A stretch of DNA of 52,749 nt from Alphaproteobacteria bacterium. GTDB lineage: Bacteria; Pseudomonadota; Alphaproteobacteria; Reyranellales; Reyranellaceae. Position numbers and translations under genes: made by a program. Positions 1 to 52,749 of the stretch are shown in pieces. The notes beneath the pieces were generated by a model. The model had not been told where the DNA came from, made no database searches, and saw only the letters and a program-made list of their open reading frames with translations. Every line of letters begins with the position of its first letter. The first letter of the stretch is position 1. The DNA lies in assembly GCA_947474005.1 (NCBI GenBank), contig CANJHI010000017.1:1-52749 (forward strand), in the 5' to 3' direction.

Positions 1-229
1 GCGGCGCTTCAGGCGCGGGCGCCGGGGCTACAGCGACCGGCGCCGGAGTCACGGGACCGCCGGTGCGCTTGACCGGCTTCTTGACCTCGACCGTCACGGC
101 CCGCGTGCGCCCATGCGAAAACTTCTGGCGCACCTGGGTCGCATCGCTCTTGGCCGCCGCGCCGGCGCGTGTCGCCGTCGAGAGGGTCAGGGGCTTGGTC
201 GGCTTGGTCTGTTCGTTCTGGTCCGTCAT
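1..229 (-). CDS. infB: Translation initiation factor IF-2, N-terminal part (cut by window edge)
   Basis: Only the first ~76 codons are in the window; the gene continues past base 1. The start is ATG at 229-227. The N-terminus contains TKPLTL, then QVRQKFSHGRTRAVTVEVKK, the conserved IF-2 N-terminal motif of alphaproteobacteria. It is followed by a Pro/Ala/Val-rich low-complexity linker, usual before the G domain. IF-2 is the GTPase that delivers initiator tRNA to the 30S subunit. It is the last visible gene of the minus-strand rimP-nusA-ylxR-infB operon, 32 bases after ylxR. The GTPase domain itself cannot be seen here, so the call rests on the N-terminal motif and gene order. Confidence 0.95.
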   Translation of the reverse strand, partial: MTDQNEQTKPTKPLTLSTATRAGAAAKSDATQVRQKFSHGRTRAVTVEVKKPVKRTGGPVTPAPVAVAPAPAPEAP

Positions 230-261
230 GTCGGGTGTTGTCCTTGGTCCGCTCCGGCCCG

Positions 262-891
262 TCAACCGGCGCTATTCAGTCGATAGCCGCGCCACCGCGC
301 CGCGCCGACCGCAATTCGTTGAATGAACTCGCCGCCCGCGTCATCGCGGGCAACCGCTACATAGACTGCCTGCTCGCGGCCAAAGAGGCCGCCGAGCGCC
401 ATCGAATCGCCCAGCCGCACGATCGGCAGGCCGGTGGCCGTGAGCTTGCCCAGCCCGTCGCCGTCGGCCTCGTCCGCCACCACCAGCAATCCAACCTGGC
501 GCCGGCCGATCATCTGCTCGACTTTCACGAAGCCCGCGACCGCACGGCCGGCCCGGCGCGCCCGGCCGAGATCGGCCAGCGGGCGCTCCAGCAAAAGCCG
601 TTCGACCCGCTCCGGCAGATCGTCCGGCGCCCGCACGGCCGCCCGCGCGGCCTTGGCAAAGAGCTTCTTCTCCACGGCACGCTCGAGCGCCGCCCGCTCC
701 GCCCGCACCCACATGCCGCGACCCGGCAGCCGTCGCGCCAGATCGGGCACGACCTCGCCTTCGGGGCCCACGACAAAGCGGATCATCCGCTCCGGCGTGT
801 CTTCCGTGCCGGTGGCGATGCAGGTGCGCATCGGCCCCGGCGCGGCAGGCACCGTAAGGTCAGATTGGGTCATGGCGATGGCAGGGACCAA
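262..891 (-). CDS. ylxR: YlxR (DUF448) RNA-binding protein with C-terminal L7Ae-like domain
   Basis: The ~209-aa protein has two parts. Residues ~20-95 carry the YlxR/DUF448 signature (RTCIATG, FVVGPEGEVVPD, GRGMWV). Residues ~110-205 resemble an L7Ae/L30e-type RNA-binding fold (VGLLVVADEADG, LPIVRLGDSMALGGLFGRE). This two-domain form is common in alphaproteobacteria, where it lies between nusA and infB, as here. YlxR proteins have been linked to RNase P modulation; the role here is inferred from family. The start is uncertain. TTG at 891 has a GGAG element about 10 bases upstream. ATG at 873 (peptide MTQSDL) lacks a Shine-Dalgarno sequence but would also keep both domains intact. Confidence 0.88.
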   Translation of the reverse strand: MVPAIAMTQSDLTVPAAPGPMRTCIATGTEDTPERMIRFVVGPEGEVVPDLARRLPGRGMWVRAERAALERAVEKKLFAKAARAAVRAPDDLPERVERLLLERPLADLGRARRAGRAVAGFVKVEQMIGRRQVGLLVVADEADGDGLGKLTATGLPIVRLGDSMALGGLFGREQAVYVAVARDDAGGEFIQRIAVGAARWRGYRLNSAG

Positions 892-907
892 GGGCAGTGC
901 TCTCCGT

Positions 908-2446
908 TCAGGCCTTGGCCGCTTCCGCGGCCGGGGCGGCCTCGTCAGCGAACCAGTGCTCGCGTGCCTTCATGATGATGGCATTGGCGGTATCGTTATC
1001 CATGGTGCTTTCGCCGACAATTTCACGCAGCTCGTCGGAAGCCAGATCGGCGAGGTCGTCGAGCGACTTCACGCCCTTGTCGCCCAGCGCCACGATCATC
1101 GCCAGGGTCAGGCCCTCGGCGTTGCGCACTTCCTCGCTGATGCCCAGCGCCTCGAGACGCGTGGCGAGCTCGGCATCACGCTTTTCGATGAACTCGCGGG
1201 CGCGGCGCTGCAGCTCGGTGGCGATCTCCTCGTCGAAGCCTTCGACGGTGGCAAGATCCTCCACCGGGGTGTCGGAGACGTCCTCGACCGAGCCGTAACC
1301 CTCGGCGACCAGCAGATGGGCGATCACGTCGTCGACGTCGAGGGCCTCCTTGAACAGCTCTGTGCGCTCACGGGTTTCCTTCTGCCGGCGCTCGCTCTCC
1401 TCGGTCTCGGTCATGATGTCGATTTCCCAGCCGGTGAGCTGGGAGGCGAGCTTGACGTTCTGGCCGCGGCGGCCGATCGCGAGGCTGAGCTGATCGTCGG
1501 GAACGACGACCTCGGTCTTGTTCTTTTCCTCGTCCATCAGCACCTTGCTGACCTCGGCCGGCGCCAGCGCGTTGACGATGAAGTTGGCGGTGTCGGACGA
1601 CCACGGGATGATGTCGACCTTCTCGCCCTGCAGCTCCTGCACCACCGCCTGGACGCGGCTGCCGCGCATGCCGACGCAGGCGCCGATCGGGTCGATCGAG
1701 CTGTCGTGGCTCAGCACGGCGATCTTGGCGCGGCTGCCGGGATCGCGCGCCACGGCCTTGATCTCGATGATGTTATCGTAGATTTCCGGCACTTCCTGCA
1801 TGAACAGCTTGGCCATGAACTGCGGGTGGCTGCGCGACAGGAAGATCTGGGGGCCGCGCGGCTCCTCGCGCACGTCGAAGATGTAGGCGCGGACGCGGTC
1901 GTTCACGCGCAGGCTCTCGCGCGGGATCGTCTCGTCGCGGCGGATCACGCCTTCGGCGCGCTGCAGGTCGATGGTGATGTTGCCGTAGTCGACGCGCTTG
2001 ACCACGCCCGACACGATCTCGCCGATGCGATCCTTGAATTCCTCGTACTGCCGCTTGCGCTCGCTTTCGCGCATGCGCTGGGTGATGACCTGCTTGGCGG
2101 TCTGGGCGGCGACGCGGCCGAAGTCGATCGGCGGCAGTTCGTCGGTCAGGAAGTCGCCGACCTGCGCCTCGGGATTGCGGCGCTGCGCCTCGACCAGCGG
2201 CACCTGGGTGTTCTCGTTCTCGATCGGGTCGGCAACCTGCATGTAGCGCAGCAGCTTGATCTCGCCAGTCTTGCGGTCGATCTCGGCACGAATGTCGTGC
2301 TCCAGCCCGTACTTGGCACGGCCGGACTTCTGGATGGCCTGCTCCATCGCCTCGAGCACTTCCTCGCGCTCGATGCCCTTTTCGCGCGCGACCATGTCGG
2401 CCACCTGCAGCATTTCCAGGCGCGGGATATCGGCAGTCGTTGCCAT
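908..2446 (-). CDS. nusA: Transcription termination/antitermination factor NusA
   Basis: The 512-aa protein has the full NusA layout: an RNA polymerase-binding N-terminal domain (1-~125), an S1 domain (~130-200), two KH domains (~205-345, with GACVGMRGSRVQ and GRRGQNVKLASQLTGW), and two C-terminal helix-hairpin-helix acidic repeats (~355-500). NusA binds RNA polymerase and nascent RNA, modulating pausing, termination and antitermination. The start is ATG at 2446, with GAGG about 9 bases upstream. It lies 69 bases after rimP in the same operon. The C-terminal repeats are typical of proteobacterial NusA and absent from the short Gram-positive form. The short Ala-rich tail is not informative. 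Confidence 0.98.
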   Translation of the reverse strand: MATTADIPRLEMLQVADMVAREKGIEREEVLEAMEQAIQKSGRAKYGLEHDIRAEIDRKTGEIKLLRYMQVADPIENENTQVPLVEAQRRNPEAQVGDFLTDELPPIDFGRVAAQTAKQVITQRMRESERKRQYEEFKDRIGEIVSGVVKRVDYGNITIDLQRAEGVIRRDETIPRESLRVNDRVRAYIFDVREEPRGPQIFLSRSHPQFMAKLFMQEVPEIYDNIIEIKAVARDPGSRAKIAVLSHDSSIDPIGACVGMRGSRVQAVVQELQGEKVDIIPWSSDTANFIVNALAPAEVSKVLMDEEKNKTEVVVPDDQLSLAIGRRGQNVKLASQLTGWEIDIMTETEESERRQKETRERTELFKEALDVDDVIAHLLVAEGYGSVEDVSDTPVEDLATVEGFDEEIATELQRRAREFIEKRDAELATRLEALGISEEVRNAEGLTLAMIVALGDKGVKSLDDLADLASDELREIVGESTMDNDTANAIIMKAREHWFADEAAPAAEAAKA

Positions 2447-2477
2447 GTCTCTGTTCCTCTTTTTCTACCGGTTCGTT

Positions 2478-2508
2478 CGTCGTCGTGTTTGGGCGTCGTC
2501 GTGTTTGG
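2478..2508. repeat. Two tandem 15-bp copies between rimP and nusA
   Basis: The 15-mer CGTCGTCGTGTTTGG occurs at 2478-2492 and again at 2494-2508, a 16-base period. It sits in the 69-base spacer between the rimP stop and the nusA start. It probably arose by replication slippage. No regulatory role is evident. Confidence 0.7.
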
Positions 2509-2515
2509 CCGTCGT

Positions 2516-3022
2516 TCAGTGAGCCTGTTCAGCGTCCTGCTGCGCGCGCTGGTGTTCCTTGATCAATGCATCGGTCATCTCGAGCTTGGCTCGGGTGACG
2601 GCCGAGAGCGGCACGCCGGTCTCCTGGCCGTCCTCGAGGCGAAGCCTCACAATGTCGCCTTCCAGCCCCAGCAGGGTGCCCTTGAAGCGGCGGCGACCAT
2701 CGACCGGCTCGGCGGTCTCGAGACGGGCCATGTGGCCTGCCCAACGCGCATAATCCTTGGGCCGGGTGAGCGGCCGGTCGATGCCGGGCGAACTCACTTC
2801 CAGCGTGTAGGCGCTGGAGATCGGATCCTCGACGTCGAGCACTGCAGATAGGGCGCGCGACACCCCCGCGCAATCCTCTACGTCCATCGGACGTCCATCG
2901 GCCGGTTCGACCATGATCTGCAGGGTGCCGCCGCGGCTCAGGTGGACGCGAACCAGCTCGTAGCCCATGCCGACGATGGTCGGGGCAACGATGTCTTCGA
3001 TTCGGCGTATCAGATCGGTCAC
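2516..3022 (-). CDS. rimP: Ribosome maturation factor RimP
   Basis: With a GTG start at 3022 the protein is 168 aa, a normal RimP length. RimP binds the 30S subunit and is needed for late 30S maturation. Visible landmarks are IVGMGYELVRVHLSRGG (N-terminal alpha/beta domain), MDVEDCAGVSRALSAVLDVE, YTLEVSSPGIDRPLTRP (the strongest RimP signature) and a C-terminal SH3-like barrel containing FKGTLLG. Reading the frame upstream to 3217 would add ~65 residues that overlap the leader hairpin and promoter, so the GTG is preferred; a weak GAGAAG lies about 9 bases before it. First gene of the nusA-infB operon. The Gln-rich C-terminal tail is unremarkable. Confidence 0.95.
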   Translation of the reverse strand: MTDLIRRIEDIVAPTIVGMGYELVRVHLSRGGTLQIMVEPADGRPMDVEDCAGVSRALSAVLDVEDPISSAYTLEVSSPGIDRPLTRPKDYARWAGHMARLETAEPVDGRRRFKGTLLGLEGDIVRLRLEDGQETGVPLSAVTRAKLEMTDALIKEHQRAQQDAEQAH

Positions 3023-3069
3023 GCGGCAGGGCTTCTCGACGTTTGGGGCCGGCGGGCTTTCGGCAAATG

Positions 3070-3098
3070 AAAAGAGCGGGTTTGTGGCCCACTCTTTT
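3070..3098 (-). promoter_or_regulatory. rimP leader hairpin, terminator/attenuator-like
   Basis: Read on the minus strand, AAAAGAGTGGG (3098-3088) pairs with CCCGCTCTTTT (3080-3070) across a 7-base loop, giving 11 pairs including one G-U. The stem ends in U residues and lies about 30 bases after the predicted transcription start and ~48 bases before the rimP GTG. Structured leaders are known before rimP in other proteobacteria. An attenuation role here is inference. Confidence 0.6.
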
Positions 3099-3136
3099 TG
3101 TTTGGTTCGTCCCGCGAACCCGATGAGGATGGCGCG

Positions 3137-3165
3137 GATATAGGCGCAGTATCGCCAACTGGCAA
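3137..3165 (-). promoter_or_regulatory. Predicted sigma-70-type promoter of the rimP-nusA-infB operon
   Basis: On the minus strand a -35 TTGCCA (3165-3160) is separated by exactly 17 bases from a -10 TATATC (3142-3137). The start would be near 3130, just upstream of the leader hairpin, with the divergent MFS gene on the other side. Confidence 0.5.
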
Positions 3166-3279
3166 GCTTTTCCCGCAACCGCACCGGGTCTTTGTGACGG
3201 CCGAATACCGCCAGCACGGCATCACCATCTGTGAAAAGATCGCCCGGCCGAAGCGTCGAATTTGGGGTCGGAAAAGGAA

Positions 3280-4491
3280 ATGCCGCGCGGGCTCTACCAC
3301 GGCTGGTGGGTGGTCTTCTGTACTTTTGTCATCGCCCTCTATGGGTGGGGGCTCGGCTTCTATGGGCTCAGCCTATATCTGGTGGCCCTGACCAAGCTTC
3401 ATGGCTGGTCCCCGGCCGTCATCTCCTCGGCCATCACCTTCTTCTATCTGGTAGGCGCCTTCCTGGTGATGCAGGTAGGCGATGCGATCCAGAAGAGAGG
3501 CGCGCGGGTCATTGTCCTGGCCGGCGCCGGCTTGATGGGGCTGGGCGTGCTGGCCCTCACGATCGTCGACCGGCCCTGGCAGATCTACCTCGCGTTCCTG
3601 GTGATGACTCCGGGCTGGGCCGCCATGGGAGGTGCTGCGATCAACACCATCATCGCCCAGTGGTTCAACCGCCGCCGCGGCCTGGCCGCCAGCCTGGCGC
3701 TGAACGGGGCGACCTGCGGCGGCTTGCTGTTCGCGCCGGCCTTCGCCTGGACGATCGACACGCTGGGTTTTACGCAAGCCTGCATCGCCGCCGTCGCCGT
3801 GGTGCTGTCCACCCTGTGGCCGCTGGCCGCCTTCGCGCTCCGCCCGCGCCGGCCCGATGAACACGATGCCGGCGACGAGCCCGCAGCGGCGGTCGAGCCG
3901 GTCGGCACGCCGATGAGCCGCGCCCAGCTCCTGTGCGAGCCGCGCTACCTCACGATGGTCGCGGCCTTTTCGCTGGGCCTGCTGGCGCAGATCAGTTTCA
4001 TCGCCCATCAGGCGGCGTTCCTCGTCCCGACGCTCGGCCTGAAGGAGGCCGGCTGGGTCGTCAGCGTCACCGCCCTGTCGGCCCTGGTCGGGCGCTTCTC
4101 GGTCGGCCTGGTGATCGATCGTATCGACCGCCGCGGCGCTACCTCGGCGAACCTCGCCGTGCAGATCGCCGGCATGATCGTGCTGCTCCAGACCTCGTCG
4201 GTATCCGGCCTTTACCTGGGCTGCATCCTGTTCGGCTTCGGCGTCGGCAATCTGATCACGCTGCCCGGCCTGATCGTGCAGCAGGAATTCCCGCGCCGCG
4301 ATTTCGCCCGCGCCGTCAGCCTGAACGTCGCCATCACCCAGCTCGTGGCCGCCATCGGACCGTCGATCCTGGGCGTGCTGCACGATCTGTCGGGCGACTA
4401 CCGCACCTCGCTGATCGCCTGCCTGGTGCTGCAGGTCGCAGCCGCCGTTCTGGTGCTGATCCGGCCTGGTCGAAAACCTATCGACGCCTGA
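3280..4491 (+). CDS. MFS transporter
   Basis: A ~403-aa major facilitator permease, probably moving a small organic acid or similar solute across the inner membrane; the substrate cannot be read from sequence. About 12 hydrophobic segments are visible in two six-helix halves, separated by a charged, Ala/Glu-rich loop near residues 190-220. GDAIQKRGARV between helices 2 and 3 matches the MFS loop pattern. NRRRGLAASLALNG is typical of the oxalate/formate and monocarboxylate-like MFS branch. The ATG at 3280 is preferred over an upstream in-frame TTG at 3262 because GGAAAAGG lies directly before it. It is divergent from rimP, and its last 14 bases overlap the 3' end of trmB on the other strand. 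Confidence 0.88.
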   Translation: MPRGLYHGWWVVFCTFVIALYGWGLGFYGLSLYLVALTKLHGWSPAVISSAITFFYLVGAFLVMQVGDAIQKRGARVIVLAGAGLMGLGVLALTIVDRPWQIYLAFLVMTPGWAAMGGAAINTIIAQWFNRRRGLAASLALNGATCGGLLFAPAFAWTIDTLGFTQACIAAVAVVLSTLWPLAAFALRPRRPDEHDAGDEPAAAVEPVGTPMSRAQLLCEPRYLTMVAAFSLGLLAQISFIAHQAAFLVPTLGLKEAGWVVSVTALSALVGRFSVGLVIDRIDRRGATSANLAVQIAGMIVLLQTSSVSGLYLGCILFGFGVGNLITLPGLIVQQEFPRRDFARAVSLNVAITQLVAAIGPSILGVLHDLSGDYRTSLIACLVLQVAAAVLVLIRPGRKPIDA

Positions 4492-5170
4492 AGCGCAGGA
4501 ACGCCGGCTTGTGGCCGGCCAGCATCTTCTGTTCGTAACGCGTCGGCGGCCAGTCGTCGGGCCGGCCGCGCCAGTCGGCCGGGCGCTCGGCCAGCCAGTC
4601 GAACGCCGGATGGGTGCAGGCATGCTCCACCATCCACAGCAGGTAGCTCGGGTCGTCGGTTGCGAGGCGCAATTCAGCGCCCGGAATCATCAGGCGCGCC
4701 AGCACGTCGAGATTGTCGCGCTGCACGAAGCGGCGCTTGTGATGACGCGTCTTCGGCCACGGATCGGGGAACAGCACGAAGGAGCGTGACAGCGAAGCAT
4801 CGGGCAACGCCTTCATCACCAGCATCGCGTCGTCGGTGAACAGGCGAATATTCTCCACGCCCTCGCGCTGGACATGAGCGAGGCATTTGGCGACGCCGTT
4901 GATATAGGGCTCGCAGCCGATCAAGCCGACCTTCGGATGTTCCTTCGCCTGCCAGACAAGATGCTCGCCCGCGCCGAAGCCGACCTCGAGCCACACGCCG
5001 TCGGCCGGCAGCGCGCCGCCGAAAAGGCCCGCCAGATCGATCTTTTCCGGCTCCGATGGCACGACGAGCGTAAGCCGCGGCAACAGCGTCGCGAGCAGCG
5101 ATTGCTGCCCGTCACGCAATTTCTTGCCGCGGCGCCGACCGTAGAGGGTGCGCTCGCGGACTTCGCTCAC
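4478..5170 (-). CDS. trmB: tRNA (guanine-N7)-methyltransferase TrmB
   Basis: The 230-aa class I methyltransferase makes m7G46 in the tRNA variable loop, using SAM. The N-terminus MSEVRERTLYGRRRGKKLR is the characteristic alphaproteobacterial TrmB start. The SAM-binding loop is WLEVGFGAGEHL (~60-71), and the family signature PDPWPKTRHHKRR lies at ~135-147. The C-terminus has LATDDPSYLLWM and the TRYEQKML motif near 215. Its ATG overlaps the stop of the upstream ThDP enzyme as ATGA, suggesting translational coupling on the minus strand although the functions look unrelated. Confidence 0.97.
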   Translation of the reverse strand: MSEVRERTLYGRRRGKKLRDGQQSLLATLLPRLTLVVPSEPEKIDLAGLFGGALPADGVWLEVGFGAGEHLVWQAKEHPKVGLIGCEPYINGVAKCLAHVQREGVENIRLFTDDAMLVMKALPDASLSRSFVLFPDPWPKTRHHKRRFVQRDNLDVLARLMIPGAELRLATDDPSYLLWMVEHACTHPAFDWLAERPADWRGRPDDWPPTRYEQKMLAGHKPAFLRFRRR

Positions 5171-6711
5171 ATGATCACGTCGATAAGGTACGGGCCCTTT
5201 TGCGACATGGCATAGGTGAGCTGCTTGGTGAGCTCTTCCAGATTGGTCGCCTTGCCGCCCGGCACACCCATGCCCTTGGCCAGATCGGTGAACTGCAGCG
5301 TCGGGCGATCGAGCGTCAGGATGTCGATGGCGCGCGGGCCGGGATTGGCCGCACCGACATCGGCGAGCTGGCTGTAGAGGATGTTGTAGGAGCGGTTCGA
5401 GAAGATCATCACGCAGACGTCGAGATTCTCACGCGCCATCGTCCACAGCGACTGGATCGTGTACATCGCCGAGCCGTCGCCGATCATGCAGATGACCTTG
5501 CGGTCGGGGCACGCGACCGCGGCGCCGACAGCGACCGGGCCGCCGAAGCCGATCGAGCCGCCCATGTTGTTCAGCCAGTCGTGCGGCGGCGCGCCGGCAC
5601 TGAACGGGAAGAAGCCACGACCCGTGGTGACCGACTCGTCGACCACGATCGCGCCTTCCGGCATCGTCGCGCCGAGCGCCTGGCCCAGACCGTCGAGCGT
5701 GAATTTGCCGGTCGGACGATCGGGACGATGCGGCTGGGCAACACCCGCGGGTTTCTCGTTCATTGCGTCGAGTTCCATCGCCAGCGCCTCGAGCGAAGCC
5801 AGCGGATCGCCCTCGACCGGGCAGAGCGTCATCGTCTCGCAGCCATCCGGCGTCAGCACCGACGGCTTGCCGGGATAGGCGAAGAAGGCGAACGGCGCCT
5901 TGGCGCCGCACAGCACCATCTGCTGCGTGCCCTTCAACTGGGCCTGCGCCGCCTCGATCACGAAGTGCAGGCGCAGCACCGGCACGCGACCGGCACCGCG
6001 CTCGATGCGCGCCGTGCCGCCGGCGCCCTGCACCTTGCAACCGGTCTTCGCCGAGATCTTGCCGGCCAGCTCAAGCCCGCGTGCGCGCAACGCCCGGCCG
6101 CCGATGAACAGCATCGCGTTCGGCATCTTCAGCGCCTTGGCAGCGGCCACCACGGTGTCGCTGGTGGGCTTGTCCGGTGCCGCCGTCGCCGGCGTCTCGG
6201 CCATGCCGTCGGCCTCGCCCCAGGCAGTGTCGGCCGGCAGAATAAGCGTGGCGATCTGGCCCGGCGCCACGCGCGCGGCCTGGATCGCAAGCGCACCGTC
6301 GCTGGCCACGGTCTTCGACGTGGGCGAGGTTTTTACCCAATGCGAAAACGGCCGCGCGATGCCCTCGATGTCGGCGGTGAGCGGCGTGTCGTACTTGATG
6401 TGATAGAGCGCGTGCTCGCCCACGATGTTGACCACACCCGAGCCCGCCTTCTTGGCGTTGTGCAGGTTGGCCGCCGCATTGGCGAGGCCGGGCCCGAGAT
6501 GGAGCAGGGTCGAGGCCGGCTTGTCGGTCATGCGGTAGTAGCCGTCGGCCGCTCCGCTGCACACGCCTTCGAACAGACCGAGCACGCAGCGCATGCCTTC
6601 GACGCGATCGAGCGCGCCCACGAAATGCATCTCCGATGTGCCGGGATTGGCGAAACAGACTTCGACGCCGCCCTTCACCAAGGTCCGTACCAGACTCTCC
6701 GCACCGTTCAT
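5167..6711 (-). CDS. Thiamine-diphosphate enzyme, acetolactate synthase large-subunit-like
   Basis: The 514-aa protein has the three-domain plan of ThDP decarboxylases and synthases. The N-terminal Pyr domain has GVEVCFANPGTSEMHF and the catalytic-type Glu in LGLFEGVCSGAADGY (~50). A central domain follows. The C-terminal PP domain has the metal/ThDP motif from GDGSAMYTIQSLW to FSN (~425-455). It is shorter than true IlvB/IlvG and has no small-subunit gene nearby. The subgroup is usually annotated as acetolactate synthase or benzoylformate-decarboxylase-like, so the reaction is uncertain. ATG at 6711 (MNGAESLV) is chosen because the longer reading to 6777 adds a non-conserved stretch. Its stop overlaps the trmB start. 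Confidence 0.85.
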   Translation of the reverse strand: MNGAESLVRTLVKGGVEVCFANPGTSEMHFVGALDRVEGMRCVLGLFEGVCSGAADGYYRMTDKPASTLLHLGPGLANAAANLHNAKKAGSGVVNIVGEHALYHIKYDTPLTADIEGIARPFSHWVKTSPTSKTVASDGALAIQAARVAPGQIATLILPADTAWGEADGMAETPATAAPDKPTSDTVVAAAKALKMPNAMLFIGGRALRARGLELAGKISAKTGCKVQGAGGTARIERGAGRVPVLRLHFVIEAAQAQLKGTQQMVLCGAKAPFAFFAYPGKPSVLTPDGCETMTLCPVEGDPLASLEALAMELDAMNEKPAGVAQPHRPDRPTGKFTLDGLGQALGATMPEGAIVVDESVTTGRGFFPFSAGAPPHDWLNNMGGSIGFGGPVAVGAAVACPDRKVICMIGDGSAMYTIQSLWTMARENLDVCVMIFSNRSYNILYSQLADVGAANPGPRAIDILTLDRPTLQFTDLAKGMGVPGGKATNLEELTKQLTYAMSQKGPYLIDVIM

Positions 6712-6889
6712 CGTTCCAAGCCCCCAACACTTAAAAAATGGCCCGGCACCGTAAGCCGTTGGCCAAGGCCAAGCCATTGCGATTCCTAGGAAATTCCAGG
6801 ATGCGACCGAACCTCCAGACGTTCTCTCTTTATTCTCAACGCCTTATTTGGTATGCTTAAACCAGCATTTTAGAACGAAAGACATTTTT

Positions 6890-7357
6890 ATGAGCGCTTC
6901 GCTCGCCTGCGATGGCTCGACCATCGAAACGACGTTCATCGTCGGCCCGGATCTGGTCGAGTTCGATCGTCACGACCTTCCCATCTACACCACCCTCGAG
7001 TCGCGCTGGGCCGACGCCGGCCTCGACACCTGCACCTACGGCGCGCCGCTCGACCGGCTGTTCGGCGAACCCGGCGATGTCTTCGTGAGCGCCATGGCCG
7101 GCATCGACCATCCGTCGGCCGCCCTCCCGGGCATGGCGGGGGCGGGGGCATGGGCGGGCGAGGATCCGCTCGTGGCCCTCGGCAACCTTTCCGACGGGCT
7201 GATCCTGCCCACGCTCGAAACGTCGGGCGACCACCCCGCGCCGGAAGTGGCCACAATCTTCGACGCCGGCATCGACTCCTTCGCCGCCCTGCATCTGCAC
7301 CTCGATGGCGCCTGGAACGCCACCGCCGACGCGTGGAGCCTCGACTACGGCGCCTGA
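6890..7357 (+). CDS. Hypothetical protein, 155 aa
   Basis: Not recognised. The reading frame from ATG at 6890 has the strong G/C third-position bias of the surrounding genes, so it is probably coding. The opposite-strand frame over the same bases is Arg-rich and lacks this bias. The protein is acidic, with many Asp and Gly residues, no signal peptide and no clear membrane segment. It ends in the patch FAALHLHLDGAWNATADAW. It is preceded by an unusually AT-rich stretch (6820-6890) that probably holds its promoter, though no clean -35/-10 pair could be fixed. An in-frame alternative start lies at 6848. It stands alone between divergent and convergent neighbours. Confidence 0.6.
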   Translation: MSASLACDGSTIETTFIVGPDLVEFDRHDLPIYTTLESRWADAGLDTCTYGAPLDRLFGEPGDVFVSAMAGIDHPSAALPGMAGAGAWAGEDPLVALGNLSDGLILPTLETSGDHPAPEVATIFDAGIDSFAALHLHLDGAWNATADAWSLDYGA

Positions 7358-7486
7358 GCTAAAGTGCACCATTCGCAGCCTCGCCTGAACGGGGTTTGTT
7401 TGTTCCACATCGGTGTCCCTCCGTGCGACCCAAGTCCTTGATCCGGCGCGCCAATCGGCGCCGGGCCTGCCACACAAATTCCGTCT

Positions 7487-7921
7487 TCACTCCTTGGAAT
7501 GCGTGTGCCGGGGCGTGATCCTGTTTTCGGCCCCGTTTTCGGCGTCGTAACGGGCCATCCGCACCTCCGCCTCGCGCAGGCGTTCGGCCAGGCTGAGTTC
7601 GCGGGATGACGGCGGAGGCGCCGCCGCTGGTCCAAAAATCTCGCGCCGGACCTGGCGGTGCGCGACCGTCGGGCGGTAGCGATAGACGATGCGCTCCCGC
7701 CCGATGAGGGCGCGTTCCATCAGTTCGCCTCGCAGCAGATCGGTCGCCTGGGAGAGTACCTCCTTCCAGCGCCGCGCGAAGCCGGGCGCGCGGGCGCGCC
7801 AGCGATAGGCCAGGCGCCGGTCGATACCGGCGGCCCGGCAGGCCTCGGCGACATTGCCGGTCTTGGCCAGCGCGCGCAGGAAACGGCCCTGCCGCGTCCA
7901 CGGTAAAGTGAGTTTGGTCAT
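7487..7921 (-). CDS. Small helix-turn-helix protein, terminase-small-subunit-like HTH
   Basis: A 144-aa basic protein. Residues ~8-50 form a clear HTH of the kind found in phage terminase small subunits and related orphan DNA-binding proteins: FLRALAKTGNVAEACRAAGI followed by DRRLAYRWRARAPGFARRW. The rest (ERALIGRERIVYRYRPTVAH, then a helical, charged C-terminus) is not recognised. ATG at 7921 is chosen because upstream codons run through the promoter and hairpin of this gene. No other phage gene is nearby, so it is more likely a solitary regulator or a remnant than part of a prophage. A good promoter, an inverted repeat over the -10 and a terminator-like hairpin precede it, suggesting its expression is tightly controlled. 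Confidence 0.65.
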   Translation of the reverse strand: MTKLTLPWTRQGRFLRALAKTGNVAEACRAAGIDRRLAYRWRARAPGFARRWKEVLSQATDLLRGELMERALIGRERIVYRYRPTVAHRQVRREIFGPAAAPPPSSRELSLAERLREAEVRMARYDAENGAENRITPRHTHSKE

Positions 7922-7940
7922 GCGAATGTCCTGTTTTGGG

Positions 7941-7978
7941 CAAAGAAAAACGCCCGGCGGAGCGATCCGCGGGCGTTT
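7941..7978 (-). terminator. Terminator-like hairpin in the leader of the HTH gene
   Basis: On the minus strand AAACGCCCG (7978-7970) pairs with CGGGCGTTT (7956-7948). An inner CGGA/TCCG stem and UCGC loop follow, then a T-rich run (TTTTTCTTTG). It lies ~30 bases after the predicted start and ~27 bases before the HTH gene's ATG. It could attenuate that gene or end a short RNA of about 65 bases. Confidence 0.65.
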
Positions 7979-8013
7979 ACGAGGAGGGATACAAAGACCC
8001 CATCTTAGCCAAA

Positions 8014-8042
8014 AGTATAGCCTGATTCGGCTAAACCTGCAA
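8014..8042 (-). promoter_or_regulatory. Predicted promoter of the HTH gene with overlapping inverted repeat
   Basis: On the minus strand -35 TTGCAG (8042-8037) and -10 TATACT (8019-8014) are 17 bases apart, a close match to the sigma-70 consensus. TTAGCC and GGCTAA half-sites flank the -10, forming an inverted repeat across it (about 8005-8034). That would suit an autoregulatory operator; the binding protein is unknown. Confidence 0.55.
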
Positions 8043-8170
8043 CTTTGAGTCACGCCCTCCTCACACCCTCGTTGGGGGCTCTCCATGCGGCGGTGGGCGC
8101 ATATCGACGGCCGCCCAAAAGGCGTAGGGTGATCCCCGGTCCGCAGTGGGTCGCAGCAACAGGAGTTCGC

Positions 8171-8461
8171 ATGACCTACAGGCTTTGGTGGACCGTGGGT
8201 TACGTCTGCACCTCCGAAAAGGAGTTCCTGGCCGCCAAGCACCGCCTGCTGCCCGCGGCCTACGAGATGCTCGACGATGCGCTGCGCCGGGCCAACCAGG
8301 TCGCCCAGGCCGGCGGCGTGGCGTGGCTGATCGAGGGCGACGACCGCACCCGCCTCGGGCGCGAGGCCATCGCCAAGACGATCGCCAAGCGCGGCAGCGA
8401 ACTTTCAGTCCAGCCCGCGGCCGCAACGCCGGCGGGCGGCTTCAATAGCCGGGAGCGCTAA
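8171..8461 (+). CDS. Hypothetical protein, 96 aa
   Basis: Not recognised. ATG at 8171 has a strong AGGAG six bases upstream, and the frame has high G/C in third positions. The N-terminal half is aromatic (MTYRLWWTVGYVCTSEKEF) and the middle is helical (AAYEMLDDALRRANQVAQAG). A WLIEGDD strand and a basic helix (AIAKTIAKRGSE) follow, and the tail looks disordered. The alternation of strands and amphipathic helices suggests a small cytoplasmic domain. It is convergent with the M20 amidohydrolase, and the two stop codons overlap (8458-8461). Confidence 0.65.
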   Translation: MTYRLWWTVGYVCTSEKEFLAAKHRLLPAAYEMLDDALRRANQVAQAGGVAWLIEGDDRTRLGREAIAKTIAKRGSELSVQPAAATPAGGFNSRER

Positions 8462-9654
8462 GCCGCGTCGCCCAGCTCGAGCTGGACGAGGTTCAGCCAG
8501 TAGGCGGCGCCCATCGTCAGGATCCGGTCGTTGAAGTCGTAGAGCGGCGAGTGCACGTGATGGCAGCCGCGCGGCTCCTCGTCGCCGCCGTTGCCGATCA
8601 TGATGTAGGCGCCTGGCTTTTTCTCCAGCATGAAGGCGAAGTCCTCGGCCCCGGCGATCGGCGGCGTGTTCGGCTCGACGTTTTCGCGGCCGACCGTCAG
8701 CGCCGCCGCCTCGACCGCAATCGACGTCTGCTCGGCGGCGTTGATCAGCGGCGGATAGCGTCGGAAATATTTGCTCACCGCCTCGCAGCCGCCCGCCTGG
8801 GCGACACCGGCCGCGACCTCGGCCAGACGCCGCTCCAGCAGCGACCGCACTTCCGGTGAGAAGCTGCGGGCCGTGCCGCGGACCAACACCTCCGAGGGAA
8901 TGACGTTGGGCGAACCGTAGGTGCCGGCCGCGATGTGGCCGACGCTGAGCACGGCCGCCTGGTTGGACGACACGTTGCGGCCGACGATGGCCTGCACCGC
9001 CACGATGAACTGCGCGGCGACGAAAGTCGGATCGGTGCCGCGCTCGGGCATGGCGCCGTGCCCGCCGGTGCCCTTGAAGGTGACTTCCCAGCTGTCGCTC
9101 GCGGCCAGCATGGCGCCGGTGCGGATGGCGAAATGGCCGACCGGGAAGCCCGGCATGTTGTGCATGCCGTAGACCGTGTCGCAGGGGAACTTCTCGAACA
9201 GCCCCTCCTCGATCATCACCCGTGCGCCGGCCTGGCCTTCCTCGGCGGGCTGGAAGATGAAATGGACGGTGCCCGCGAAGTCCGGCGCCGCAGCGAGCTG
9301 CTTGGCGGCCCCCAGCAGCATCGTGGTGTGACCGTCATGGCCGCAGGCATGCATCTTGTTGGGAATTGCCGAAGTGTAGTCGAAGTCGTTCTTCTCCTGC
9401 AGGTGCAGCGCGTCCATGTCGGCGCGCAGCCCGATCGTCTTCTGGCCCGGCCGGTTGCCCTTCAGGCTGCCGACGACGCCGGTCTTGGCGAGGCCGCGAT
9501 GGACCTCGATGCCCCAGGAGGTGAGCTTGTCGGCCACGATCTGCGCGGTCCGCTCCTCCTCGAACGCCGTCTCGGGATGGCGATGGATGTCGCGGCGGAT
9601 GGCGGTGAGGGCGGCGAGGTCAGCGGCCAGCAGGTCGGGTGTGTAACGGGTCAT
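8458..9654 (-). CDS. M20 family amidohydrolase (hippurate hydrolase / N-acyl-amino-acid deacylase type)
   Basis: The 398-aa cytoplasmic metallopeptidase-fold enzyme is expected to cleave an amide between an acyl or aromatic acid and an amino acid. All M20D motifs are present: GLRADMDALHL, HACGHDGHTTML (metal and catalytic His), FQPAEEGQAG (catalytic Glu pair) and GGHGAMPE at the start of the dimerisation domain. The C-terminal metal ligand lies in HHVHSPLYDF. Length is normal. The closest named families are hippurate hydrolase (HipO) and IAA-amino acid hydrolase-like enzymes; the exact substrate is unknown. The start is ATG at 9654. No obvious partner genes lie nearby; the region upstream holds the candidate RNA gene with its terminator. 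Confidence 0.9.
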   Translation of the reverse strand: MTRYTPDLLAADLAALTAIRRDIHRHPETAFEEERTAQIVADKLTSWGIEVHRGLAKTGVVGSLKGNRPGQKTIGLRADMDALHLQEKNDFDYTSAIPNKMHACGHDGHTTMLLGAAKQLAAAPDFAGTVHFIFQPAEEGQAGARVMIEEGLFEKFPCDTVYGMHNMPGFPVGHFAIRTGAMLAASDSWEVTFKGTGGHGAMPERGTDPTFVAAQFIVAVQAIVGRNVSSNQAAVLSVGHIAAGTYGSPNVIPSEVLVRGTARSFSPEVRSLLERRLAEVAAGVAQAGGCEAVSKYFRRYPPLINAAEQTSIAVEAAALTVGRENVEPNTPPIAGAEDFAFMLEKKPGAYIMIGNGGDEEPRGCHHVHSPLYDFNDRILTMGAAYWLNLVQLELGDAA

Positions 9655-9697
9655 GGCCGGAGACTAGCGGCGGCTGGCGTAAAAAGAAAATGGGCCC

Positions 9698-9734
9698 AAA
9701 AGAAAACGGCGAAGCCGGTTGCCCGACTTCGCCG
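9698..9734 (-). terminator. Strong rho-independent terminator on the minus strand
   Basis: CGGCGAAGTCGG (9734-9723) pairs with CCGGCTTCGCCG (9718-9707) around a GCAA tetraloop, 12 pairs with one G-U. It is followed by TTTTCTTTT (9706-9698). It lies upstream of the M20 gene, so it must end a transcript that begins between here and ~10.2 kb. Confidence 0.85.
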
Positions 9735-10083
9735 CTTCATTCGTCCCTGAAAGAACGCTCGTCACGTTCCTCCGCGGGGCGCGGTCCACCGTAGCCCCGG
9801 AGGGACCACGACAGGCTAGTGAAATTGCGAGATCCCCGCTCGCCACCACCATCCTCGGGTGCAGGCCGTCCATGCGCATGGACTTCCCACAACGAATCCC
9901 CGGCTGCTTTTTCCTGCCAGCGCTCTCCCTCGCGAGGGGTGCGCATCGTCCCGTCGGACGAGTTCGCAGGGCACTCCGAGAACCCTTCAGCGGCTTTCGC
10001 CACCGCGAGGAACCTTTCGGCCCCTCTCCGCGTGATGCGACCACCACGCTTCGTTGAGAGAAACTTTCTGCCCGGGCGCGCAA
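9707..10083 (-). ncRNA. Candidate structured non-coding RNA (unclassified)
   Basis: This 600-base intergenic stretch has no frame with the local codon bias, yet on the minus strand it is dense in hairpins. GGGGCC-GAAA-GGTTCC (near 10024) and GGTGGC-GAAA-GCCGCT (near 10003) are successive GNRA-loop stems. Others are CGTCC-GACG-GGACG (9960-9947), CCCTCGCGAGGG (9938-9927), GTCCATGCGCATGGAC (9883-9868), CCTCCGGGGC pairing with GCCCCGCGGAGG (9803-9769), and GAACG/CGTTC (9768-9752). A textbook terminator ends the series. Signatures of RNase P RNA, tmRNA, SRP RNA and 6S RNA were looked for and not found. The 5' end is a guess. An 88-codon frame (10003-9737, GTG) ends just before the terminator; it has unusually low G/C in third positions, so a small protein is the less likely alternative. 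Confidence 0.4.
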
Positions 10084-10261
10084 GCCTGCAAGCGCAGTTT
10101 CAAAGGCTTTCCGGTGGATTGCAGGGAAAACGAGGATTGAATCACGCGCGCCACAAGGGAGTGTGGTGCAGGCTCGTCGACGCGCTAAGCCTTGCCGCGC
10201 GGTTGTGTGCGCCGCTTGCTTCCTGCACTGTTCGCCGCTCCCTCATCCGTGATGATCGGCT

Positions 10262-11068
10262 ATGGCAGAGTCCACCAAACCCTTCGGAGCAAAACCCCGC
10301 CTCTATCACACGCCGTCGTCCTACTATTCGATGATCGCGCGCCTCGCGCTCGCCGAAGGCGGCATCGCCCACGAGCGCGTCTTCGTCGACATCCATTTCC
10401 GGCTGAGCCAGCAGCAGCCGGAGTATGTGCGGATCAATCCGGGCATGACCGTGCCGACACTGGTGCTGGCCGATCGCATCCTCGATCAGAGTCGTGATAT
10501 CGCCGAGTATGCGCTCGGCTCGGCGCTCGACGATGAGACAAAAACCTGGGTCGACCTTCACTACGGCTATCCGATCGAGGAATTGACCTTCGGCGGGATT
10601 CTCGCCCGCAATCCCCTGGCACGGATCATGATCCCGAAGCGGCTCGATGCGACGCGCCGCCAACTCCTCGCACTTGCCGCCAGAAACCCCGATCTCTCGG
10701 CCGTCTATAAGGCGCGCGCCGCGGTCTTTGCGAAGCGCGTCAGCACCTTCGAGCCGGACGCCGTCGTAAAACTTTCGGAGCGGCGTCGCACTGAGGCCAT
10801 CGGCTTCATGGATCGGCTCCAGCAGGCCTTGGGCGATGGCCGTGCGGTGCTGGTCCCGCCCGCCTATGGCGTCGCCGATGTCGTCTGGACAGTATTTCTC
10901 GGGCGCATGGAATTCGCCGGTCTCGGCGCGGAGATTCCCAAGCGGCCGGCACTCGCGCGCTACTGGGGCGTCCTGCAGGCGCGTCCCAGTTTTTCCGCGG
11001 CGGATATATGGACGAAGTTTCATATCGGCCGCCTGATCGGCGGGATTTTGGGCATCGACAGAAGGTGA
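10262..11068 (+). CDS. Glutathione S-transferase family protein
   Basis: A 268-aa protein. Residues ~12-90 form the thioredoxin-fold GST N-terminal domain: PRLYHTPSSYYSMIARLALAE, the cis-Pro region MTVPTLVLADRILDQSRDIA, and the usual Ser/Asp glutathione contact near 77-79. Residues ~100-250 form an all-helical C-terminal domain (FMDRLQQALGDGRAVLVPPA, then ADVVWTVFLGRMEFAG). It is somewhat longer than a classical GST because of an insertion rich in basic residues around 125-175. The specific class and substrate are unknown; detoxification by glutathione conjugation, or a thiol role, is the family expectation. ATG at 10262 is well placed. It lies divergent from the candidate RNA gene. Confidence 0.85.
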   Translation: MAESTKPFGAKPRLYHTPSSYYSMIARLALAEGGIAHERVFVDIHFRLSQQQPEYVRINPGMTVPTLVLADRILDQSRDIAEYALGSALDDETKTWVDLHYGYPIEELTFGGILARNPLARIMIPKRLDATRRQLLALAARNPDLSAVYKARAAVFAKRVSTFEPDAVVKLSERRRTEAIGFMDRLQQALGDGRAVLVPPAYGVADVVWTVFLGRMEFAGLGAEIPKRPALARYWGVLQARPSFSAADIWTKFHIGRLIGGILGIDRR

Positions 11069-11080
11069 CGGCGTGACGCC

Positions 11081-11488
11081 CTAAGCTGCTTGATCCGTGG
11101 CCGTGCAGAAAAGGGCCAGCTTGTTGCCCAGCGGATCGCGCAGATAACCCACGAAGAAATTCTTGCTGTACTGGGCGCGGAAGCCCGGCGCGCCTTCATC
11201 CGTGCCGCCAGCCGCAACGCCAGCGCTGTGCAGGGCGTGAACCTGGGCATGAGTCGGCACACGAAACGCGATCATCGAGCCGTTGCCGACCGTGGCCTCC
11301 CGCCCATCGTAAGGCTTCTTGACGTACACGGCGCAGGGACCGTGGAAACGACCGGGAATGTCGGGGAGCGTGTAAGCCACCCCGTCCTTTTGCTCGGCCT
11401 TCTCGTAGCCGAGCGGCCCAAGGACTGCCGTATAGAATCGCTCCGAGCGCGGTATGTCGTTCGCGCCGATCGTCAAGTAACCCAGCAT
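11081..11488 (-). CDS. VOC family (glyoxalase/bleomycin-resistance fold) protein
   Basis: A 135-aa single VOC module with two beta-alpha-beta-beta-beta repeats. The first strand MLGYLTIGANDIPRSERFY followed by VLGPLGYEKAE is typical. The end FFVGYLRDPLGNKLALFC supplies the final strand with the conserved DPxGNxL motif. Many relatives in proteobacteria are annotated as glyoxalase- or lactoylglutathione-lyase-like without known substrate. The metal ligands cannot be assigned with confidence, so no reaction is claimed. ATG at 11488 is used; a GTG sits one codon upstream. It is convergent with the GST gene, 12 bases apart, which is consistent with but does not prove a shared thiol or aldehyde role. 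Confidence 0.88.
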   Translation of the reverse strand: MLGYLTIGANDIPRSERFYTAVLGPLGYEKAEQKDGVAYTLPDIPGRFHGPCAVYVKKPYDGREATVGNGSMIAFRVPTHAQVHALHSAGVAAGGTDEGAPGFRAQYSKNFFVGYLRDPLGNKLALFCTATDQAA

Positions 11489-11583
11489 CACTAACCCCGA
11501 CGATGTGATCTACCGGCGCGGAGCTTAACCTACAGGCGCACGTCTTGAGACGGCTGCGTCGCGCATAGCCGACCGTCCTGATG

Positions 11584-13434
11584 CTACCGTTCGACCTGAC
11601 TGACATCGCGAACGGCGCCGCGCGCCGCGTTGGTCGTGAGCGCCGCATAGGCGCGCAAGGCGGGCGAGACATGCCGCTTGCGGCCGGATGGTTTCCACGC
11701 GGCACTTCCCCGGGCCTCAATCGCCACGCGACGCTGGGCCAGCACCGTGTCGTCGAGATCGAGGCGGATGGTGCGGTTGGGAATGTCGATCACGATGGAG
11801 TCGCCCGTCTCCACCAACGCGATCAATCCGCCCTCGGCCGCCTCGGGCGAGACATGGCCGATCGAGAGGCCCGAGCTGCCGCCGGAGAACCGGCCGTCCG
11901 TCACCAGGGCGCAGACCTTGCCCAGCCCTTTCGATTTCAGATAGCTGGTCGGATAGAGCATTTCCTGCATGCCGGGCCCACCCTTCGGGCCTTCGTAGCG
12001 GACCACCACCACGTCGCCGGGCTCGACCTCATTGAGGAGGATGCTGGCCACCGCCGCGTCCTGGCTCTCGAAGACTCGCGCCTTGCCCGTGAAGGTCAGG
12101 ATCGATTCGTCGACGCCGGCGGTTTTGACGATGCAGCCCTCGGGCGCAAGGTTGCCGGACAACACCGCCAGACCGCCATCCTTCGAAAAGGGATTCTTGG
12201 CGGAGCGGATCACACCCTTCTCGCGATCGGTGTCGAGCTCGTCCCAGCGCGCCGACTGGCTGAAGGCGACCTGCGTCGGCACGCCGCCCGGCGCCGCGCG
12301 GAAGAAGCGGCGCACCTCCTCGCTGGTCGTGCGGGCGATGTCCCAATGGCGGAGCGCATCGGCCAGGGTCGGCGCATGCACGGTGGGCAGGCTGGTGTCG
12401 ATCAGGCCGGCGCGGTCGAGCTCGCCCAGGATCGCCATGATGCCGCCGGCGCGGTGGACGTCCTCGACATGGACGTCGTTCTTCGCCGGCGCCACCTTGC
12501 ACAGGCAGGGCACCCGGCGCGACAGGCGATCGATGTCGGCCATGGTGAAGCCGATCTCGCCTTCCTGCGCCGCGGCCAACAGGTGCAGCACGGTATTGGT
12601 CGAGCCGCCCATGGCGATGTCGAGGCTCATCGCATTCTCGAAGGCGGCGAAGCTGGCGATGACGCGCGGCAGCACGGTCGCGTCGTCCTGCTCGTACCAG
12701 CGGCGGGCGAGATCGACGATCACGTGACCGGCCTCGCGGAACAGCCTCTCGCGATCGGCATGCGTCGCCAGCACCGACCCGTTGCCAGGCAGCGCCAGAC
12801 CCAGCGCCTCGGTCAGGCAGTTCATCGAGTTGGCGGTGAACATGCCCGAGCAGGAGCCGCAGGTTGGACAGGCCGAGCGCTCGACCATGGCCACTTCCTC
12901 GTCGCTGTAGCTGTCGTCGGCCGCCACGATCATCGCGTCGATCAGGTCGACCGACCGCGCGGCGCCCTTGACCACGACCTTGCCCGCTTCCATCGGGCCA
13001 CCCGAGACGAAGACGGTCGGGATGTTGAGCCGCATCGCCGCCATCAGCATGCCGGGCGTGATCTTGTCGCAATTGGAGATGCACACCAGCGCGTCGGCGC
13101 AGTGGGCATTGACCATGTATTCGACGCTATCGGCGATCAGCTCGCGGCTCGGCAGCGAATAGAGCATGCCGTCGTGGCCCATCGCGATGCCGTCATCGAC
13201 GGCGATGGTGTTGAACTCCTTGGCGACGCCGCCCGCCGCCTCGATCTCGCCGGCGACGAGCTGCCCCAGGTCCTTCAGATGGACATGGCCCGGCACGAAC
13301 TGGGTGAAGCTGTTGGCAATGGCGATGATCGGCTTGCCGAAATCGGAGTCCTTCATGCCCGTGGCGCGCCACAGCCCGCGGGCGCCGGCCATGTTGCGGC
13401 CATGGGTCGTGGTCCTGGAGCGATATGCCGGCAT
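11584..13434 (-). CDS. ilvD: Dihydroxy-acid dehydratase
   Basis: The 616-aa enzyme dehydrates 2,3-dihydroxy-isovalerate and 2,3-dihydroxy-3-methylvalerate in valine, isoleucine and pantothenate precursor synthesis. The length equals the E. coli enzyme. The first iron-sulfur Cys lies in [11 protein letters not shown] (C122), and the second cluster motif is [16 protein letters not shown] (~195-210). The family C-terminal signature is [22 protein letters not shown]. The start is ATG at 13434 with GGAGG six bases upstream. No other ilv genes are near. A long gap with a small palindrome and a REP-like double hairpin separates it from the divergent LysR gene. That regulator could act here, but nothing in the sequence proves it. 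Confidence 0.98.
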
Positions 13435-13517
13435 TTTAAGCCTCCGATAAAGGTCGGCTGCCGGGATATGGCACTTTCAGAACACTGTGAAATATATTAC
13501 TGAGGTCTTATTAAGAT

Positions 13518-13534
13518 GTTTTAGATACTAAAAC
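13518..13534. promoter_or_regulatory. 17-bp perfect palindrome, possible operator
   Basis: GTTTTAGATACTAAAAC is a perfect inverted repeat (7-base arms, ATA centre) in the only AT-rich part of the ilvD/LysR intergenic region. It could be a binding site for the neighbouring LysR protein or another dimeric regulator. Confidence 0.35.
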
Positions 13535-13536
13535 GT

Positions 13537-13649
13537 CCAACCTCACCCTAAGGAGCGGCCGCAGGCCGCGTCTCGAAGGGTGGGCGACAACACAACTGGC
13601 TCCCACCCTTCGAGACGCGCGCTGCGCGCGCTCCTCAGGGTGAGGTTGG
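13537..13649. repeat. REP-like element: two 48-base inverted arms, each with an internal hairpin
   Basis: Arm 1 (13537-13584) and arm 2 (13602-13649) are inverted copies separated by 17 bases, starting CCAACCTCACCCT and ending GAAGGGTGGG. They differ at a few positions. In the middle, arm 1 reads GCGGCC-GCA-GGCCGC where the complement of arm 2 reads GCGCGC-GCA-GCGCGC, so the internal stem is kept by paired changes. That points to selection or recent spread as a mobile palindromic unit. It lies between ilvD and the LysR gene. Confidence 0.85.
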
Positions 13650-13679
13650 TGCGGCTCCAAGCTCGCGGATTGTGCTCTG

Positions 13680-14615
13680 ATGATCGACGTCCGGCAGTTG
13701 AGACATTTCGCGGCGGTGGCCCGGACGCTCCATTTCGGACGCGCCGCCGAGCAGCTCGGCATGACACAGCCGCCGCTCAGCCAGTCGATTATGGCCCTGG
13801 AGCGCGAGCTGGGCGCCCCGCTGTTCGTGCGGACGAAGAGGAGCGTGGCGCTGACGCCGTTCGGCGCAGAGTGGCTGACGCACGTCCGGACCGTCCTCGA
13901 CGGGGTGAATGAACTGCCCGAGGTGGCGAAGCGGCTGCGCAGCGGCACCGCCGGCCGGCTCGCGATCTCCTTCGTGAGCACGGCCGACTACAACATCCTG
14001 CCGACGCTGGTGCGCCGCTACGCCTCGCTCTTTCCCGATGTCGAGATCTCGCTGACGGAAGCCACCAGCGACGTGCAGATCGCGATGCTGCTCGAGGGCA
14101 AGGGCCATGTCGGGCTCATCATCCCGCCGCCGCATGCCGCCTTCCCGGCATCACTGTCCTATCTGCCGCTGGTTACCGAACCGTTGATTGCGGCCGTGCC
14201 GGAGAGCTGGACCACCGACGGAAGATTGCCTGTCCGGGCGGATCGGCTCCCGCCCGAAGCGGTGGTCGGCGCGCCGCTCATCCTGTTTCCGCGACAGAGC
14301 GCGCCCGCCTTCCACGATCTCGTCACCGGCTACTACGCCGCGCACGGCGGGCAGGCGCGGATCGTCCAGGAGGCGATCCAGATGCAGACAATCATCAGCC
14401 TCGTGTCTGCCGGAATGGGCATCGCCCTCGTCCCCGCATCGCTGCGCAATCTGGCACGCACCGGCGTCGTCTATATGGACCTGGGCGGGACAACACCGGT
14501 CCTGGAGACCGGGATCGCCTGGCGCTCCGGCGACACCACGGCGACGATCGGGCGATTCGTCAGCGTCGCGCGCGAGATGACTGCCGAAGTGCGCCCCTCG
14601 AACGGGGTGGCGTGA
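13680..14615 (+). CDS. LysR family transcriptional regulator
   Basis: A 311-aa LTTR. The winged HTH is residues 1-60: MIDVRQLRHFAAVARTLHFG, AAEQLGMTQPPLSQSIMALE, then LGAPLFVRTKRSVALTPFG. The effector-binding domain (~90-300) has RLAISFVSTADYNILPTLVR and the typical VSAGMGIALVPASL. It resembles the CbnR/BenM branch that responds to aromatic or carboxylic acids; the effector is unknown. The start is ATG at 13680. It is followed after 30 bases by hisA on the same strand, in the place where hisH often lies, so transcription from it could run into the his genes. Candidate operators are in the upstream gap, notably the palindrome at 13518. Confidence 0.93.
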   Translation: MIDVRQLRHFAAVARTLHFGRAAEQLGMTQPPLSQSIMALERELGAPLFVRTKRSVALTPFGAEWLTHVRTVLDGVNELPEVAKRLRSGTAGRLAISFVSTADYNILPTLVRRYASLFPDVEISLTEATSDVQIAMLLEGKGHVGLIIPPPHAAFPASLSYLPLVTEPLIAAVPESWTTDGRLPVRADRLPPEAVVGAPLILFPRQSAPAFHDLVTGYYAAHGGQARIVQEAIQMQTIISLVSAGMGIALVPASLRNLARTGVVYMDLGGTTPVLETGIAWRSGDTTATIGRFVSVAREMTAEVRPSNGVA

Positions 14616-14645
14616 CGCGGCCCGGCGCGCTAAACCGCCGCCGCC

Positions 14646-15374
14646 ATGATCCTGTTTCCCGCCATCGACCTGAAGGACGGCAAGTGCGTTCGCCTGCTGC
14701 GCGGCGACATGGCACGGGCCACGGTGTTCAACGACAGCCCGGCCACCCAGGCCAAGGCCTTCGCCCAGGCCGGCTGCGAATGGCTGCATCTGGTCGATCT
14801 CAACGGCGCCGTAGAAGGGCACCCGGTCAACCGCGCCGCGGTCCAGAGCATCCTCGCGGAAATCGAGGTGCCGACGCAGCTCGGCGGCGGCATCCGCACC
14901 ATCGAGAGCATCGCCCAGTGGATCGAGGCCGGGGTAAAGCGCGTCATCCTGGGCACCGTCGCGGTCAAGGAACCGGGCCTGGTGAAGGCCGCCTGCAAGC
15001 AGTGGCCGGGCCAGGTCGCCGTCGGCATCGACGCCCGCGAGGGCATGGTCGCGGTCGACGGCTGGACCAAGCAGAGCGCGGTGCGGGCGCTCGACCTGGC
15101 GCTGCGCTTCGAGGACGCGGGCGTTGCCGCCATCATCTACACCGACATCGACCGTGACGGCGCCATGGGCGGCGTCAATGTCGATGCCACGGTCACGCTC
15201 GCCCAGCATCTCACCACGCCGGTCATCGCCTCGGGCGGCGTCAGCTCGCTCGACGACCTGCGCGAACTGCGGCCGGCCGAGGAGCACGGCATCGTCGGCG
15301 CCATCGTCGGCCGCGCGCTCTACGACGGCCGCGTGACCGTGCCCGACGCCATCCGCGTGCTGAAGGGCGAGTAA
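14646..15374 (+). CDS. hisA: Phosphoribosylformimino-5-aminoimidazole carboxamide ribotide isomerase HisA
   Basis: The 242-aa (beta/alpha)8 barrel performs the Amadori rearrangement of ProFAR to PRFAR in histidine synthesis. The N-terminus [17 protein letters not shown] has catalytic Asp8. The second catalytic Asp lies in [10 protein letters not shown] (~128). Phosphate-binding loops QLGGGIRT and [12 protein letters not shown] are intact. The ATG at 14646 has no clear Shine-Dalgarno sequence. First of three consecutive his genes (hisA-hisF-hisE), with 4 bases to hisF. hisB and hisH, which usually precede hisA, are not in the window. Confidence 0.98.
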
Positions 15375-15378
15375 GATC

Positions 15379-16152
15379 ATGCTCAAAGTTCGCATCATCC
15401 CCTGCCTCGACGTGAAGGACGGCCGTTCCGTGAAGGGCGTGCAGTTCGTCGAACTGCGCGACGCCGGTGATCCGGTCGAGCAGGCGCGCGCCTACGACGC
15501 CGCTGGCGCCGACGAACTCACCTTCCTCGACATCACCGCCAGCCACGAGAACCGCGATACCATCTTCGACGTCGTCAGCCGTACCGCCGAGCAGTGCTTC
15601 ATGCCGCTTACCGTGGGCGGCGGCGTGCGCACGGTGGAGGACATCCGGAAGCTCCTGCTGGCCGGCGCCGACAAGGTGTCGATCAACTCCGCCGCCGTGA
15701 CCCGGCCCGAGTTCGTGCGCGAGGCCGCCCAGAAGTACGGCGACCAGTGCATCGTCGTATCGATCGACGCGCGTCGGACCGCGCCCGGCAAATGGGAGGT
15801 CTTCACCCACGGCGGCCGCAAGGGCACCGGCCTCGACGCCGTCCAGTGGGCACACCGCATGGCCCGGTCGGGCGCGGGCGAGATCCTGCTGACCTCGATG
15901 GACCGCGATGGCACCAAGTCGGGTTTCGACCTGGAACTGACGCGCGCAGTTTCTGATACCGTGCCGGTGCCGGTGATCGCTTCAGGCGGCGTCGGTACCC
16001 TCAATGACCTGGTCGATGGCGTGACCCGGGGCGGCGCCTCGGCCGTTCTCGCCGCCTCGATTTTCCATTTCGGCGAGTTCACCATCGCCCAGGCGAAGGA
16101 GCATCTCGCTCGCGCCGGCGTGCCGATACGACAAATCTCGCACGCGGCATGA
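15379..16152 (+). CDS. hisF: Imidazole glycerol phosphate synthase cyclase subunit HisF
   Basis: The 257-aa (beta/alpha)8 barrel pairs with HisH. It uses ammonia from glutamine to turn PRFAR into imidazole-glycerol phosphate and AICAR. Catalytic Asp11 is in [16 protein letters not shown] and the second Asp in VVSIDARR (~130). The phosphate loops [12 protein letters not shown] and [13 protein letters not shown] are complete. Its paralogue HisA precedes it. HisH is not in the window and must be elsewhere. The start is ATG at 15379; the hisE gene follows after 80 bases. Confidence 0.98.
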
Positions 16153-16232
16153 TTTTGGCGTAGAATTGCCGCAACGCCCGATCAAGAGGCGTCAGGATCG
16201 CCCTTCTTCCGGGCGGCGGAGTTCTCCCCTCG

Positions 16233-16616
16233 ATGGCCAAGAAGAAAAAAGCGAAGAAGAAGGCGCAGAACAACAAGCGCCAGGATCTCGTCACGATCGA
16301 CGAGCACGTCCTCGATCGACTCTATCTCGTGATCGACAGCCGCAAGGGCGCCGACCCCGACACGTCGTACACCGCCCGCCTGTTCAGCCGCGGCCGCGCC
16401 CAGATCGCCAAGAAGTTGGGCGAGGAAGCCGTCGAAGCGCTGATCGAAGGCATCAAGGGCGACCGGCCGAAGCTCGTCGCCGAAAGCGCCGACCTGCTCT
16501 ACCACCTGCTGACGCTGTGGGCCGCGACCAACGTGAAGCCCAAGGCCGTGTGGACCGAGCTGGCGCGCCGCGAAGGCCTGTCGGGCATCGCCGAGAAGGC
16601 AAGCCGCAAGCGCTGA
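16233..16616 (+). CDS. hisE: Phosphoribosyl-ATP pyrophosphohydrolase HisE, with Lys-rich N-terminal extension
   Basis: A 127-aa protein; the HisE core (~20-122) hydrolyses phosphoribosyl-ATP to phosphoribosyl-AMP. The core has [24 protein letters not shown], and the metal-binding helices [18 protein letters not shown] and [10 protein letters not shown] that define the MazG-like all-alpha fold. Residues 1-17 ([17 protein letters not shown]) are extra, about ten lysines, not part of the enzyme fold. ATG at 16233 has a GGAG about 11 bases upstream. A later internal start would remove the extension but no good candidate was seen. HIT genes follow, a common order after hisE in alphaproteobacteria. 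Confidence 0.95.
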
Positions 16617-16637
16617 CGAGAACGGCCAGAGACTGTC

Positions 16638-17021
16638 TTGCCCGCCTACGATCGCAACAACGTCTTCGCCAAGATCCTGCGCGGCGAAGCGCCGTGCACA
16701 AAAGTCTACGAAGACGAATTTGCCCTCGCCTTCCTGAACATCCACCCGCGCACACCCGTGCACGTGCTCGTCGTGCCGAAGGGGGAGTATGTTTCCGGCG
16801 TCGATTTCAGCACTCTGGCGCCGCCCGAGCTGATCGTCGGTTTCTGGCGCGCGGTGAAGCAGACGGCGACCCAGCTCGGCCTCGACGAGCCAGGCTACCG
16901 GATCATCGCCAATCACGGGCCGGACGCCAATCAGGTCGTCTTCCATTTTCACGTCCATATTCAGGGCGGCGGACATTTGGGCAGCGTGAGCGGCACGCCG
17001 GGTCCGGGTGATGGGACATGA
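16638..17021 (+). CDS. HIT family protein (first of a tandem pair)
   Basis: A 127-aa histidine-triad protein, a nucleotide hydrolase/transferase of the HINT type. The fold starts PAYDRNNVFAKILRGEAPC and ends with the active-site triad HFHVHIQGG (~107-115). PVHVLVVPKGEYVSG is the nucleotide-binding strand. The start is TTG at 16638, directly placed to match the second copy's MPAYDRNN. It follows hisE by 21 bases. Closely similar to the next gene, so a tandem duplication. The C-terminal tail after the triad is short and divergent. Substrate unknown; HINT relatives split AMP-N bonds. Confidence 0.93.
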   Translation: MPAYDRNNVFAKILRGEAPCTKVYEDEFALAFLNIHPRTPVHVLVVPKGEYVSGVDFSTLAPPELIVGFWRAVKQTATQLGLDEPGYRIIANHGPDANQVVFHFHVHIQGGGHLGSVSGTPGPGDGT

Positions 17022-17090
17022 ACGGCAGGTCGGGCTTCTGACACGACATCGGAATCCGATATGGTCGGTCTTTCATCGTCGGAGTCCGTC

Positions 17091-17477
17091 ATGCCCGCCT
17101 ACGATCGCAACAACATCTTCGCGCGCATCCTGCGCGGCGAGCTGCCGTGCAGGAAGGTCCACGAGGATGCATTCGCGCTGGCCTTCCACGACATCAACCC
17201 GCTGGCGCCCGTTCATGTGCTGGTGATCCCGAAGGGCGAGTACGTGAGCCAGGCGGATTTCTGCGCCGAGGCGCCGGCCGAGCTGGTCGTGGGCTTCTGG
17301 CGGGCGGTGGCGAAAGTCGCCAAGGACCTCGGCCTCGAGCCCGACGGCTATCGCATCGTCGCCAACCATGGCCCCAACGGCGGCCAGCTCGTGTTCCATT
17401 TTCATGTCCATCTCTTCGCTGGCCGGCAGATGAGCCATCGCATGGGCAACATGCCGAGGCCGGAAACCCGGGAATGA
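17091..17477 (+). CDS. HIT family protein (second of a tandem pair)
   Basis: A 128-aa paralogue of the preceding gene. The two share MPAYDRNN(I/V)FA(R/K)ILRGE at the start, HVLVIPKGEYVS, VGFWRAV, GYRI(I/V)ANHGP and the HFHVH triad. Here the triad is HFHVHLFAGRQ and the tail ends MSHRMGNMPRPETRE. ATG at 17091 has GGAG seven bases upstream. An in-frame upstream ATG at 17061 is not conserved. The end overlaps the next gene as ATGA, so it is coupled to the secreted hydrolase. Two HIT copies side by side suggest divergence of substrate, but this is inference. Confidence 0.93.
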   Translation: MPAYDRNNIFARILRGELPCRKVHEDAFALAFHDINPLAPVHVLVIPKGEYVSQADFCAEAPAELVVGFWRAVAKVAKDLGLEPDGYRIVANHGPNGGQLVFHFHVHLFAGRQMSHRMGNMPRPETRE

Positions 17478-18529
17478 TCGGCCGCCGCGCGCTGGTCGCG
17501 ACAGGCGTGCTGACGCCGTTGGCCGCCTATTCTCAAAGCGCGTGGGCCCAAAGCCCCTGGAAAGGCTACTATTCAACCGGCATGCAAAAGCGCGCGGTCC
17601 GGTTCGCCGGCAGCGACGGCGCGACGCTCGCCGGTACCTTGCTGTTGCCGCGCTGGAGCGAGCTGCAGAAGGTGCCCGGCGTGGTCCTGATCGCCGGCAG
17701 CGGGCCGACCGACCGTGACGGCAACAACCCGCTGGCGCCGGAACGCATCGATCTCCTGAAGCTGATCGCCGAACGCCTGGCCGAGGCAGGTATCGCCAGC
17801 CTGCGCTACGACAAGCGCGGCGTCGGCGCCTCGACCCAGCGGCCCGCCGGCGCGCTGGAGGAGCAGGAGCGGTTCTTCGCCTGGGACAATAGCGTAGGCG
17901 ACGTCGCGGCCGCGCACGGCGAACTGCTCCAGCACGACGAGATCAAGTCCTACGCCACGGCGCTGCTGGGACACAGCGAGGGTGGCCTGCTGGCGCTCGC
18001 CGCCGCCAAGGAATTAGGCGCCACGGCAAGAGGCAATCGCAAATTGCACGGGCTGGTCCTCGCCGCCACGCCCGGCCGGCCGCTGGCCGAGATCGTGCGC
18101 GCACAGATCGCCCGCAACGCACCGTCGCTGCTCGAGACCGCCGACCGGACGATGGCGGCCGTGATGGCCACCGGCCACGTGCCGGCCGGCTTGCCGCGCG
18201 AACAGCAGACGCTGTTTCCGCGCTACGCCGGGCCGTTCCTGCAAAGCGTGCTGTCGTTCGATCCGGCCCAGGCGCTGGCCGGACTCGACCTTGCCTGCCT
18301 GATGCTCCAAGGCGCCGCCGACCGTCAGGTCGTGCCGATGGAAGATGTCCAGCCGCTGATCGATGCGCTGGGCCGCCGCGGCGCCTCGGGCGAGGCCGTG
18401 ATCTTTCCGGCGGTGAGCCACAATCTCAAGCTCGTGTCGGGACCGACCGATCCGGGATTCGCCGGTCCCTTGGCGCCCGCCGTCGGCGACAAGCTGGTGA
18501 GCTGGCTCAGGCCGCTGTTAGGAGCTTGA
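17474..18529 (+). CDS. Secreted alpha/beta hydrolase
   Basis: The 351-aa protein starts with MIGRRALVATGVLTPLAAYS, a likely signal peptide with a possible twin-Arg; cleavage is expected after AWAQ (~26). The hydrolase core has the oxyanion/loop motif AGSGPTDRDGNNPL (~75-87), DKRGVGAS (~113-120), the nucleophile elbow LLGHSEGG (Ser168), a late acidic residue in QGAADRQV and His in FPAVSHNLK. This pattern fits the serine-esterase group often called alpha/beta fold hydrolase or dienelactone-hydrolase-like; no substrate can be named. It is translationally coupled (ATGA) to the HIT gene, a strange pairing because one is cytoplasmic and the other exported. Confidence 0.88.
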   Translation: MIGRRALVATGVLTPLAAYSQSAWAQSPWKGYYSTGMQKRAVRFAGSDGATLAGTLLLPRWSELQKVPGVVLIAGSGPTDRDGNNPLAPERIDLLKLIAERLAEAGIASLRYDKRGVGASTQRPAGALEEQERFFAWDNSVGDVAAAHGELLQHDEIKSYATALLGHSEGGLLALAAAKELGATARGNRKLHGLVLAATPGRPLAEIVRAQIARNAPSLLETADRTMAAVMATGHVPAGLPREQQTLFPRYAGPFLQSVLSFDPAQALAGLDLACLMLQGAADRQVVPMEDVQPLIDALGRRGASGEAVIFPAVSHNLKLVSGPTDPGFAGPLAPAVGDKLVSWLRPLLGA

Positions 18530-18593
18530 GCATGCGTGCTTGATCGCGCGCCATGGCCGGCCGATCATCGCCGGCAAAATTGGAGGAAGCGAC

Positions 18594-19460
18594 ATGGCTG
18601 TGACCGTTCGCCCGGTGACCGAGGCGGTGGGCGCGGAAATTTCCGGCGTCGATCTCAGGAAGCTCAGCGACCAGGATTTCGCCGCGATCGAGCGGGCCTG
18701 GTACGCGCATTCGATGATCCTGTTGCGCAGTCAGCAGCTCGGCGACGACGACCTCCTCGCCTTCAGCCGGCGCTTCGGCGAGCTCGACCCGCCGCCCAAC
18801 CAGGAGCGCGGCCGCATCAGCCCGCCGGGCTATCCCGACATCTATGTCGTCTCCAACGTGCTCGATGCAAAGGGCGACCCGATCGGCGCGCTGGGCGACG
18901 GCGAGGCGGTCTGGCACACCGACATGAGCTATCTCGACACGCCACCTGATGCCTCGATGCTCTACTCGCTCGAGATCCCGCCCACCGGCGGCAACACCTG
19001 GTTCACCAGCATGCAAGCGGCTTGCGATGCCCTGCCGGCCGATCTGCGCCAGAAGATCGAAGGCCGCCGGGTCAAGCATGACGGCACCTACAATTCCGGC
19101 GGTTACCTGCGCAAGGGCGTGACGCCGACCGACGATCCGATGGCAGCCCCCGGCGCCTGGCATCCGGCGATCCTGCGCCACCCGGTCAATGGCCGCGCCA
19201 CGCTCTATCTCGGCCGGCGGCGCAACTCCTATGTCGAGGGTTATTCGCGCGCTGAGTCAGATGCCGTGCTCGAGGCACTATGGGCGCACGTCACGCAGAA
19301 GCGCTTCGTCTACGAGCATGTCTGGAAACTGGGCGATCTGGTGATGTGGGACAACCGTTCGACCATGCATCGCCGCGATCCGTTCGACGCCGCGGCACGG
19401 CGCGTCATGCATCGCACCCAGATCAAGGGCAGCCACAGGCCGGCGGCGTTCGCCGCCTGA
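18594..19460 (+). CDS. TauD/TfdA family Fe(II)/2-oxoglutarate dioxygenase
   Basis: A 288-aa non-haem iron oxygenase. The iron triad is His108-x-Asp110 in VWHTDMSY and a distal His in STMHRRDPFD (~258). The 2-oxoglutarate-binding Arg is in ARRVMHRTQIKG (~275). The N-terminal part has ISGVDLRKLSDQDFAAIERA, as in TauD. The family hydroxylates taurine, 2,4-D, alkyl sulfates and similar compounds; the substrate here is unknown. ATG at 18594 has a strong GGAGGA eight bases upstream. It is followed by an FAD oxidase after 29 bases, so the two may act in one catabolic pathway. Confidence 0.93.
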   Translation: MAVTVRPVTEAVGAEISGVDLRKLSDQDFAAIERAWYAHSMILLRSQQLGDDDLLAFSRRFGELDPPPNQERGRISPPGYPDIYVVSNVLDAKGDPIGALGDGEAVWHTDMSYLDTPPDASMLYSLEIPPTGGNTWFTSMQAACDALPADLRQKIEGRRVKHDGTYNSGGYLRKGVTPTDDPMAAPGAWHPAILRHPVNGRATLYLGRRRNSYVEGYSRAESDAVLEALWAHVTQKRFVYEHVWKLGDLVMWDNRSTMHRRDPFDAAARRVMHRTQIKGSHRPAAFAA

Positions 19461-19489
19461 ACGAACAGAAGAACACACCGGAGGGAACC

Positions 19490-21082
19490 ATGCGGCGGCA
19501 GAAGAAATTCTATGCCTGGGGCTATGCCGACGAGGATCTCTCGCCTGAGGAGATCAAGCCCTGGGAGGCCGAGATCGCCCAGCGCTACGGCCTCTCCGGC
19601 TTCGACGTGACGCCGCCGCCCAAGGCCGACGAAATCACGCTGAGGAAATCGCGCGTAGAAGTGCCGGCGGCACTACAGGCGATGGTGCGCACCGATCACC
19701 TGACGCGGCTGGAGCACAGCTACGGCAAGGCGGGGTTCGATGCCATGCGCATGTTCATGCGCTCCGTGCCCAACCCGCCCGATGCGGTGGCGTTCCCGGA
19801 GACCGAGCAGGACGTCGTCGCGGTCCTCGACTGGTGCGACCGCATCGGCGCCAAGGCGATCCCATACGGCGGCGGCTCGTCGGTAGTGAAAGGCATCGAG
19901 CCCGCGGCCAGCTTCGACAAGGTCGTGACCATCTCGCTCCGCCACATGGACAAGGTGCTCGAAGTCGACGCGGTGAGCCACGCCGCGCGCATCCAGGGCG
20001 GCATCTACGGCCCCGCCATCGAAGACGCGCTACGCGCCACGCCTTTCACGATGCGCCACTACATGCAGGCCTATCGCTGCTCGACGCTGGGCGGCTGGAT
20101 CGCCACGCGTTCGGGCGGCCACTACGCCACGCTCTACACCCACATCGACGATTTCGTGGAGAGCACGCGGGTCGTGACGCCCGTCGGCACGCTGGAGACG
20201 CGCCGCCTGCCGGGCTCCGGCGCCGGCCCCAGCCCGGACCGGATGTTCATCGGCTCCGAGGGCATTTTGGGCATCATCACCGAGGCCTGGGTGCGCCTGC
20301 GCAAGAAGCCGACGTTCCGCGCCTCGGCCAGCGTGCGCTTCAAGGATTTCTTCACCGGCGCCGACGCGGTGCGCGAGATCACCCAGGCCGGGCTCTATCC
20401 CGCCAACTGCCGCCTGCTGGAAGCACGCGAGGCATTGCCCGGCATCCCGTGGAGCAACGAGGAGGCCGTGCTGGTGCTGGCCTTCGAATCGGCCGACCAT
20501 CCGCTCGACGCCTGGATGGCGCGGGCGCTCGAAATCTGCCGCGATCATGGCGGCGTGGCCGACGCGAGCGGCGGCGATGACGAGAACGCCCATCGCTCGG
20601 GCGCTGCCGGCGCCTGGCGCAACAAGTTCATCCGCGCACCTCACTACAGCGAGCATGCCGTGGCGCGCGGGATTCTCAGCTCGACCTTCGAGACGTCGAT
20701 GACCTGGGAGCGTTTCCGCGACTTCCATCAGAAGATCACCAAGATCGCCCAGGACACGATCAAGCGCGTGACCGGCCGCGAGGGCACCGTCACCTGCCGC
20801 TTCACCCACGTCTATCCCGACGGGCCGTGCTGCTATTTCACCTTCGGCGGGATCCTCGACAAGACGAAGGCGTTGGAACAGTTCATGGAAGTGCTGTCGA
20901 CCTGCACCGCGGCAACGGTGGAGCACGGCGGCACGACCACGCACCATCACGCCGTCGGCCGCTTCCACCGGCCGTTCTACGACAAGCAGCGCCCTGAACT
21001 GTTCGCCCGGGCACTGCGCGGCGCCAAGCGCGAACTCGACCCTAAAGGCATGATGAATCCGGGCGTGCTGATCGATCCGTGA
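19490..21082 (+). CDS. FAD-binding oxidase, alkyldihydroxyacetonephosphate-synthase-like
   Basis: A 530-aa VAO/PCMH-fold flavoprotein. FAD-binding residues are visible in AIPYGGGSSVVKGIEP (~125-140), CSTLGGWIATRSGGHY (~200-215) and FIGSEGILGIITEAW (~255-270). The C-terminal part carries GGTTTHHHAVGRFH, the HHH-type active-site motif of alkyl-DHAP synthase relatives. The N-terminal FYAWGYADED also matches that family. It may be an ether-bond enzyme or a D-lactate/glycolate-type oxidase; the HHH motif favours the former group. ATG at 19490 with GGAGGGA upstream. It lies downstream of the TauD-type dioxygenase and upstream of a GFA protein on the same strand; a shared operon is likely. Confidence 0.88.
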   Translation: MRRQKKFYAWGYADEDLSPEEIKPWEAEIAQRYGLSGFDVTPPPKADEITLRKSRVEVPAALQAMVRTDHLTRLEHSYGKAGFDAMRMFMRSVPNPPDAVAFPETEQDVVAVLDWCDRIGAKAIPYGGGSSVVKGIEPAASFDKVVTISLRHMDKVLEVDAVSHAARIQGGIYGPAIEDALRATPFTMRHYMQAYRCSTLGGWIATRSGGHYATLYTHIDDFVESTRVVTPVGTLETRRLPGSGAGPSPDRMFIGSEGILGIITEAWVRLRKKPTFRASASVRFKDFFTGADAVREITQAGLYPANCRLLEAREALPGIPWSNEEAVLVLAFESADHPLDAWMARALEICRDHGGVADASGGDDENAHRSGAAGAWRNKFIRAPHYSEHAVARGILSSTFETSMTWERFRDFHQKITKIAQDTIKRVTGREGTVTCRFTHVYPDGPCCYFTFGGILDKTKALEQFMEVLSTCTAATVEHGGTTTHHHAVGRFHRPFYDKQRPELFARALRGAKRELDPKGMMNPGVLIDP

Positions 21083-21105
21083 GACCAACCTCCGGAGATT
21101 GCCCG

Positions 21106-21510
21106 ATGACAAAGACCTACAAGGGAAGCTGCCACTGCGGCACCGTCCGCTACGAGGCCGATATCGACCTCAGCGCCAGCACGGGAAAGTGCAATTGCTC
21201 GATCTGCTGGAAGCGGCGCCATTGGGGCGTCTCGATCAAGCCAGATGCTTTTCGCCTGATCCAGGGCAAGGACAATCTGTCGGACTATCAGTTCAACACC
21301 AAGAGCGGCCATCACCGGTTCTGCAAGACCTGCGGCATCGCGTCGTTCGGCGACGGTTACGTCGAGCAGATCGGCGGCGCCTACGTGTCGATAAGCCTGG
21401 CCTGTCTCGACGATCTCGAGCCTAGGGATCTCGTGGCCGCCCCCGTGAAGTGCATGGACGGCCTCCACAACAACTGGTTCCACGAACCGGCCGAGAAACG
21501 GCACCTTTGA
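21106..21510 (+). CDS. GFA family (glutathione-dependent formaldehyde-activating-type) protein
   Basis: A 134-aa zinc-binding protein. The Cys sets that hold two zinc ions are present: GSCHCGTVRYEA (~8-19), KCNCSICWKR (~37-46) and FCKTCGIASFG (~79-89). Family members include S-(hydroxymethyl)glutathione synthase (Gfa) and centromere-protein V-like proteins. Most bacterial relatives have no proven activity. ATG at 21106 with GGAG about 9 bases upstream. It follows the FAD oxidase by 23 bases and may handle an aldehyde released by the upstream oxygenase or oxidase, but that is speculation. Confidence 0.9.
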   Translation: MTKTYKGSCHCGTVRYEADIDLSASTGKCNCSICWKRRHWGVSIKPDAFRLIQGKDNLSDYQFNTKSGHHRFCKTCGIASFGDGYVEQIGGAYVSISLACLDDLEPRDLVAAPVKCMDGLHNNWFHEPAEKRHL

Positions 21511-21516
21511 GCCCGG

Positions 21517-21543
21517 TGCGGAGCGCCCGCCGGGCGCTCCGCA
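21517..21543. terminator. Bidirectional hairpin between convergent genes
   Basis: TGCGGAGCGCCCG and its exact complement CGGGCGCTCCGCA are separated by one base, a perfect 13-bp stem if the loop is allowed to open. It lies midway between the GFA stop and the TRAP gene stop. There is no T tract, so termination efficiency is uncertain. Confidence 0.6.
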
Positions 21544-21554
21544 TGTAGGGCCGA

Positions 21555-22643
21555 TTACGTCCTGTCGCTGCGGTAGACGGCATTCTCGGCGCGCGTATCG
21601 GCGATCGAGAACCAGCGATGCTGGCTGGCGCGGAATTGGCGCCAATTGGCCAGGACCTTCTTGAACTGTTCGTTCTGAGCCGCCTCCTCGTCGAGCACTG
21701 ACTCGAGCGCCACCCGCAATGCCTTGATGATCTCGTCATTCAGCACCGACAGTTGCGTGCCGGCCGCCACCAGGCGGGCGATGGCCACGGCGTTCTTGGC
21801 GTCGTAGGACGCCAGCATCTCCGTCATCGCGTAGCTGCAGGCGTATTTCAGGACGGCCTGGTAGCGCGGCGGCAGGCTCGCCCATGCCGCCTTGCCGATG
21901 AAGAGCTGGTTGACCGCCTCGAGCTCCATCACGCCCGGCGTGTAGTAGTACTTGGCGACCTTGTTGAAGCCGAGCTTTTCGTCGTCGTAGGGGCCGACCC
22001 ACTCGCAGGCGTCGATGGTGCCGCGTTCCAGCGCCGGATAGATATCGCCAGCGGCGATCTGCTGCGGCACCGCACCGAGCTTGGCCATCACCTTGCCGCC
22101 GAAGCCGGCGGTGCGAATCTTGAGACCGGAGAAGTCGGCAGTCGTCTTCAGCTCCTTGCGGAACCAGCCGAACATCTGGCCGCCCGTCTGGCCACATGGC
22201 AAGGCGACAACGTTGAAGCTGTCATAGATCTCGGTCATCAGTTTCTGCCCGTCGCCGAACATCATCCAGGCATTGTGCATGCGCGGGGTGAGGCCGAACG
22301 GCACCGAGCCATCGAAGATGAGAGATGGGTTCTTGCCGATGTAATAGCCGGTGTAGGTCTGGCCGCATTCGACTGTCCCGTTTGCCACCGCATCCAGCAC
22401 CTGAAGGCTGGGCACGATCTCGCCGGCGCTGAAAGGTCTTAGCTCGAACTTGCCGTCGGTCATCTCGCCGGTCACGCGGCAGATGGTCTGGGCGGCGCCA
22501 TAGAGCGTGTCGAGGCTCTTGGGAAAGCTTGAGGTGAGCCGCCATTTCACGTTCTCATTGGTCTGCTGACCGAACGCGGGAGAGGCAGCAAGCGCTGCGA
22601 GCGACGCTGCGGCCGGGGCGAATTGTCGACGGGTGACGGACAT
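21555..22643 (-). CDS. TRAP transporter substrate-binding protein (DctP/TakP type), orphan
   Basis: A 362-aa periplasmic binding protein with a twin-Arg-like signal, MSVTRRQFAPAAASLAALAA, cleaved near AFGQ. It has VKWRLTSSFPKSLDTLYGAA, the conserved IRTAGFGG with a carboxylate-binding Arg, and IDACEWVGPYDDEKLGFNKV. The latter matches the TakP branch that binds 2-oxo acids or lactate. GGAGGA lies about seven bases before ATG at 22643. No DctQ or DctM membrane genes are in the window. A 14-bp operator identical to the one before the divergent dehydrogenase sits ~50 bases upstream, so it is probably controlled by the neighbouring LacI protein. Confidence 0.93.
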   Translation of the reverse strand: MSVTRRQFAPAAASLAALAASPAFGQQTNENVKWRLTSSFPKSLDTLYGAAQTICRVTGEMTDGKFELRPFSAGEIVPSLQVLDAVANGTVECGQTYTGYYIGKNPSLIFDGSVPFGLTPRMHNAWMMFGDGQKLMTEIYDSFNVVALPCGQTGGQMFGWFRKELKTTADFSGLKIRTAGFGGKVMAKLGAVPQQIAAGDIYPALERGTIDACEWVGPYDDEKLGFNKVAKYYYTPGVMELEAVNQLFIGKAAWASLPPRYQAVLKYACSYAMTEMLASYDAKNAVAIARLVAAGTQLSVLNDEIIKALRVALESVLDEEAAQNEQFKKVLANWRQFRASQHRWFSIADTRAENAVYRSDRT

Positions 22644-22693
22644 TGGGCTTCCTCCGATTTTGATTTGTTGACGAAATACTAGGATGACGCCTC

Positions 22694-22707
22694 TGGTATC
22701 GCTACCA
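22694..22707. promoter_or_regulatory. LacI-type operator upstream of the TRAP binding protein
   Basis: TGGTATCGCTACCA, an inverted repeat with a CG centre, the form used by LacI/GalR proteins. The same 14 bases occur, inverted, at 24609-24622 next to the lacI-like gene. Confidence 0.75.
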
Positions 22708-22739
22708 GAAAATGCTCTCGCCGAATCAAGCGAGCCCGG

Positions 22740-23525
22740 TCAGCTGGCGCTCCAGCCGCCGTCGATCGGGATCGCCGCACCGGTGATGTCGCGGCCGCCC
22801 GGGCCGCACAGGAAGGCGGCGAGCGACGCCACGCCGTCCATCGCCACGAAGCGGCCCGACGGCTGGCGCGAGGCCATGAAGGCGCGGACCGCATCGTCGC
22901 GCGGCAGGTCCTCGTGCTCCGCCATGAAGTCGGCCAGACGCGCCTCGATCGCCGGCGTCGGCGAAGAGCCCGGACAAATGGCATTGCAGGTGATGTTCTG
23001 ACCGGCAACCTCCAGCGCCACGGCGCGGGTGAAGCCGATCAGGGCCGTCTTGGTTGTGACGTAGTCGACGCGGTTCACAATGGCGCGCTGACCGAAGATC
23101 GAGGAGATGTTGACGATCCGGCCGAAGTCGCGCCGGCGCATGCCGGGAAGCGCCAGCCGTGTGACGTGAAAGGCGGCCGAGAGGTTCACGGCAAGAGCGC
23201 GATCCCAATCCTCGACCTTGAAGCTCTCGATCGGTGCGAAATGCCGGACGACGGCATTGTTGATCACGATGTCGACCGCCCCGAAAGCGCGTTCGGCGGT
23301 CTCGACCAGCTGGGTGATCTCGCCCGGCACGCCGAGGTCGGCGCCGTGATGGAGGACGCGTACGCCATGACTGTCCTCGAGATGGTGGCGCTTGCGCTCG
23401 GTCTCCACCGGATCGCCGAAGCCGTTCAGCACGACATGACAGCCCTCAGCCGCCAGCCGCTCCGCCATGGCGTAGCCCAATCCCTGCGTCGAGCCGGTGA
23501 TGAGCGCGCATTTGTCTTTCAGCAT
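22740..23525 (-). CDS. SDR family oxidoreductase, 3-hydroxybutyrate-dehydrogenase-like
   Basis: A 261-aa classical short-chain dehydrogenase. NAD(P)-binding TGSTQGLGYAM (~10-20), the NNAVVRH strand, the catalytic Ser in NISSIFG and Tyr-x-x-x-Lys in YVTTK are all present. CNAICPGSSPTP and ITGAAIPIDGGW close the fold. The start MLKDKCALITGSTQGLG and VVLNGFGDP resemble D-3-hydroxybutyrate dehydrogenases, which oxidise 3-hydroxybutyrate to acetoacetate. Substrate assignment is tentative. It follows lacI by 9 bases on the minus strand, so it is in the regulator's own operon. Confidence 0.88.
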   Translation of the reverse strand: MLKDKCALITGSTQGLGYAMAERLAAEGCHVVLNGFGDPVETERKRHHLEDSHGVRVLHHGADLGVPGEITQLVETAERAFGAVDIVINNAVVRHFAPIESFKVEDWDRALAVNLSAAFHVTRLALPGMRRRDFGRIVNISSIFGQRAIVNRVDYVTTKTALIGFTRAVALEVAGQNITCNAICPGSSPTPAIEARLADFMAEHEDLPRDDAVRAFMASRQPSGRFVAMDGVASLAAFLCGPGGRDITGAAIPIDGGWSAS

Positions 23526-23534
23526 GGGGTGCCT

Positions 23535-24560
23535 TCAGGTGCTCTCGCGCTGGACGATCTCGAAACCGACATCGATCCTGACACGCTCCGGCGACGCACC
23601 CAGCAGGCGGTTGACCAGCAGTTCGGCGCTGCGCCGCCCGATCTCGTGGCGCGGGATTCTGAGCGTCGTCACCGTGGGCACCGCATGCCGCAGCAGGTCG
23701 AGGTCGTCGAAGCTTGCGATGGCGACGCGGCCGGGAACCGCCCAGCCGCGGCGCTGGCACTCGAACAGCGCCCCCACGGCCAGCACGTCGCCGGCGAAGA
23801 AGGCGGCGTCGAGCCCGGGATGGATCTGGATCAGCCGCATCAGCGCATCGGCGCCTTCGCTGAAACCGCCGGGCGCCTCGAGCACCAAGGTCGGGTCGGC
23901 CGGCAGCCCGAGCTCCTTCAGCGCGGTGAAGTAGCCACGACGACGCTCCTCCGAACGGTCGTTGTCGCGCAGCGGCAGCGTCACGAAGCCGATCTTGCGA
24001 TAGCCGAGGCGGCCGAGATGCGCGGTCATCGCGCGCGCGGCCTCGAAGTTCGAATAGCTCACCGCCATGTCGAGCGGCTCGGTGGGAAGATTGCCGGTCT
24101 CGACCACCGGCACGCCGGTCTTGGCGACGAGATCGCGGACCCGCTTGTTGTGTGTCGTGTTGTGCAGCACGAGGCTGCAGACGCGCTGGGCCAGCAGGGC
24201 CGAGACGAGCGCCTCCTCGTCGTCCAGGAGGTGTCCGCTGTTGGCGATCATCAGATGGAAGCCATTGGCCCGCAGCACGTCAGAAATCGCCTGGACCATG
24301 TTGGCGTACAATGAGTTCCGGATGCTGGGCACGATCAGGCCGACGACGTTCGAGCGCTTGGACGACAGGCTGCCGGCAATGCGATTGGGCAGGTAGCTGA
24401 ACTCGCGCACCGCGGCATCGACCTTGCGCCGCATCTTTTCCGACACCGTCGAGGGCTCACGCAGCGCACGCGACACCGTCATCGGCGAAACTCCGGCGTG
24501 GCGCGCGATGTCGCTCATCTTGATGTCCGCGGAGCCGTTGCGCTTCGCTTTGCCGCTCAT
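23535..24560 (-). CDS. LacI family transcriptional regulator
   Basis: A 341-aa repressor-type protein. The HTH and hinge are at ~12-70: IKMSDIARHAGVSPMTVSRA, FSYLPNRIAGSLSSKRSNVV. The periplasmic-binding-like sensor domain (~70-335) has VGLIVPSIRNSLYANMVQAI and GDVLAVGALFECQRRGWAVP. It most resembles the GntR/IdnR-like branch that binds sugar acids or similar hydroxy acids, but this is inference. ATG at 24560 is used. Its gene, the SDR, the TRAP binding protein and the divergent dehydrogenase surround two identical TGGTATCGCTACCA sites, so it probably regulates all four and itself. Confidence 0.93.
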   Translation of the reverse strand: MSGKAKRNGSADIKMSDIARHAGVSPMTVSRALREPSTVSEKMRRKVDAAVREFSYLPNRIAGSLSSKRSNVVGLIVPSIRNSLYANMVQAISDVLRANGFHLMIANSGHLLDDEEALVSALLAQRVCSLVLHNTTHNKRVRDLVAKTGVPVVETGNLPTEPLDMAVSYSNFEAARAMTAHLGRLGYRKIGFVTLPLRDNDRSEERRRGYFTALKELGLPADPTLVLEAPGGFSEGADALMRLIQIHPGLDAAFFAGDVLAVGALFECQRRGWAVPGRVAIASFDDLDLLRHAVPTVTTLRIPRHEIGRRSAELLVNRLLGASPERVRIDVGFEIVQREST

Positions 24561-24577
24561 CCTGTGCCTGCTCCACA

Positions 24578-24622
24578 TTGACGCTTTCGAGGCGGCGCGA
24601 TTATAGGGTGGTAGCGATACCA
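24578..24622 (+). promoter_or_regulatory. Promoter of the divergent dehydrogenase with LacI operator at the start site
   Basis: TTGACG (24578-24583), then 17 bases, then TTATAG/TATAGG (24601-24607) form a plausible sigma-70 promoter. The operator TGGTAGCGATACCA (24609-24622) covers the expected start point, a classic repression position. It also lies in the leader of the divergent lacI gene. Confidence 0.65.
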
Positions 24623-24665
24623 AGAGAAACACAGACTGTGTGGATGCGACGGGCGGAGGCAAGAC

Positions 24666-25562
24666 ATGGCTGGTGAGATACTGGGATTCGTCGGAGTCGG
24701 GCGCATGGGTGGACCGATGGCCTCGCGCCTGCTCGATGCCGGCTATCGCCTGTGCGTCTACGACCTGTCCGAAGCGGCAACCGCGCCGCTGGTCGCCCGC
24801 GGCGCCGAACTTGCCGCCTCGCCGGCCGAGGTGGCGTCGGCGGCCGACATCGTCCTCGTGAGCCTGCCGACGCCCGACGTCGTGCGGCAGGTCGTGCTGG
24901 GCGGCAACGGCGGCATCATCAACGGCTCGAAGGTGCGGCTTCTGATCGACCTCTCGACCACCGGCCCGACCGTCGCCACCGAAGTGGCAGCCCAGCTCGC
25001 CGAACGCCGGATCGGCTGGGTCGATGCCCCGGTGAGCGGCGGCGTGACCGGCGCCAAGGCCGGAACGCTCGCCGTCATGGTGTCGTGCCCGAAGCCTGCC
25101 CTGCAGGAGATCGAGCCGGTCCTGAAGATCTTCGGCCAGCTGTTCTACACCGGCGGGAAGCCGGGCCTCGCCCAGTCGGCGAAGCTCGCGAACAACCTGC
25201 TCGCGGCGACCGCGATCGTGGCCACCTCGGAAGCCATGGCGATGGGCGTCAAGGCTGGGCTGGACGCCAGGGTCCTGATCGACATCATCAATGCCTCTAG
25301 CGGACGCAACAGCGCCACCCAGGACAAGTTCCCGCGCGCGGTATTGCCGGGCACTTTCGATTTCGGCTTCACCACCGCCCTTTCCTACAAAGACGTGCGC
25401 CTCTGTATCGAAGAGGCCGAGGCGATGGGCATTCCCATGGTCGTGGGCGCGGCGGTTCGCCAGATGCTCGCCGTTACCAAGGCCCGGTTCGGTGGCGATT
25501 CTGACTTCACCTTCGTCGCAAAAGTGCTGGAGGAGTGGGCGGGAGTCGAGATCCGGGGGTGA
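24666..25562 (+). CDS. NAD(P)-dependent oxidoreductase, 3-hydroxyisobutyrate dehydrogenase family
   Basis: A 298-aa beta-hydroxyacid dehydrogenase. The Rossmann loop GFVGVGRMGGPMASRLL is at ~7-23. The substrate signature WVDAPVSGGVTGAKAGTLAV is at ~119-138, and the catalytic Lys lies in QSAKLANNLL (~174). The family includes 3-hydroxyisobutyrate dehydrogenase and 2-hydroxy-3-oxopropionate (tartronate semialdehyde) reductase; sequence alone cannot decide. ATG at 24666 with GGAGG six bases upstream. Divergent from lacI with an operator on its promoter. Together with the SDR and a 2-oxo/hydroxy-acid-type TRAP binding protein it suggests uptake and oxidation of a small hydroxy acid. Confidence 0.9.
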   Translation: MAGEILGFVGVGRMGGPMASRLLDAGYRLCVYDLSEAATAPLVARGAELAASPAEVASAADIVLVSLPTPDVVRQVVLGGNGGIINGSKVRLLIDLSTTGPTVATEVAAQLAERRIGWVDAPVSGGVTGAKAGTLAVMVSCPKPALQEIEPVLKIFGQLFYTGGKPGLAQSAKLANNLLAATAIVATSEAMAMGVKAGLDARVLIDIINASSGRNSATQDKFPRAVLPGTFDFGFTTALSYKDVRLCIEEAEAMGIPMVVGAAVRQMLAVTKARFGGDSDFTFVAKVLEEWAGVEIRG

Positions 25563-25581
25563 GGAATCAGGCTGCCCCCTG

Positions 25582-27207
25582 TTATGCCGCAAGGGCCGCG
25601 CGCGGTTGCGGACGGCGGTAGCTCAGTGCCTCGGCGATGTGCAGGCGGCGCACCGAGTCGGCGCCGTCGAGATCAGCCAGGGTGCGTGCCACCCGCAAGG
25701 TGCGGTGCCAGGCGCGGGCCGAGAGGCCGAGGCGCTCGGCGGCCCTGGTGAGCAGGGCGCGGCCCTCGGCGTCGGGCTCGGCGATGGCGGCCAGCAAGGC
25801 GCCATCGGTATCGGCGTTGCAGCGCGCCTTGGACCAGTTGCGCACCCTGTCCGACAGCAGGCCGGCGGCGGGATCGGCCTCGACCGCCAAAAGCTTGCCC
25901 TTGCGATCGAGCTCGGCCAGGCGCTGGCGCTGCACGGCACGCGCGGCGGCGACACGGGCGGCAACATCGGCCGAGCTTTCAGCCGGCGGCGGCAAGGCGA
26001 GATCGGCGGCGCCCACCGCCGGCACGTCGATGCAGAGATCGATGCGGTCGAGCAATGGCCCCGACAGCTTGCCCTGGTAGTCAACGCCGCAGCGCGGGGC
26101 ACGACCGCAGGCCCGGCCCGGCTCCATGAGATGGCCGCACCGGCAGGGGTTCATCGCCGCCACGAGCTGGAAACGCGCAGGATAGGTGACGTGGGCGTTG
26201 GCGCGCGCCACGGTCACGCGGCCCGATTCGAGCGGCTGGCGCAGCGCCTCCAACGATGCGCGACTGAACTCCGGCAATTCATCGAGGAACAGCACGCCGT
26301 GATGGGCGAGCGAGACTTCGCCCGGCCGCACGCGCTGCCCACCGCCGATCAACGCCTGCAGGGTGGCCGAATGGTGCGGGTCGCGGAAATTGCGGCGGCG
26401 GCTGAGCTTGCCCTCGGTGAGATCGCCGGCCAGGGAGCGCACCATGGACGCTTCCAGCGCCTCGTCGGGCTCGAGCGGCGGCAACAGGCCCGGCAGGCGC
26501 GCGGCCAGCATCGACTTGCCCGACCCCGGTGGGCCGATCATCAGCAGGTTATGGCCGCCCGCCGCCGCCACTTCGAGCACACGCTTGGCGCTTTCCTGGC
26601 CCTTGATCTCCGACAGGTCGGGATAGACGGCGCGGTCGTCGGCGATCAGAGCCTCCGGCGCGGGAAGGGTCTGCTGGCCGCGCAGATGGTTGAGCAAGGC
26701 AAGCAGCGAAGGGGCCGCCACGACGAGCGGGCGTTCGTTGTCACTCGGCGAGGGTTCGAAGCCACCCCAGGCCGCCTCGCCGCCGCACACCGCGGGGCAG
26801 ATCAGGCCACGGCCGGACGACGCCGCGGCGATCGCCGCCGGCAACACACCCGGCACGCGGCTGAGCGTTCCGTCCAGCGCCAGTTCGCCCAGCACCACGA
26901 AATCTTCCAGGCACTCGCGGGTCAGCACGCCCATGGCGGCAAGAAGCGCCAAGGCAATCGGCAGGTCGTAGTGGCTGCCTTCCTTGGCCAGATCGGCCGG
27001 CGACAGATTGACCGTGATGCGCTGCGGCGGAAGCGCCAGGCCCAGCGCCCGGAGTGCCGCCCGCACCCGCTCGCGGCTTTCGCCCACGGCCTTGTCGGCG
27101 AGGCCGACCATGGCGAAGGCGATGGTCCCCGGCGCGATCATGACCTGCACATCGACCGGCAGGACGTCGACGCCCTGGAAAGCCACCGTCCGTACCTTTG
27201 CCTGCAT
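25582..27207 (-). CDS. comM: ComM/YifB family Mg-chelatase-like AAA+ ATPase
   Basis: A 541-aa protein. The N-terminal Lon-like S5 domain (VNLSPADLAKEGSHYDLPIA, ~66-86) is followed by the AAA+ domain: Walker A GPPGSGKS (225-232), FRDPHHSATLQALIGGG, Walker B VLFLDELPEF, and sensor NPCRCGH. The C-terminal Mg-chelatase-like helical domain has LSARAWHRTLRVARTLADL. ComM is a hexameric helicase that promotes branch migration during natural transformation in gammaproteobacteria, and it is widespread elsewhere with unclear function. ATG at 27207 with GGGAGAG about 4 bases upstream. A strong promoter overlapped by an inverted repeat lies just before it. Confidence 0.96.
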   Translation of the reverse strand: MQAKVRTVAFQGVDVLPVDVQVMIAPGTIAFAMVGLADKAVGESRERVRAALRALGLALPPQRITVNLSPADLAKEGSHYDLPIALALLAAMGVLTRECLEDFVVLGELALDGTLSRVPGVLPAAIAAASSGRGLICPAVCGGEAAWGGFEPSPSDNERPLVVAAPSLLALLNHLRGQQTLPAPEALIADDRAVYPDLSEIKGQESAKRVLEVAAAGGHNLLMIGPPGSGKSMLAARLPGLLPPLEPDEALEASMVRSLAGDLTEGKLSRRRNFRDPHHSATLQALIGGGQRVRPGEVSLAHHGVLFLDELPEFSRASLEALRQPLESGRVTVARANAHVTYPARFQLVAAMNPCRCGHLMEPGRACGRAPRCGVDYQGKLSGPLLDRIDLCIDVPAVGAADLALPPPAESSADVAARVAAARAVQRQRLAELDRKGKLLAVEADPAAGLLSDRVRNWSKARCNADTDGALLAAIAEPDAEGRALLTRAAERLGLSARAWHRTLRVARTLADLDGADSVRRLHIAEALSYRRPQPRAALAA

Positions 27208-27232
27208 ATCGCTCTCCCGAATCTGGAGAACA

Positions 27233-27262
27233 ATTATAGAACGAGTGAAATATAAGTCACTC
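27233..27262 (-). promoter_or_regulatory. Promoter of comM overlapped by an inverted repeat
   Basis: On the minus strand -35 GTGACT (27260-27255), 16 bases, -10 TATAAT (27238-27233). GAGTGA (27243-27248) and TCACTC (27257-27262) form an inverted repeat with an AT-rich 8-base centre covering the -35 and spacer, a likely repressor site. The leader is only ~20 bases. Confidence 0.55.
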
Positions 27263-27303
27263 TCGTATTAGTTGTATCGACGGCGGCGAAGGCGGCTGAT
27301 TGA

Positions 27304-28281
27304 ATGCCGGCCATGCACCGCCGCCAAATCCTGCCCTTTTTCGCCGGCCTGATGGCCGTTCCCGCCGTGATCAAGGCCGCGTTCGCCTGGCCCGACCAGC
27401 CGGTGAAGATCGTCGTGCCCTTCACCCCGGGCACCGGCCCCGACATCATCGCCCGATTTGTGGCGGAGAAGCTCACGGCCAAGCTCGGCCAGCCGGTCGT
27501 CGTCGAAAATGTCGTGGGCGCTAGCGGCAACATCGGCAGCCAGCAGGTGGCGCGCGCCAAGCCCGACGGCCACACGCTGATGTCGTCGGTCAATACGCTG
27601 GTCATGAACGCCAGCCTCTACAAGAACCTGCCCTACGATCCGGTGGCTGACTTCGTGCCGCTGGGGCTCACCGCCTGGGGTTCGCTGGTGCTGGTCGCCA
27701 GTCCCGGCCAAAAGCCCAACACGCTGGCCGAAATGATCGCGGCAGCAAAAGCGGCGCCCAAGAGCCTGACCTACGGCAGCCCGGGAGTCGGCACACCGCA
27801 TCATCTGTCGATGGCGCTGGTCGAGACTTCGGCCGGCATCGAGCTGCTGCACGTGCCGTACAAGGGCACGGCTGGCGCGGTGCAGGATCTGCTGGGCGGC
27901 CAGATCGGCTACATGTTCCTCCCGGTCCATGTCTCGGCCCAGCACATCCGCGCCGGCAAGCTGAAGGCCATCGCCGCCGGCAGCCCGCAGCGCCTGCCGC
28001 AGCTTCCCGACGTCCCGACCCTGGCCGAAAGCGGCCTGAAAGGCGTCGACGTCGACATGTGGTATGGCTTCTTCCTGCCCAAGAGCACACCACCCGAGAT
28101 CGTCGAGCGCTTGAACCGCGAGGTCGCCGCCATCCTGAACACACCGGAGGCCAAGGCCGCGTTCGAGGCGCAAGGCCTGATCCCCGCCACATCGACATCG
28201 GCCGCACTCAGCGAGATCGTTGCGCGCGACCGCGCCCGCTGGGCCGACGTCGTGGCCAAGCGCGGGATTGCCCCGGAGTGA
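27304..28281 (+). CDS. Tripartite tricarboxylate transporter (Bug/TctC) substrate-binding protein, orphan
   Basis: A 325-aa periplasmic protein of the Bug family. The signal peptide RRQILPFFAGLMAVPAV ends near AFAW. The mature protein has the family hallmarks: WPDQPVKIVVPFTPGTGPDI, VVENVVGASGNIGSQQVA, LTYGSPGVGTPHHLSMAL, HVPYKGTAGAVQDLLGGQI and SGLKGVDVDMWYGFFLPK. These bind dicarboxylates, aromatic acids, nicotinate and other anions. No TctA/TctB membrane genes are near, usual for the many orphan Bug proteins of soil alpha- and betaproteobacteria. ATG at 27304, alternative at 27313. Its stop overlaps the GTG start of the flavin monooxygenase, so the ligand may be that enzyme's substrate. Confidence 0.94.
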   Translation: MPAMHRRQILPFFAGLMAVPAVIKAAFAWPDQPVKIVVPFTPGTGPDIIARFVAEKLTAKLGQPVVVENVVGASGNIGSQQVARAKPDGHTLMSSVNTLVMNASLYKNLPYDPVADFVPLGLTAWGSLVLVASPGQKPNTLAEMIAAAKAAPKSLTYGSPGVGTPHHLSMALVETSAGIELLHVPYKGTAGAVQDLLGGQIGYMFLPVHVSAQHIRAGKLKAIAAGSPQRLPQLPDVPTLAESGLKGVDVDMWYGFFLPKSTPPEIVERLNREVAAILNTPEAKAAFEAQGLIPATSTSAALSEIVARDRARWADVVAKRGIAPE

Positions 28282-29531
28282 GCCCCGGAGCGAACGACGA
28301 CGTTCTCATTGTCGGCGGCGGCGTCGGCGGCCTGGCACTTGCCCTCAGCTTGCATCAGGCTGGAATCTCCTGTCGCGTCTTCGAGGCGGTGCCGGAGATC
28401 CTGCCGCTCGGCGTCGGCATCAACCTGCTGCCGCATGCCATGCGCGAGCTCTCCGAGCTCGGCCTGCAGGACGAACTGGCGGCCCGCGCCATCGAGACTC
28501 GCGAACTCGCCTTCTACAGCCGCCACGGCCAGTTCATCTACAAGGAGCCGCGCGGTCGCTTCGCCGGCTACGACTGGCCGCAGCTCTCGATCCATCGTGC
28601 CGACCTGCACGACGTTCTCCTCACCGCCGTAAAGCAGCGGCTGGGCAAGGACGCGGTCCAGCTTGGCCATCGCTGCATCCAGGTCGACCAGGATGCTTCA
28701 GGCGTCACCCTCCATTTCGACAAGACCCAGCCGCGGACGGGCAAGCTGGTCGTGGGGTGCGACGGCATCCATTCGGCGCTCCGCCGCCAGCTCGTTCCCG
28801 GCGAGGGCCTGCCGAAATACTCCGGCGTCAACATGTGGCGCGGCACGGTGCGCTGGCCGGCCTTCCTCGGCGGCGACACCATGGTCTCGACGGGCTGGAT
28901 GACAGTGGGCAAGACCGTGATCTATCCGGTGCGGCCCGGCACGCCCGAGACGGCCGGCAGGCCCCTGATCAATTGGGTGGCCGAGATCGAGCGACCTGAA
29001 GCAGTGCGCCAGGACTGGACCGGGCGCGGGCGCCTCGCCGACATGATGCCGGCCTTTTCAGGCCTGAAATTCGACTGGCTCGACATCACCGCCATGATCG
29101 AGAGCACCGAGGAGATCCTCGAATATCCGATGGTCGATCGCGACCCGCTGCCGCGCTGGAGCCTGGGTCGTCTGACGCTGCTGGGCGACGCCGCGCACCC
29201 GATGTATCCGCGCGGCTCGAATGGCGCCGGCCAGGCGATCATCGATGCGCGTTTCCTGGCCGGCCAGATCAGGAAGCTGGGCGCCACGGAAGCAGCCCTG
29301 GCGGCCTACGAGACGGTACGCAATCCGGCGACGGCCAAGGTGGTGCTGACCAACCGCACCGATCCGCCCGACACCATCCTGCGCGAGGTCTGGCAACGCT
29401 CGGGCGGCAAGCGCTTCGCGCGCATCGAGGACGTGATCTCGGCCGGCGAGCTCGAGGCGATTTCCGAGCGCTACAAGAAGGTGGCCGGCTTCGACCGTGA
29501 GACGCTGAAGACGCGCCCGAGCTTCGTCTAA
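28278..29531 (+). CDS. FAD-dependent monooxygenase (aromatic hydroxylase type)
   Basis: A 417-aa class A flavoprotein monooxygenase. The FAD dinucleotide loop VLIVGGGVGGLALALSLHQA is near residues 8-27. KLVVGCDGIHSALRRQ matches the DG motif (~157-172), and LTLLGDAAHPMYPRGSNGAG is the GD motif (~297-316). It resembles salicylate/3-hydroxybenzoate-type hydroxylases acting on aromatic or heteroaromatic acids with NAD(P)H. The GTG start at 28278 overlaps the preceding stop as GTGA, and gives MSPGANDDVLIVGGG; longer readings would run into the binding-protein gene. Convergent with dppF, 3 bases apart. Confidence 0.9.
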   Translation: MSPGANDDVLIVGGGVGGLALALSLHQAGISCRVFEAVPEILPLGVGINLLPHAMRELSELGLQDELAARAIETRELAFYSRHGQFIYKEPRGRFAGYDWPQLSIHRADLHDVLLTAVKQRLGKDAVQLGHRCIQVDQDASGVTLHFDKTQPRTGKLVVGCDGIHSALRRQLVPGEGLPKYSGVNMWRGTVRWPAFLGGDTMVSTGWMTVGKTVIYPVRPGTPETAGRPLINWVAEIERPEAVRQDWTGRGRLADMMPAFSGLKFDWLDITAMIESTEEILEYPMVDRDPLPRWSLGRLTLLGDAAHPMYPRGSNGAGQAIIDARFLAGQIRKLGATEAALAAYETVRNPATAKVVLTNRTDPPDTILREVWQRSGGKRFARIEDVISAGELEAISERYKKVAGFDRETLKTRPSFV

Positions 29532-29534
29532 AAA

Positions 29535-30530
29535 TCAGGCACCGTGGAGATGACAGGCGACGGCGCGGCCGTCGTCGAGCGTGCGCATCGGCGGATCGAG
29601 GCTCTTGCAGACCTCCATCACCTTGGGGCAGCGCGTATGAAACCGGCAGCCTGGCGGCGGGCGCATGGCGCTCGGGATCTCACCCGAGATGATCTGCTGG
29701 CCACGTGCGGCTTCCAGCTCGGGATCGGCGATCGGCACCGCCGCCAGCAGCGCCTGGGTGTAGGGATGCAGCGGGTTCTTGTAGAGCTGATCGCGGGTGG
29801 CGACCTCGACGATGCGCCCAAGATACATCACCGCGATGCGGTCGCTGATGTGGCGCACAACGGAAAGATCGTGGGCGATGAAGATGTAGGTGAGATCGAG
29901 CCGCTCCTGCAGCTCCATGAACAGGTTCACGACCTGGGCCTGGATCGACACATCGAGCGCCGATACAGGCTCGTCGCAGATCAGCAGCTTCGGCTCGAGC
30001 GCCAGCGCGCGGGCAATGCCGATCCTCTGGCGCTGGCCGCCGGAGAATTCGTGCGGATAGCGCTCGGCCATGTCGGGCAGGAGGCCCACCATCTTCAGGA
30101 GTTCGGCCACGCGCGCCCGATACTTGTCCTGGTCATCGGCCATGCCGTGGACGACCAGCGGCTCGCCCACGATATCCGCGACTTTCATGCGGGGGTTCAG
30201 CGAGCCATAGGGGTCCTGGTAGACCATCTGCATCTTGCGCCGGATCGGCCGCATGCGGGCCCGGTCGAAGGACGAGATATCCTCGCCCTCGAACTCGACC
30301 TTGCCCGAGGTGATGTCGAGCATGCGCAACACGGCGAGCCCCGTCGTCGACTTGCCGCAACCCGACTCGCCCACCAACCCCAGTGTCTCGCCGCGTCCGA
30401 CCGCGAAGCTCACGCCGTCGACGGCCTTCACCGTGCCGACCTGGCGTCGCACGATCACCCCCGAGGTGATCGGGAAATGGACCTTCAGGTCCTCGACCCG
30501 GAGGACCGTTTCAGGCAGCGAGTCGGTCAT
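29535..30530 (-). CDS. dppF: Dipeptide/oligopeptide-type ABC transporter ATP-binding protein (DppF/OppF)
   Basis: A 331-aa ABC ATPase. Walker A GESGCGKST, Q-loop VYQDPYGSLNPRM, signature FSGGQRQR, Walker B LLICDEPVSALD and the switch His in IAHDLSVV are complete. The C-terminal OppD/F extension has GCRFHTRCPKVMEVC, a Cys-rich motif of this family. The N-terminal VKAVDGVSFAVGRGETLGLV is usual for DppF. Overlaps the 3' end of dppD by 20 bases. Last gene of the operon fcs-like, dppB, dppC, dppA, dppD, dppF. Peptide specificity is not certain; many Dpp/Opp-like systems carry other solutes, and the CoA ligase suggests an aromatic conjugate. Confidence 0.95.
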   Translation of the reverse strand: MTDSLPETVLRVEDLKVHFPITSGVIVRRQVGTVKAVDGVSFAVGRGETLGLVGESGCGKSTTGLAVLRMLDITSGKVEFEGEDISSFDRARMRPIRRKMQMVYQDPYGSLNPRMKVADIVGEPLVVHGMADDQDKYRARVAELLKMVGLLPDMAERYPHEFSGGQRQRIGIARALALEPKLLICDEPVSALDVSIQAQVVNLFMELQERLDLTYIFIAHDLSVVRHISDRIAVMYLGRIVEVATRDQLYKNPLHPYTQALLAAVPIADPELEAARGQQIISGEIPSAMRPPPGCRFHTRCPKVMEVCKSLDPPMRTLDDGRAVACHLHGA

Positions 30531-31494
30531 GGAAGAAACACGCTGAAAAATGATGCGGGACGCTTTCGACCAGCGGCGGTCGCTCGCTGTGGCAACGGTC
30601 GGTGGCCTGCCGGCAGCGCGGTGCGAAGGCGCAGCCCGGCGGCAGGGTGGCGAGATCCGGGGGCTGGCCGTCGATCGGCACCAACGGCCGCTCGGTGTCG
30701 CCGTCCAGCCGCGGCACCGAGGCCATCAGGCCCAACGTGTAGGGATGGCGCGGCGATTTGTAGAGTTCGCGGGCCGTCGCAGTCTCGACGATGCGCCCGC
30801 CATACATCACCACGACTCGATCGGCGTAGCGGGCAACGACGCCCAGATCATGGGTGATCAGAATCATCGCCGAATTAGCCTCGCGCGTGAGTTCCTTCAG
30901 GAGCGCCAGGATCTGCGCCTGCACGGTGACGTCGAGCGCCGTCGTCGGCTCGTCGGCAATGATGAGCTGTGGCTGGCAGGCCAGCGCCATGGCGATCATC
31001 ACGCGCTGACGCATGCCGCCCGAATACTGGTGCGGATAGGAGTTGAGCCGGCTCTTCCCGTCGGAGATACGTACTTTGCCTAAAAGCTCGGCGGCCTTGT
31101 CGAGCGCCGCCGCCCACGGGCTCCTGCGATGCAGGTTGATCGGCTCGCCGACTTGCATGCCGACCGTGAGCGCCGGATTGAGCGAGCTCATCGGTTCCTG
31201 GAAGATCATGGCGATGCGGTTGCCGCGGATGGCGCGGATGCCGGCATCGTCCAGCTTCAGCAGGTCCTGGCCGTCGAACAAGATCTCACCCGTCTCGATC
31301 TTGCCGGGCGGATCGGGGATGAGGCGCAGGATCGAGAGCGCGGTGACGCTCTTGCCCGAGCCCGACTCCCCCACGATGGCGAGCGTCTCGCCGGCGGCGA
31401 CGTCGAACGACACTGAATCGACCGCCCGCACCGTGCCGCGTTCGGTGCGGAAGCGGGTCGACAGATTGCGGACACTGAGGAGCGGCTGGGTCAT
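30511..31494 (-). CDS. dppD: Dipeptide/oligopeptide-type ABC transporter ATP-binding protein (DppD/OppD)
   Basis: A 327-aa ABC ATPase that pairs with DppF. Walker [11 protein letters not shown]-loop [16 protein letters not shown], signature [15 protein letters not shown], Walker [13 protein letters not shown], switch LITHDLGVV. The C-terminal extension has [18 protein letters not shown] at 31494 ([10 protein letters not shown]) is chosen because the longer reading to 31512 runs into the REP-like repeat. No strong Shine-Dalgarno sequence precedes it, since the repeat ends six bases upstream in the template sense. Expression may depend on the REP structure. Confidence 0.95.
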
Positions 31495-31499
31495 GTGCT

Positions 31500-31572
31500 G
31501 GGGGCGCGCCACTCCAGTGGCGCGATCGTTGTTGATCCAGCAAAAGACGCGCGACTGGAGTCGCGCGCCCCC
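31500..31572. repeat. REP-like inverted repeat inside the ABC transporter operon
   Basis: Arms of 27 bases (31500-31526 and 31546-31572) are inverted copies around a 19-base loop. Each arm has an internal hairpin: GCGCCACT-CC-AGTGGCGC in one, GCGCGACT-CC-AGTCGCGC in the complement of the other. The one-base change in each half is matched, so the stem is kept. It lies between dppA and dppD, 6 bases before the dppD start. The placement resembles the malE-malF REP of enterobacteria, which protects upstream mRNA. Confidence 0.85.
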
Positions 31573-31591
31573 GGCGAAGAAAGGCGGGCCA

Positions 31592-33286
31592 CTAGCGGCC
31601 CATCGACTTCTTGAGATCCTGGTCGACCCACATGCGGGCGTAGATCGGGCCGGGGCGCACCGCGCCGGCGCGCAGCTCGCCGTTGTAGCCCTTCACCCAT
31701 GGCCACCACGCCGTATAGACGTAGGGCGTCGGCAGCCAGATGTATGGAGCCTTGTCGAGGATATCGCGCGTCAGCTCCTTAATCATCACCTGGCGCTTAG
31801 CCTCATCCCGCTCCTGGTACATCTCTACGACCTTCTTATCGAGAGCAGGGTCGGAGTACTGCGAGGGATTCCAGACCTCCCTTGTGACGAAGCTCTTGCG
31901 GATGGTCGTGGTCGGATTGGTGTGGCCGTTGTTCATGAAGTAGCCGGCCGCGTTGGTCTTTGTCGTCATGGCCGACAGGAACGCGGCATATTCCATGGGC
32001 TGGATCTCGAGCTTCACGCCGACCGCCTCGAGATAGGCAGAGACCAGCGGCAGCAGGTCCATGTGGTCCGGATTGCACGAGCAGACCTGGACCTTGAAGC
32101 TGAAGCCCTTGGGAACGCCCGCCTCGGCCAGCAGTTTCTTGGCCTTGTCGGGATTGAAGGCGTACAGCTCCTTGATCGAGTCCGGCATGGCCTCCAGTGG
32201 CTCGTAGTAGCCGAGATAATCGGGATGCTGCGGATAGGCGAACAGCTCGGCATTGCCGCCGTAGTAGGCTTTGACGATCTCCTGCTTGTTCACCGCCATG
32301 TTGAGCGCACGACGCACGCGGATGTCGTCGAACGGCTTGGTGTCGACGCGCATGGCCAGGAACTGCCCGCTCATGCCGAGCCAGCGTGACCACTTGAGTT
32401 GCGGCGTCGTCTTCTTGAGATCGTCGGCGGCGCTCCAGCGAATGTTCTCCAGCAGATCGAGCTTGGCGGTACGCAGCGCCGTCAGGTACGTCGCCTCGTC
32501 CTTGATCGTGCGGAAGACGAGCTTGTCGAGGAACGGCAGCTTGTACTCCTCGCCGCCGATCTTCGCCTTGTCCCAGTAGATGGAATTCTTGCTGTAGGTG
32601 TTGGAGCTGCCCTGCACGAAATCGCTCAGGACGAACGGGCCCGTGCCGTTCACGTTCTTCCAGTTGGTGGCGCCGGCGTCGGCCACTTCCTTGGGCGTGA
32701 TGGTCGAGTAGTAGCCCCAGCCGAAGCGGTAATCCCATTCGGCATTGAAGTACTTGAAGGTGAAGACGACGGTGTATTTGCCGGTCGCCTCGACCTTCTC
32801 GACATGGTCGAAGTAGCCCGCGATCTTCTTGGGGCTGGTGCTGAGCCGGTTGTAGGCGAAGACGACGTCCTCGGCCGTCAGTTCACGTTCCTTCATGACG
32901 CCCGGTTTCTCCGGAAACATCACGCCCTTGCGCAGGTCGATCGTGAGCTTGAGCGGGTTTTCGCTCCACACCCACTTCTCGGCCAGCTCGCCGCGGATGG
33001 CGTCCGACGGCAGCCAGGCATCGGCGTAGAACGGATACTTGCCGCCGTTCTGCTTGCTCTTGGACAGGTCGGCGGCGAAGAGCTGCTCGTAGAACTGGCC
33101 AGTATCGTGGTTCAGCTTCCAGTTCCAGTCGGCCGGATCGAACGACAGCGCCGAGAGCGTCACATAGACGGTGCCGACCTCGAGCGTGCCGCCGTATTTC
33201 GGCTTTTCCTGCGCCAGCACCGGGGCCGCCAACAGGCCCAGTCCCATCACGCCGCCCAGCAGCGCTTTTCCCAGTCTCTTCATCAT
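31592..33286 (-). CDS. dppA: ABC transporter substrate-binding protein, family 5 (DppA/OppA-like)
   Basis: A 564-aa periplasmic protein. MMKRLGKALLGGVMGLGLLA is a Sec signal peptide with likely cleavage after VLAQ. The mature part has YGGTLEVGTV, LTAEDVVFAYNRL, NGTGPFVLSDFV, FDDIRVRRALNMAVNKQEIV and an AGVPKGFSFKVQV segment, all typical of SBP_bac_5 proteins. These bind peptides, nickel, opines or other solutes in a large two-lobe cleft. ATG at 33286 has GGAGG five bases upstream. It follows dppC by 30 bases. It is slightly longer than E. coli DppA. The REP element follows directly. Ligand unknown. Confidence 0.94.
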   Translation of the reverse strand: MMKRLGKALLGGVMGLGLLAAPVLAQEKPKYGGTLEVGTVYVTLSALSFDPADWNWKLNHDTGQFYEQLFAADLSKSKQNGGKYPFYADAWLPSDAIRGELAEKWVWSENPLKLTIDLRKGVMFPEKPGVMKERELTAEDVVFAYNRLSTSPKKIAGYFDHVEKVEATGKYTVVFTFKYFNAEWDYRFGWGYYSTITPKEVADAGATNWKNVNGTGPFVLSDFVQGSSNTYSKNSIYWDKAKIGGEEYKLPFLDKLVFRTIKDEATYLTALRTAKLDLLENIRWSAADDLKKTTPQLKWSRWLGMSGQFLAMRVDTKPFDDIRVRRALNMAVNKQEIVKAYYGGNAELFAYPQHPDYLGYYEPLEAMPDSIKELYAFNPDKAKKLLAEAGVPKGFSFKVQVCSCNPDHMDLLPLVSAYLEAVGVKLEIQPMEYAAFLSAMTTKTNAAGYFMNNGHTNPTTTIRKSFVTREVWNPSQYSDPALDKKVVEMYQERDEAKRQVMIKELTRDILDKAPYIWLPTPYVYTAWWPWVKGYNGELRAGAVRPGPIYARMWVDQDLKKSMGR

Positions 33287-33316
33287 CGTTTCCTCCACAT
33301 TTTCATTTTCTTCGTT

Positions 33317-34216
33317 TCAGCGCGACCCGCGCATGCGCGGATCGAGCAGATCGCGCAATGCATCGCCGAACATGTTGGTGGCGTAGACCACGACCGTGAG
33401 GCAGAGGCCCGGCGCGAGCGCGAGCCAGGGGCCCTGCAGCATGTAGGTGCGGCCGCTGCCCGACAGCAGCCCGCCCCAGGTCGGCGCCGGCGGCGGCACG
33501 CCCAAACCCAGGAACGACAAGCCCGATTCGGCCAGGATCACGGTGCCGACGCGGGTGGTGAACAGCACGATGACCGGCGCCATGACGTTGGGCAGGATAT
33601 GCCGCCACAGGATGCGGAAGGTCGAGGCACCCGTCGACTGCGCAGCGTGGACGTACATGTTCTCGCGCACCGAGACGACGGCGCCGCGGATGATGCGCGA
33701 GCCTGCGATGCCCAGCAGCAGTCCCAGCGTCACGATGATCTGCGGCATCCCGGGCCCGACGACGGACACGACCACGATCAGGATGATGAGATCGGGGAAG
33801 CTCATCCAGGCATCGACGAAGCGTTGCAGGACGAGGTCGAACTTGCCGCCGAGGTAACCCGACACGACACCCAGCACGACCGAGATGACGGTGGCGATGC
33901 TGGCGGCGCAGAAGCCGATGATGACCGAGAGCTGCGCGCCGTAGAGGCAGCGCGAGAGCATGTCGCGGCCGAGATTGTCGGTGCCGAACGGAAAGGCCCA
34001 CGACGGCGGCTTAAGGCGGTTGAGCGGGGCGATCTGGTTCATGCCGTAGGGCGCCAGCACATCGGCAAAGAGGCCGCAGAACAGGAACAGCACGAAGACG
34101 ACGGCGCCGGCCGCGCCCAATGGCTTTTCGCGAAACAGCCGGCCGATGAAATGCAGCACCGGGCCGCGCTTGCGGCGCGGCGGTATCGCCAGGGTGGTCT
34201 CCACCACGGAAGCCAT
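33317..34216 (-). CDS. dppC: Dipeptide-type ABC transporter permease (DppC)
   Basis: A 299-aa inner-membrane permease with six hydrophobic segments. The N-terminal OppC domain has KPLGAAGAVVFVLFLFCGLF, then the periplasmic FGTDNLGRDMLSR signature. The ABC-coupling EAA loop is SVRENMYVHAAQSTGAST with HILPNVMAPV after it. The C-terminus NMFGDALRDLLDPRMRG is diagnostic of DppC/OppC. TGATG overlap (1 base) with dppB upstream. Lies between dppB and dppA. Confidence 0.95.
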   Translation of the reverse strand: MASVVETTLAIPPRRKRGPVLHFIGRLFREKPLGAAGAVVFVLFLFCGLFADVLAPYGMNQIAPLNRLKPPSWAFPFGTDNLGRDMLSRCLYGAQLSVIIGFCAASIATVISVVLGVVSGYLGGKFDLVLQRFVDAWMSFPDLIILIVVVSVVGPGMPQIIVTLGLLLGIAGSRIIRGAVVSVRENMYVHAAQSTGASTFRILWRHILPNVMAPVIVLFTTRVGTVILAESGLSFLGLGVPPPAPTWGGLLSGSGRTYMLQGPWLALAPGLCLTVVVYATNMFGDALRDLLDPRMRGSR

Positions 34217-35172
34217 CAGCGGTACCTCACCTTGGGGTCGAGCAGGCCGTAACTGAGATCGACGATCAGGTTGATGAACATCACGGCCACGCCCACGATC
34301 AGGAACACGCCGGTGATGACCGGGTAGTCGCGCTGGCTGACGGCATCGAGCAACAGCAAGCCCATGCCGGGAATGACGAAGATCTGTTCCATGATGACGG
34401 CGCCGCCGATCAGCAGGGGCGCCTGCAGGCCGATCAGGGTGACCACCGGGATCAGGGCATTGCGCAAGGCATGACGCGCCACCACGAGTTTTTCACCCAA
34501 GCCCTTGGCCCAGGCCGTGCGGATGTAGTCCTGGCGCAGCACCTCCAGCATCATGGTCCGCGTGAGCCGCATGGTGATGGCCGACAGCGCGCAGCCAAGA
34601 ATGATCGACGGGATGATCATCTGGCTGAGATTGGCGATCGGGTCCTTGGTAAACGGCACGAACTGGATGGGCGGCGACCAACCCCACCAGATCGAGGGGA
34701 ACACCATCACCATGGTGCCGAGCCAGAAGCTCGGAACGGCCAGCATCAGGATCGAGAACGAGCGCGCGAAATAGTCGCCGGCAGTGTCCTGACGGACGGC
34801 GGAGAAGACGCCGATCGGAATGGCGACCATCAGGCCCACTACCAGGGCCATGGCGCCGAGTTCGAAGGTGACGGGCAGGCGCGCCATCAGCTGCTCGCGC
34901 ACCGGCGTGTTCTGCCATAGCGAATTGCCGAAATCGCCATGGAACAGGATGGCGCCCACCCAGCGCCAATATTGGATCCACATCGGCTGATCGAGCCCTA
35001 GCACCTGCTCGAGCTGCTCGCGGCCGAGCTTGGCGGCAGCGATATCGTTCTGACTCAGCATCAGGTCGATGATGTCGCCGGGAATCATGCGCACGGTCAC
35101 GAAAACGATGAGGCTGGCGAAGAACAAGGTCGGGACCAGCGCCAACAGCCGGCGAATGACATAGGCCTGCAT
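34216..35172 (-). CDS. dppB: Dipeptide-type ABC transporter permease (DppB)
   Basis: A 318-aa inner-membrane permease with six membrane segments. MQAYVIRRLLALVPTLFFAS and GLDQPMWIQYWRWVG (~59-73) match the DppB N-terminus. FELGAMALVVGLMVAIPIGV, the EAA loop LRQDYIRTAWAKGLGEKLVV and the C-terminus VMFINLIVDLSYGLLDPKVRY complete the family pattern. TGATG overlaps link it to the CoA-ligase gene upstream and to dppC downstream, so all three are translationally coupled. Confidence 0.95.
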   Translation of the reverse strand: MQAYVIRRLLALVPTLFFASLIVFVTVRMIPGDIIDLMLSQNDIAAAKLGREQLEQVLGLDQPMWIQYWRWVGAILFHGDFGNSLWQNTPVREQLMARLPVTFELGAMALVVGLMVAIPIGVFSAVRQDTAGDYFARSFSILMLAVPSFWLGTMVMVFPSIWWGWSPPIQFVPFTKDPIANLSQMIIPSIILGCALSAITMRLTRTMMLEVLRQDYIRTAWAKGLGEKLVVARHALRNALIPVVTLIGLQAPLLIGGAVIMEQIFVIPGMGLLLLDAVSQRDYPVITGVFLIVGVAVMFINLIVDLSYGLLDPKVRYR

Positions 35173-37013
35173 CAGGCGCTTCCTCCAGCGCCGATCGCCT
35201 GCGGATCGATGGGTTCGGCATAGAGGCGCGCCACGTCGGCTACGCGTCGTTCGAGCACGCGTCGGCCATTGATCGACCGCTTGTCGGTCACCTCGCCCGT
35301 CACCGGCGACGGCGGCTCGTCGAGCGGCAGCAATCGCATCACGCGCGTGCTCGACCCGCCCGGGCGCCCGTTGAAGGCGCCGAGCAGGCGCGCCAATGCC
35401 GGCCGCCAGACGTCGGGACCGCCTGCCTCAGTGCAGGCCGTCGCGTCGAGCCAGATCAGCGCACCGAGCCACGGCCTGTCGGGAGCGGCGATCACCAGAT
35501 CGCGCACATAGGGCTTGAGCGCATCGATCAGCTGGGTCCGCAGGGTCGTGGCGCGCACCCAGGTGCCCGACGCGAGCTTGAATTCCTCGGCCAGGCGACC
35601 GGCAAAGACGATGCCCGCTTCGGGCTTGTCCTCATCGACCCAGCGCGCGGCATCGCCGGTCTTGAAAAACCCCTCCTCGTCGAACGCCTGGGCGTTGGCC
35701 TCGGGATTCTCGTAGTAGCCCGGCATGACGTTCGGGCCTTTGACACGCAGTTCATAGCGGTCTCCTGCCGGCACCAGCTTGGCGATCATGCCGGGCTGCG
35801 GCAGTCCGAGCAGACCGGCGCGATCGACATTCCAGTAGACCATCAGGCCAGTGCTGGTGGTCTCCGTCATGCCCCAGCCGCAGCCGAACGGCAGACGTTC
35901 GCCCAGTTGCTCGGTGGCGACGCTTTGCAGGCGGTCGAAACTCTCCTGCGGAAGCAGCGCGCCGCCGTAGCCGAGGCCACGCATGTTCTTGAAGAACTTC
36001 GCCCGCAGGTCGGCATCGCGTTCCAGTGCTTCGAGCAGCATCGGATAGGCGGCTGGCACGGAGCCGAAGCTGGACGGTGACAGCTCGCGCAGGTTCTCGA
36101 GCGTCTGCTGGAAGCGGCCGGGGATGGGCCGGCCGCCATCTATATAAAGAGAACCCGCGATGCGGATGATGCTGTTGAGATTGGCGTTGCCGCCCCAGGT
36201 GTGATGCCACGGCAGCCAATCGAGCGAGACGGCGATGCGCTGGTCGTCGAGCGGCTCGCCCACCATGCGGATCATTTCCGACGCCGCGGCGAGATTGCCG
36301 TGCGTGTTCAGCACGCCCTTCGACAGGCCGGTCGACCCCGACGTGAACAGGATCTTGGCCGGCGTGTCGGCATCGATATGGAGCCGTCGTTCGGCGACCG
36401 ACGCGTCGATCGAACAGGCCGCGAGCGCCCCGAAGGCAATGCCGCGCCCCCCTCCATAGTGGCCATCCACCGTGACAATCCGTGCGCCGAGGGCGGCGGC
36501 GCGATCGAGCGCCGCGCCATAGACTGCAGAGTCCTGGGCGAACACCAGGCCCGGCTCAACGACCGAGAGCGCGTGATCGAGTCGCGCGAAATCTCCCGAT
36601 TGCGCGTAACTGGGGGAAATCGGCGCCACCAGCACGCCGGCGCGCAGCGCGCCGAACAGGAAGAGCGCGTTCTCGAGACTGTTGTCCGACAGGATCGCCA
36701 CCGGCCGGCCGGCCCCCTGACCCAATCCAGGGCCGAAGCCCTGGGCGATCAGCCAAGAAGCGATGGCGCCGGTCCGCGCCCATGCCTCGGCGTAGGTCAA
36801 GCGTTGCCACGCCCGGTCCGGACCGCGGCGCTCGGCCAGGAAGGTGACATCGGGCCGGCGCTGGGCGGCCTGCTGCAGCCGGTCGATCACCAGCGGTAAT
36901 TCCTCGGGGAGCGCGCGACCGGCCGAGAGGATGAGCGTGCCGTCAGGTCGTCGCTCGACGGATACCGCCGGCTTGGGCCGATTGAGCGCGCGCATGGGGG
37001 CCACGTGGCTCAC
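35172..37013 (-). CDS. AMP-forming acyl-CoA ligase, feruloyl-CoA synthase-like
   Basis: A 613-aa adenylate-forming enzyme. P-loop-like LFTSGSTGLSKGVLNTH (~232-248), DWLPWHHTWGGN, aromatic-binding GCGWGMTETTSTGLM (~380-394), GPNVMPGYY and FFKTGDAARWVDEDKPEAGI. The length and the DWLPWHHTWGG motif match the feruloyl-CoA/hydroxycinnamoyl-CoA synthase group rather than short-chain acyl-CoA synthetases. The GTG start at 37013 has GGGGAGGG about eight bases upstream; TTG at 37076 and ATG at 36995 are alternatives. First gene of the ABC operon, with a TGATG overlap to dppB. A ligase co-transcribed with an uptake system suggests capture of an aromatic acid as its CoA ester. Confidence 0.88.
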   Translation of the reverse strand: MSHVAPMRALNRPKPAVSVERRPDGTLILSAGRALPEELPLVIDRLQQAAQRRPDVTFLAERRGPDRAWQRLTYAEAWARTGAIASWLIAQGFGPGLGQGAGRPVAILSDNSLENALFLFGALRAGVLVAPISPSYAQSGDFARLDHALSVVEPGLVFAQDSAVYGAALDRAAALGARIVTVDGHYGGGRGIAFGALAACSIDASVAERRLHIDADTPAKILFTSGSTGLSKGVLNTHGNLAAASEMIRMVGEPLDDQRIAVSLDWLPWHHTWGGNANLNSIIRIAGSLYIDGGRPIPGRFQQTLENLRELSPSSFGSVPAAYPMLLEALERDADLRAKFFKNMRGLGYGGALLPQESFDRLQSVATEQLGERLPFGCGWGMTETTSTGLMVYWNVDRAGLLGLPQPGMIAKLVPAGDRYELRVKGPNVMPGYYENPEANAQAFDEEGFFKTGDAARWVDEDKPEAGIVFAGRLAEEFKLASGTWVRATTLRTQLIDALKPYVRDLVIAAPDRPWLGALIWLDATACTEAGGPDVWRPALARLLGAFNGRPGGSSTRVMRLLPLDEPPSPVTGEVTDKRSINGRRVLERRVADVARLYAEPIDPQAIGAGGSA

Positions 37014-37063
37014 CCGTTCATCCCTCCCCTGAGACTCTATAACCGCCGGTTCGACCGGTCGTG

Positions 37064-37107
37064 TTGTTGACGGCAAGCTGCCGGGAATGCAGGCGGACTG
37101 TCAACAA
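37064..37107. promoter_or_regulatory. Inverted repeat between divergent CoA-ligase and aminotransferase genes
   Basis: TTGTTGAC (37064-37071) and GTCAACAA (37100-37107) are exact complements spaced by 28 bases, between the CoA ligase and aminotransferase starts. It may be a pair of half-sites for a regulator that controls both directions. No matched -10 was fixed. Confidence 0.4.
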
Positions 37108-37165
37108 TACCGCGCCGGCGATGCTATGGTTTTCCGCCGCCCTCGATTCCAACGAAAGGCCGATC

Positions 37166-38464
37166 ATGAGTTCAGCGACACTTGCCGCCCGCCGCGACCG
37201 GGCCTTGGGAGCCGGCGCCCCGCTGTTCTACAACGCGCCGCTGCACATCGTCCGGGGCGAGGGCGTCTACCTGTTCGATGCCGACGGCCGCCGCTACCTC
37301 GACATGTACAACAACGTACCCTGCGTCGGTCACGCCAATCCCCATGTCGTCGAGGCGATGGCCCGCCAGCAGGGGACGCTCAACGTTCACAGCCGCTATC
37401 TGCACGAAGGCATCGTTGCCTTCGCCGAGCGCCTGGCCGGCCTGCATCATGCGCCGAATGGGGGGCCACAGATCGAGAGCGTCGTGTTCAGCTGCTCGGG
37501 CACGGAAGCCAACGAGGTCGCGCTCCGCATGGCGCGTCTCGTCACCGGCAAGAGCGGCATCGTCTGCACCAACGCAACGTATCACGGCAACAGCGAGGCG
37601 ATCGGCAAGCTGACGCGCATTGGCGACATCAGCAACGCCACCGGCAATGTGCGCGCCATCCCCTTCCCCGAGAAACTGCGCCCGTTGGTGCCCGGCGCCA
37701 GCGAAGCCGAACTCGTGGAGGCCTATCTCGACCGCTTGCGCGGAGCGATCCGGAGTCTCGAGGAGGATGGCGTGGGCTTCGCCGGGCTGATCGTGTGCTC
37801 GATCTTCGCCAACGAGGGACTGCCCGACGTGCCGCACGGATTCATGACGCGCGCCGCGGAGATTGTGCGCGCCGCCGGCGGCCTGGTGATCGCCGACGAG
37901 GTCCAGGCCGGCTACTGCCGCACCGGACGCTGGTGGGGCTACGAAGTGACCGAGTTCGCGCCCGACATCGTCGTGACCGGTAAGCCGATGGGCAACGGGC
38001 TGCCGTTGGCGGCAACCGCGGCGAGCCGGTCGCTGGTCGAGGGATTCCGTGCCGGCACGCGCTATTTCAATACCTTCGCATCGAGTCCGTTGCAGGCGGC
38101 GGTCGGCATGGCCGTGCTCGACGTCATCGAGCGCGACGGCCTGCGGGAGAATGTTGCCAAGGTAGGCGCGGCCCTGAAGGCCGCGTTGGGCGGGCGCAAG
38201 GCGCGCTTCGCGTCGATCGCCGATGTGCGCGGACAGGGGCTTTTTGTCGGCGTCGAGATCGCCAAATCAGACGCTGCCCGCACCCCCGATCCGGACCGGG
38301 CGATCGACGTGATCAACCGGCTCAAGGACAGGGGCTTCCTCACGAGCAATGCCGGCGCTTACCGGAATGTCGTAAAAATCCGGCCGCCGCTGGTCTTCAC
38401 ACAGCACCACGCCGACGAATTCCTGACTGCCTTCGACGCCACGATGGCCGAGATCGATGGATAA
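37166..38464 (+). CDS. Class III PLP aminotransferase / phospholyase
   Basis: A 432-aa PLP enzyme. The PLP Lys is K273 in DIVVTGKPMGNGLP, and the pyridine-nitrogen Asp is D244 in VIADEVQAGYCRTG. The GSGTEAN-like FSCSGTEANEVALRMAR (~108-124) and TYHGNSEA loops are family-typical. It resembles the AGXT2L subgroup, whose human members are ethanolamine-phosphate phospholyase and 5-phosphohydroxylysine phospholyase. The downstream gene is an APH-type kinase overlapping by 8 bases, matching the kinase plus phospholyase pairing. An ordinary omega-aminotransferase remains possible. Confidence 0.85.
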   Translation: MSSATLAARRDRALGAGAPLFYNAPLHIVRGEGVYLFDADGRRYLDMYNNVPCVGHANPHVVEAMARQQGTLNVHSRYLHEGIVAFAERLAGLHHAPNGGPQIESVVFSCSGTEANEVALRMARLVTGKSGIVCTNATYHGNSEAIGKLTRIGDISNATGNVRAIPFPEKLRPLVPGASEAELVEAYLDRLRGAIRSLEEDGVGFAGLIVCSIFANEGLPDVPHGFMTRAAEIVRAAGGLVIADEVQAGYCRTGRWWGYEVTEFAPDIVVTGKPMGNGLPLAATAASRSLVEGFRAGTRYFNTFASSPLQAAVGMAVLDVIERDGLRENVAKVGAALKAALGGRKARFASIADVRGQGLFVGVEIAKSDAARTPDPDRAIDVINRLKDRGFLTSNAGAYRNVVKIRPPLVFTQHHADEFLTAFDATMAEIDG

Positions 38465-39476
38465 GGAGGAGATCGACCGGGTATTCACGCCGGCCGCCCG
38501 TGCCGCTCTCGAATCCTTCCCGATCGATACAGGCGACCTGGCGCTGGTCTCCCTGTCCGAGAACGTCACCTTCAAGGTCACCGACCGGCGTGACGGCGGC
38601 GCCTATGTGCTGCGCCTGCACCGGCCGGGCTATCACACGCTCGCTGAGCTCGACTCCGAGCACGCGTGGATCCGCGCCCTGGACGATACAGGCGTCGAGG
38701 TGCCGAAGCCCGTGGCCGCGCGCGACGGCCGGAACTATGTCCCGGTGACGGTTGCGGCCACGGGCGAGCAGCGCTTCGCCGGCATGGCACGCTGGACCGA
38801 AGGCCACCTGCTCTCCGACGTGCTGGCTGAGACCGGCGACCAGCCGACGGTCGAAAGCTACTTCGCCCAGCTCGGTGCGCTGACCGCCGCGATGCACAAC
38901 CAGTCGAGTGCCTGGAAGCCGCCGCCGCACTTCACGCGCCACCATCTCGACGCCGACGGCCTGATGGGCGATGCGCCGCATTGGGGACCCTTCTGGGAGC
39001 ACCACTTGCTCTCGGCTGCCGAGCGCGACCTTCTTCTCGATACACGGCAACGGATGCACGCGTGGCTGGCGCGGCTCGGCAAGGAGGCGTCCGGCTACAG
39101 CCTGATCCATTCCGACATGCATCCCGGTAACGTCCTGGTCGACGGCGAGCGGCTGACGGTCATCGACTTCGACGACGCGGGCTTCGGCTGGCACCACTAC
39201 GACATCGCCGTCGTGCTCACCTACTGGCAGAGCAAGCCTGATGCGGCGGCGATCGACCGCGCCTTCCTGGACGCCTATCGCGCCGTCCGCCCCCTCCCCG
39301 AAGAGGCGCTGGCGGCGATCCGGATGTTTCGGCTGATCCGGTGGATGGCCAGCATCGGCTGGTTTCACCAGCGCCCGGAACTCAAGCGCCCCTCGGTCTT
39401 CGAGGAGAGGAAGGCCTGGGTGCTCGAACAATGCGCCGCGCTACAGCGCGCGCGGCTCAGCGCAGGCGTCGCTTGA
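38457..39476 (+). CDS. APH-family phosphotransferase (hydroxylysine/homoserine kinase-like)
   Basis: A 339-aa small-molecule kinase of the aminoglycoside phosphotransferase fold. The catalytic loop is LIHSDMHPGNVLVDG (D220), the metal Asp is in VIDFDDAGFG (~237), and the N-lobe has NVTFKVTDRRDGGAYVLRLH. It resembles the choline/homoserine-kinase-II/hydroxylysine-kinase branch. It starts inside the end of the aminotransferase gene (8-base overlap), so the two are coupled. Together they could phosphorylate an amino alcohol or hydroxy-amino acid, then eliminate phosphate. Its 3' end overlaps the SGNH gene on the opposite strand by 20 bases. Confidence 0.85.
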   Translation: MDKEEIDRVFTPAARAALESFPIDTGDLALVSLSENVTFKVTDRRDGGAYVLRLHRPGYHTLAELDSEHAWIRALDDTGVEVPKPVAARDGRNYVPVTVAATGEQRFAGMARWTEGHLLSDVLAETGDQPTVESYFAQLGALTAAMHNQSSAWKPPPHFTRHHLDADGLMGDAPHWGPFWEHHLLSAAERDLLLDTRQRMHAWLARLGKEASGYSLIHSDMHPGNVLVDGERLTVIDFDDAGFGWHHYDIAVVLTYWQSKPDAAAIDRAFLDAYRAVRPLPEEALAAIRMFRLIRWMASIGWFHQRPELKRPSVFEERKAWVLEQCAALQRARLSAGVA

Positions 39477-40620
39477 GTTCGCGCGCGATCAGTTCGTAGA
39501 CGAGGGCCGTCGGATGCCCGTCATGCGGGATGAGGAGCTGGGACACGGGGATCGTGCCCATCTGGCCGTCGACCGAAAGCAGGGGAATGCCGGCCGCGCG
39601 TAGCCGCTGCAGGAGGGGAATGAGCAGGGTCATGTCACCGTAGCCCGCCTGCGAAGTCTCGTCGGGCCATGAATAGATGACGATCAGCGGCGCGCCGAAC
39701 TTCTGCCGCGCCAGTTCCTGCAGCCGGACCATCAGGGCGACGAACAGGTCGCCCTGTTCCTGCTGGCGCTGGCGCATGCCGATGGCATCGACGAACTGGA
39801 ACTGCTCGCCCAGCAGGTACTTCAGTCCGGCCAGCGGATGGGTCCAGCGATAGTCGTTGAACGAGCCGGTGTAGCGCGGCACGCCGTTATCCAGTTCATA
39901 GCGCGGCGAGGAGCCGAGCCACGATCCGTCGCCGGTCACGCGCGCGAGATGGCCCGGAATGATCCAGGTCACCACCGCCTTCACCGATTGATCGGCATAG
40001 CGATCCAGAAGTCCCGCCTCGAAGGCGCGCACGAGATGGTTCGGCCCGTAGCCCGGCACGCCGAGATTGACGGTATGCACCTTGTCGTCGTTGGCCTTGG
40101 CGAATTGCGACGCCAGGCTCTGTCCGTCGACCAGCCCCTGCCCGAAGACGAAGGAATCGCCCATGAACAGGTAGGTGTCGGCGCCGGCCGGTGCCGCCGG
40201 CGTGACGCGCGCCGCATCAGCATCGAAATGATAGGTGTGGCGATAGATCAGCTCGCCGCCGAAGGTGGCCGAGGCGATGACCTGGCTGTTGGGCAGGGGG
40301 CGGAACCCCAGCACCGGATCGGGCGGCGGCCACCACTTCGGGTCCGTCTTCTTCACCAGGCCCTGTCCGATCGGGGCCGGCGACAGAAGCCCGGCGAAGA
40401 CATCGAGCAATGCCAGGCTGATGGCGAGGGCGGCCGCGAGCAGGGCGCCCGTCCGCCAGCGATCGCCGCGCAACAGCACGACGCCCGCCAGAGCCAAAAC
40501 CGCCGCCAGGCCGCACGTCCACAACACCGATGGCAGAACCGCCGCGCCAATGGCCAGCAGGATCAGCAGCGCCGCCGCCATCCCCCAATTCCGACGGTAG
40601 TTCCGACGGCTCTCGTCCAT
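39457..40620 (-). CDS. Membrane-anchored SGNH-hydrolase-like protein
   Basis: A 387-aa protein. About three membrane segments lie at the N-terminus (residues ~12-80: MAAALLILLAIGAAVL, LWTCGLAAVLALAGVVLL, LLAAALAISLALLDVFAGLL). The soluble part has block I FMGDSFVFGQGLVDGQS (catalytic Ser), GVPGYGPNH (block II/III) and a terminal DGHPTALVYELIARE (Asp-x-His). This layout fits SGNH/GDSL esterases or the AlgX/AlgJ-like O-acetyltransferases of cell-surface polysaccharides. The substrate is unknown. ATG at 40620 is chosen; upstream codons from 40674 are not conserved-looking and start with TTG. Its 3' end overlaps the kinase gene. Confidence 0.8.
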   Translation of the reverse strand: MDESRRNYRRNWGMAAALLILLAIGAAVLPSVLWTCGLAAVLALAGVVLLRGDRWRTGALLAAALAISLALLDVFAGLLSPAPIGQGLVKKTDPKWWPPPDPVLGFRPLPNSQVIASATFGGELIYRHTYHFDADAARVTPAAPAGADTYLFMGDSFVFGQGLVDGQSLASQFAKANDDKVHTVNLGVPGYGPNHLVRAFEAGLLDRYADQSVKAVVTWIIPGHLARVTGDGSWLGSSPRYELDNGVPRYTGSFNDYRWTHPLAGLKYLLGEQFQFVDAIGMRQRQQEQGDLFVALMVRLQELARQKFGAPLIVIYSWPDETSQAGYGDMTLLIPLLQRLRAAGIPLLSVDGQMGTIPVSQLLIPHDGHPTALVYELIARELKRRLR

Positions 40621-40689
40621 TGACCGCAAGGCGTCTCCCCGGACCACGGTGCGATGTACGTGGTCGAACGGCAAACATCAATGAGGGCA

Positions 40690-40843
40690 GCGGCACACGA
40701 AATGTGCCCGAACTGAACGCCAGCTGTGCCGCAGCGTGTGCCGCACTGGGCGAATTCAGGTGATGGGCCAACGCGTTGCGCCGAGGCAGCGGCACAGCGC
40801 CGACACGCCTGCGGGACGGCCCCGAATCGCGGCGCTGTGCCGC
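40690..40843. repeat. Cluster of GCGGCACA / TGTGCCGC motifs forming two inverted repeats
   Basis: Five copies of the octamer or its complement occur in ~155 bases. GCGGCACACG (40690-40699) pairs with CGTGTGCCGC (40735-40744). GCGGCACAGCGCCG (40789-40802) pairs with CGGCGCTGTGCCGC (40830-40843), and one more copy is at 40725. The second hairpin lies just after the serine acetyltransferase stop and may end that transcript; it has no T tract. Confidence 0.75.
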
Positions 40844-40847
40844 CGCC

Positions 40848-41558
40848 TCAATCGCCCTGGCGGTCGTAACGTTCTTCGTTTCGCGTCTGCGCCTGGGTGA
40901 TCTGGCTGCCCGGCGGCACGCTGTGCGTCAGCCAGACACTGCCGCCGATGGTCGATCCGCGCCCGATGGTGATCCGCCCGAGAATGGTGGCCGCTGCGTA
41001 GATCACGACATCGTCCTCGACGATCGGGTGGCGCGGCCGGCCCTTGATCAGCTTGACCGCCTGATAGAGGCGCACGCGCTCGCCCAGCACCGCGGTCGCG
41101 CCGATCACGACGCCGGTGCCATGGTCGATGAAGAAGCTGCCGCCGATCTCGGCCGCGGGATGAATGTCGATCCCGGTCTGCGAATGGGCGATCTCGGAGA
41201 TCTGGCGCGCGAGGAACACAGCCCCGAGCTGGTGCAGCGCATGCGCCAGCCGGTAGTGGATGACCGCCGTCATGCCGGGATAGATCAGCAGGATTTCCGG
41301 GTAACCCGTCGCCGCCGGATCGCCGTCATAGGCCGCCCGCAGGTCGCTCACCAGAAGCCCGCGGATCGCGGGCAGGCGGGCCGCGAACGCCCGCGCGATC
41401 TCCAGCGACCGGCGCCGGAGATCGTCGTCGCTCGTTTCCTCGCCGCCGGCAAAGGGAAGGCTGCGCCCGACCTGAACGGCCAGGGCCGCCAGCGCGCGCT
41501 CGAGCACCGATCCGACGAAGCCGCCGATCGTGGCCGCCGTCAGCTCGCCCTGCTGCAT
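40848..41558 (-). CDS. cysE: Serine O-acetyltransferase, short form
   Basis: A 236-aa hexapeptide-repeat acyltransferase that makes O-acetylserine for cysteine synthesis. DLRAAYDGDPAATGYPEILL and MTAVIHYRLAHALHQLG match the SAT helical domain. The catalytic region is AHSQTGIDIHPAAEIGGSFF followed by IDHGTGVVIG, and the left-handed beta-helix runs to IGGSVWLTHSVPPG. The C-terminus QTRNEERYDRQGD is short. The N-terminal domain is ~60-80 residues shorter than in related alphaproteobacterial SATs. An in-frame TAG 24 bases before ATG 41558 blocks any longer reading, and the upstream bases do not encode the missing part. Confidence 0.88.
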   Translation of the reverse strand: MQQGELTAATIGGFVGSVLERALAALAVQVGRSLPFAGGEETSDDDLRRRSLEIARAFAARLPAIRGLLVSDLRAAYDGDPAATGYPEILLIYPGMTAVIHYRLAHALHQLGAVFLARQISEIAHSQTGIDIHPAAEIGGSFFIDHGTGVVIGATAVLGERVRLYQAVKLIKGRPRHPIVEDDVVIYAAATILGRITIGRGSTIGGSVWLTHSVPPGSQITQAQTRNEERYDRQGD

Positions 41559-41585
41559 CGAGTCGACCCCGACCCCGGTCTATCT

Positions 41586-41607
41586 CCGGGGCGCAGACAC
41601 GCCCCGG
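41586..41607 (-). promoter_or_regulatory. Small hairpin upstream of cysE
   Basis: CCGGGGCG and CGCCCCGG pair perfectly around a 6-base loop, 28 bases before the cysE start on the minus strand. A GGAGA directly follows the stem. It could affect cysE translation; there is no proof. Confidence 0.35.
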
Positions 41608-41683
41608 GAGGTGCATCCCTGCACTGCCCGCGGTCGCCTTGGGTTCGAAATTCCTGGAGAGACTTGGAGAGAGCGGCCTGGCC

Positions 41684-41899
41684 TCAGCGCTCCGGTGTGG
41701 TCGCGGCACCGACGCCCGCGCCGACCGCGCCGCCGATCAGGGCACCCGGCAGGACGCCCACGCCCGTAGCCCCGCCCACGACCGCACCCGAGCCTGCACC
41801 GATGGCGCCGCCGGTGACCGCGCGCTGGCCCCAGGTATCGCCGCAGGCCGCGACGGAGAGAAGGATCGCAAAGGTCGAAGCGAGTTTGATTGCCGACAT
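41684..41899 (-). CDS. Small glycine-zipper lipoprotein
   Basis: A 71-aa envelope protein. MSAIKLASTFAILLSVAAC is a lipoprotein signal with the lipobox LSVAAC. After the Cys comes GDTWGQRAVTGGAIGAGSGA and a run of Gly/Ala/Val repeats (VGGATGVGVLPGALIGGAVG), the glycine-zipper pattern of small outer-membrane or inner-membrane-associated proteins. ATG at 41899 has GGAGG five bases upstream. Function unknown; related small lipoproteins are stress induced. Confidence 0.85.
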   Translation of the reverse strand: MSAIKLASTFAILLSVAACGDTWGQRAVTGGAIGAGSGAVVGGATGVGVLPGALIGGAVGAGVGAATTPER

Positions 41900-42177
41900 G
41901 AAGGCCTCCAGGGGCGTTATGGGACGGCTGGCCCCCTCAAAAGACGCAGACGAAGTGTCGTCCACGCGCCGGGAGGCGCCAAGCCGTCGTCATTTCAAAT
42001 CCCATTCGTTCGGGACCTGCTTCTATAACGCGGGGGAGGCCCGAACGTTGCCTGCGGCAAAAAGAAGTTCAGCCGCTGCCCCGCCACTGCCCCGGGGGGA
42101 TGCTGCAAATTATCGGGGTTATGGCGGGAGCACACCACCCGCAATTTCTTCACCCCGGTTGTGATAATGTCCGGAGC

Positions 42178-42393
42178 ATGGATGAACGCGGCAGGCTGGC
42201 CGACAAGGCCCAAGGTCCGGCCTTCATGCAAATTGAAGGACGGCTTGTACGTCCCCTGCCTCCGGAGGCAACCACCGTAAGCACGCGCAAGTTCTGGCTG
42301 GTGCAGCCCTGGGTGATCGTGACCATTGTCATGGCCATCATGGTCGCCCTGGTGATCCCCGGTCTGATCCTGGATCTCAATCGTGGCTTCTGA
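42178..42393 (+). CDS. Hypothetical small membrane protein
   Basis: A ~71-aa protein. The N-terminal ~45 residues are charged and soluble. A single membrane segment follows (WVIVTIVMAIMVALVIPGLIL), with LNRGF at the C-terminus. ATG at 42178 has GGAG almost touching it, so the Shine-Dalgarno spacing is poor; upstream in-frame starts back to 42100 are alternatives. TGATAAT at 42163-42169 resembles a -10, which would give a very short leader. Not recognised beyond the tail-anchored layout. Confidence 0.55.
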   Translation: MDERGRLADKAQGPAFMQIEGRLVRPLPPEATTVSTRKFWLVQPWVIVTIVMAIMVALVIPGLILDLNRGF

Positions 42394-42435
42394 GCATGCC
42401 TCCTTCGGCATTTACCCCGCGCCTCTCGCCCATGA

Positions 42436-42933
42436 TCATGATGCGGGCGAGACGCCCGCGGTCCCCTTGAGCGTGAGTGCCTTGCTCATATAGACGGTGA
42501 CGCCGAGCGCGGATTGTTCCTCGCGGTCGATGCGATAGCCGAGCCTGCGGTAGAGCTCGACGTTCTCGGCAAACATCTTGTTGGTGTAGAGCCTGATCTC
42601 CGCATGGCCCTGCTCTGCCGCGAGACGCTCGGCATGCGCCATCAGGAACCGGCCGAGGCCGCGCCCCTGGAAGGCCGGGGCCACCGCCACGTTCTCGACC
42701 AGCAGATGATCGATCACAGGGATCGTCTCGATCAGCGCCGCGAGCTCTCCGCCCAGGGTGGCGAGGTCGATGCGATGCCGCGCGACTGCGGCGTCATAGT
42801 CCGCGCCCATCGGCTTGGGCTCGCGGCCGATCAGCGGCACCCATTTGGCGTAGGCGGCGCGTGTCAGCGCCCGCACCGATGCGGCATCCGACGCCACGGC
42901 CTGCCGCAGCGTCGGCGTCTCGTCGCTCGGCAT
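42436..42933 (-). CDS. GNAT family N-acetyltransferase
   Basis: A 165-aa acetyltransferase. Acetyl-CoA binding motif VAPAFQGRGLGRFLMAHAE (~88-106), then the ENVELYRRLGY motif (~126-136) of GNAT proteins. The N-terminus MPSDETPTLRQAVASDAASV is typical. ATG at 42933 overlaps the argC stop as ATGA. The C-terminal LKGTAGVSPAS is encoded by a GC-rich palindromic repeat (42421-42470), so the end of the protein may have been extended by the repeat. Substrate unknown; the argC link might suggest amino-acid-derived substrates, but this is weak. Confidence 0.88.
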   Translation of the reverse strand: MPSDETPTLRQAVASDAASVRALTRAAYAKWVPLIGREPKPMGADYDAAVARHRIDLATLGGELAALIETIPVIDHLLVENVAVAPAFQGRGLGRFLMAHAERLAAEQGHAEIRLYTNKMFAENVELYRRLGYRIDREEQSALGVTVYMSKALTLKGTAGVSPAS

Positions 42934-43892
42934 CAGCCGACGGCGAGTCCCGTCGTCTCGTCGACGCCGGTCTTGAGGTTGATGCATTGCACCGCGGCAC
43001 CCGACGCGCCCTTGCCGAGATTGTCGAGCGAGGCCACGGCCAGCACGTTGCCCTCGGCATCGTTGCCGTAGACCGCGAGCTCCATCGTGTTGGTGTCGAT
43101 CAGCCGGTCGGCGCGCAGGAACCGGTCGCGCTCCAGCCACGCGCGATCGGCGAGCGGCCGCACCGGCACGAAGGTTTCACCGGCGTAGTAGTCGGCCAGG
43201 ATGCCGTGCACGTCCTTGGCCGTTACCTGCTTCGTCGTGATGTCGCGCGTGATCGGCACGGTGATCAGCATGCCCTGGGCATAGTGGCCGACCGAGGGCA
43301 CGAACAGCGGCGCATGCGTGAGGCCGGAATATTTCTTCATCTCCGGCACGTGCTTGTGCGTGAGCTCGAGCCCGTAGATGCCGAACGGCTCGACGCCCGC
43401 CTGCTCGTGGACGGCGATCAGCTCCTTGCCGCCGCCGGTGTAGCCCGAGACCCCGAACACGGCGGGCGTCGAATCGGCGCGCACGATGCCGGCCTCGACC
43501 AGCGGCCGGATGAGCGCGATGGCGCCGGTCGGGTAGCAGCCGGGGTTGCTGATGCGGTTGGAGTTGAGCAGCTTCTTACGCTGGTCCTTCGCCAGCTCCG
43601 GGAAGCCGTAGGTCCAGCCGTCGGCCACGCGATGCGCCGTCGAGGCGTCGATCACGACCGTGTCGGAATCGCCGATCGCCGCCACCAGCTCCTTGGCCGC
43701 CGCGTCGGGCAGGCAGAGGACCGTGATGTCGGACGCCTTGCCGATCTCGGCGCGCTTGCCGAGGTCCTTGCGGTCGGCCATCGGCAGTTCGAGCAGCTCG
43801 ATGTCCGGCCGGTCCTTCAGCCGGTCGAGGATCTGCAGGCCGGTGGTGCCGTGCTGGCCGTCGATGAAAACTTTGGTCTTGTTCGTGGTCAT
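42933..43892 (-). CDS. argC: N-acetyl-gamma-glutamyl-phosphate reductase (short form)
   Basis: A 319-aa NADPH-dependent reductase for arginine synthesis (N-acetylglutamyl-phosphate to the semialdehyde). The N-terminus KVFIDGQHGTTGLQILDRL is the short ArgC type found in alphaproteobacteria. Catalytic Cys119 is in SNPGCYPTGA. FGVSGYTGGGKELI and HKHVPEM follow. ATG at 43892. The ATGA overlap with the GNAT gene suggests coupling. A leader hairpin lies upstream at 43956-43984. Confidence 0.96.
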   Translation of the reverse strand: MTTNKTKVFIDGQHGTTGLQILDRLKDRPDIELLELPMADRKDLGKRAEIGKASDITVLCLPDAAAKELVAAIGDSDTVVIDASTAHRVADGWTYGFPELAKDQRKKLLNSNRISNPGCYPTGAIALIRPLVEAGIVRADSTPAVFGVSGYTGGGKELIAVHEQAGVEPFGIYGLELTHKHVPEMKKYSGLTHAPLFVPSVGHYAQGMLITVPITRDITTKQVTAKDVHGILADYYAGETFVPVRPLADRAWLERDRFLRADRLIDTNTMELAVYGNDAEGNVLAVASLDNLGKGASGAAVQCINLKTGVDETTGLAVG

Positions 43893-43955
43893 GGACTTCT
43901 TTCTCTCGGATTCAGGGCCTTCAGGAATGGGCCAACTGGAGAAGAAGGAAAGTGG

Positions 43956-43984
43956 GAAGCCGCCTGATCCTCTCCAGCGGCTTC
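43956..43984 (-). promoter_or_regulatory. Hairpin in the argC leader
   Basis: GAAGCCGC (43956-43963) and GCGGCTTC (43977-43984) pair perfectly around a 13-base loop, 64 bases before argC. A second short hairpin, CCGCTTT/AAAGCGG, is at 44024-44039. They could be attenuator elements; no clear promoter was fixed. Confidence 0.35.
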
Positions 43985-44146
43985 ACGATTACGGCGCGTT
44001 TGTTACGCGCGCGCGATCTCGCACCGCTTTTCAAAGCGGCGGCGTCGCGACCGGAGGAGGGCGAACGTGATCATCGCGGCCGATATTTCATTCGGGGGCC
44101 GCCCTGTCAAGATGTAGGCTCGAAATCATTTTCGGGAGAGCCAGCC

Positions 44147-44641
44147 ATGAGCCAGTCAACCCAATCGTCGGCCCATCCCGACGGCCTTTCCATGTTGGAC
44201 AAGCGCAAGATCGAGGCCGAAATCCTGAAGGAGGTCTACGAGACCCTGAAGGAGAGCCACGGCGTCGAGGTGGCGAAAAAGACCGTCGCCGAATCGGTGC
44301 GCCGGTCAGCCATCGAGCAAGCCCGCCAGTTCGCCGCGGTGGCGCCGGGCGGCAGTTCGCTGAAAGCCTTCGTCGATGTCATGCCGCTGTGGACCAAGGG
44401 CGGCGCGCTCGAGATCGAGGTCAAGGAGCAGACCGACACCACCTTCACCTTCAACGTGGTCCGCTGCCAGTATGCCGAGACTTATAAGGCAATGGGCCTG
44501 GGCGAGATCGGCGCCCTGCTGTCGTGCAACCGCGACGGCGCCTTCTGCGAAGGCTACGACCCCAAGCTGAAACTCGAGCGCAGCCAGACCATCATGGGCG
44601 GCGCCAGCCACTGCGACTTCAAGTACCGCTACGAAGATTGA
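44147..44641 (+). CDS. ATC-hydrolase-like protein (L-2-amino-thiazoline-4-carboxylic acid hydrolase family)
   Basis: A 164-aa protein. It has KRKIEAEILKEVYETLKESH (helical N-terminal part), GGALEIEVKEQTDTTFTFNV, VRCQYAETYKAMGL, LLSCNRDGAFCEGYDPKLKL and MGGASHCDFKYR. This Cys-rich end pattern (CxxxG, FCEGY, CDFKYR) matches the ATC_hydrolase family, named for the enzyme that opens L-2-amino-thiazoline-4-carboxylate in cysteine formation. Most members are unproven. ATG at 44147 with GGGAGAG about 8 bases upstream. Function is inferred only from family. Confidence 0.82.
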   Translation: MSQSTQSSAHPDGLSMLDKRKIEAEILKEVYETLKESHGVEVAKKTVAESVRRSAIEQARQFAAVAPGGSSLKAFVDVMPLWTKGGALEIEVKEQTDTTFTFNVVRCQYAETYKAMGLGEIGALLSCNRDGAFCEGYDPKLKLERSQTIMGGASHCDFKYRYED

Positions 44642-44722
44642 CAGGCGAAGCCTGTCATCTTGAGCGAAGCGAAAAATCCTTCGCTACACTCCAGCGCGGG
44701 GATTACCCCGCGCGTGATGACA
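44640..44722. repeat. Compound palindromic repeat between convergent genes
   Basis: Three short hairpins in a row: GACAGGC-GAA-GCCTGTC (44640-44656), AGCGAAG/CTTCGCT (near 44664-44686), GCGCGGGG-ATTA-CCCCGCGC (44694-44713). Outer GTCATC/GATGAC arms enclose them. It shares the TGTCATC..GAGCG..GATGACAAGGA frame with the repeat at 51183-51256, so both belong to one dispersed family. Confidence 0.7.
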
Positions 44723-44733
44723 AGGACGGTTGG

Positions 44734-46161
44734 TTAGTTCAAAAACTCGGCGATCACGAGATGGTTGTCCTTGGCCGGCCAAGTGCGGGTCGGGATCGTC
44801 TCGTTGTTGAACACAGCCATCACCGTGCGTGGCTGGGCGTCGAAGGCGAGCTTGCCGACGGAAGCGCCGGGCACGCCGTCGTTGATGCCGGGCGGCACCT
44901 TGCCGTCGAGCGAGAACTTGTCGCGGCCGACGCCGAAATAGCCGCGCGGCCGGCTGATGGCCACGATCGCGCCCGCGCCCTCGTCGCCCTTGCCGAACTG
45001 GGCGGGGCGCAGGTGAACCACGTCGCTGGAGCGCAGGAAGGGCGACCGGTAGGTGTGGGTCACCGGCTGCGCCGACATGCGCAGCACGAATTCGTAGTTC
45101 ATGTCGGAGCGTCCGACATAAGGGCCCCACATGCCGTCCTCGCCGGTCGTCTTGCGATGGACCGCGACGGAACTCTTGCGGTCGCCGGTCTTGGCGTCGA
45201 CCTCGAAGATCTCGACCTCGGCGCCCGCCACCGCGAGGTTGGTGTAGGCGCCCTCGGCGATGCCGGTGACCTTGCCGTTCAGCACCGGCAGCGGCTCCTG
45301 GGCGATGAACATGCTGGCCGGCGGCTTGCCCGTGATGTGCTCGTGCATGGCGGCGAAAGCGAGCTTGTGGAACGCCACCTCACGGTGGTCGAGACCGTCG
45401 AGGGTGACGTTCCGGGCACCGCGCAGCTCCGAGGCGTCATAGCCGACGCCGGTCGGCTTGCCCGGAGCGCCGACAAAGCGGCCGTCGGGCTGGGCATACT
45501 TGTCGTTCTTGTCGGAGCGGATCGCCATCATCTCGACACCGGCGATGAGGTCGTCCGATCCCGCATTGAGCCCCTTGAGGAACGGGAAGGCGCCGTTGAA
45601 TTCGCTGCCGGCAAGCAGCGTCTCGGAGATCACGATGCCCTTGTTCGGCGTACCGCAGAGCACGGCGTGGCTCACGAATTCGGCGCCGCCGCCGTTCTTC
45701 AGATAGTTGCGCACCGTGTTGCCGCCCCGCGACGAGGCCACGAGCGCCACCCGCCGGCGGCGCGTGGCGGCGCGGACCTGGGTGACGAAGGCCGCCAGCT
45801 CCTTCATCTGGTCGTCGGTCGAGGACCTGAACGGCTGCGGTTTGGAATCGTCGCTGCGGGCACTGGGATAGGCGAAGTCGATGGCGAAGAGCTGGTTGCG
45901 CCGATAGCCGTTGGCCTCGAAGCGCCAGATGTTGTTGATCCAGAGGGCGCTCGAATCGCCGTTGCCGTGCACGAACACGACGGGCGGCAGCCCTTGCTCG
46001 GCAGGCGGCGCCCGGCGCGGCCCCGTTGATGGCGGCGACGGCCGCGGCGGCGGTTGTTGCCCGAAGGCAAGCGCCGGCCACAGTGCCGCGGCACCGCCGA
46101 GCAACGCGCGTCGTCCGAGCGCCAAGCTCCTGATTTTGTCCCCCTCTGGCATTGGCGCCAT
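44734..46161 (-). CDS. Exported alpha/beta hydrolase, lipase/depolymerase-like
   Basis: A 475-aa protein with an exported N-terminus: LALGRRALLGGAAALWPAL contains a twin-Arg, cleavage near AFGQ. A Pro-rich linker follows (QPPPRPSPPSTGPRRAPPAE). The hydrolase core has PPVVFVHGNGDSSALW (oxyanion region) and VALVASSRGGNTVRNYL (nucleophile elbow). The C-terminal ~200 residues look beta-rich (VEIFEVDAKTGDRKSS, RPRGYFGVGRDKFSLDG) and may be an accessory domain. The family is often called alpha/beta hydrolase or lipase; no substrate can be named. ATG at 46161 or 46152. Neither has a good Shine-Dalgarno sequence. It is divergent from ogt, 37 bases away. Confidence 0.78.
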   Translation of the reverse strand: MAPMPEGDKIRSLALGRRALLGGAAALWPALAFGQQPPPRPSPPSTGPRRAPPAEQGLPPVVFVHGNGDSSALWINNIWRFEANGYRRNQLFAIDFAYPSARSDDSKPQPFRSSTDDQMKELAAFVTQVRAATRRRRVALVASSRGGNTVRNYLKNGGGAEFVSHAVLCGTPNKGIVISETLLAGSEFNGAFPFLKGLNAGSDDLIAGVEMMAIRSDKNDKYAQPDGRFVGAPGKPTGVGYDASELRGARNVTLDGLDHREVAFHKLAFAAMHEHITGKPPASMFIAQEPLPVLNGKVTGIAEGAYTNLAVAGAEVEIFEVDAKTGDRKSSVAVHRKTTGEDGMWGPYVGRSDMNYEFVLRMSAQPVTHTYRSPFLRSSDVVHLRPAQFGKGDEGAGAIVAISRPRGYFGVGRDKFSLDGKVPPGINDGVPGASVGKLAFDAQPRTVMAVFNNETIPTRTWPAKDNHLVIAEFLN

Positions 46162-46198
46162 GTTGGCAAATGCCGGGCGCCGACGCTACGCTTCCCGT

Positions 46199-46663
46199 AT
46201 GTCCATTTGTTACATTGAGAGCTCCGTCGGCCGTCTCGCGCTCGAAGCCGATGACGATTGCGTGACCTCGGTGCGTTGGGCAAGCCCGGGCGAGCGCGCA
46301 CGCCCGGCGGCGCCAAACCCGGTTCTGAAGGAAGCGACCCGCCAGCTCGACCGCTACTTCGGTCGCAAGCTGCATCGTTTCGACCTGCCGCTCGCCGCCC
46401 ACGGCACCGACCACCAGAAGCGGGTCTGGGCGATGATGCGCGAGATTCCGTTCGGCGAGACGGTGACCTATGGCGGCATGGCGATGGCACTGGGCTCGGG
46501 GCCGCGCGCCGTCGGCACGGCCTGCGGACGCAATCCCCTCCCCATCATCGTGCCGTGCCACCGCGTGCTGGCCAGTGGCGGCAAGGAAGGCGGCTATTCC
46601 GGCGGTCGCGGCCTGCCGACTAAGCACCAGCTTCTGGCGCTCGAAGGCGTCACCCTTCCCTAA
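46199..46663 (+). CDS. ogt: Methylated-DNA--protein-cysteine methyltransferase
   Basis: A 154-aa suicide repair enzyme that removes O6-methylguanine damage. The catalytic PCHR motif is IIVPCHRVLASGGKEGGYSG (C120). The helix-turn-helix region has QKRVWAMMREIPFGETVTYG and GPRAVGTACGRNPLP (the Arg finger). The N-terminal domain is short, as in Ogt. ATG at 46199. Located just before hemD on the same strand, 46 bases apart. Confidence 0.95.
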   Translation: MSICYIESSVGRLALEADDDCVTSVRWASPGERARPAAPNPVLKEATRQLDRYFGRKLHRFDLPLAAHGTDHQKRVWAMMREIPFGETVTYGGMAMALGSGPRAVGTACGRNPLPIIVPCHRVLASGGKEGGYSGGRGLPTKHQLLALEGVTLP

Positions 46664-46709
46664 CCTGTCTGTCGTTGCACCGGTGCCGTGCCCCGGCTAC
46701 GGAGAGCGC

Positions 46710-47687
46710 ATGCGCGTACTGCTCACCCGACCCGAACGCGAGGCGGCCGCGCTGGCGACGGCGTTGATCGAACGCGGCCACGTGCCGGTCATCGCGCCGC
46801 TGTTCCGGCTGGAAATCCTGCGCCCGCCCCCGGCGTTCTTCACCGCTCTCGCGGCCTGCCAGGCCGTCCTGCTGACCAGCGCCAACGGCGCCCGGGCGCT
46901 GGCCGATGCCAGCGAGCAACGCGGCAAGCCCATCCTCGCCGTCGGCGATACGACCGCCTCGACGGCCGAGGGGCTGGGGTTCTCAGACGTCACCTCGGCA
47001 GCGGGCGACGGCGCCGCGCTGGCCGAGCAGGTGCGCCGCAGCCTCGATCCCAAGAAGGGATCGCTGGTCCATGTCTCGGGGGAGGACGTCGCGCTCGACC
47101 TCGTGGAAACGCTCGCGCCCGACGGTTTCGAGGTGCACCGCTTCGTGCTCTACGACGCCCGCGAGGAAAGCACGTTGCCGGAATCGGCGCGGGCGGCCGT
47201 GGCCGCCCGGGCGATCGACGCCGCGACGTTTTTTTCGCCGCGCGCGGCCACCACCTTTGCCAGGCTGGTCGGCGATGCCGGTTTGGCCGACGCCCTGCGG
47301 GGCGTTACCGCCATTGCCATCAGCCCTGCTGCCCTGGAACCCCTGGCGGCGTTGCCCTTCAAGGCAACCGTCGCGGCGGCGCGGCCCACCCGCCAGGCGG
47401 TGCTGGATGAGATCGACCGGCTGGCCGAAGCCGGCGTACAAGGAGCGCCGACCATGGGAACGCAGACGATGAGCGACACACCTTCTCCTGCGTCCACTGC
47501 CCCGCCCGCCCGCGAGGCACCACCGCCTCCCATGTCAGCTCCCCCCATGTCATCTCCCCAAGTCACGGTCCGGCGCGGTCTCGGCCTGTTCGGCGCCTTC
47601 ATCACCGGCATCGTCGCCGCCGTCCTCGTGCTGGCGGGCGCGGTGATCTCGCTGCCGTTCTGGCCCGGGGAAATTCGCGCGATGTAG
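46710..47687 (+). CDS. hemD: Uroporphyrinogen-III synthase HemD, running in frame into a HemX/mitofilin membrane anchor
   Basis: The first ~240 residues are HemD, which closes and inverts ring D to give uroporphyrinogen III. MRVLLTRPEREAAALATALI, LLTSANGARALAD, LAVGDTTASTAEGLGF, GSLVHVSGEDVALDL and TFFSPRAATTFARLV are the usual motifs. No stop follows: the frame continues through MGTQTMSDTPSPAS (~249), a Pro-rich stretch and one membrane helix, GLGLFGAFITGIVAAVLVLA (~295), ending at TAG 47685. The tail is the N-terminus expected for the downstream HemX/mitofilin-like gene, with AGGAG eight bases before an internal ATG at 47454. So this may be a fusion, or two overlapping genes in one frame. 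ATG at 46710 with GGAGAG. Confidence 0.88.
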   Translation: MRVLLTRPEREAAALATALIERGHVPVIAPLFRLEILRPPPAFFTALAACQAVLLTSANGARALADASEQRGKPILAVGDTTASTAEGLGFSDVTSAAGDGAALAEQVRRSLDPKKGSLVHVSGEDVALDLVETLAPDGFEVHRFVLYDAREESTLPESARAAVAARAIDAATFFSPRAATTFARLVGDAGLADALRGVTAIAISPAALEPLAALPFKATVAAARPTRQAVLDEIDRLAEAGVQGAPTMGTQTMSDTPSPASTAPPAREAPPPPMSAPPMSSPQVTVRRGLGLFGAFITGIVAAVLVLAGAVISLPFWPGEIRAM

Positions 47688-47702
47688 CGCGGCCAAGCTG
47701 CG

Positions 47703-48761
47703 GTGTCCGCGCCCACGCCGGCGATCGATCTGCAGGCCGTGCGCGCCGATGCCACCGCCGCGGCCAATGCAGCCGTCGAGGCCTCCCGGCGCGATCTCAC
47801 CGCGCGCATCGACGACCTCGAGAAGCGCGTGCGTGCAGCCTCCGCCGCGGCGGCGGAGCGTCCGGTCCCTGCCTCCGATCCCGCGATCGCCGAACTGCGC
47901 AGCAAGGTCGCGGCCCTCGAGAGCCAGGCGACCGCATCGCCAGCTCCCGCACCACCGGCTCCCGCATCAACAACCCCCGCGCCGGCAGCGGCGGCGCCTC
48001 CCGTGACGACCGGCGGTGACACCGAAAAGGATCTCGCCACCCTTCGTCTCGAGATCGCGACCCTGCGTTCGGCGCTACAAACGCTCGACCAGGCGATGGC
48101 CGGACAGAAGGACGAGACGACCCGCCAGCGCGAACAGGCCAAGGCGATGGCCGAGGCCATCGACAAGGCACGCGCCGAGGCCGGTGCCGTGGGCGCGGGC
48201 GAGAAGAAGGCGCTGGGTGCTGCGCGCGCCTCGGCGGTCGTCGGCGTTGCCGCACGGCTGAGCTCAGCCATCGAGTCGGGCCTGCCCTTCGCTCAGGAAC
48301 TGGGCCTGCTGGCTCCGCTGTCGCGCGACGATGGCAAGGGGGGCGACGCCAAGCTCGGCGAGATCACTGCCGCCCTGCAGCCCTACGCGCAGGCCGGGGT
48401 CGCCTCGCGCACGACGCTGGCGGCAAGCTTCCCCGCCGTGGCCAAGGCGGCGCTGGCCGACGACCTCGCCGACGATTCGTTTGGTGAGCGTGTGCTGGGC
48501 AAGATCAAGAGCATCGTCTCGCTGCGCCGGGTCGGTGCCGACGTGCCGGGCGACGCCGTCGACGCCAAGCTCGCGCGCGCTGAAGCGGCCCTCGACGGTG
48601 GCGACGTCGCCAAGGCGGTCGATCTCGTGAAGTCGCTGCCGCCGCAGACGGCCAAGGCGACGGCGGCATGGCTGGCGCGCGCCGAGGCTCATCTGGCGGC
48701 CAAGCGCGCCGTCGACCAGCTCGCGACCTACGCCGTCACCCTGCTCGGCGCCGCACGGTAA
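47703..48761 (+). CDS. HemX/mitofilin-like coiled-coil protein, anchor separated by an in-frame TAG
   Basis: A 352-aa product from GTG at 47703. It has a long Ala-rich coiled coil (~25-165, e.g. DLEKRVRAASAAAAE and LRLEIATLRSALQTLDQAMA) and a helical C-terminal domain (GVAARLSSAIESGLPFAQEL, VVGVAARL, LVKSLPPQTAKATAAWLARA) matching COG4223. Such proteins are normally single-pass with the anchor N-terminal to the coil. Here the anchor sits in the HemD frame, and TAG 47685-47687 plus five sense codons lie between, all in one frame. No Shine-Dalgarno sequence precedes the GTG. It may be a split or broken gene, a readthrough product, or a sequencing error. hemY follows after 6 bases. Confidence 0.75.
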   Translation: MSAPTPAIDLQAVRADATAAANAAVEASRRDLTARIDDLEKRVRAASAAAAERPVPASDPAIAELRSKVAALESQATASPAPAPPAPASTTPAPAAAAPPVTTGGDTEKDLATLRLEIATLRSALQTLDQAMAGQKDETTRQREQAKAMAEAIDKARAEAGAVGAGEKKALGAARASAVVGVAARLSSAIESGLPFAQELGLLAPLSRDDGKGGDAKLGEITAALQPYAQAGVASRTTLAASFPAVAKAALADDLADDSFGERVLGKIKSIVSLRRVGADVPGDAVDAKLARAEAALDGGDVAKAVDLVKSLPPQTAKATAAWLARAEAHLAAKRAVDQLATYAVTLLGAAR

Positions 48762-48767
48762 CCGGCG

Positions 48768-50138
48768 ATGACCACGCTGCGCATCCTGATCTGGTTCGTC
48801 GTCGCTGCCGCCGCAATGCTGGGCGCGGTGTGGCTGGCCGAACGGCCGGGCACGCTCACCGCCGAATGGCAGGGCTGGCGGCTCGACACCAATGTCGGCG
48901 TGGTGGTGATCGTCATCGTCGTGCTGATCCTGCTCGGCGTCGCGGCATGGCTGCTGTGGCGCTGGATCTCGGGCGCGCCGGGCGCGCTGCTCGAAGGCTG
49001 GGGCGACAGTCGGCGCCGGCGCGGCTACCGCGAACTGACCCAGGGGCTGGCCGCGGTCGCCGCCGGCGATGGCGCCGAGGCGCAGAAGCACGCGCGCAAG
49101 GCCGAGCAGCTTCTGGCCGAGCCGGCCCTCACGCTGTTGCTGTCGGCGCAGGCGGCCCAGCTCACGGGCGATCGCGACGGCGCCAGGCGGGCGTTCGACG
49201 CCATGCTCAAGGACCAGCAGATGGCCTTCCTCGGCCTGCGCGGATTGATCGGCCAGTCGCTGCGCGACGGCGACCAGATGACGGCGCTGGGCTATGCCGA
49301 GCGCGCCTTCGCGCTCCGGCCGCAGACGCCGTGGGTGGTGCATTCGCTGTTCGACATGCAGGCCCAGGCCGGCCACTGGAAAGCGGCCCAGGACACGCTC
49401 GATGCGGGCATGCGCCGCAAGGTCATCGCCGCCGACAAGGGCCGCACGCTGAAGGCGCTGTTGCTGGTCGAGCGCAGCCGCGAGGCCGAGCGCGCCGGCC
49501 GCGACACCGACGCCCAGGCGCTGGCGCGTGAGGCTTTTGGCCTGGCGCCTGAGCGTATCGTGGCGACCGGCCGCCTGGCCGAGCTGCAGATCAAGGCGGG
49601 CGATACCAAGCGCGCGGCCAAGACGATCGAGCGCGGCTGGGCCGTGGCGCCGCATCCCGATCTCGCCGACCTCTATCTCAAGGCTTCGGGCGAGTCCGAT
49701 CCGCTGAAGCGCGTCGGCATCATGCGGCGGCTGGCGGGCTGCAACCCCGACGACATCGAAAGCCACCTGGCCCTCGCCAAGGCATCGCTCGACGCCGGCC
49801 TGTGGGGCGAGGCGCGGCGCCAGCTCGAGACGGCGGGCGGCACCTCGCCGCCGGTCCGCGTCTGCCGCCTGATGGCCGAGGTCGAGGAACGTGCCAACGT
49901 CGACCCGGCCAAGGTGCATGAATGGCTGGCCCGCGCCGCCGTGGCGCCGGCCGACCGCTCGTGGTCCTGCACCGCCTGCGGCGCCCACCATGAGACGTGG
50001 CGCTCGGTCTGCGAGAGCTGCAGTGCCTTCGGCACGTTGCAGTGGCGCGCGCCCGGCACCTTTGGCCAGATCCTGCCGCCCGACCTGCAGGCCGAACTGC
50101 GGGGCACCACCGCGCTGCCCTCGACCACAGGAGCCTGA
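48768..50138 (+). CDS. hemY: HemY-like inner-membrane TPR protein
   Basis: A 456-aa protein. Two membrane segments at the N-terminus (ILIWFVVAAAAMLGAVWLAE and VVVIVIVVLILLGVAAWLLW, with WQGWRLDTNVG between) define the HemY_N domain. Then about eight TPR-like helices (GYRELTQGLAAVAAGDGAEA, VVHSLFDMQAQAGHWKAAQD). The C-terminus has a zinc-ribbon-like CTACGAHHETWRSVCESC, common in alphaproteobacterial HemY. The role in haem synthesis is by neighbourhood; no enzymatic activity is known. Third gene of hemD-hemX-hemY. ATG at 48768. Confidence 0.93.
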   Translation: MTTLRILIWFVVAAAAMLGAVWLAERPGTLTAEWQGWRLDTNVGVVVIVIVVLILLGVAAWLLWRWISGAPGALLEGWGDSRRRRGYRELTQGLAAVAAGDGAEAQKHARKAEQLLAEPALTLLLSAQAAQLTGDRDGARRAFDAMLKDQQMAFLGLRGLIGQSLRDGDQMTALGYAERAFALRPQTPWVVHSLFDMQAQAGHWKAAQDTLDAGMRRKVIAADKGRTLKALLLVERSREAERAGRDTDAQALAREAFGLAPERIVATGRLAELQIKAGDTKRAAKTIERGWAVAPHPDLADLYLKASGESDPLKRVGIMRRLAGCNPDDIESHLALAKASLDAGLWGEARRQLETAGGTSPPVRVCRLMAEVEERANVDPAKVHEWLARAAVAPADRSWSCTACGAHHETWRSVCESCSAFGTLQWRAPGTFGQILPPDLQAELRGTTALPSTTGA

Positions 50139-50140
50139 CG

Positions 50141-51160
50141 ATGTTCGAGACCACTCTTGCCGGCAGCCTGCCCAAGCCCTCGTGGCTGGCCACACCGAAT
50201 GTTCTGTGGGCGCCGTGGACGCTGTCGGGCCAGCCGCTGTTCGACGCCAAGGACGACGCGACCTTGCTCGCGATCCGCCGCCAGGAAGAGGCCGGCCTCG
50301 ACATCGTGAGCGACGGCGAGCAGGCGCGGCAGCATTTCGTGCACGGCTTCCTGGCCGAGGTCGACGGCGTCGACTTCGACAAGAAGGTCCGCATGGGCAT
50401 CCGCAACAACCGCTACGATGCCGATTGCCCGACGGTCACCGGCCCGCTCAAGCGCCGCAAGTTCGTGCATGAGCGCGAGGCCCGCGTCGCCCGCGCCGCC
50501 ACCGCGCGCAAACTCAAGTTCACCCTGCCCGGCCCGATGACGCTGATCGACACGCTGGCCGACGGCTTCTATGGCGACCGGGTAAAGATGGCCTTCGCCT
50601 TCGCCGAGCTCCTGAACCAGGAAGCCAGGGATCTCGAGAAGCTCGGCGTCGACGTGATCCAGTTCGACGAGCCCGCCTTCAACGTCTACCTGAACGAGAC
50701 GGTCGACTGGGGCGTGCCGGCGCTGGAGAAGGCGGCCGAGGGGCTGAAGTGCACCACCGCCGTGCACATCTGCTACGGCTACGGCATAGAAGCCAACAAC
50801 AAGTGGAAGGAGACGCTGGGCGAGAGCTGGCGTCAGTACGAGCAGACCTTCCCGGCGCTGGACCGCAGCTCGATCCAGCAGGTCTCGCTGGAATGCCGCG
50901 ACAGCCACGTGCCGCCCGAGCTGATGAAGCTCCTGAAGACCAAGACCGTGCTGGTCGGCGCCATCAACGTCGCCTCCGACAGGATCGAGACGCCGGAGGA
51001 AGTCGCCGCGACCCTGAAGCTCGCGACCGAATTCGTCGATCCCGAGCGCATCCAGGCCTGCACCAACTGCGGCATGGCCCCGATGACGCTCGGCGTCGCC
51101 TACGGCAAGCTGCGCGCGCTGAGTGAAGGTGCTGCGCTGGCGCGGAAGGCGTTCGCTTAA
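50141..51160 (+). CDS. Core-length MetE-like methionine synthase (cobalamin-independent fold)
   Basis: A 339-aa protein equal to the C-terminal catalytic half of MetE. The zinc ligands are in TTAVHICYGYG (His and Cys), VSLECRDSH (Glu) and ACTNCGMAPM (Cys). It has MFETTLAGSLPKPSWL, FTLPGPMTLIDTLADG and DVIQFDEPAFNVYL. Short core MetE proteins lack the N-terminal folate domain and probably use a methyl-corrinoid or another methyl donor; the donor here is unknown. ATG at 50141, AGGAG seven bases upstream, right after hemY stop by 2 bases. Ends before a long inverted repeat. Confidence 0.9.
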   Translation: MFETTLAGSLPKPSWLATPNVLWAPWTLSGQPLFDAKDDATLLAIRRQEEAGLDIVSDGEQARQHFVHGFLAEVDGVDFDKKVRMGIRNNRYDADCPTVTGPLKRRKFVHEREARVARAATARKLKFTLPGPMTLIDTLADGFYGDRVKMAFAFAELLNQEARDLEKLGVDVIQFDEPAFNVYLNETVDWGVPALEKAAEGLKCTTAVHICYGYGIEANNKWKETLGESWRQYEQTFPALDRSSIQQVSLECRDSHVPPELMKLLKTKTVLVGAINVASDRIETPEEVAATLKLATEFVDPERIQACTNCGMAPMTLGVAYGKLRALSEGAALARKAFA

Positions 51161-51182
51161 GCGTCGCTTCTACCGCCCACCA

Positions 51183-51256
51183 TTGTCATCCCGAGCGCAG
51201 CGACGGACCTTTGATCTGAGACCGCTAAAGGTCCGTCGCTACGCTCGGGATGACAA
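51183..51256. repeat. 30-base inverted repeat between convergent metE-like and mutS genes
   Basis: Arms 51183-51212 and 51227-51256 match at 29 of 30 positions around a 14-base loop. The arm begins TTGTCATCCCGAGCG and ends GACGGACCTTT. Likely a dispersed palindrome that also serves as a two-way terminator. It belongs with the repeat at 44640-44722. Confidence 0.85.
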
Positions 51257-51273
51257 GGAAAGCGTTGATGCGT

Positions 51274-52749
51274 CTACGACTCCGGTAACCGCTGGCGCAG
51301 CGCGTAGAGGGCCTCGAGTGCCTCGCGCGGCGAGAGTTCGTCGGGGTTGATCTCGGCCAGGGCCTTCTCGACTTCCGACTCCTTCGTCTTCGCCGTGCCG
51401 CTCGCGGGACGCGCGGGGGCGGCGGCGAAGAGGGGCAGGTCGTCGGCCAGACGCGTGACCGCGCTGGACTGGTCGCCCTTCTCCAGCACCGCCAGGACTT
51501 CCTCGGCGCGCGACACGACGGCGGCCGGAAGGCCGGCGAGTTGGGCCACGTGGATGCCGTAGGAGCGGTCGGCGGCGCCGGGCGCGACCTCGTGCAGGAA
51601 CACGACCTCGTTCTGCCATTCCTTGACGCGCATCGTGTAGGGGGCCAGCGCGTCGAGGCGTTCCCTGAGCGCTCCCAGCTCGTGATAGTGCGTGGCGAAC
51701 AGCGCGCGGCATCTGTTGACGTCGTGCAGATGTTCGAGCGTCGCCCAGGCGATGGACAGGCCGTCGAAGGTGGCGGTGCCGCGGCCGATCTCGTCGAGGA
51801 TGACCAGGCTCCGCGAAGTCGCCTGGTTCAGGATGGCCGCGGTCTCGACCATCTCGACCATGAAGGTCGAGCGACCGCGCGCCAGGTCGTCGGCGGCACC
51901 GACGCGGCTGAACAGGCGGTCGACGATGCCGATGGTCGCGGCCTTGGCCGGCACGAAGGCGCCGGCCTGGGCCATCACCGCGATCAGGGCGTTCTGGCGC
52001 AGGAAGGTCGATTTGCCGGCCATGTTGGGGCCGGTCAGCAGCCACAGCCGGCGCTCGGTGCCGAGGTAGCAGTCGTTGGGCACGAAGCCTGCGCCGTTCT
52101 GGCGGGCCAGCGCCGCCTCGACAACGGGGTGGCGGCCGCCCTCGATCGAGAAGGCCGGATCGTCAGTCAGCGTCGGCCGCACATGGTTGCTGCTGGCCGC
52201 CAGTTCGGCCAGCGCCGAAGCGACGTCGAGCCATGCCAGAGCGCGGCCGGCCGCCGCGATCGACGCCGACACCGCCATCACCTTGGCGACCAGCTCCTCG
52301 AATACGGCGAGCTCCAGCGCCAGCGCCTGGTCGGCGGCGCGGCCGATGCGGGTTTCGAGATCGGCCAGCTCCGCCGTGCTGAAGCGCGTCGCGTTCGACA
52401 TGGACTGCCGCCGCGTGAAGCCCAGCGCCGCCAGGTCGAGCTTGTCGGCGTGCGTCGCCGTCACCTCGATATGGTAACCGATCATGTTGTTGTGCCGGAT
52501 CTTGAGCGACGGCACGCCGCTCGCCGTCCGGTACTTGGCTTCGAGGCCCGCCACCGTCTTGCGGCTGTCGTCGCGCAGGGTGCGCTGCTCGTCCAGTTCT
52601 GGGCGGTAGCCTTGCCGCACGAAGCCGCCGTCGCGCACCAGCAGCGGCGGCTCGTCGGCCAGCGCCTCGGCCAGTGCCGCCACGGTGGCGCCGTGGTCGG
52701 AGCAGCACATCACGATTTCGGCGAGAGGCGCGGGCGGTGGCAGCAACGC
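51274..52749 (-). CDS. mutS: DNA mismatch repair protein MutS, C-terminal part (cut by window edge)
   Basis: About 490 residues of the C-terminal half are visible; the gene continues past 52749. MutS recognises mismatches and recruits MutL. The lever/core part has [20 protein letters not shown] and [20 protein letters not shown]. The ATPase has Walker [17 protein letters not shown], Walker [30 protein letters not shown] and the HTH-type end region [20 protein letters not shown]. The C-terminal tail before the stop is [20 protein letters not shown]. Convergent with the metE-like gene across the inverted repeat. Confidence 0.97.

Follow-up and report, generated by a model that had tools for sequence, protein, structure and literature searches.

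The genes under study lie on the forward strand of a 52,749-nucleotide contig, the whole of which constitutes the window analyzed here, from a genome of the genus Reyranella whose assembly totals 5.68 Mb, spread over 316 contigs, at 93.83% completeness. Directly before hemD stands a gene for an O6-methylguanine DNA methyltransferase (45911-46663), and after it come a mitofilin gene and then a hemY-like gene (48768-50138), the product of which carries HemY_N and TPR domains (PF07219, E = 1.3e-25). A mutS gene on the reverse strand (51274-52749) is cut by the end of the contig.

The frame that contains hemD opens at 46467, and the HemD start was placed at the ATG at 46710, as in the collection proteins P0240 and P0001 described below. 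The uroporphyrinogen-III synthase part of the frame (46710-47402) matches HEM4 (PF02602) over residues 14-231, with an E-value of 5.9e-38 and a score of 130.7 bits against a cut-off of 27.5. As the initial annotation had described, HemD has no stop codon of its own and runs in frame into a membrane anchor, and the first stop in the frame is the TAG at 47685-47687. The anchor (47598-47654), whose sequence is kept in relatives, is the most hydrophobic 19-residue stretch, FITGIVAAVLVLAGAVISL (residues 297-315, mean hydropathy 2.6); it lies just before the TAG and is the sole strong hydrophobic stretch. Past the TAG the same frame stays open (47688-48758), with no second stop in the body, up to the TAA at 48759-48761. 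The last part of this predicted coiled-coil body matches Mitofilin (PF09731) with an E-value of 7e-9 and a score of 35.6 bits against a cut-off of 27.4. A GTG at 47703 lies six codons past the TAG; all codons between the two are sense codons, and no AGGAG-like sequence was found within the 20 bases before the GTG, in agreement with the annotation. The N-terminal anchor and the mitofilin body are joined in one chain in P0001 and in the relatives that cover this stretch, and in this genome they are separated by the TAG.

The annotation had proposed that the junction be compared in close relatives. A match was found in 36 of 37 genomes labelled as the same genus, the source genome included, which left 35 relatives; records of Reyranella massiliensis and Reyranella aquatilis KCTC 52223 are among the genomes with this label. 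In 32 of the 35 a single open frame of 602-860 amino acids spans HemD and mitofilin, and within these 32 frames HemD is nearly whole in 31 and cut by a contig end in one. The remaining three comprise two loci at contig edges (G029 and G018) and one with a frame break further down (G019). Sixteen further loci came only from a collection of named genomes and lack the same-genus label, giving 51 non-redundant loci, of which 47 carry HemD and the body in one frame. In the named collection, 17 of 40 loci are named Reyranella, and other names, such as Rhizobium, Asaia and Enhydrobacter, were taken as misnaming. Loci outside the genus (L042-L048), L049, L051 and L052 (no tblastn match), and duplicate records were left out of the column counts.

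The codon at the position of the TAG was TGG (Trp) in 47 of the 48 loci that cover it, ATG in one, and a stop in none. Same-genus loci contributed 32 TGG codons and the ATG, and all 15 others had TGG. The single covering relative without Trp at this position, L033, encodes Met. Three of the 51 loci do not cover the position; one of them, G019, has Trp there in the protein alignment, and L049 is another contig piece of G018. The frame shift in G019 (L013, L050 and L066) lies in a later part of the body, at or close to its Ala/Pro-rich part and away from the TAG position; this break is independent of the TAG or is an assembly fault of its own.

Protein collections gave the same picture. Trp occupies the position in 120 of 120 full-length proteins among the matches listed (120 of 755), a count that leans towards full-length forms because the search accepted only lengths between 0.55 and 1.75 times that of the query. 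Short forms were covered by a separate search, and among the matches listed (120 of 132) none of the other 119 short HemD proteins ends at this position. The 325-residue truncated product, P0240, forms a cluster of one that occurs only on this contig. A near-identical allele with a sense codon was found at the protein level: P0001 (683 residues) is identical to the frame of this genome at 682 of them, the one exception being a Trp where the TAG stands. P0001 represents an eight-member cluster, of which only this representative was compared; the cluster occurs on three contigs, the longest of 31,845 bases, so it is not the contig that carries the TAG and was taken to come from elsewhere.

The TGG column, P0001 and the single occurrence of P0240 together indicate that, as far as the searches reached, no other assembly shares the stop. 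It is almost certainly private whether it arose as a recent nonsense change or as a base error, the two origins that the annotation had put forward together and that the unbroken frames of the relatives support. The annotation had suggested CAG as the codon from which the TAG arose; the Trp codons of the relatives and the Trp residues of the listed proteins rule this out. What did stand was the observation that a single stop splits the anchor from the coil.

A different reading takes the body to be a separate gene that starts at the GTG at 47703 and encodes a soluble coiled-coil protein, so that the locus would have a real two-gene layout. The in-frame GTG shortly after the stop and the intact frame of the body are in keeping with this, but the GTG lacks a Shine-Dalgarno sequence, the residue at its position is not conserved in relatives, and none of the 48 covering loci has a stop before that position. 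Relatives instead keep a start at an inner ATG upstream of the anchor. On the comparison of these loci, a conserved layout of two genes, the second starting at 47703, was rejected, and the same comparison refutes the possibility, raised in the annotation, that relatives also carry separate hemD and hemX genes with a conserved stop and start at this place. We consider a separate body gene in this genome highly improbable.

Amber readthrough, by which a suppressor tRNA or a leaky context would allow the TAG to be translated and a full-length HemD-anchor-mitofilin protein to be made, had also been suggested, and the open and constrained frame of the body is in its favour. A stop conserved among relatives, which marks stop-codon readthrough, was seen in none of the 48 covering loci. 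The gene for release factor RF1 (prfA) is present, with a score above the family cut-off, and no CUA anticodon was found in the 36 of 37 tRNA places that ARAGORN read in this 93.83% complete genome. Both tRNA-Trp and tRNA-Ile are missing from the ARAGORN list; this list is incomplete, so a changed tRNA-Trp is possible in the missing part. A selenocysteine tRNA with the anticodon tca was read by ARAGORN at L152 (contig C176 of this genome, G000). A scan of 452,749 bases (this contig and 20 further stretches) returned 12 stops before and after which the same frame carries coding signal, three of them TAG, which by eye look like ordinary ends of tandem genes; the scan is weak, in that it missed the TAG at 47685-47687. 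On the evidence of RF1, the tRNAs and these sampled gene ends, amber recoding of the genome was rejected. Taken with the intact alleles, the same results make readthrough at this one codon very unlikely.

Constraint on the body was assessed by dN/dS. In comparison with L053, the nearest full-length relative, the ratio was 0.15 for the body, 0.20 for HemD and 0.49 for the linker and anchor. Body ratios against L054, L008 and L007 were 0.26, 0.16 and 0.16, respectively, and two pairs that do not involve this genome gave 0.13-0.27 for HemD and the body. To judge by these ratios, the body is under constraint like that in its relatives and shows no loosening or decay, which means that the stop is either very recent or not real.

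The explanation of the TAG is ordinary: either a nonsense change private to this assembly or a base error interrupts a fused gene found intact elsewhere. A base error, or a base from a minority strain that entered the consensus of a fragmented assembly, would leave the organism with an intact fused gene, and an error accounts for the same facts as a real mutation. The assembly is in 316 contigs and is incomplete, P0001 has Trp at the position and is otherwise identical, the truncated form was seen once, on this contig only, and no relaxed constraint is visible in the body. A nonsense codon as the sole amino-acid difference from P0001 in a constrained gene is a little more to be expected of an error than of drift. 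The scan of 453 kb found no other clearly broken gene in this genome, which also counts against a real mutation, though the scan missed the TAG itself. Against an error, nothing else in the gene looks damaged. The contig and the genome assembly agree at the TAG, but they derive from the same data and form no independent check. We regard an error or a minority-strain base as a serious possibility at below even odds.

We lean slightly towards a real mutation, since natural strains often carry recent nonsense changes and a loss of Mic60 is tolerable; the probability of a recent, private nonsense change in the living strain, located at the conserved Trp codon that follows the anchor, we put at roughly 0.55. 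Deletion of Mic60 reduces growth under conditions that need intracytoplasmic membranes, according to a review (PMC12136173). A second mitofilin copy, which might have made the loss harmless, was dismissed, as the genome (G000) contains one match only.

If a nonsense change in the strain is the correct reading, it would have struck a gene in which hemD and a Mic60-type mitofilin gene form, in Reyranella, one continuous reading frame, at the conserved Trp codon just past the anchor. Translation from the outer start would then yield HemD with a C-terminal anchor (325 amino acids), and translation from an inner start would yield no more than the anchor peptide. The cell would have no coiled-coil and mitofilin body, or a small amount of it through weak reinitiation. 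Heme synthesis should persist because the HemD domain is complete.

The fused frame itself was compared at the junction between HemD and the anchor part. The stretch from the conserved DEIDRL motif to the inner ATG has nine different lengths, from 15 to 31 codons, among 47 loci, and none of these loci has an in-frame stop in it; stops occur in the two other frames in 23 and 19 loci. The absence of an in-frame stop despite the varied length indicates that the open frame is maintained and speaks for a real fusion protein. Two loci from other families of the class (L042 and L043) are built differently: hemD has its own stop and mitofilin is a separate gene after it; the open reading frame before hemD in these two loci resembles hemC, as read by eye from its translation. 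Four further loci outside the genus (L044, L045, L047 and L048) contain frames with Mitofilin and without HEM4. The fusion is probably a Reyranella trait that arose through loss of the hemD stop. A search of the open-licence literature found no published report of a HemD-mitofilin fusion.

All 47 covering loci keep the inner ATG, which lies at 47469-47471 in this genome (MSDTP...), and the residue is Met in 120 of 120 proteins among the matches listed (120 of 755). In 36 of the 47 loci this ATG has a Shine-Dalgarno-like motif 6-10 bases upstream, counts in which related loci are not independent; for the other internal Met codons in these genes the figure is 4 of 156, a control restricted to loci with a recognised HemD start. 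The motif is written in codons that the genes seldom use elsewhere: GTA makes up 2.7% of their Val codons and 37 of 47 codons at its place in the motif, and GGA makes up 4.3% of their Gly codons and 38 of 48 codons at its own place. The motif is missing in 11 of the 47 loci, the near relatives L053 and L054 among them.

In this genome five extra codons, from the ATG at 47454 onward, stand before the conserved ATG. The sequence AAGGAG (47440-47445), which the initial annotation did not mention, lies 8 bases before the ATG at 47454-47456, making this a good and probable internal start for the anchor-mitofilin part. AAGGAG lies 23 bases before the ATG at 47469, too far for the 6-10-base motif rule. 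At the column of the ATG at 47454, Met is found in 11 of 120 proteins among the matches listed (120 of 755) and a gap in the other 109.

The kept inner ATG and its Shine-Dalgarno-like motif suggest, at the level of sequence, that two products may be made from one gene. In Reyranella these would be a long form of about 680 amino acids, in which mitofilin ties HemD to the membrane, and a short form of about 430 amino acids that begins at the inner start and consists of mitofilin without HemD, an arrangement to which we give just short of an even chance. It would mean that a heme enzyme is physically built onto the bacterial homologue of a cristae organiser. Should the TAG be real, the strain would be a natural truncation in which HemD is kept on its anchor and the mitofilin body is missing. 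The stop is of small weight by itself and should not be taken as recoding. Its setting is weightier, as the genus appears to join HemD to the alphaproteobacterial Mic60 homologue and to keep an inner start site. A fusion with an inner start would allow a direct test of coupling between heme synthesis and the shaping of the inner membrane.

As a broken gene, the locus resembles ordinary nonsense alleles, or recent pseudogenes, in that an otherwise intact and constrained gene has a single stop, which the relatives examined lack; its one known difference from them is that the HemD half upstream stays complete. A fusion of HemD to a membrane protein is represented by the NCBIfam model NF005411 (fused uroporphyrinogen-III synthase HemD/membrane protein HemX), which, by its name, likewise describes a single chain with HemD ahead of a membrane-anchored protein. 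Separate scans of the HemD-anchor part and of the body were run with this model. The HemD part reached only 13.6 bits where the cut-off is 414, and no match to the body came up to an E-value of 0.1; the second half here matches Pfam Mitofilin instead. The Reyranella fusion may work like a HemD/HemX fusion, but it is not a member of the NF005411 family. Bacterial Mic60 is treated in PMC12136173 and PMC9764997, and PMC7641849 describes the HemC-HemD-IMMP-HemY order in alphaproteobacteria and its tie to mitofilin. The gene studied here shares with these alphaproteobacterial mitofilins (PF09731) the Mitofilin domain, the one anchor and the place between hemD and hemY. Unlike them, it shares one reading frame with HemD in Reyranella, and in this genome it is also cut by the TAG.
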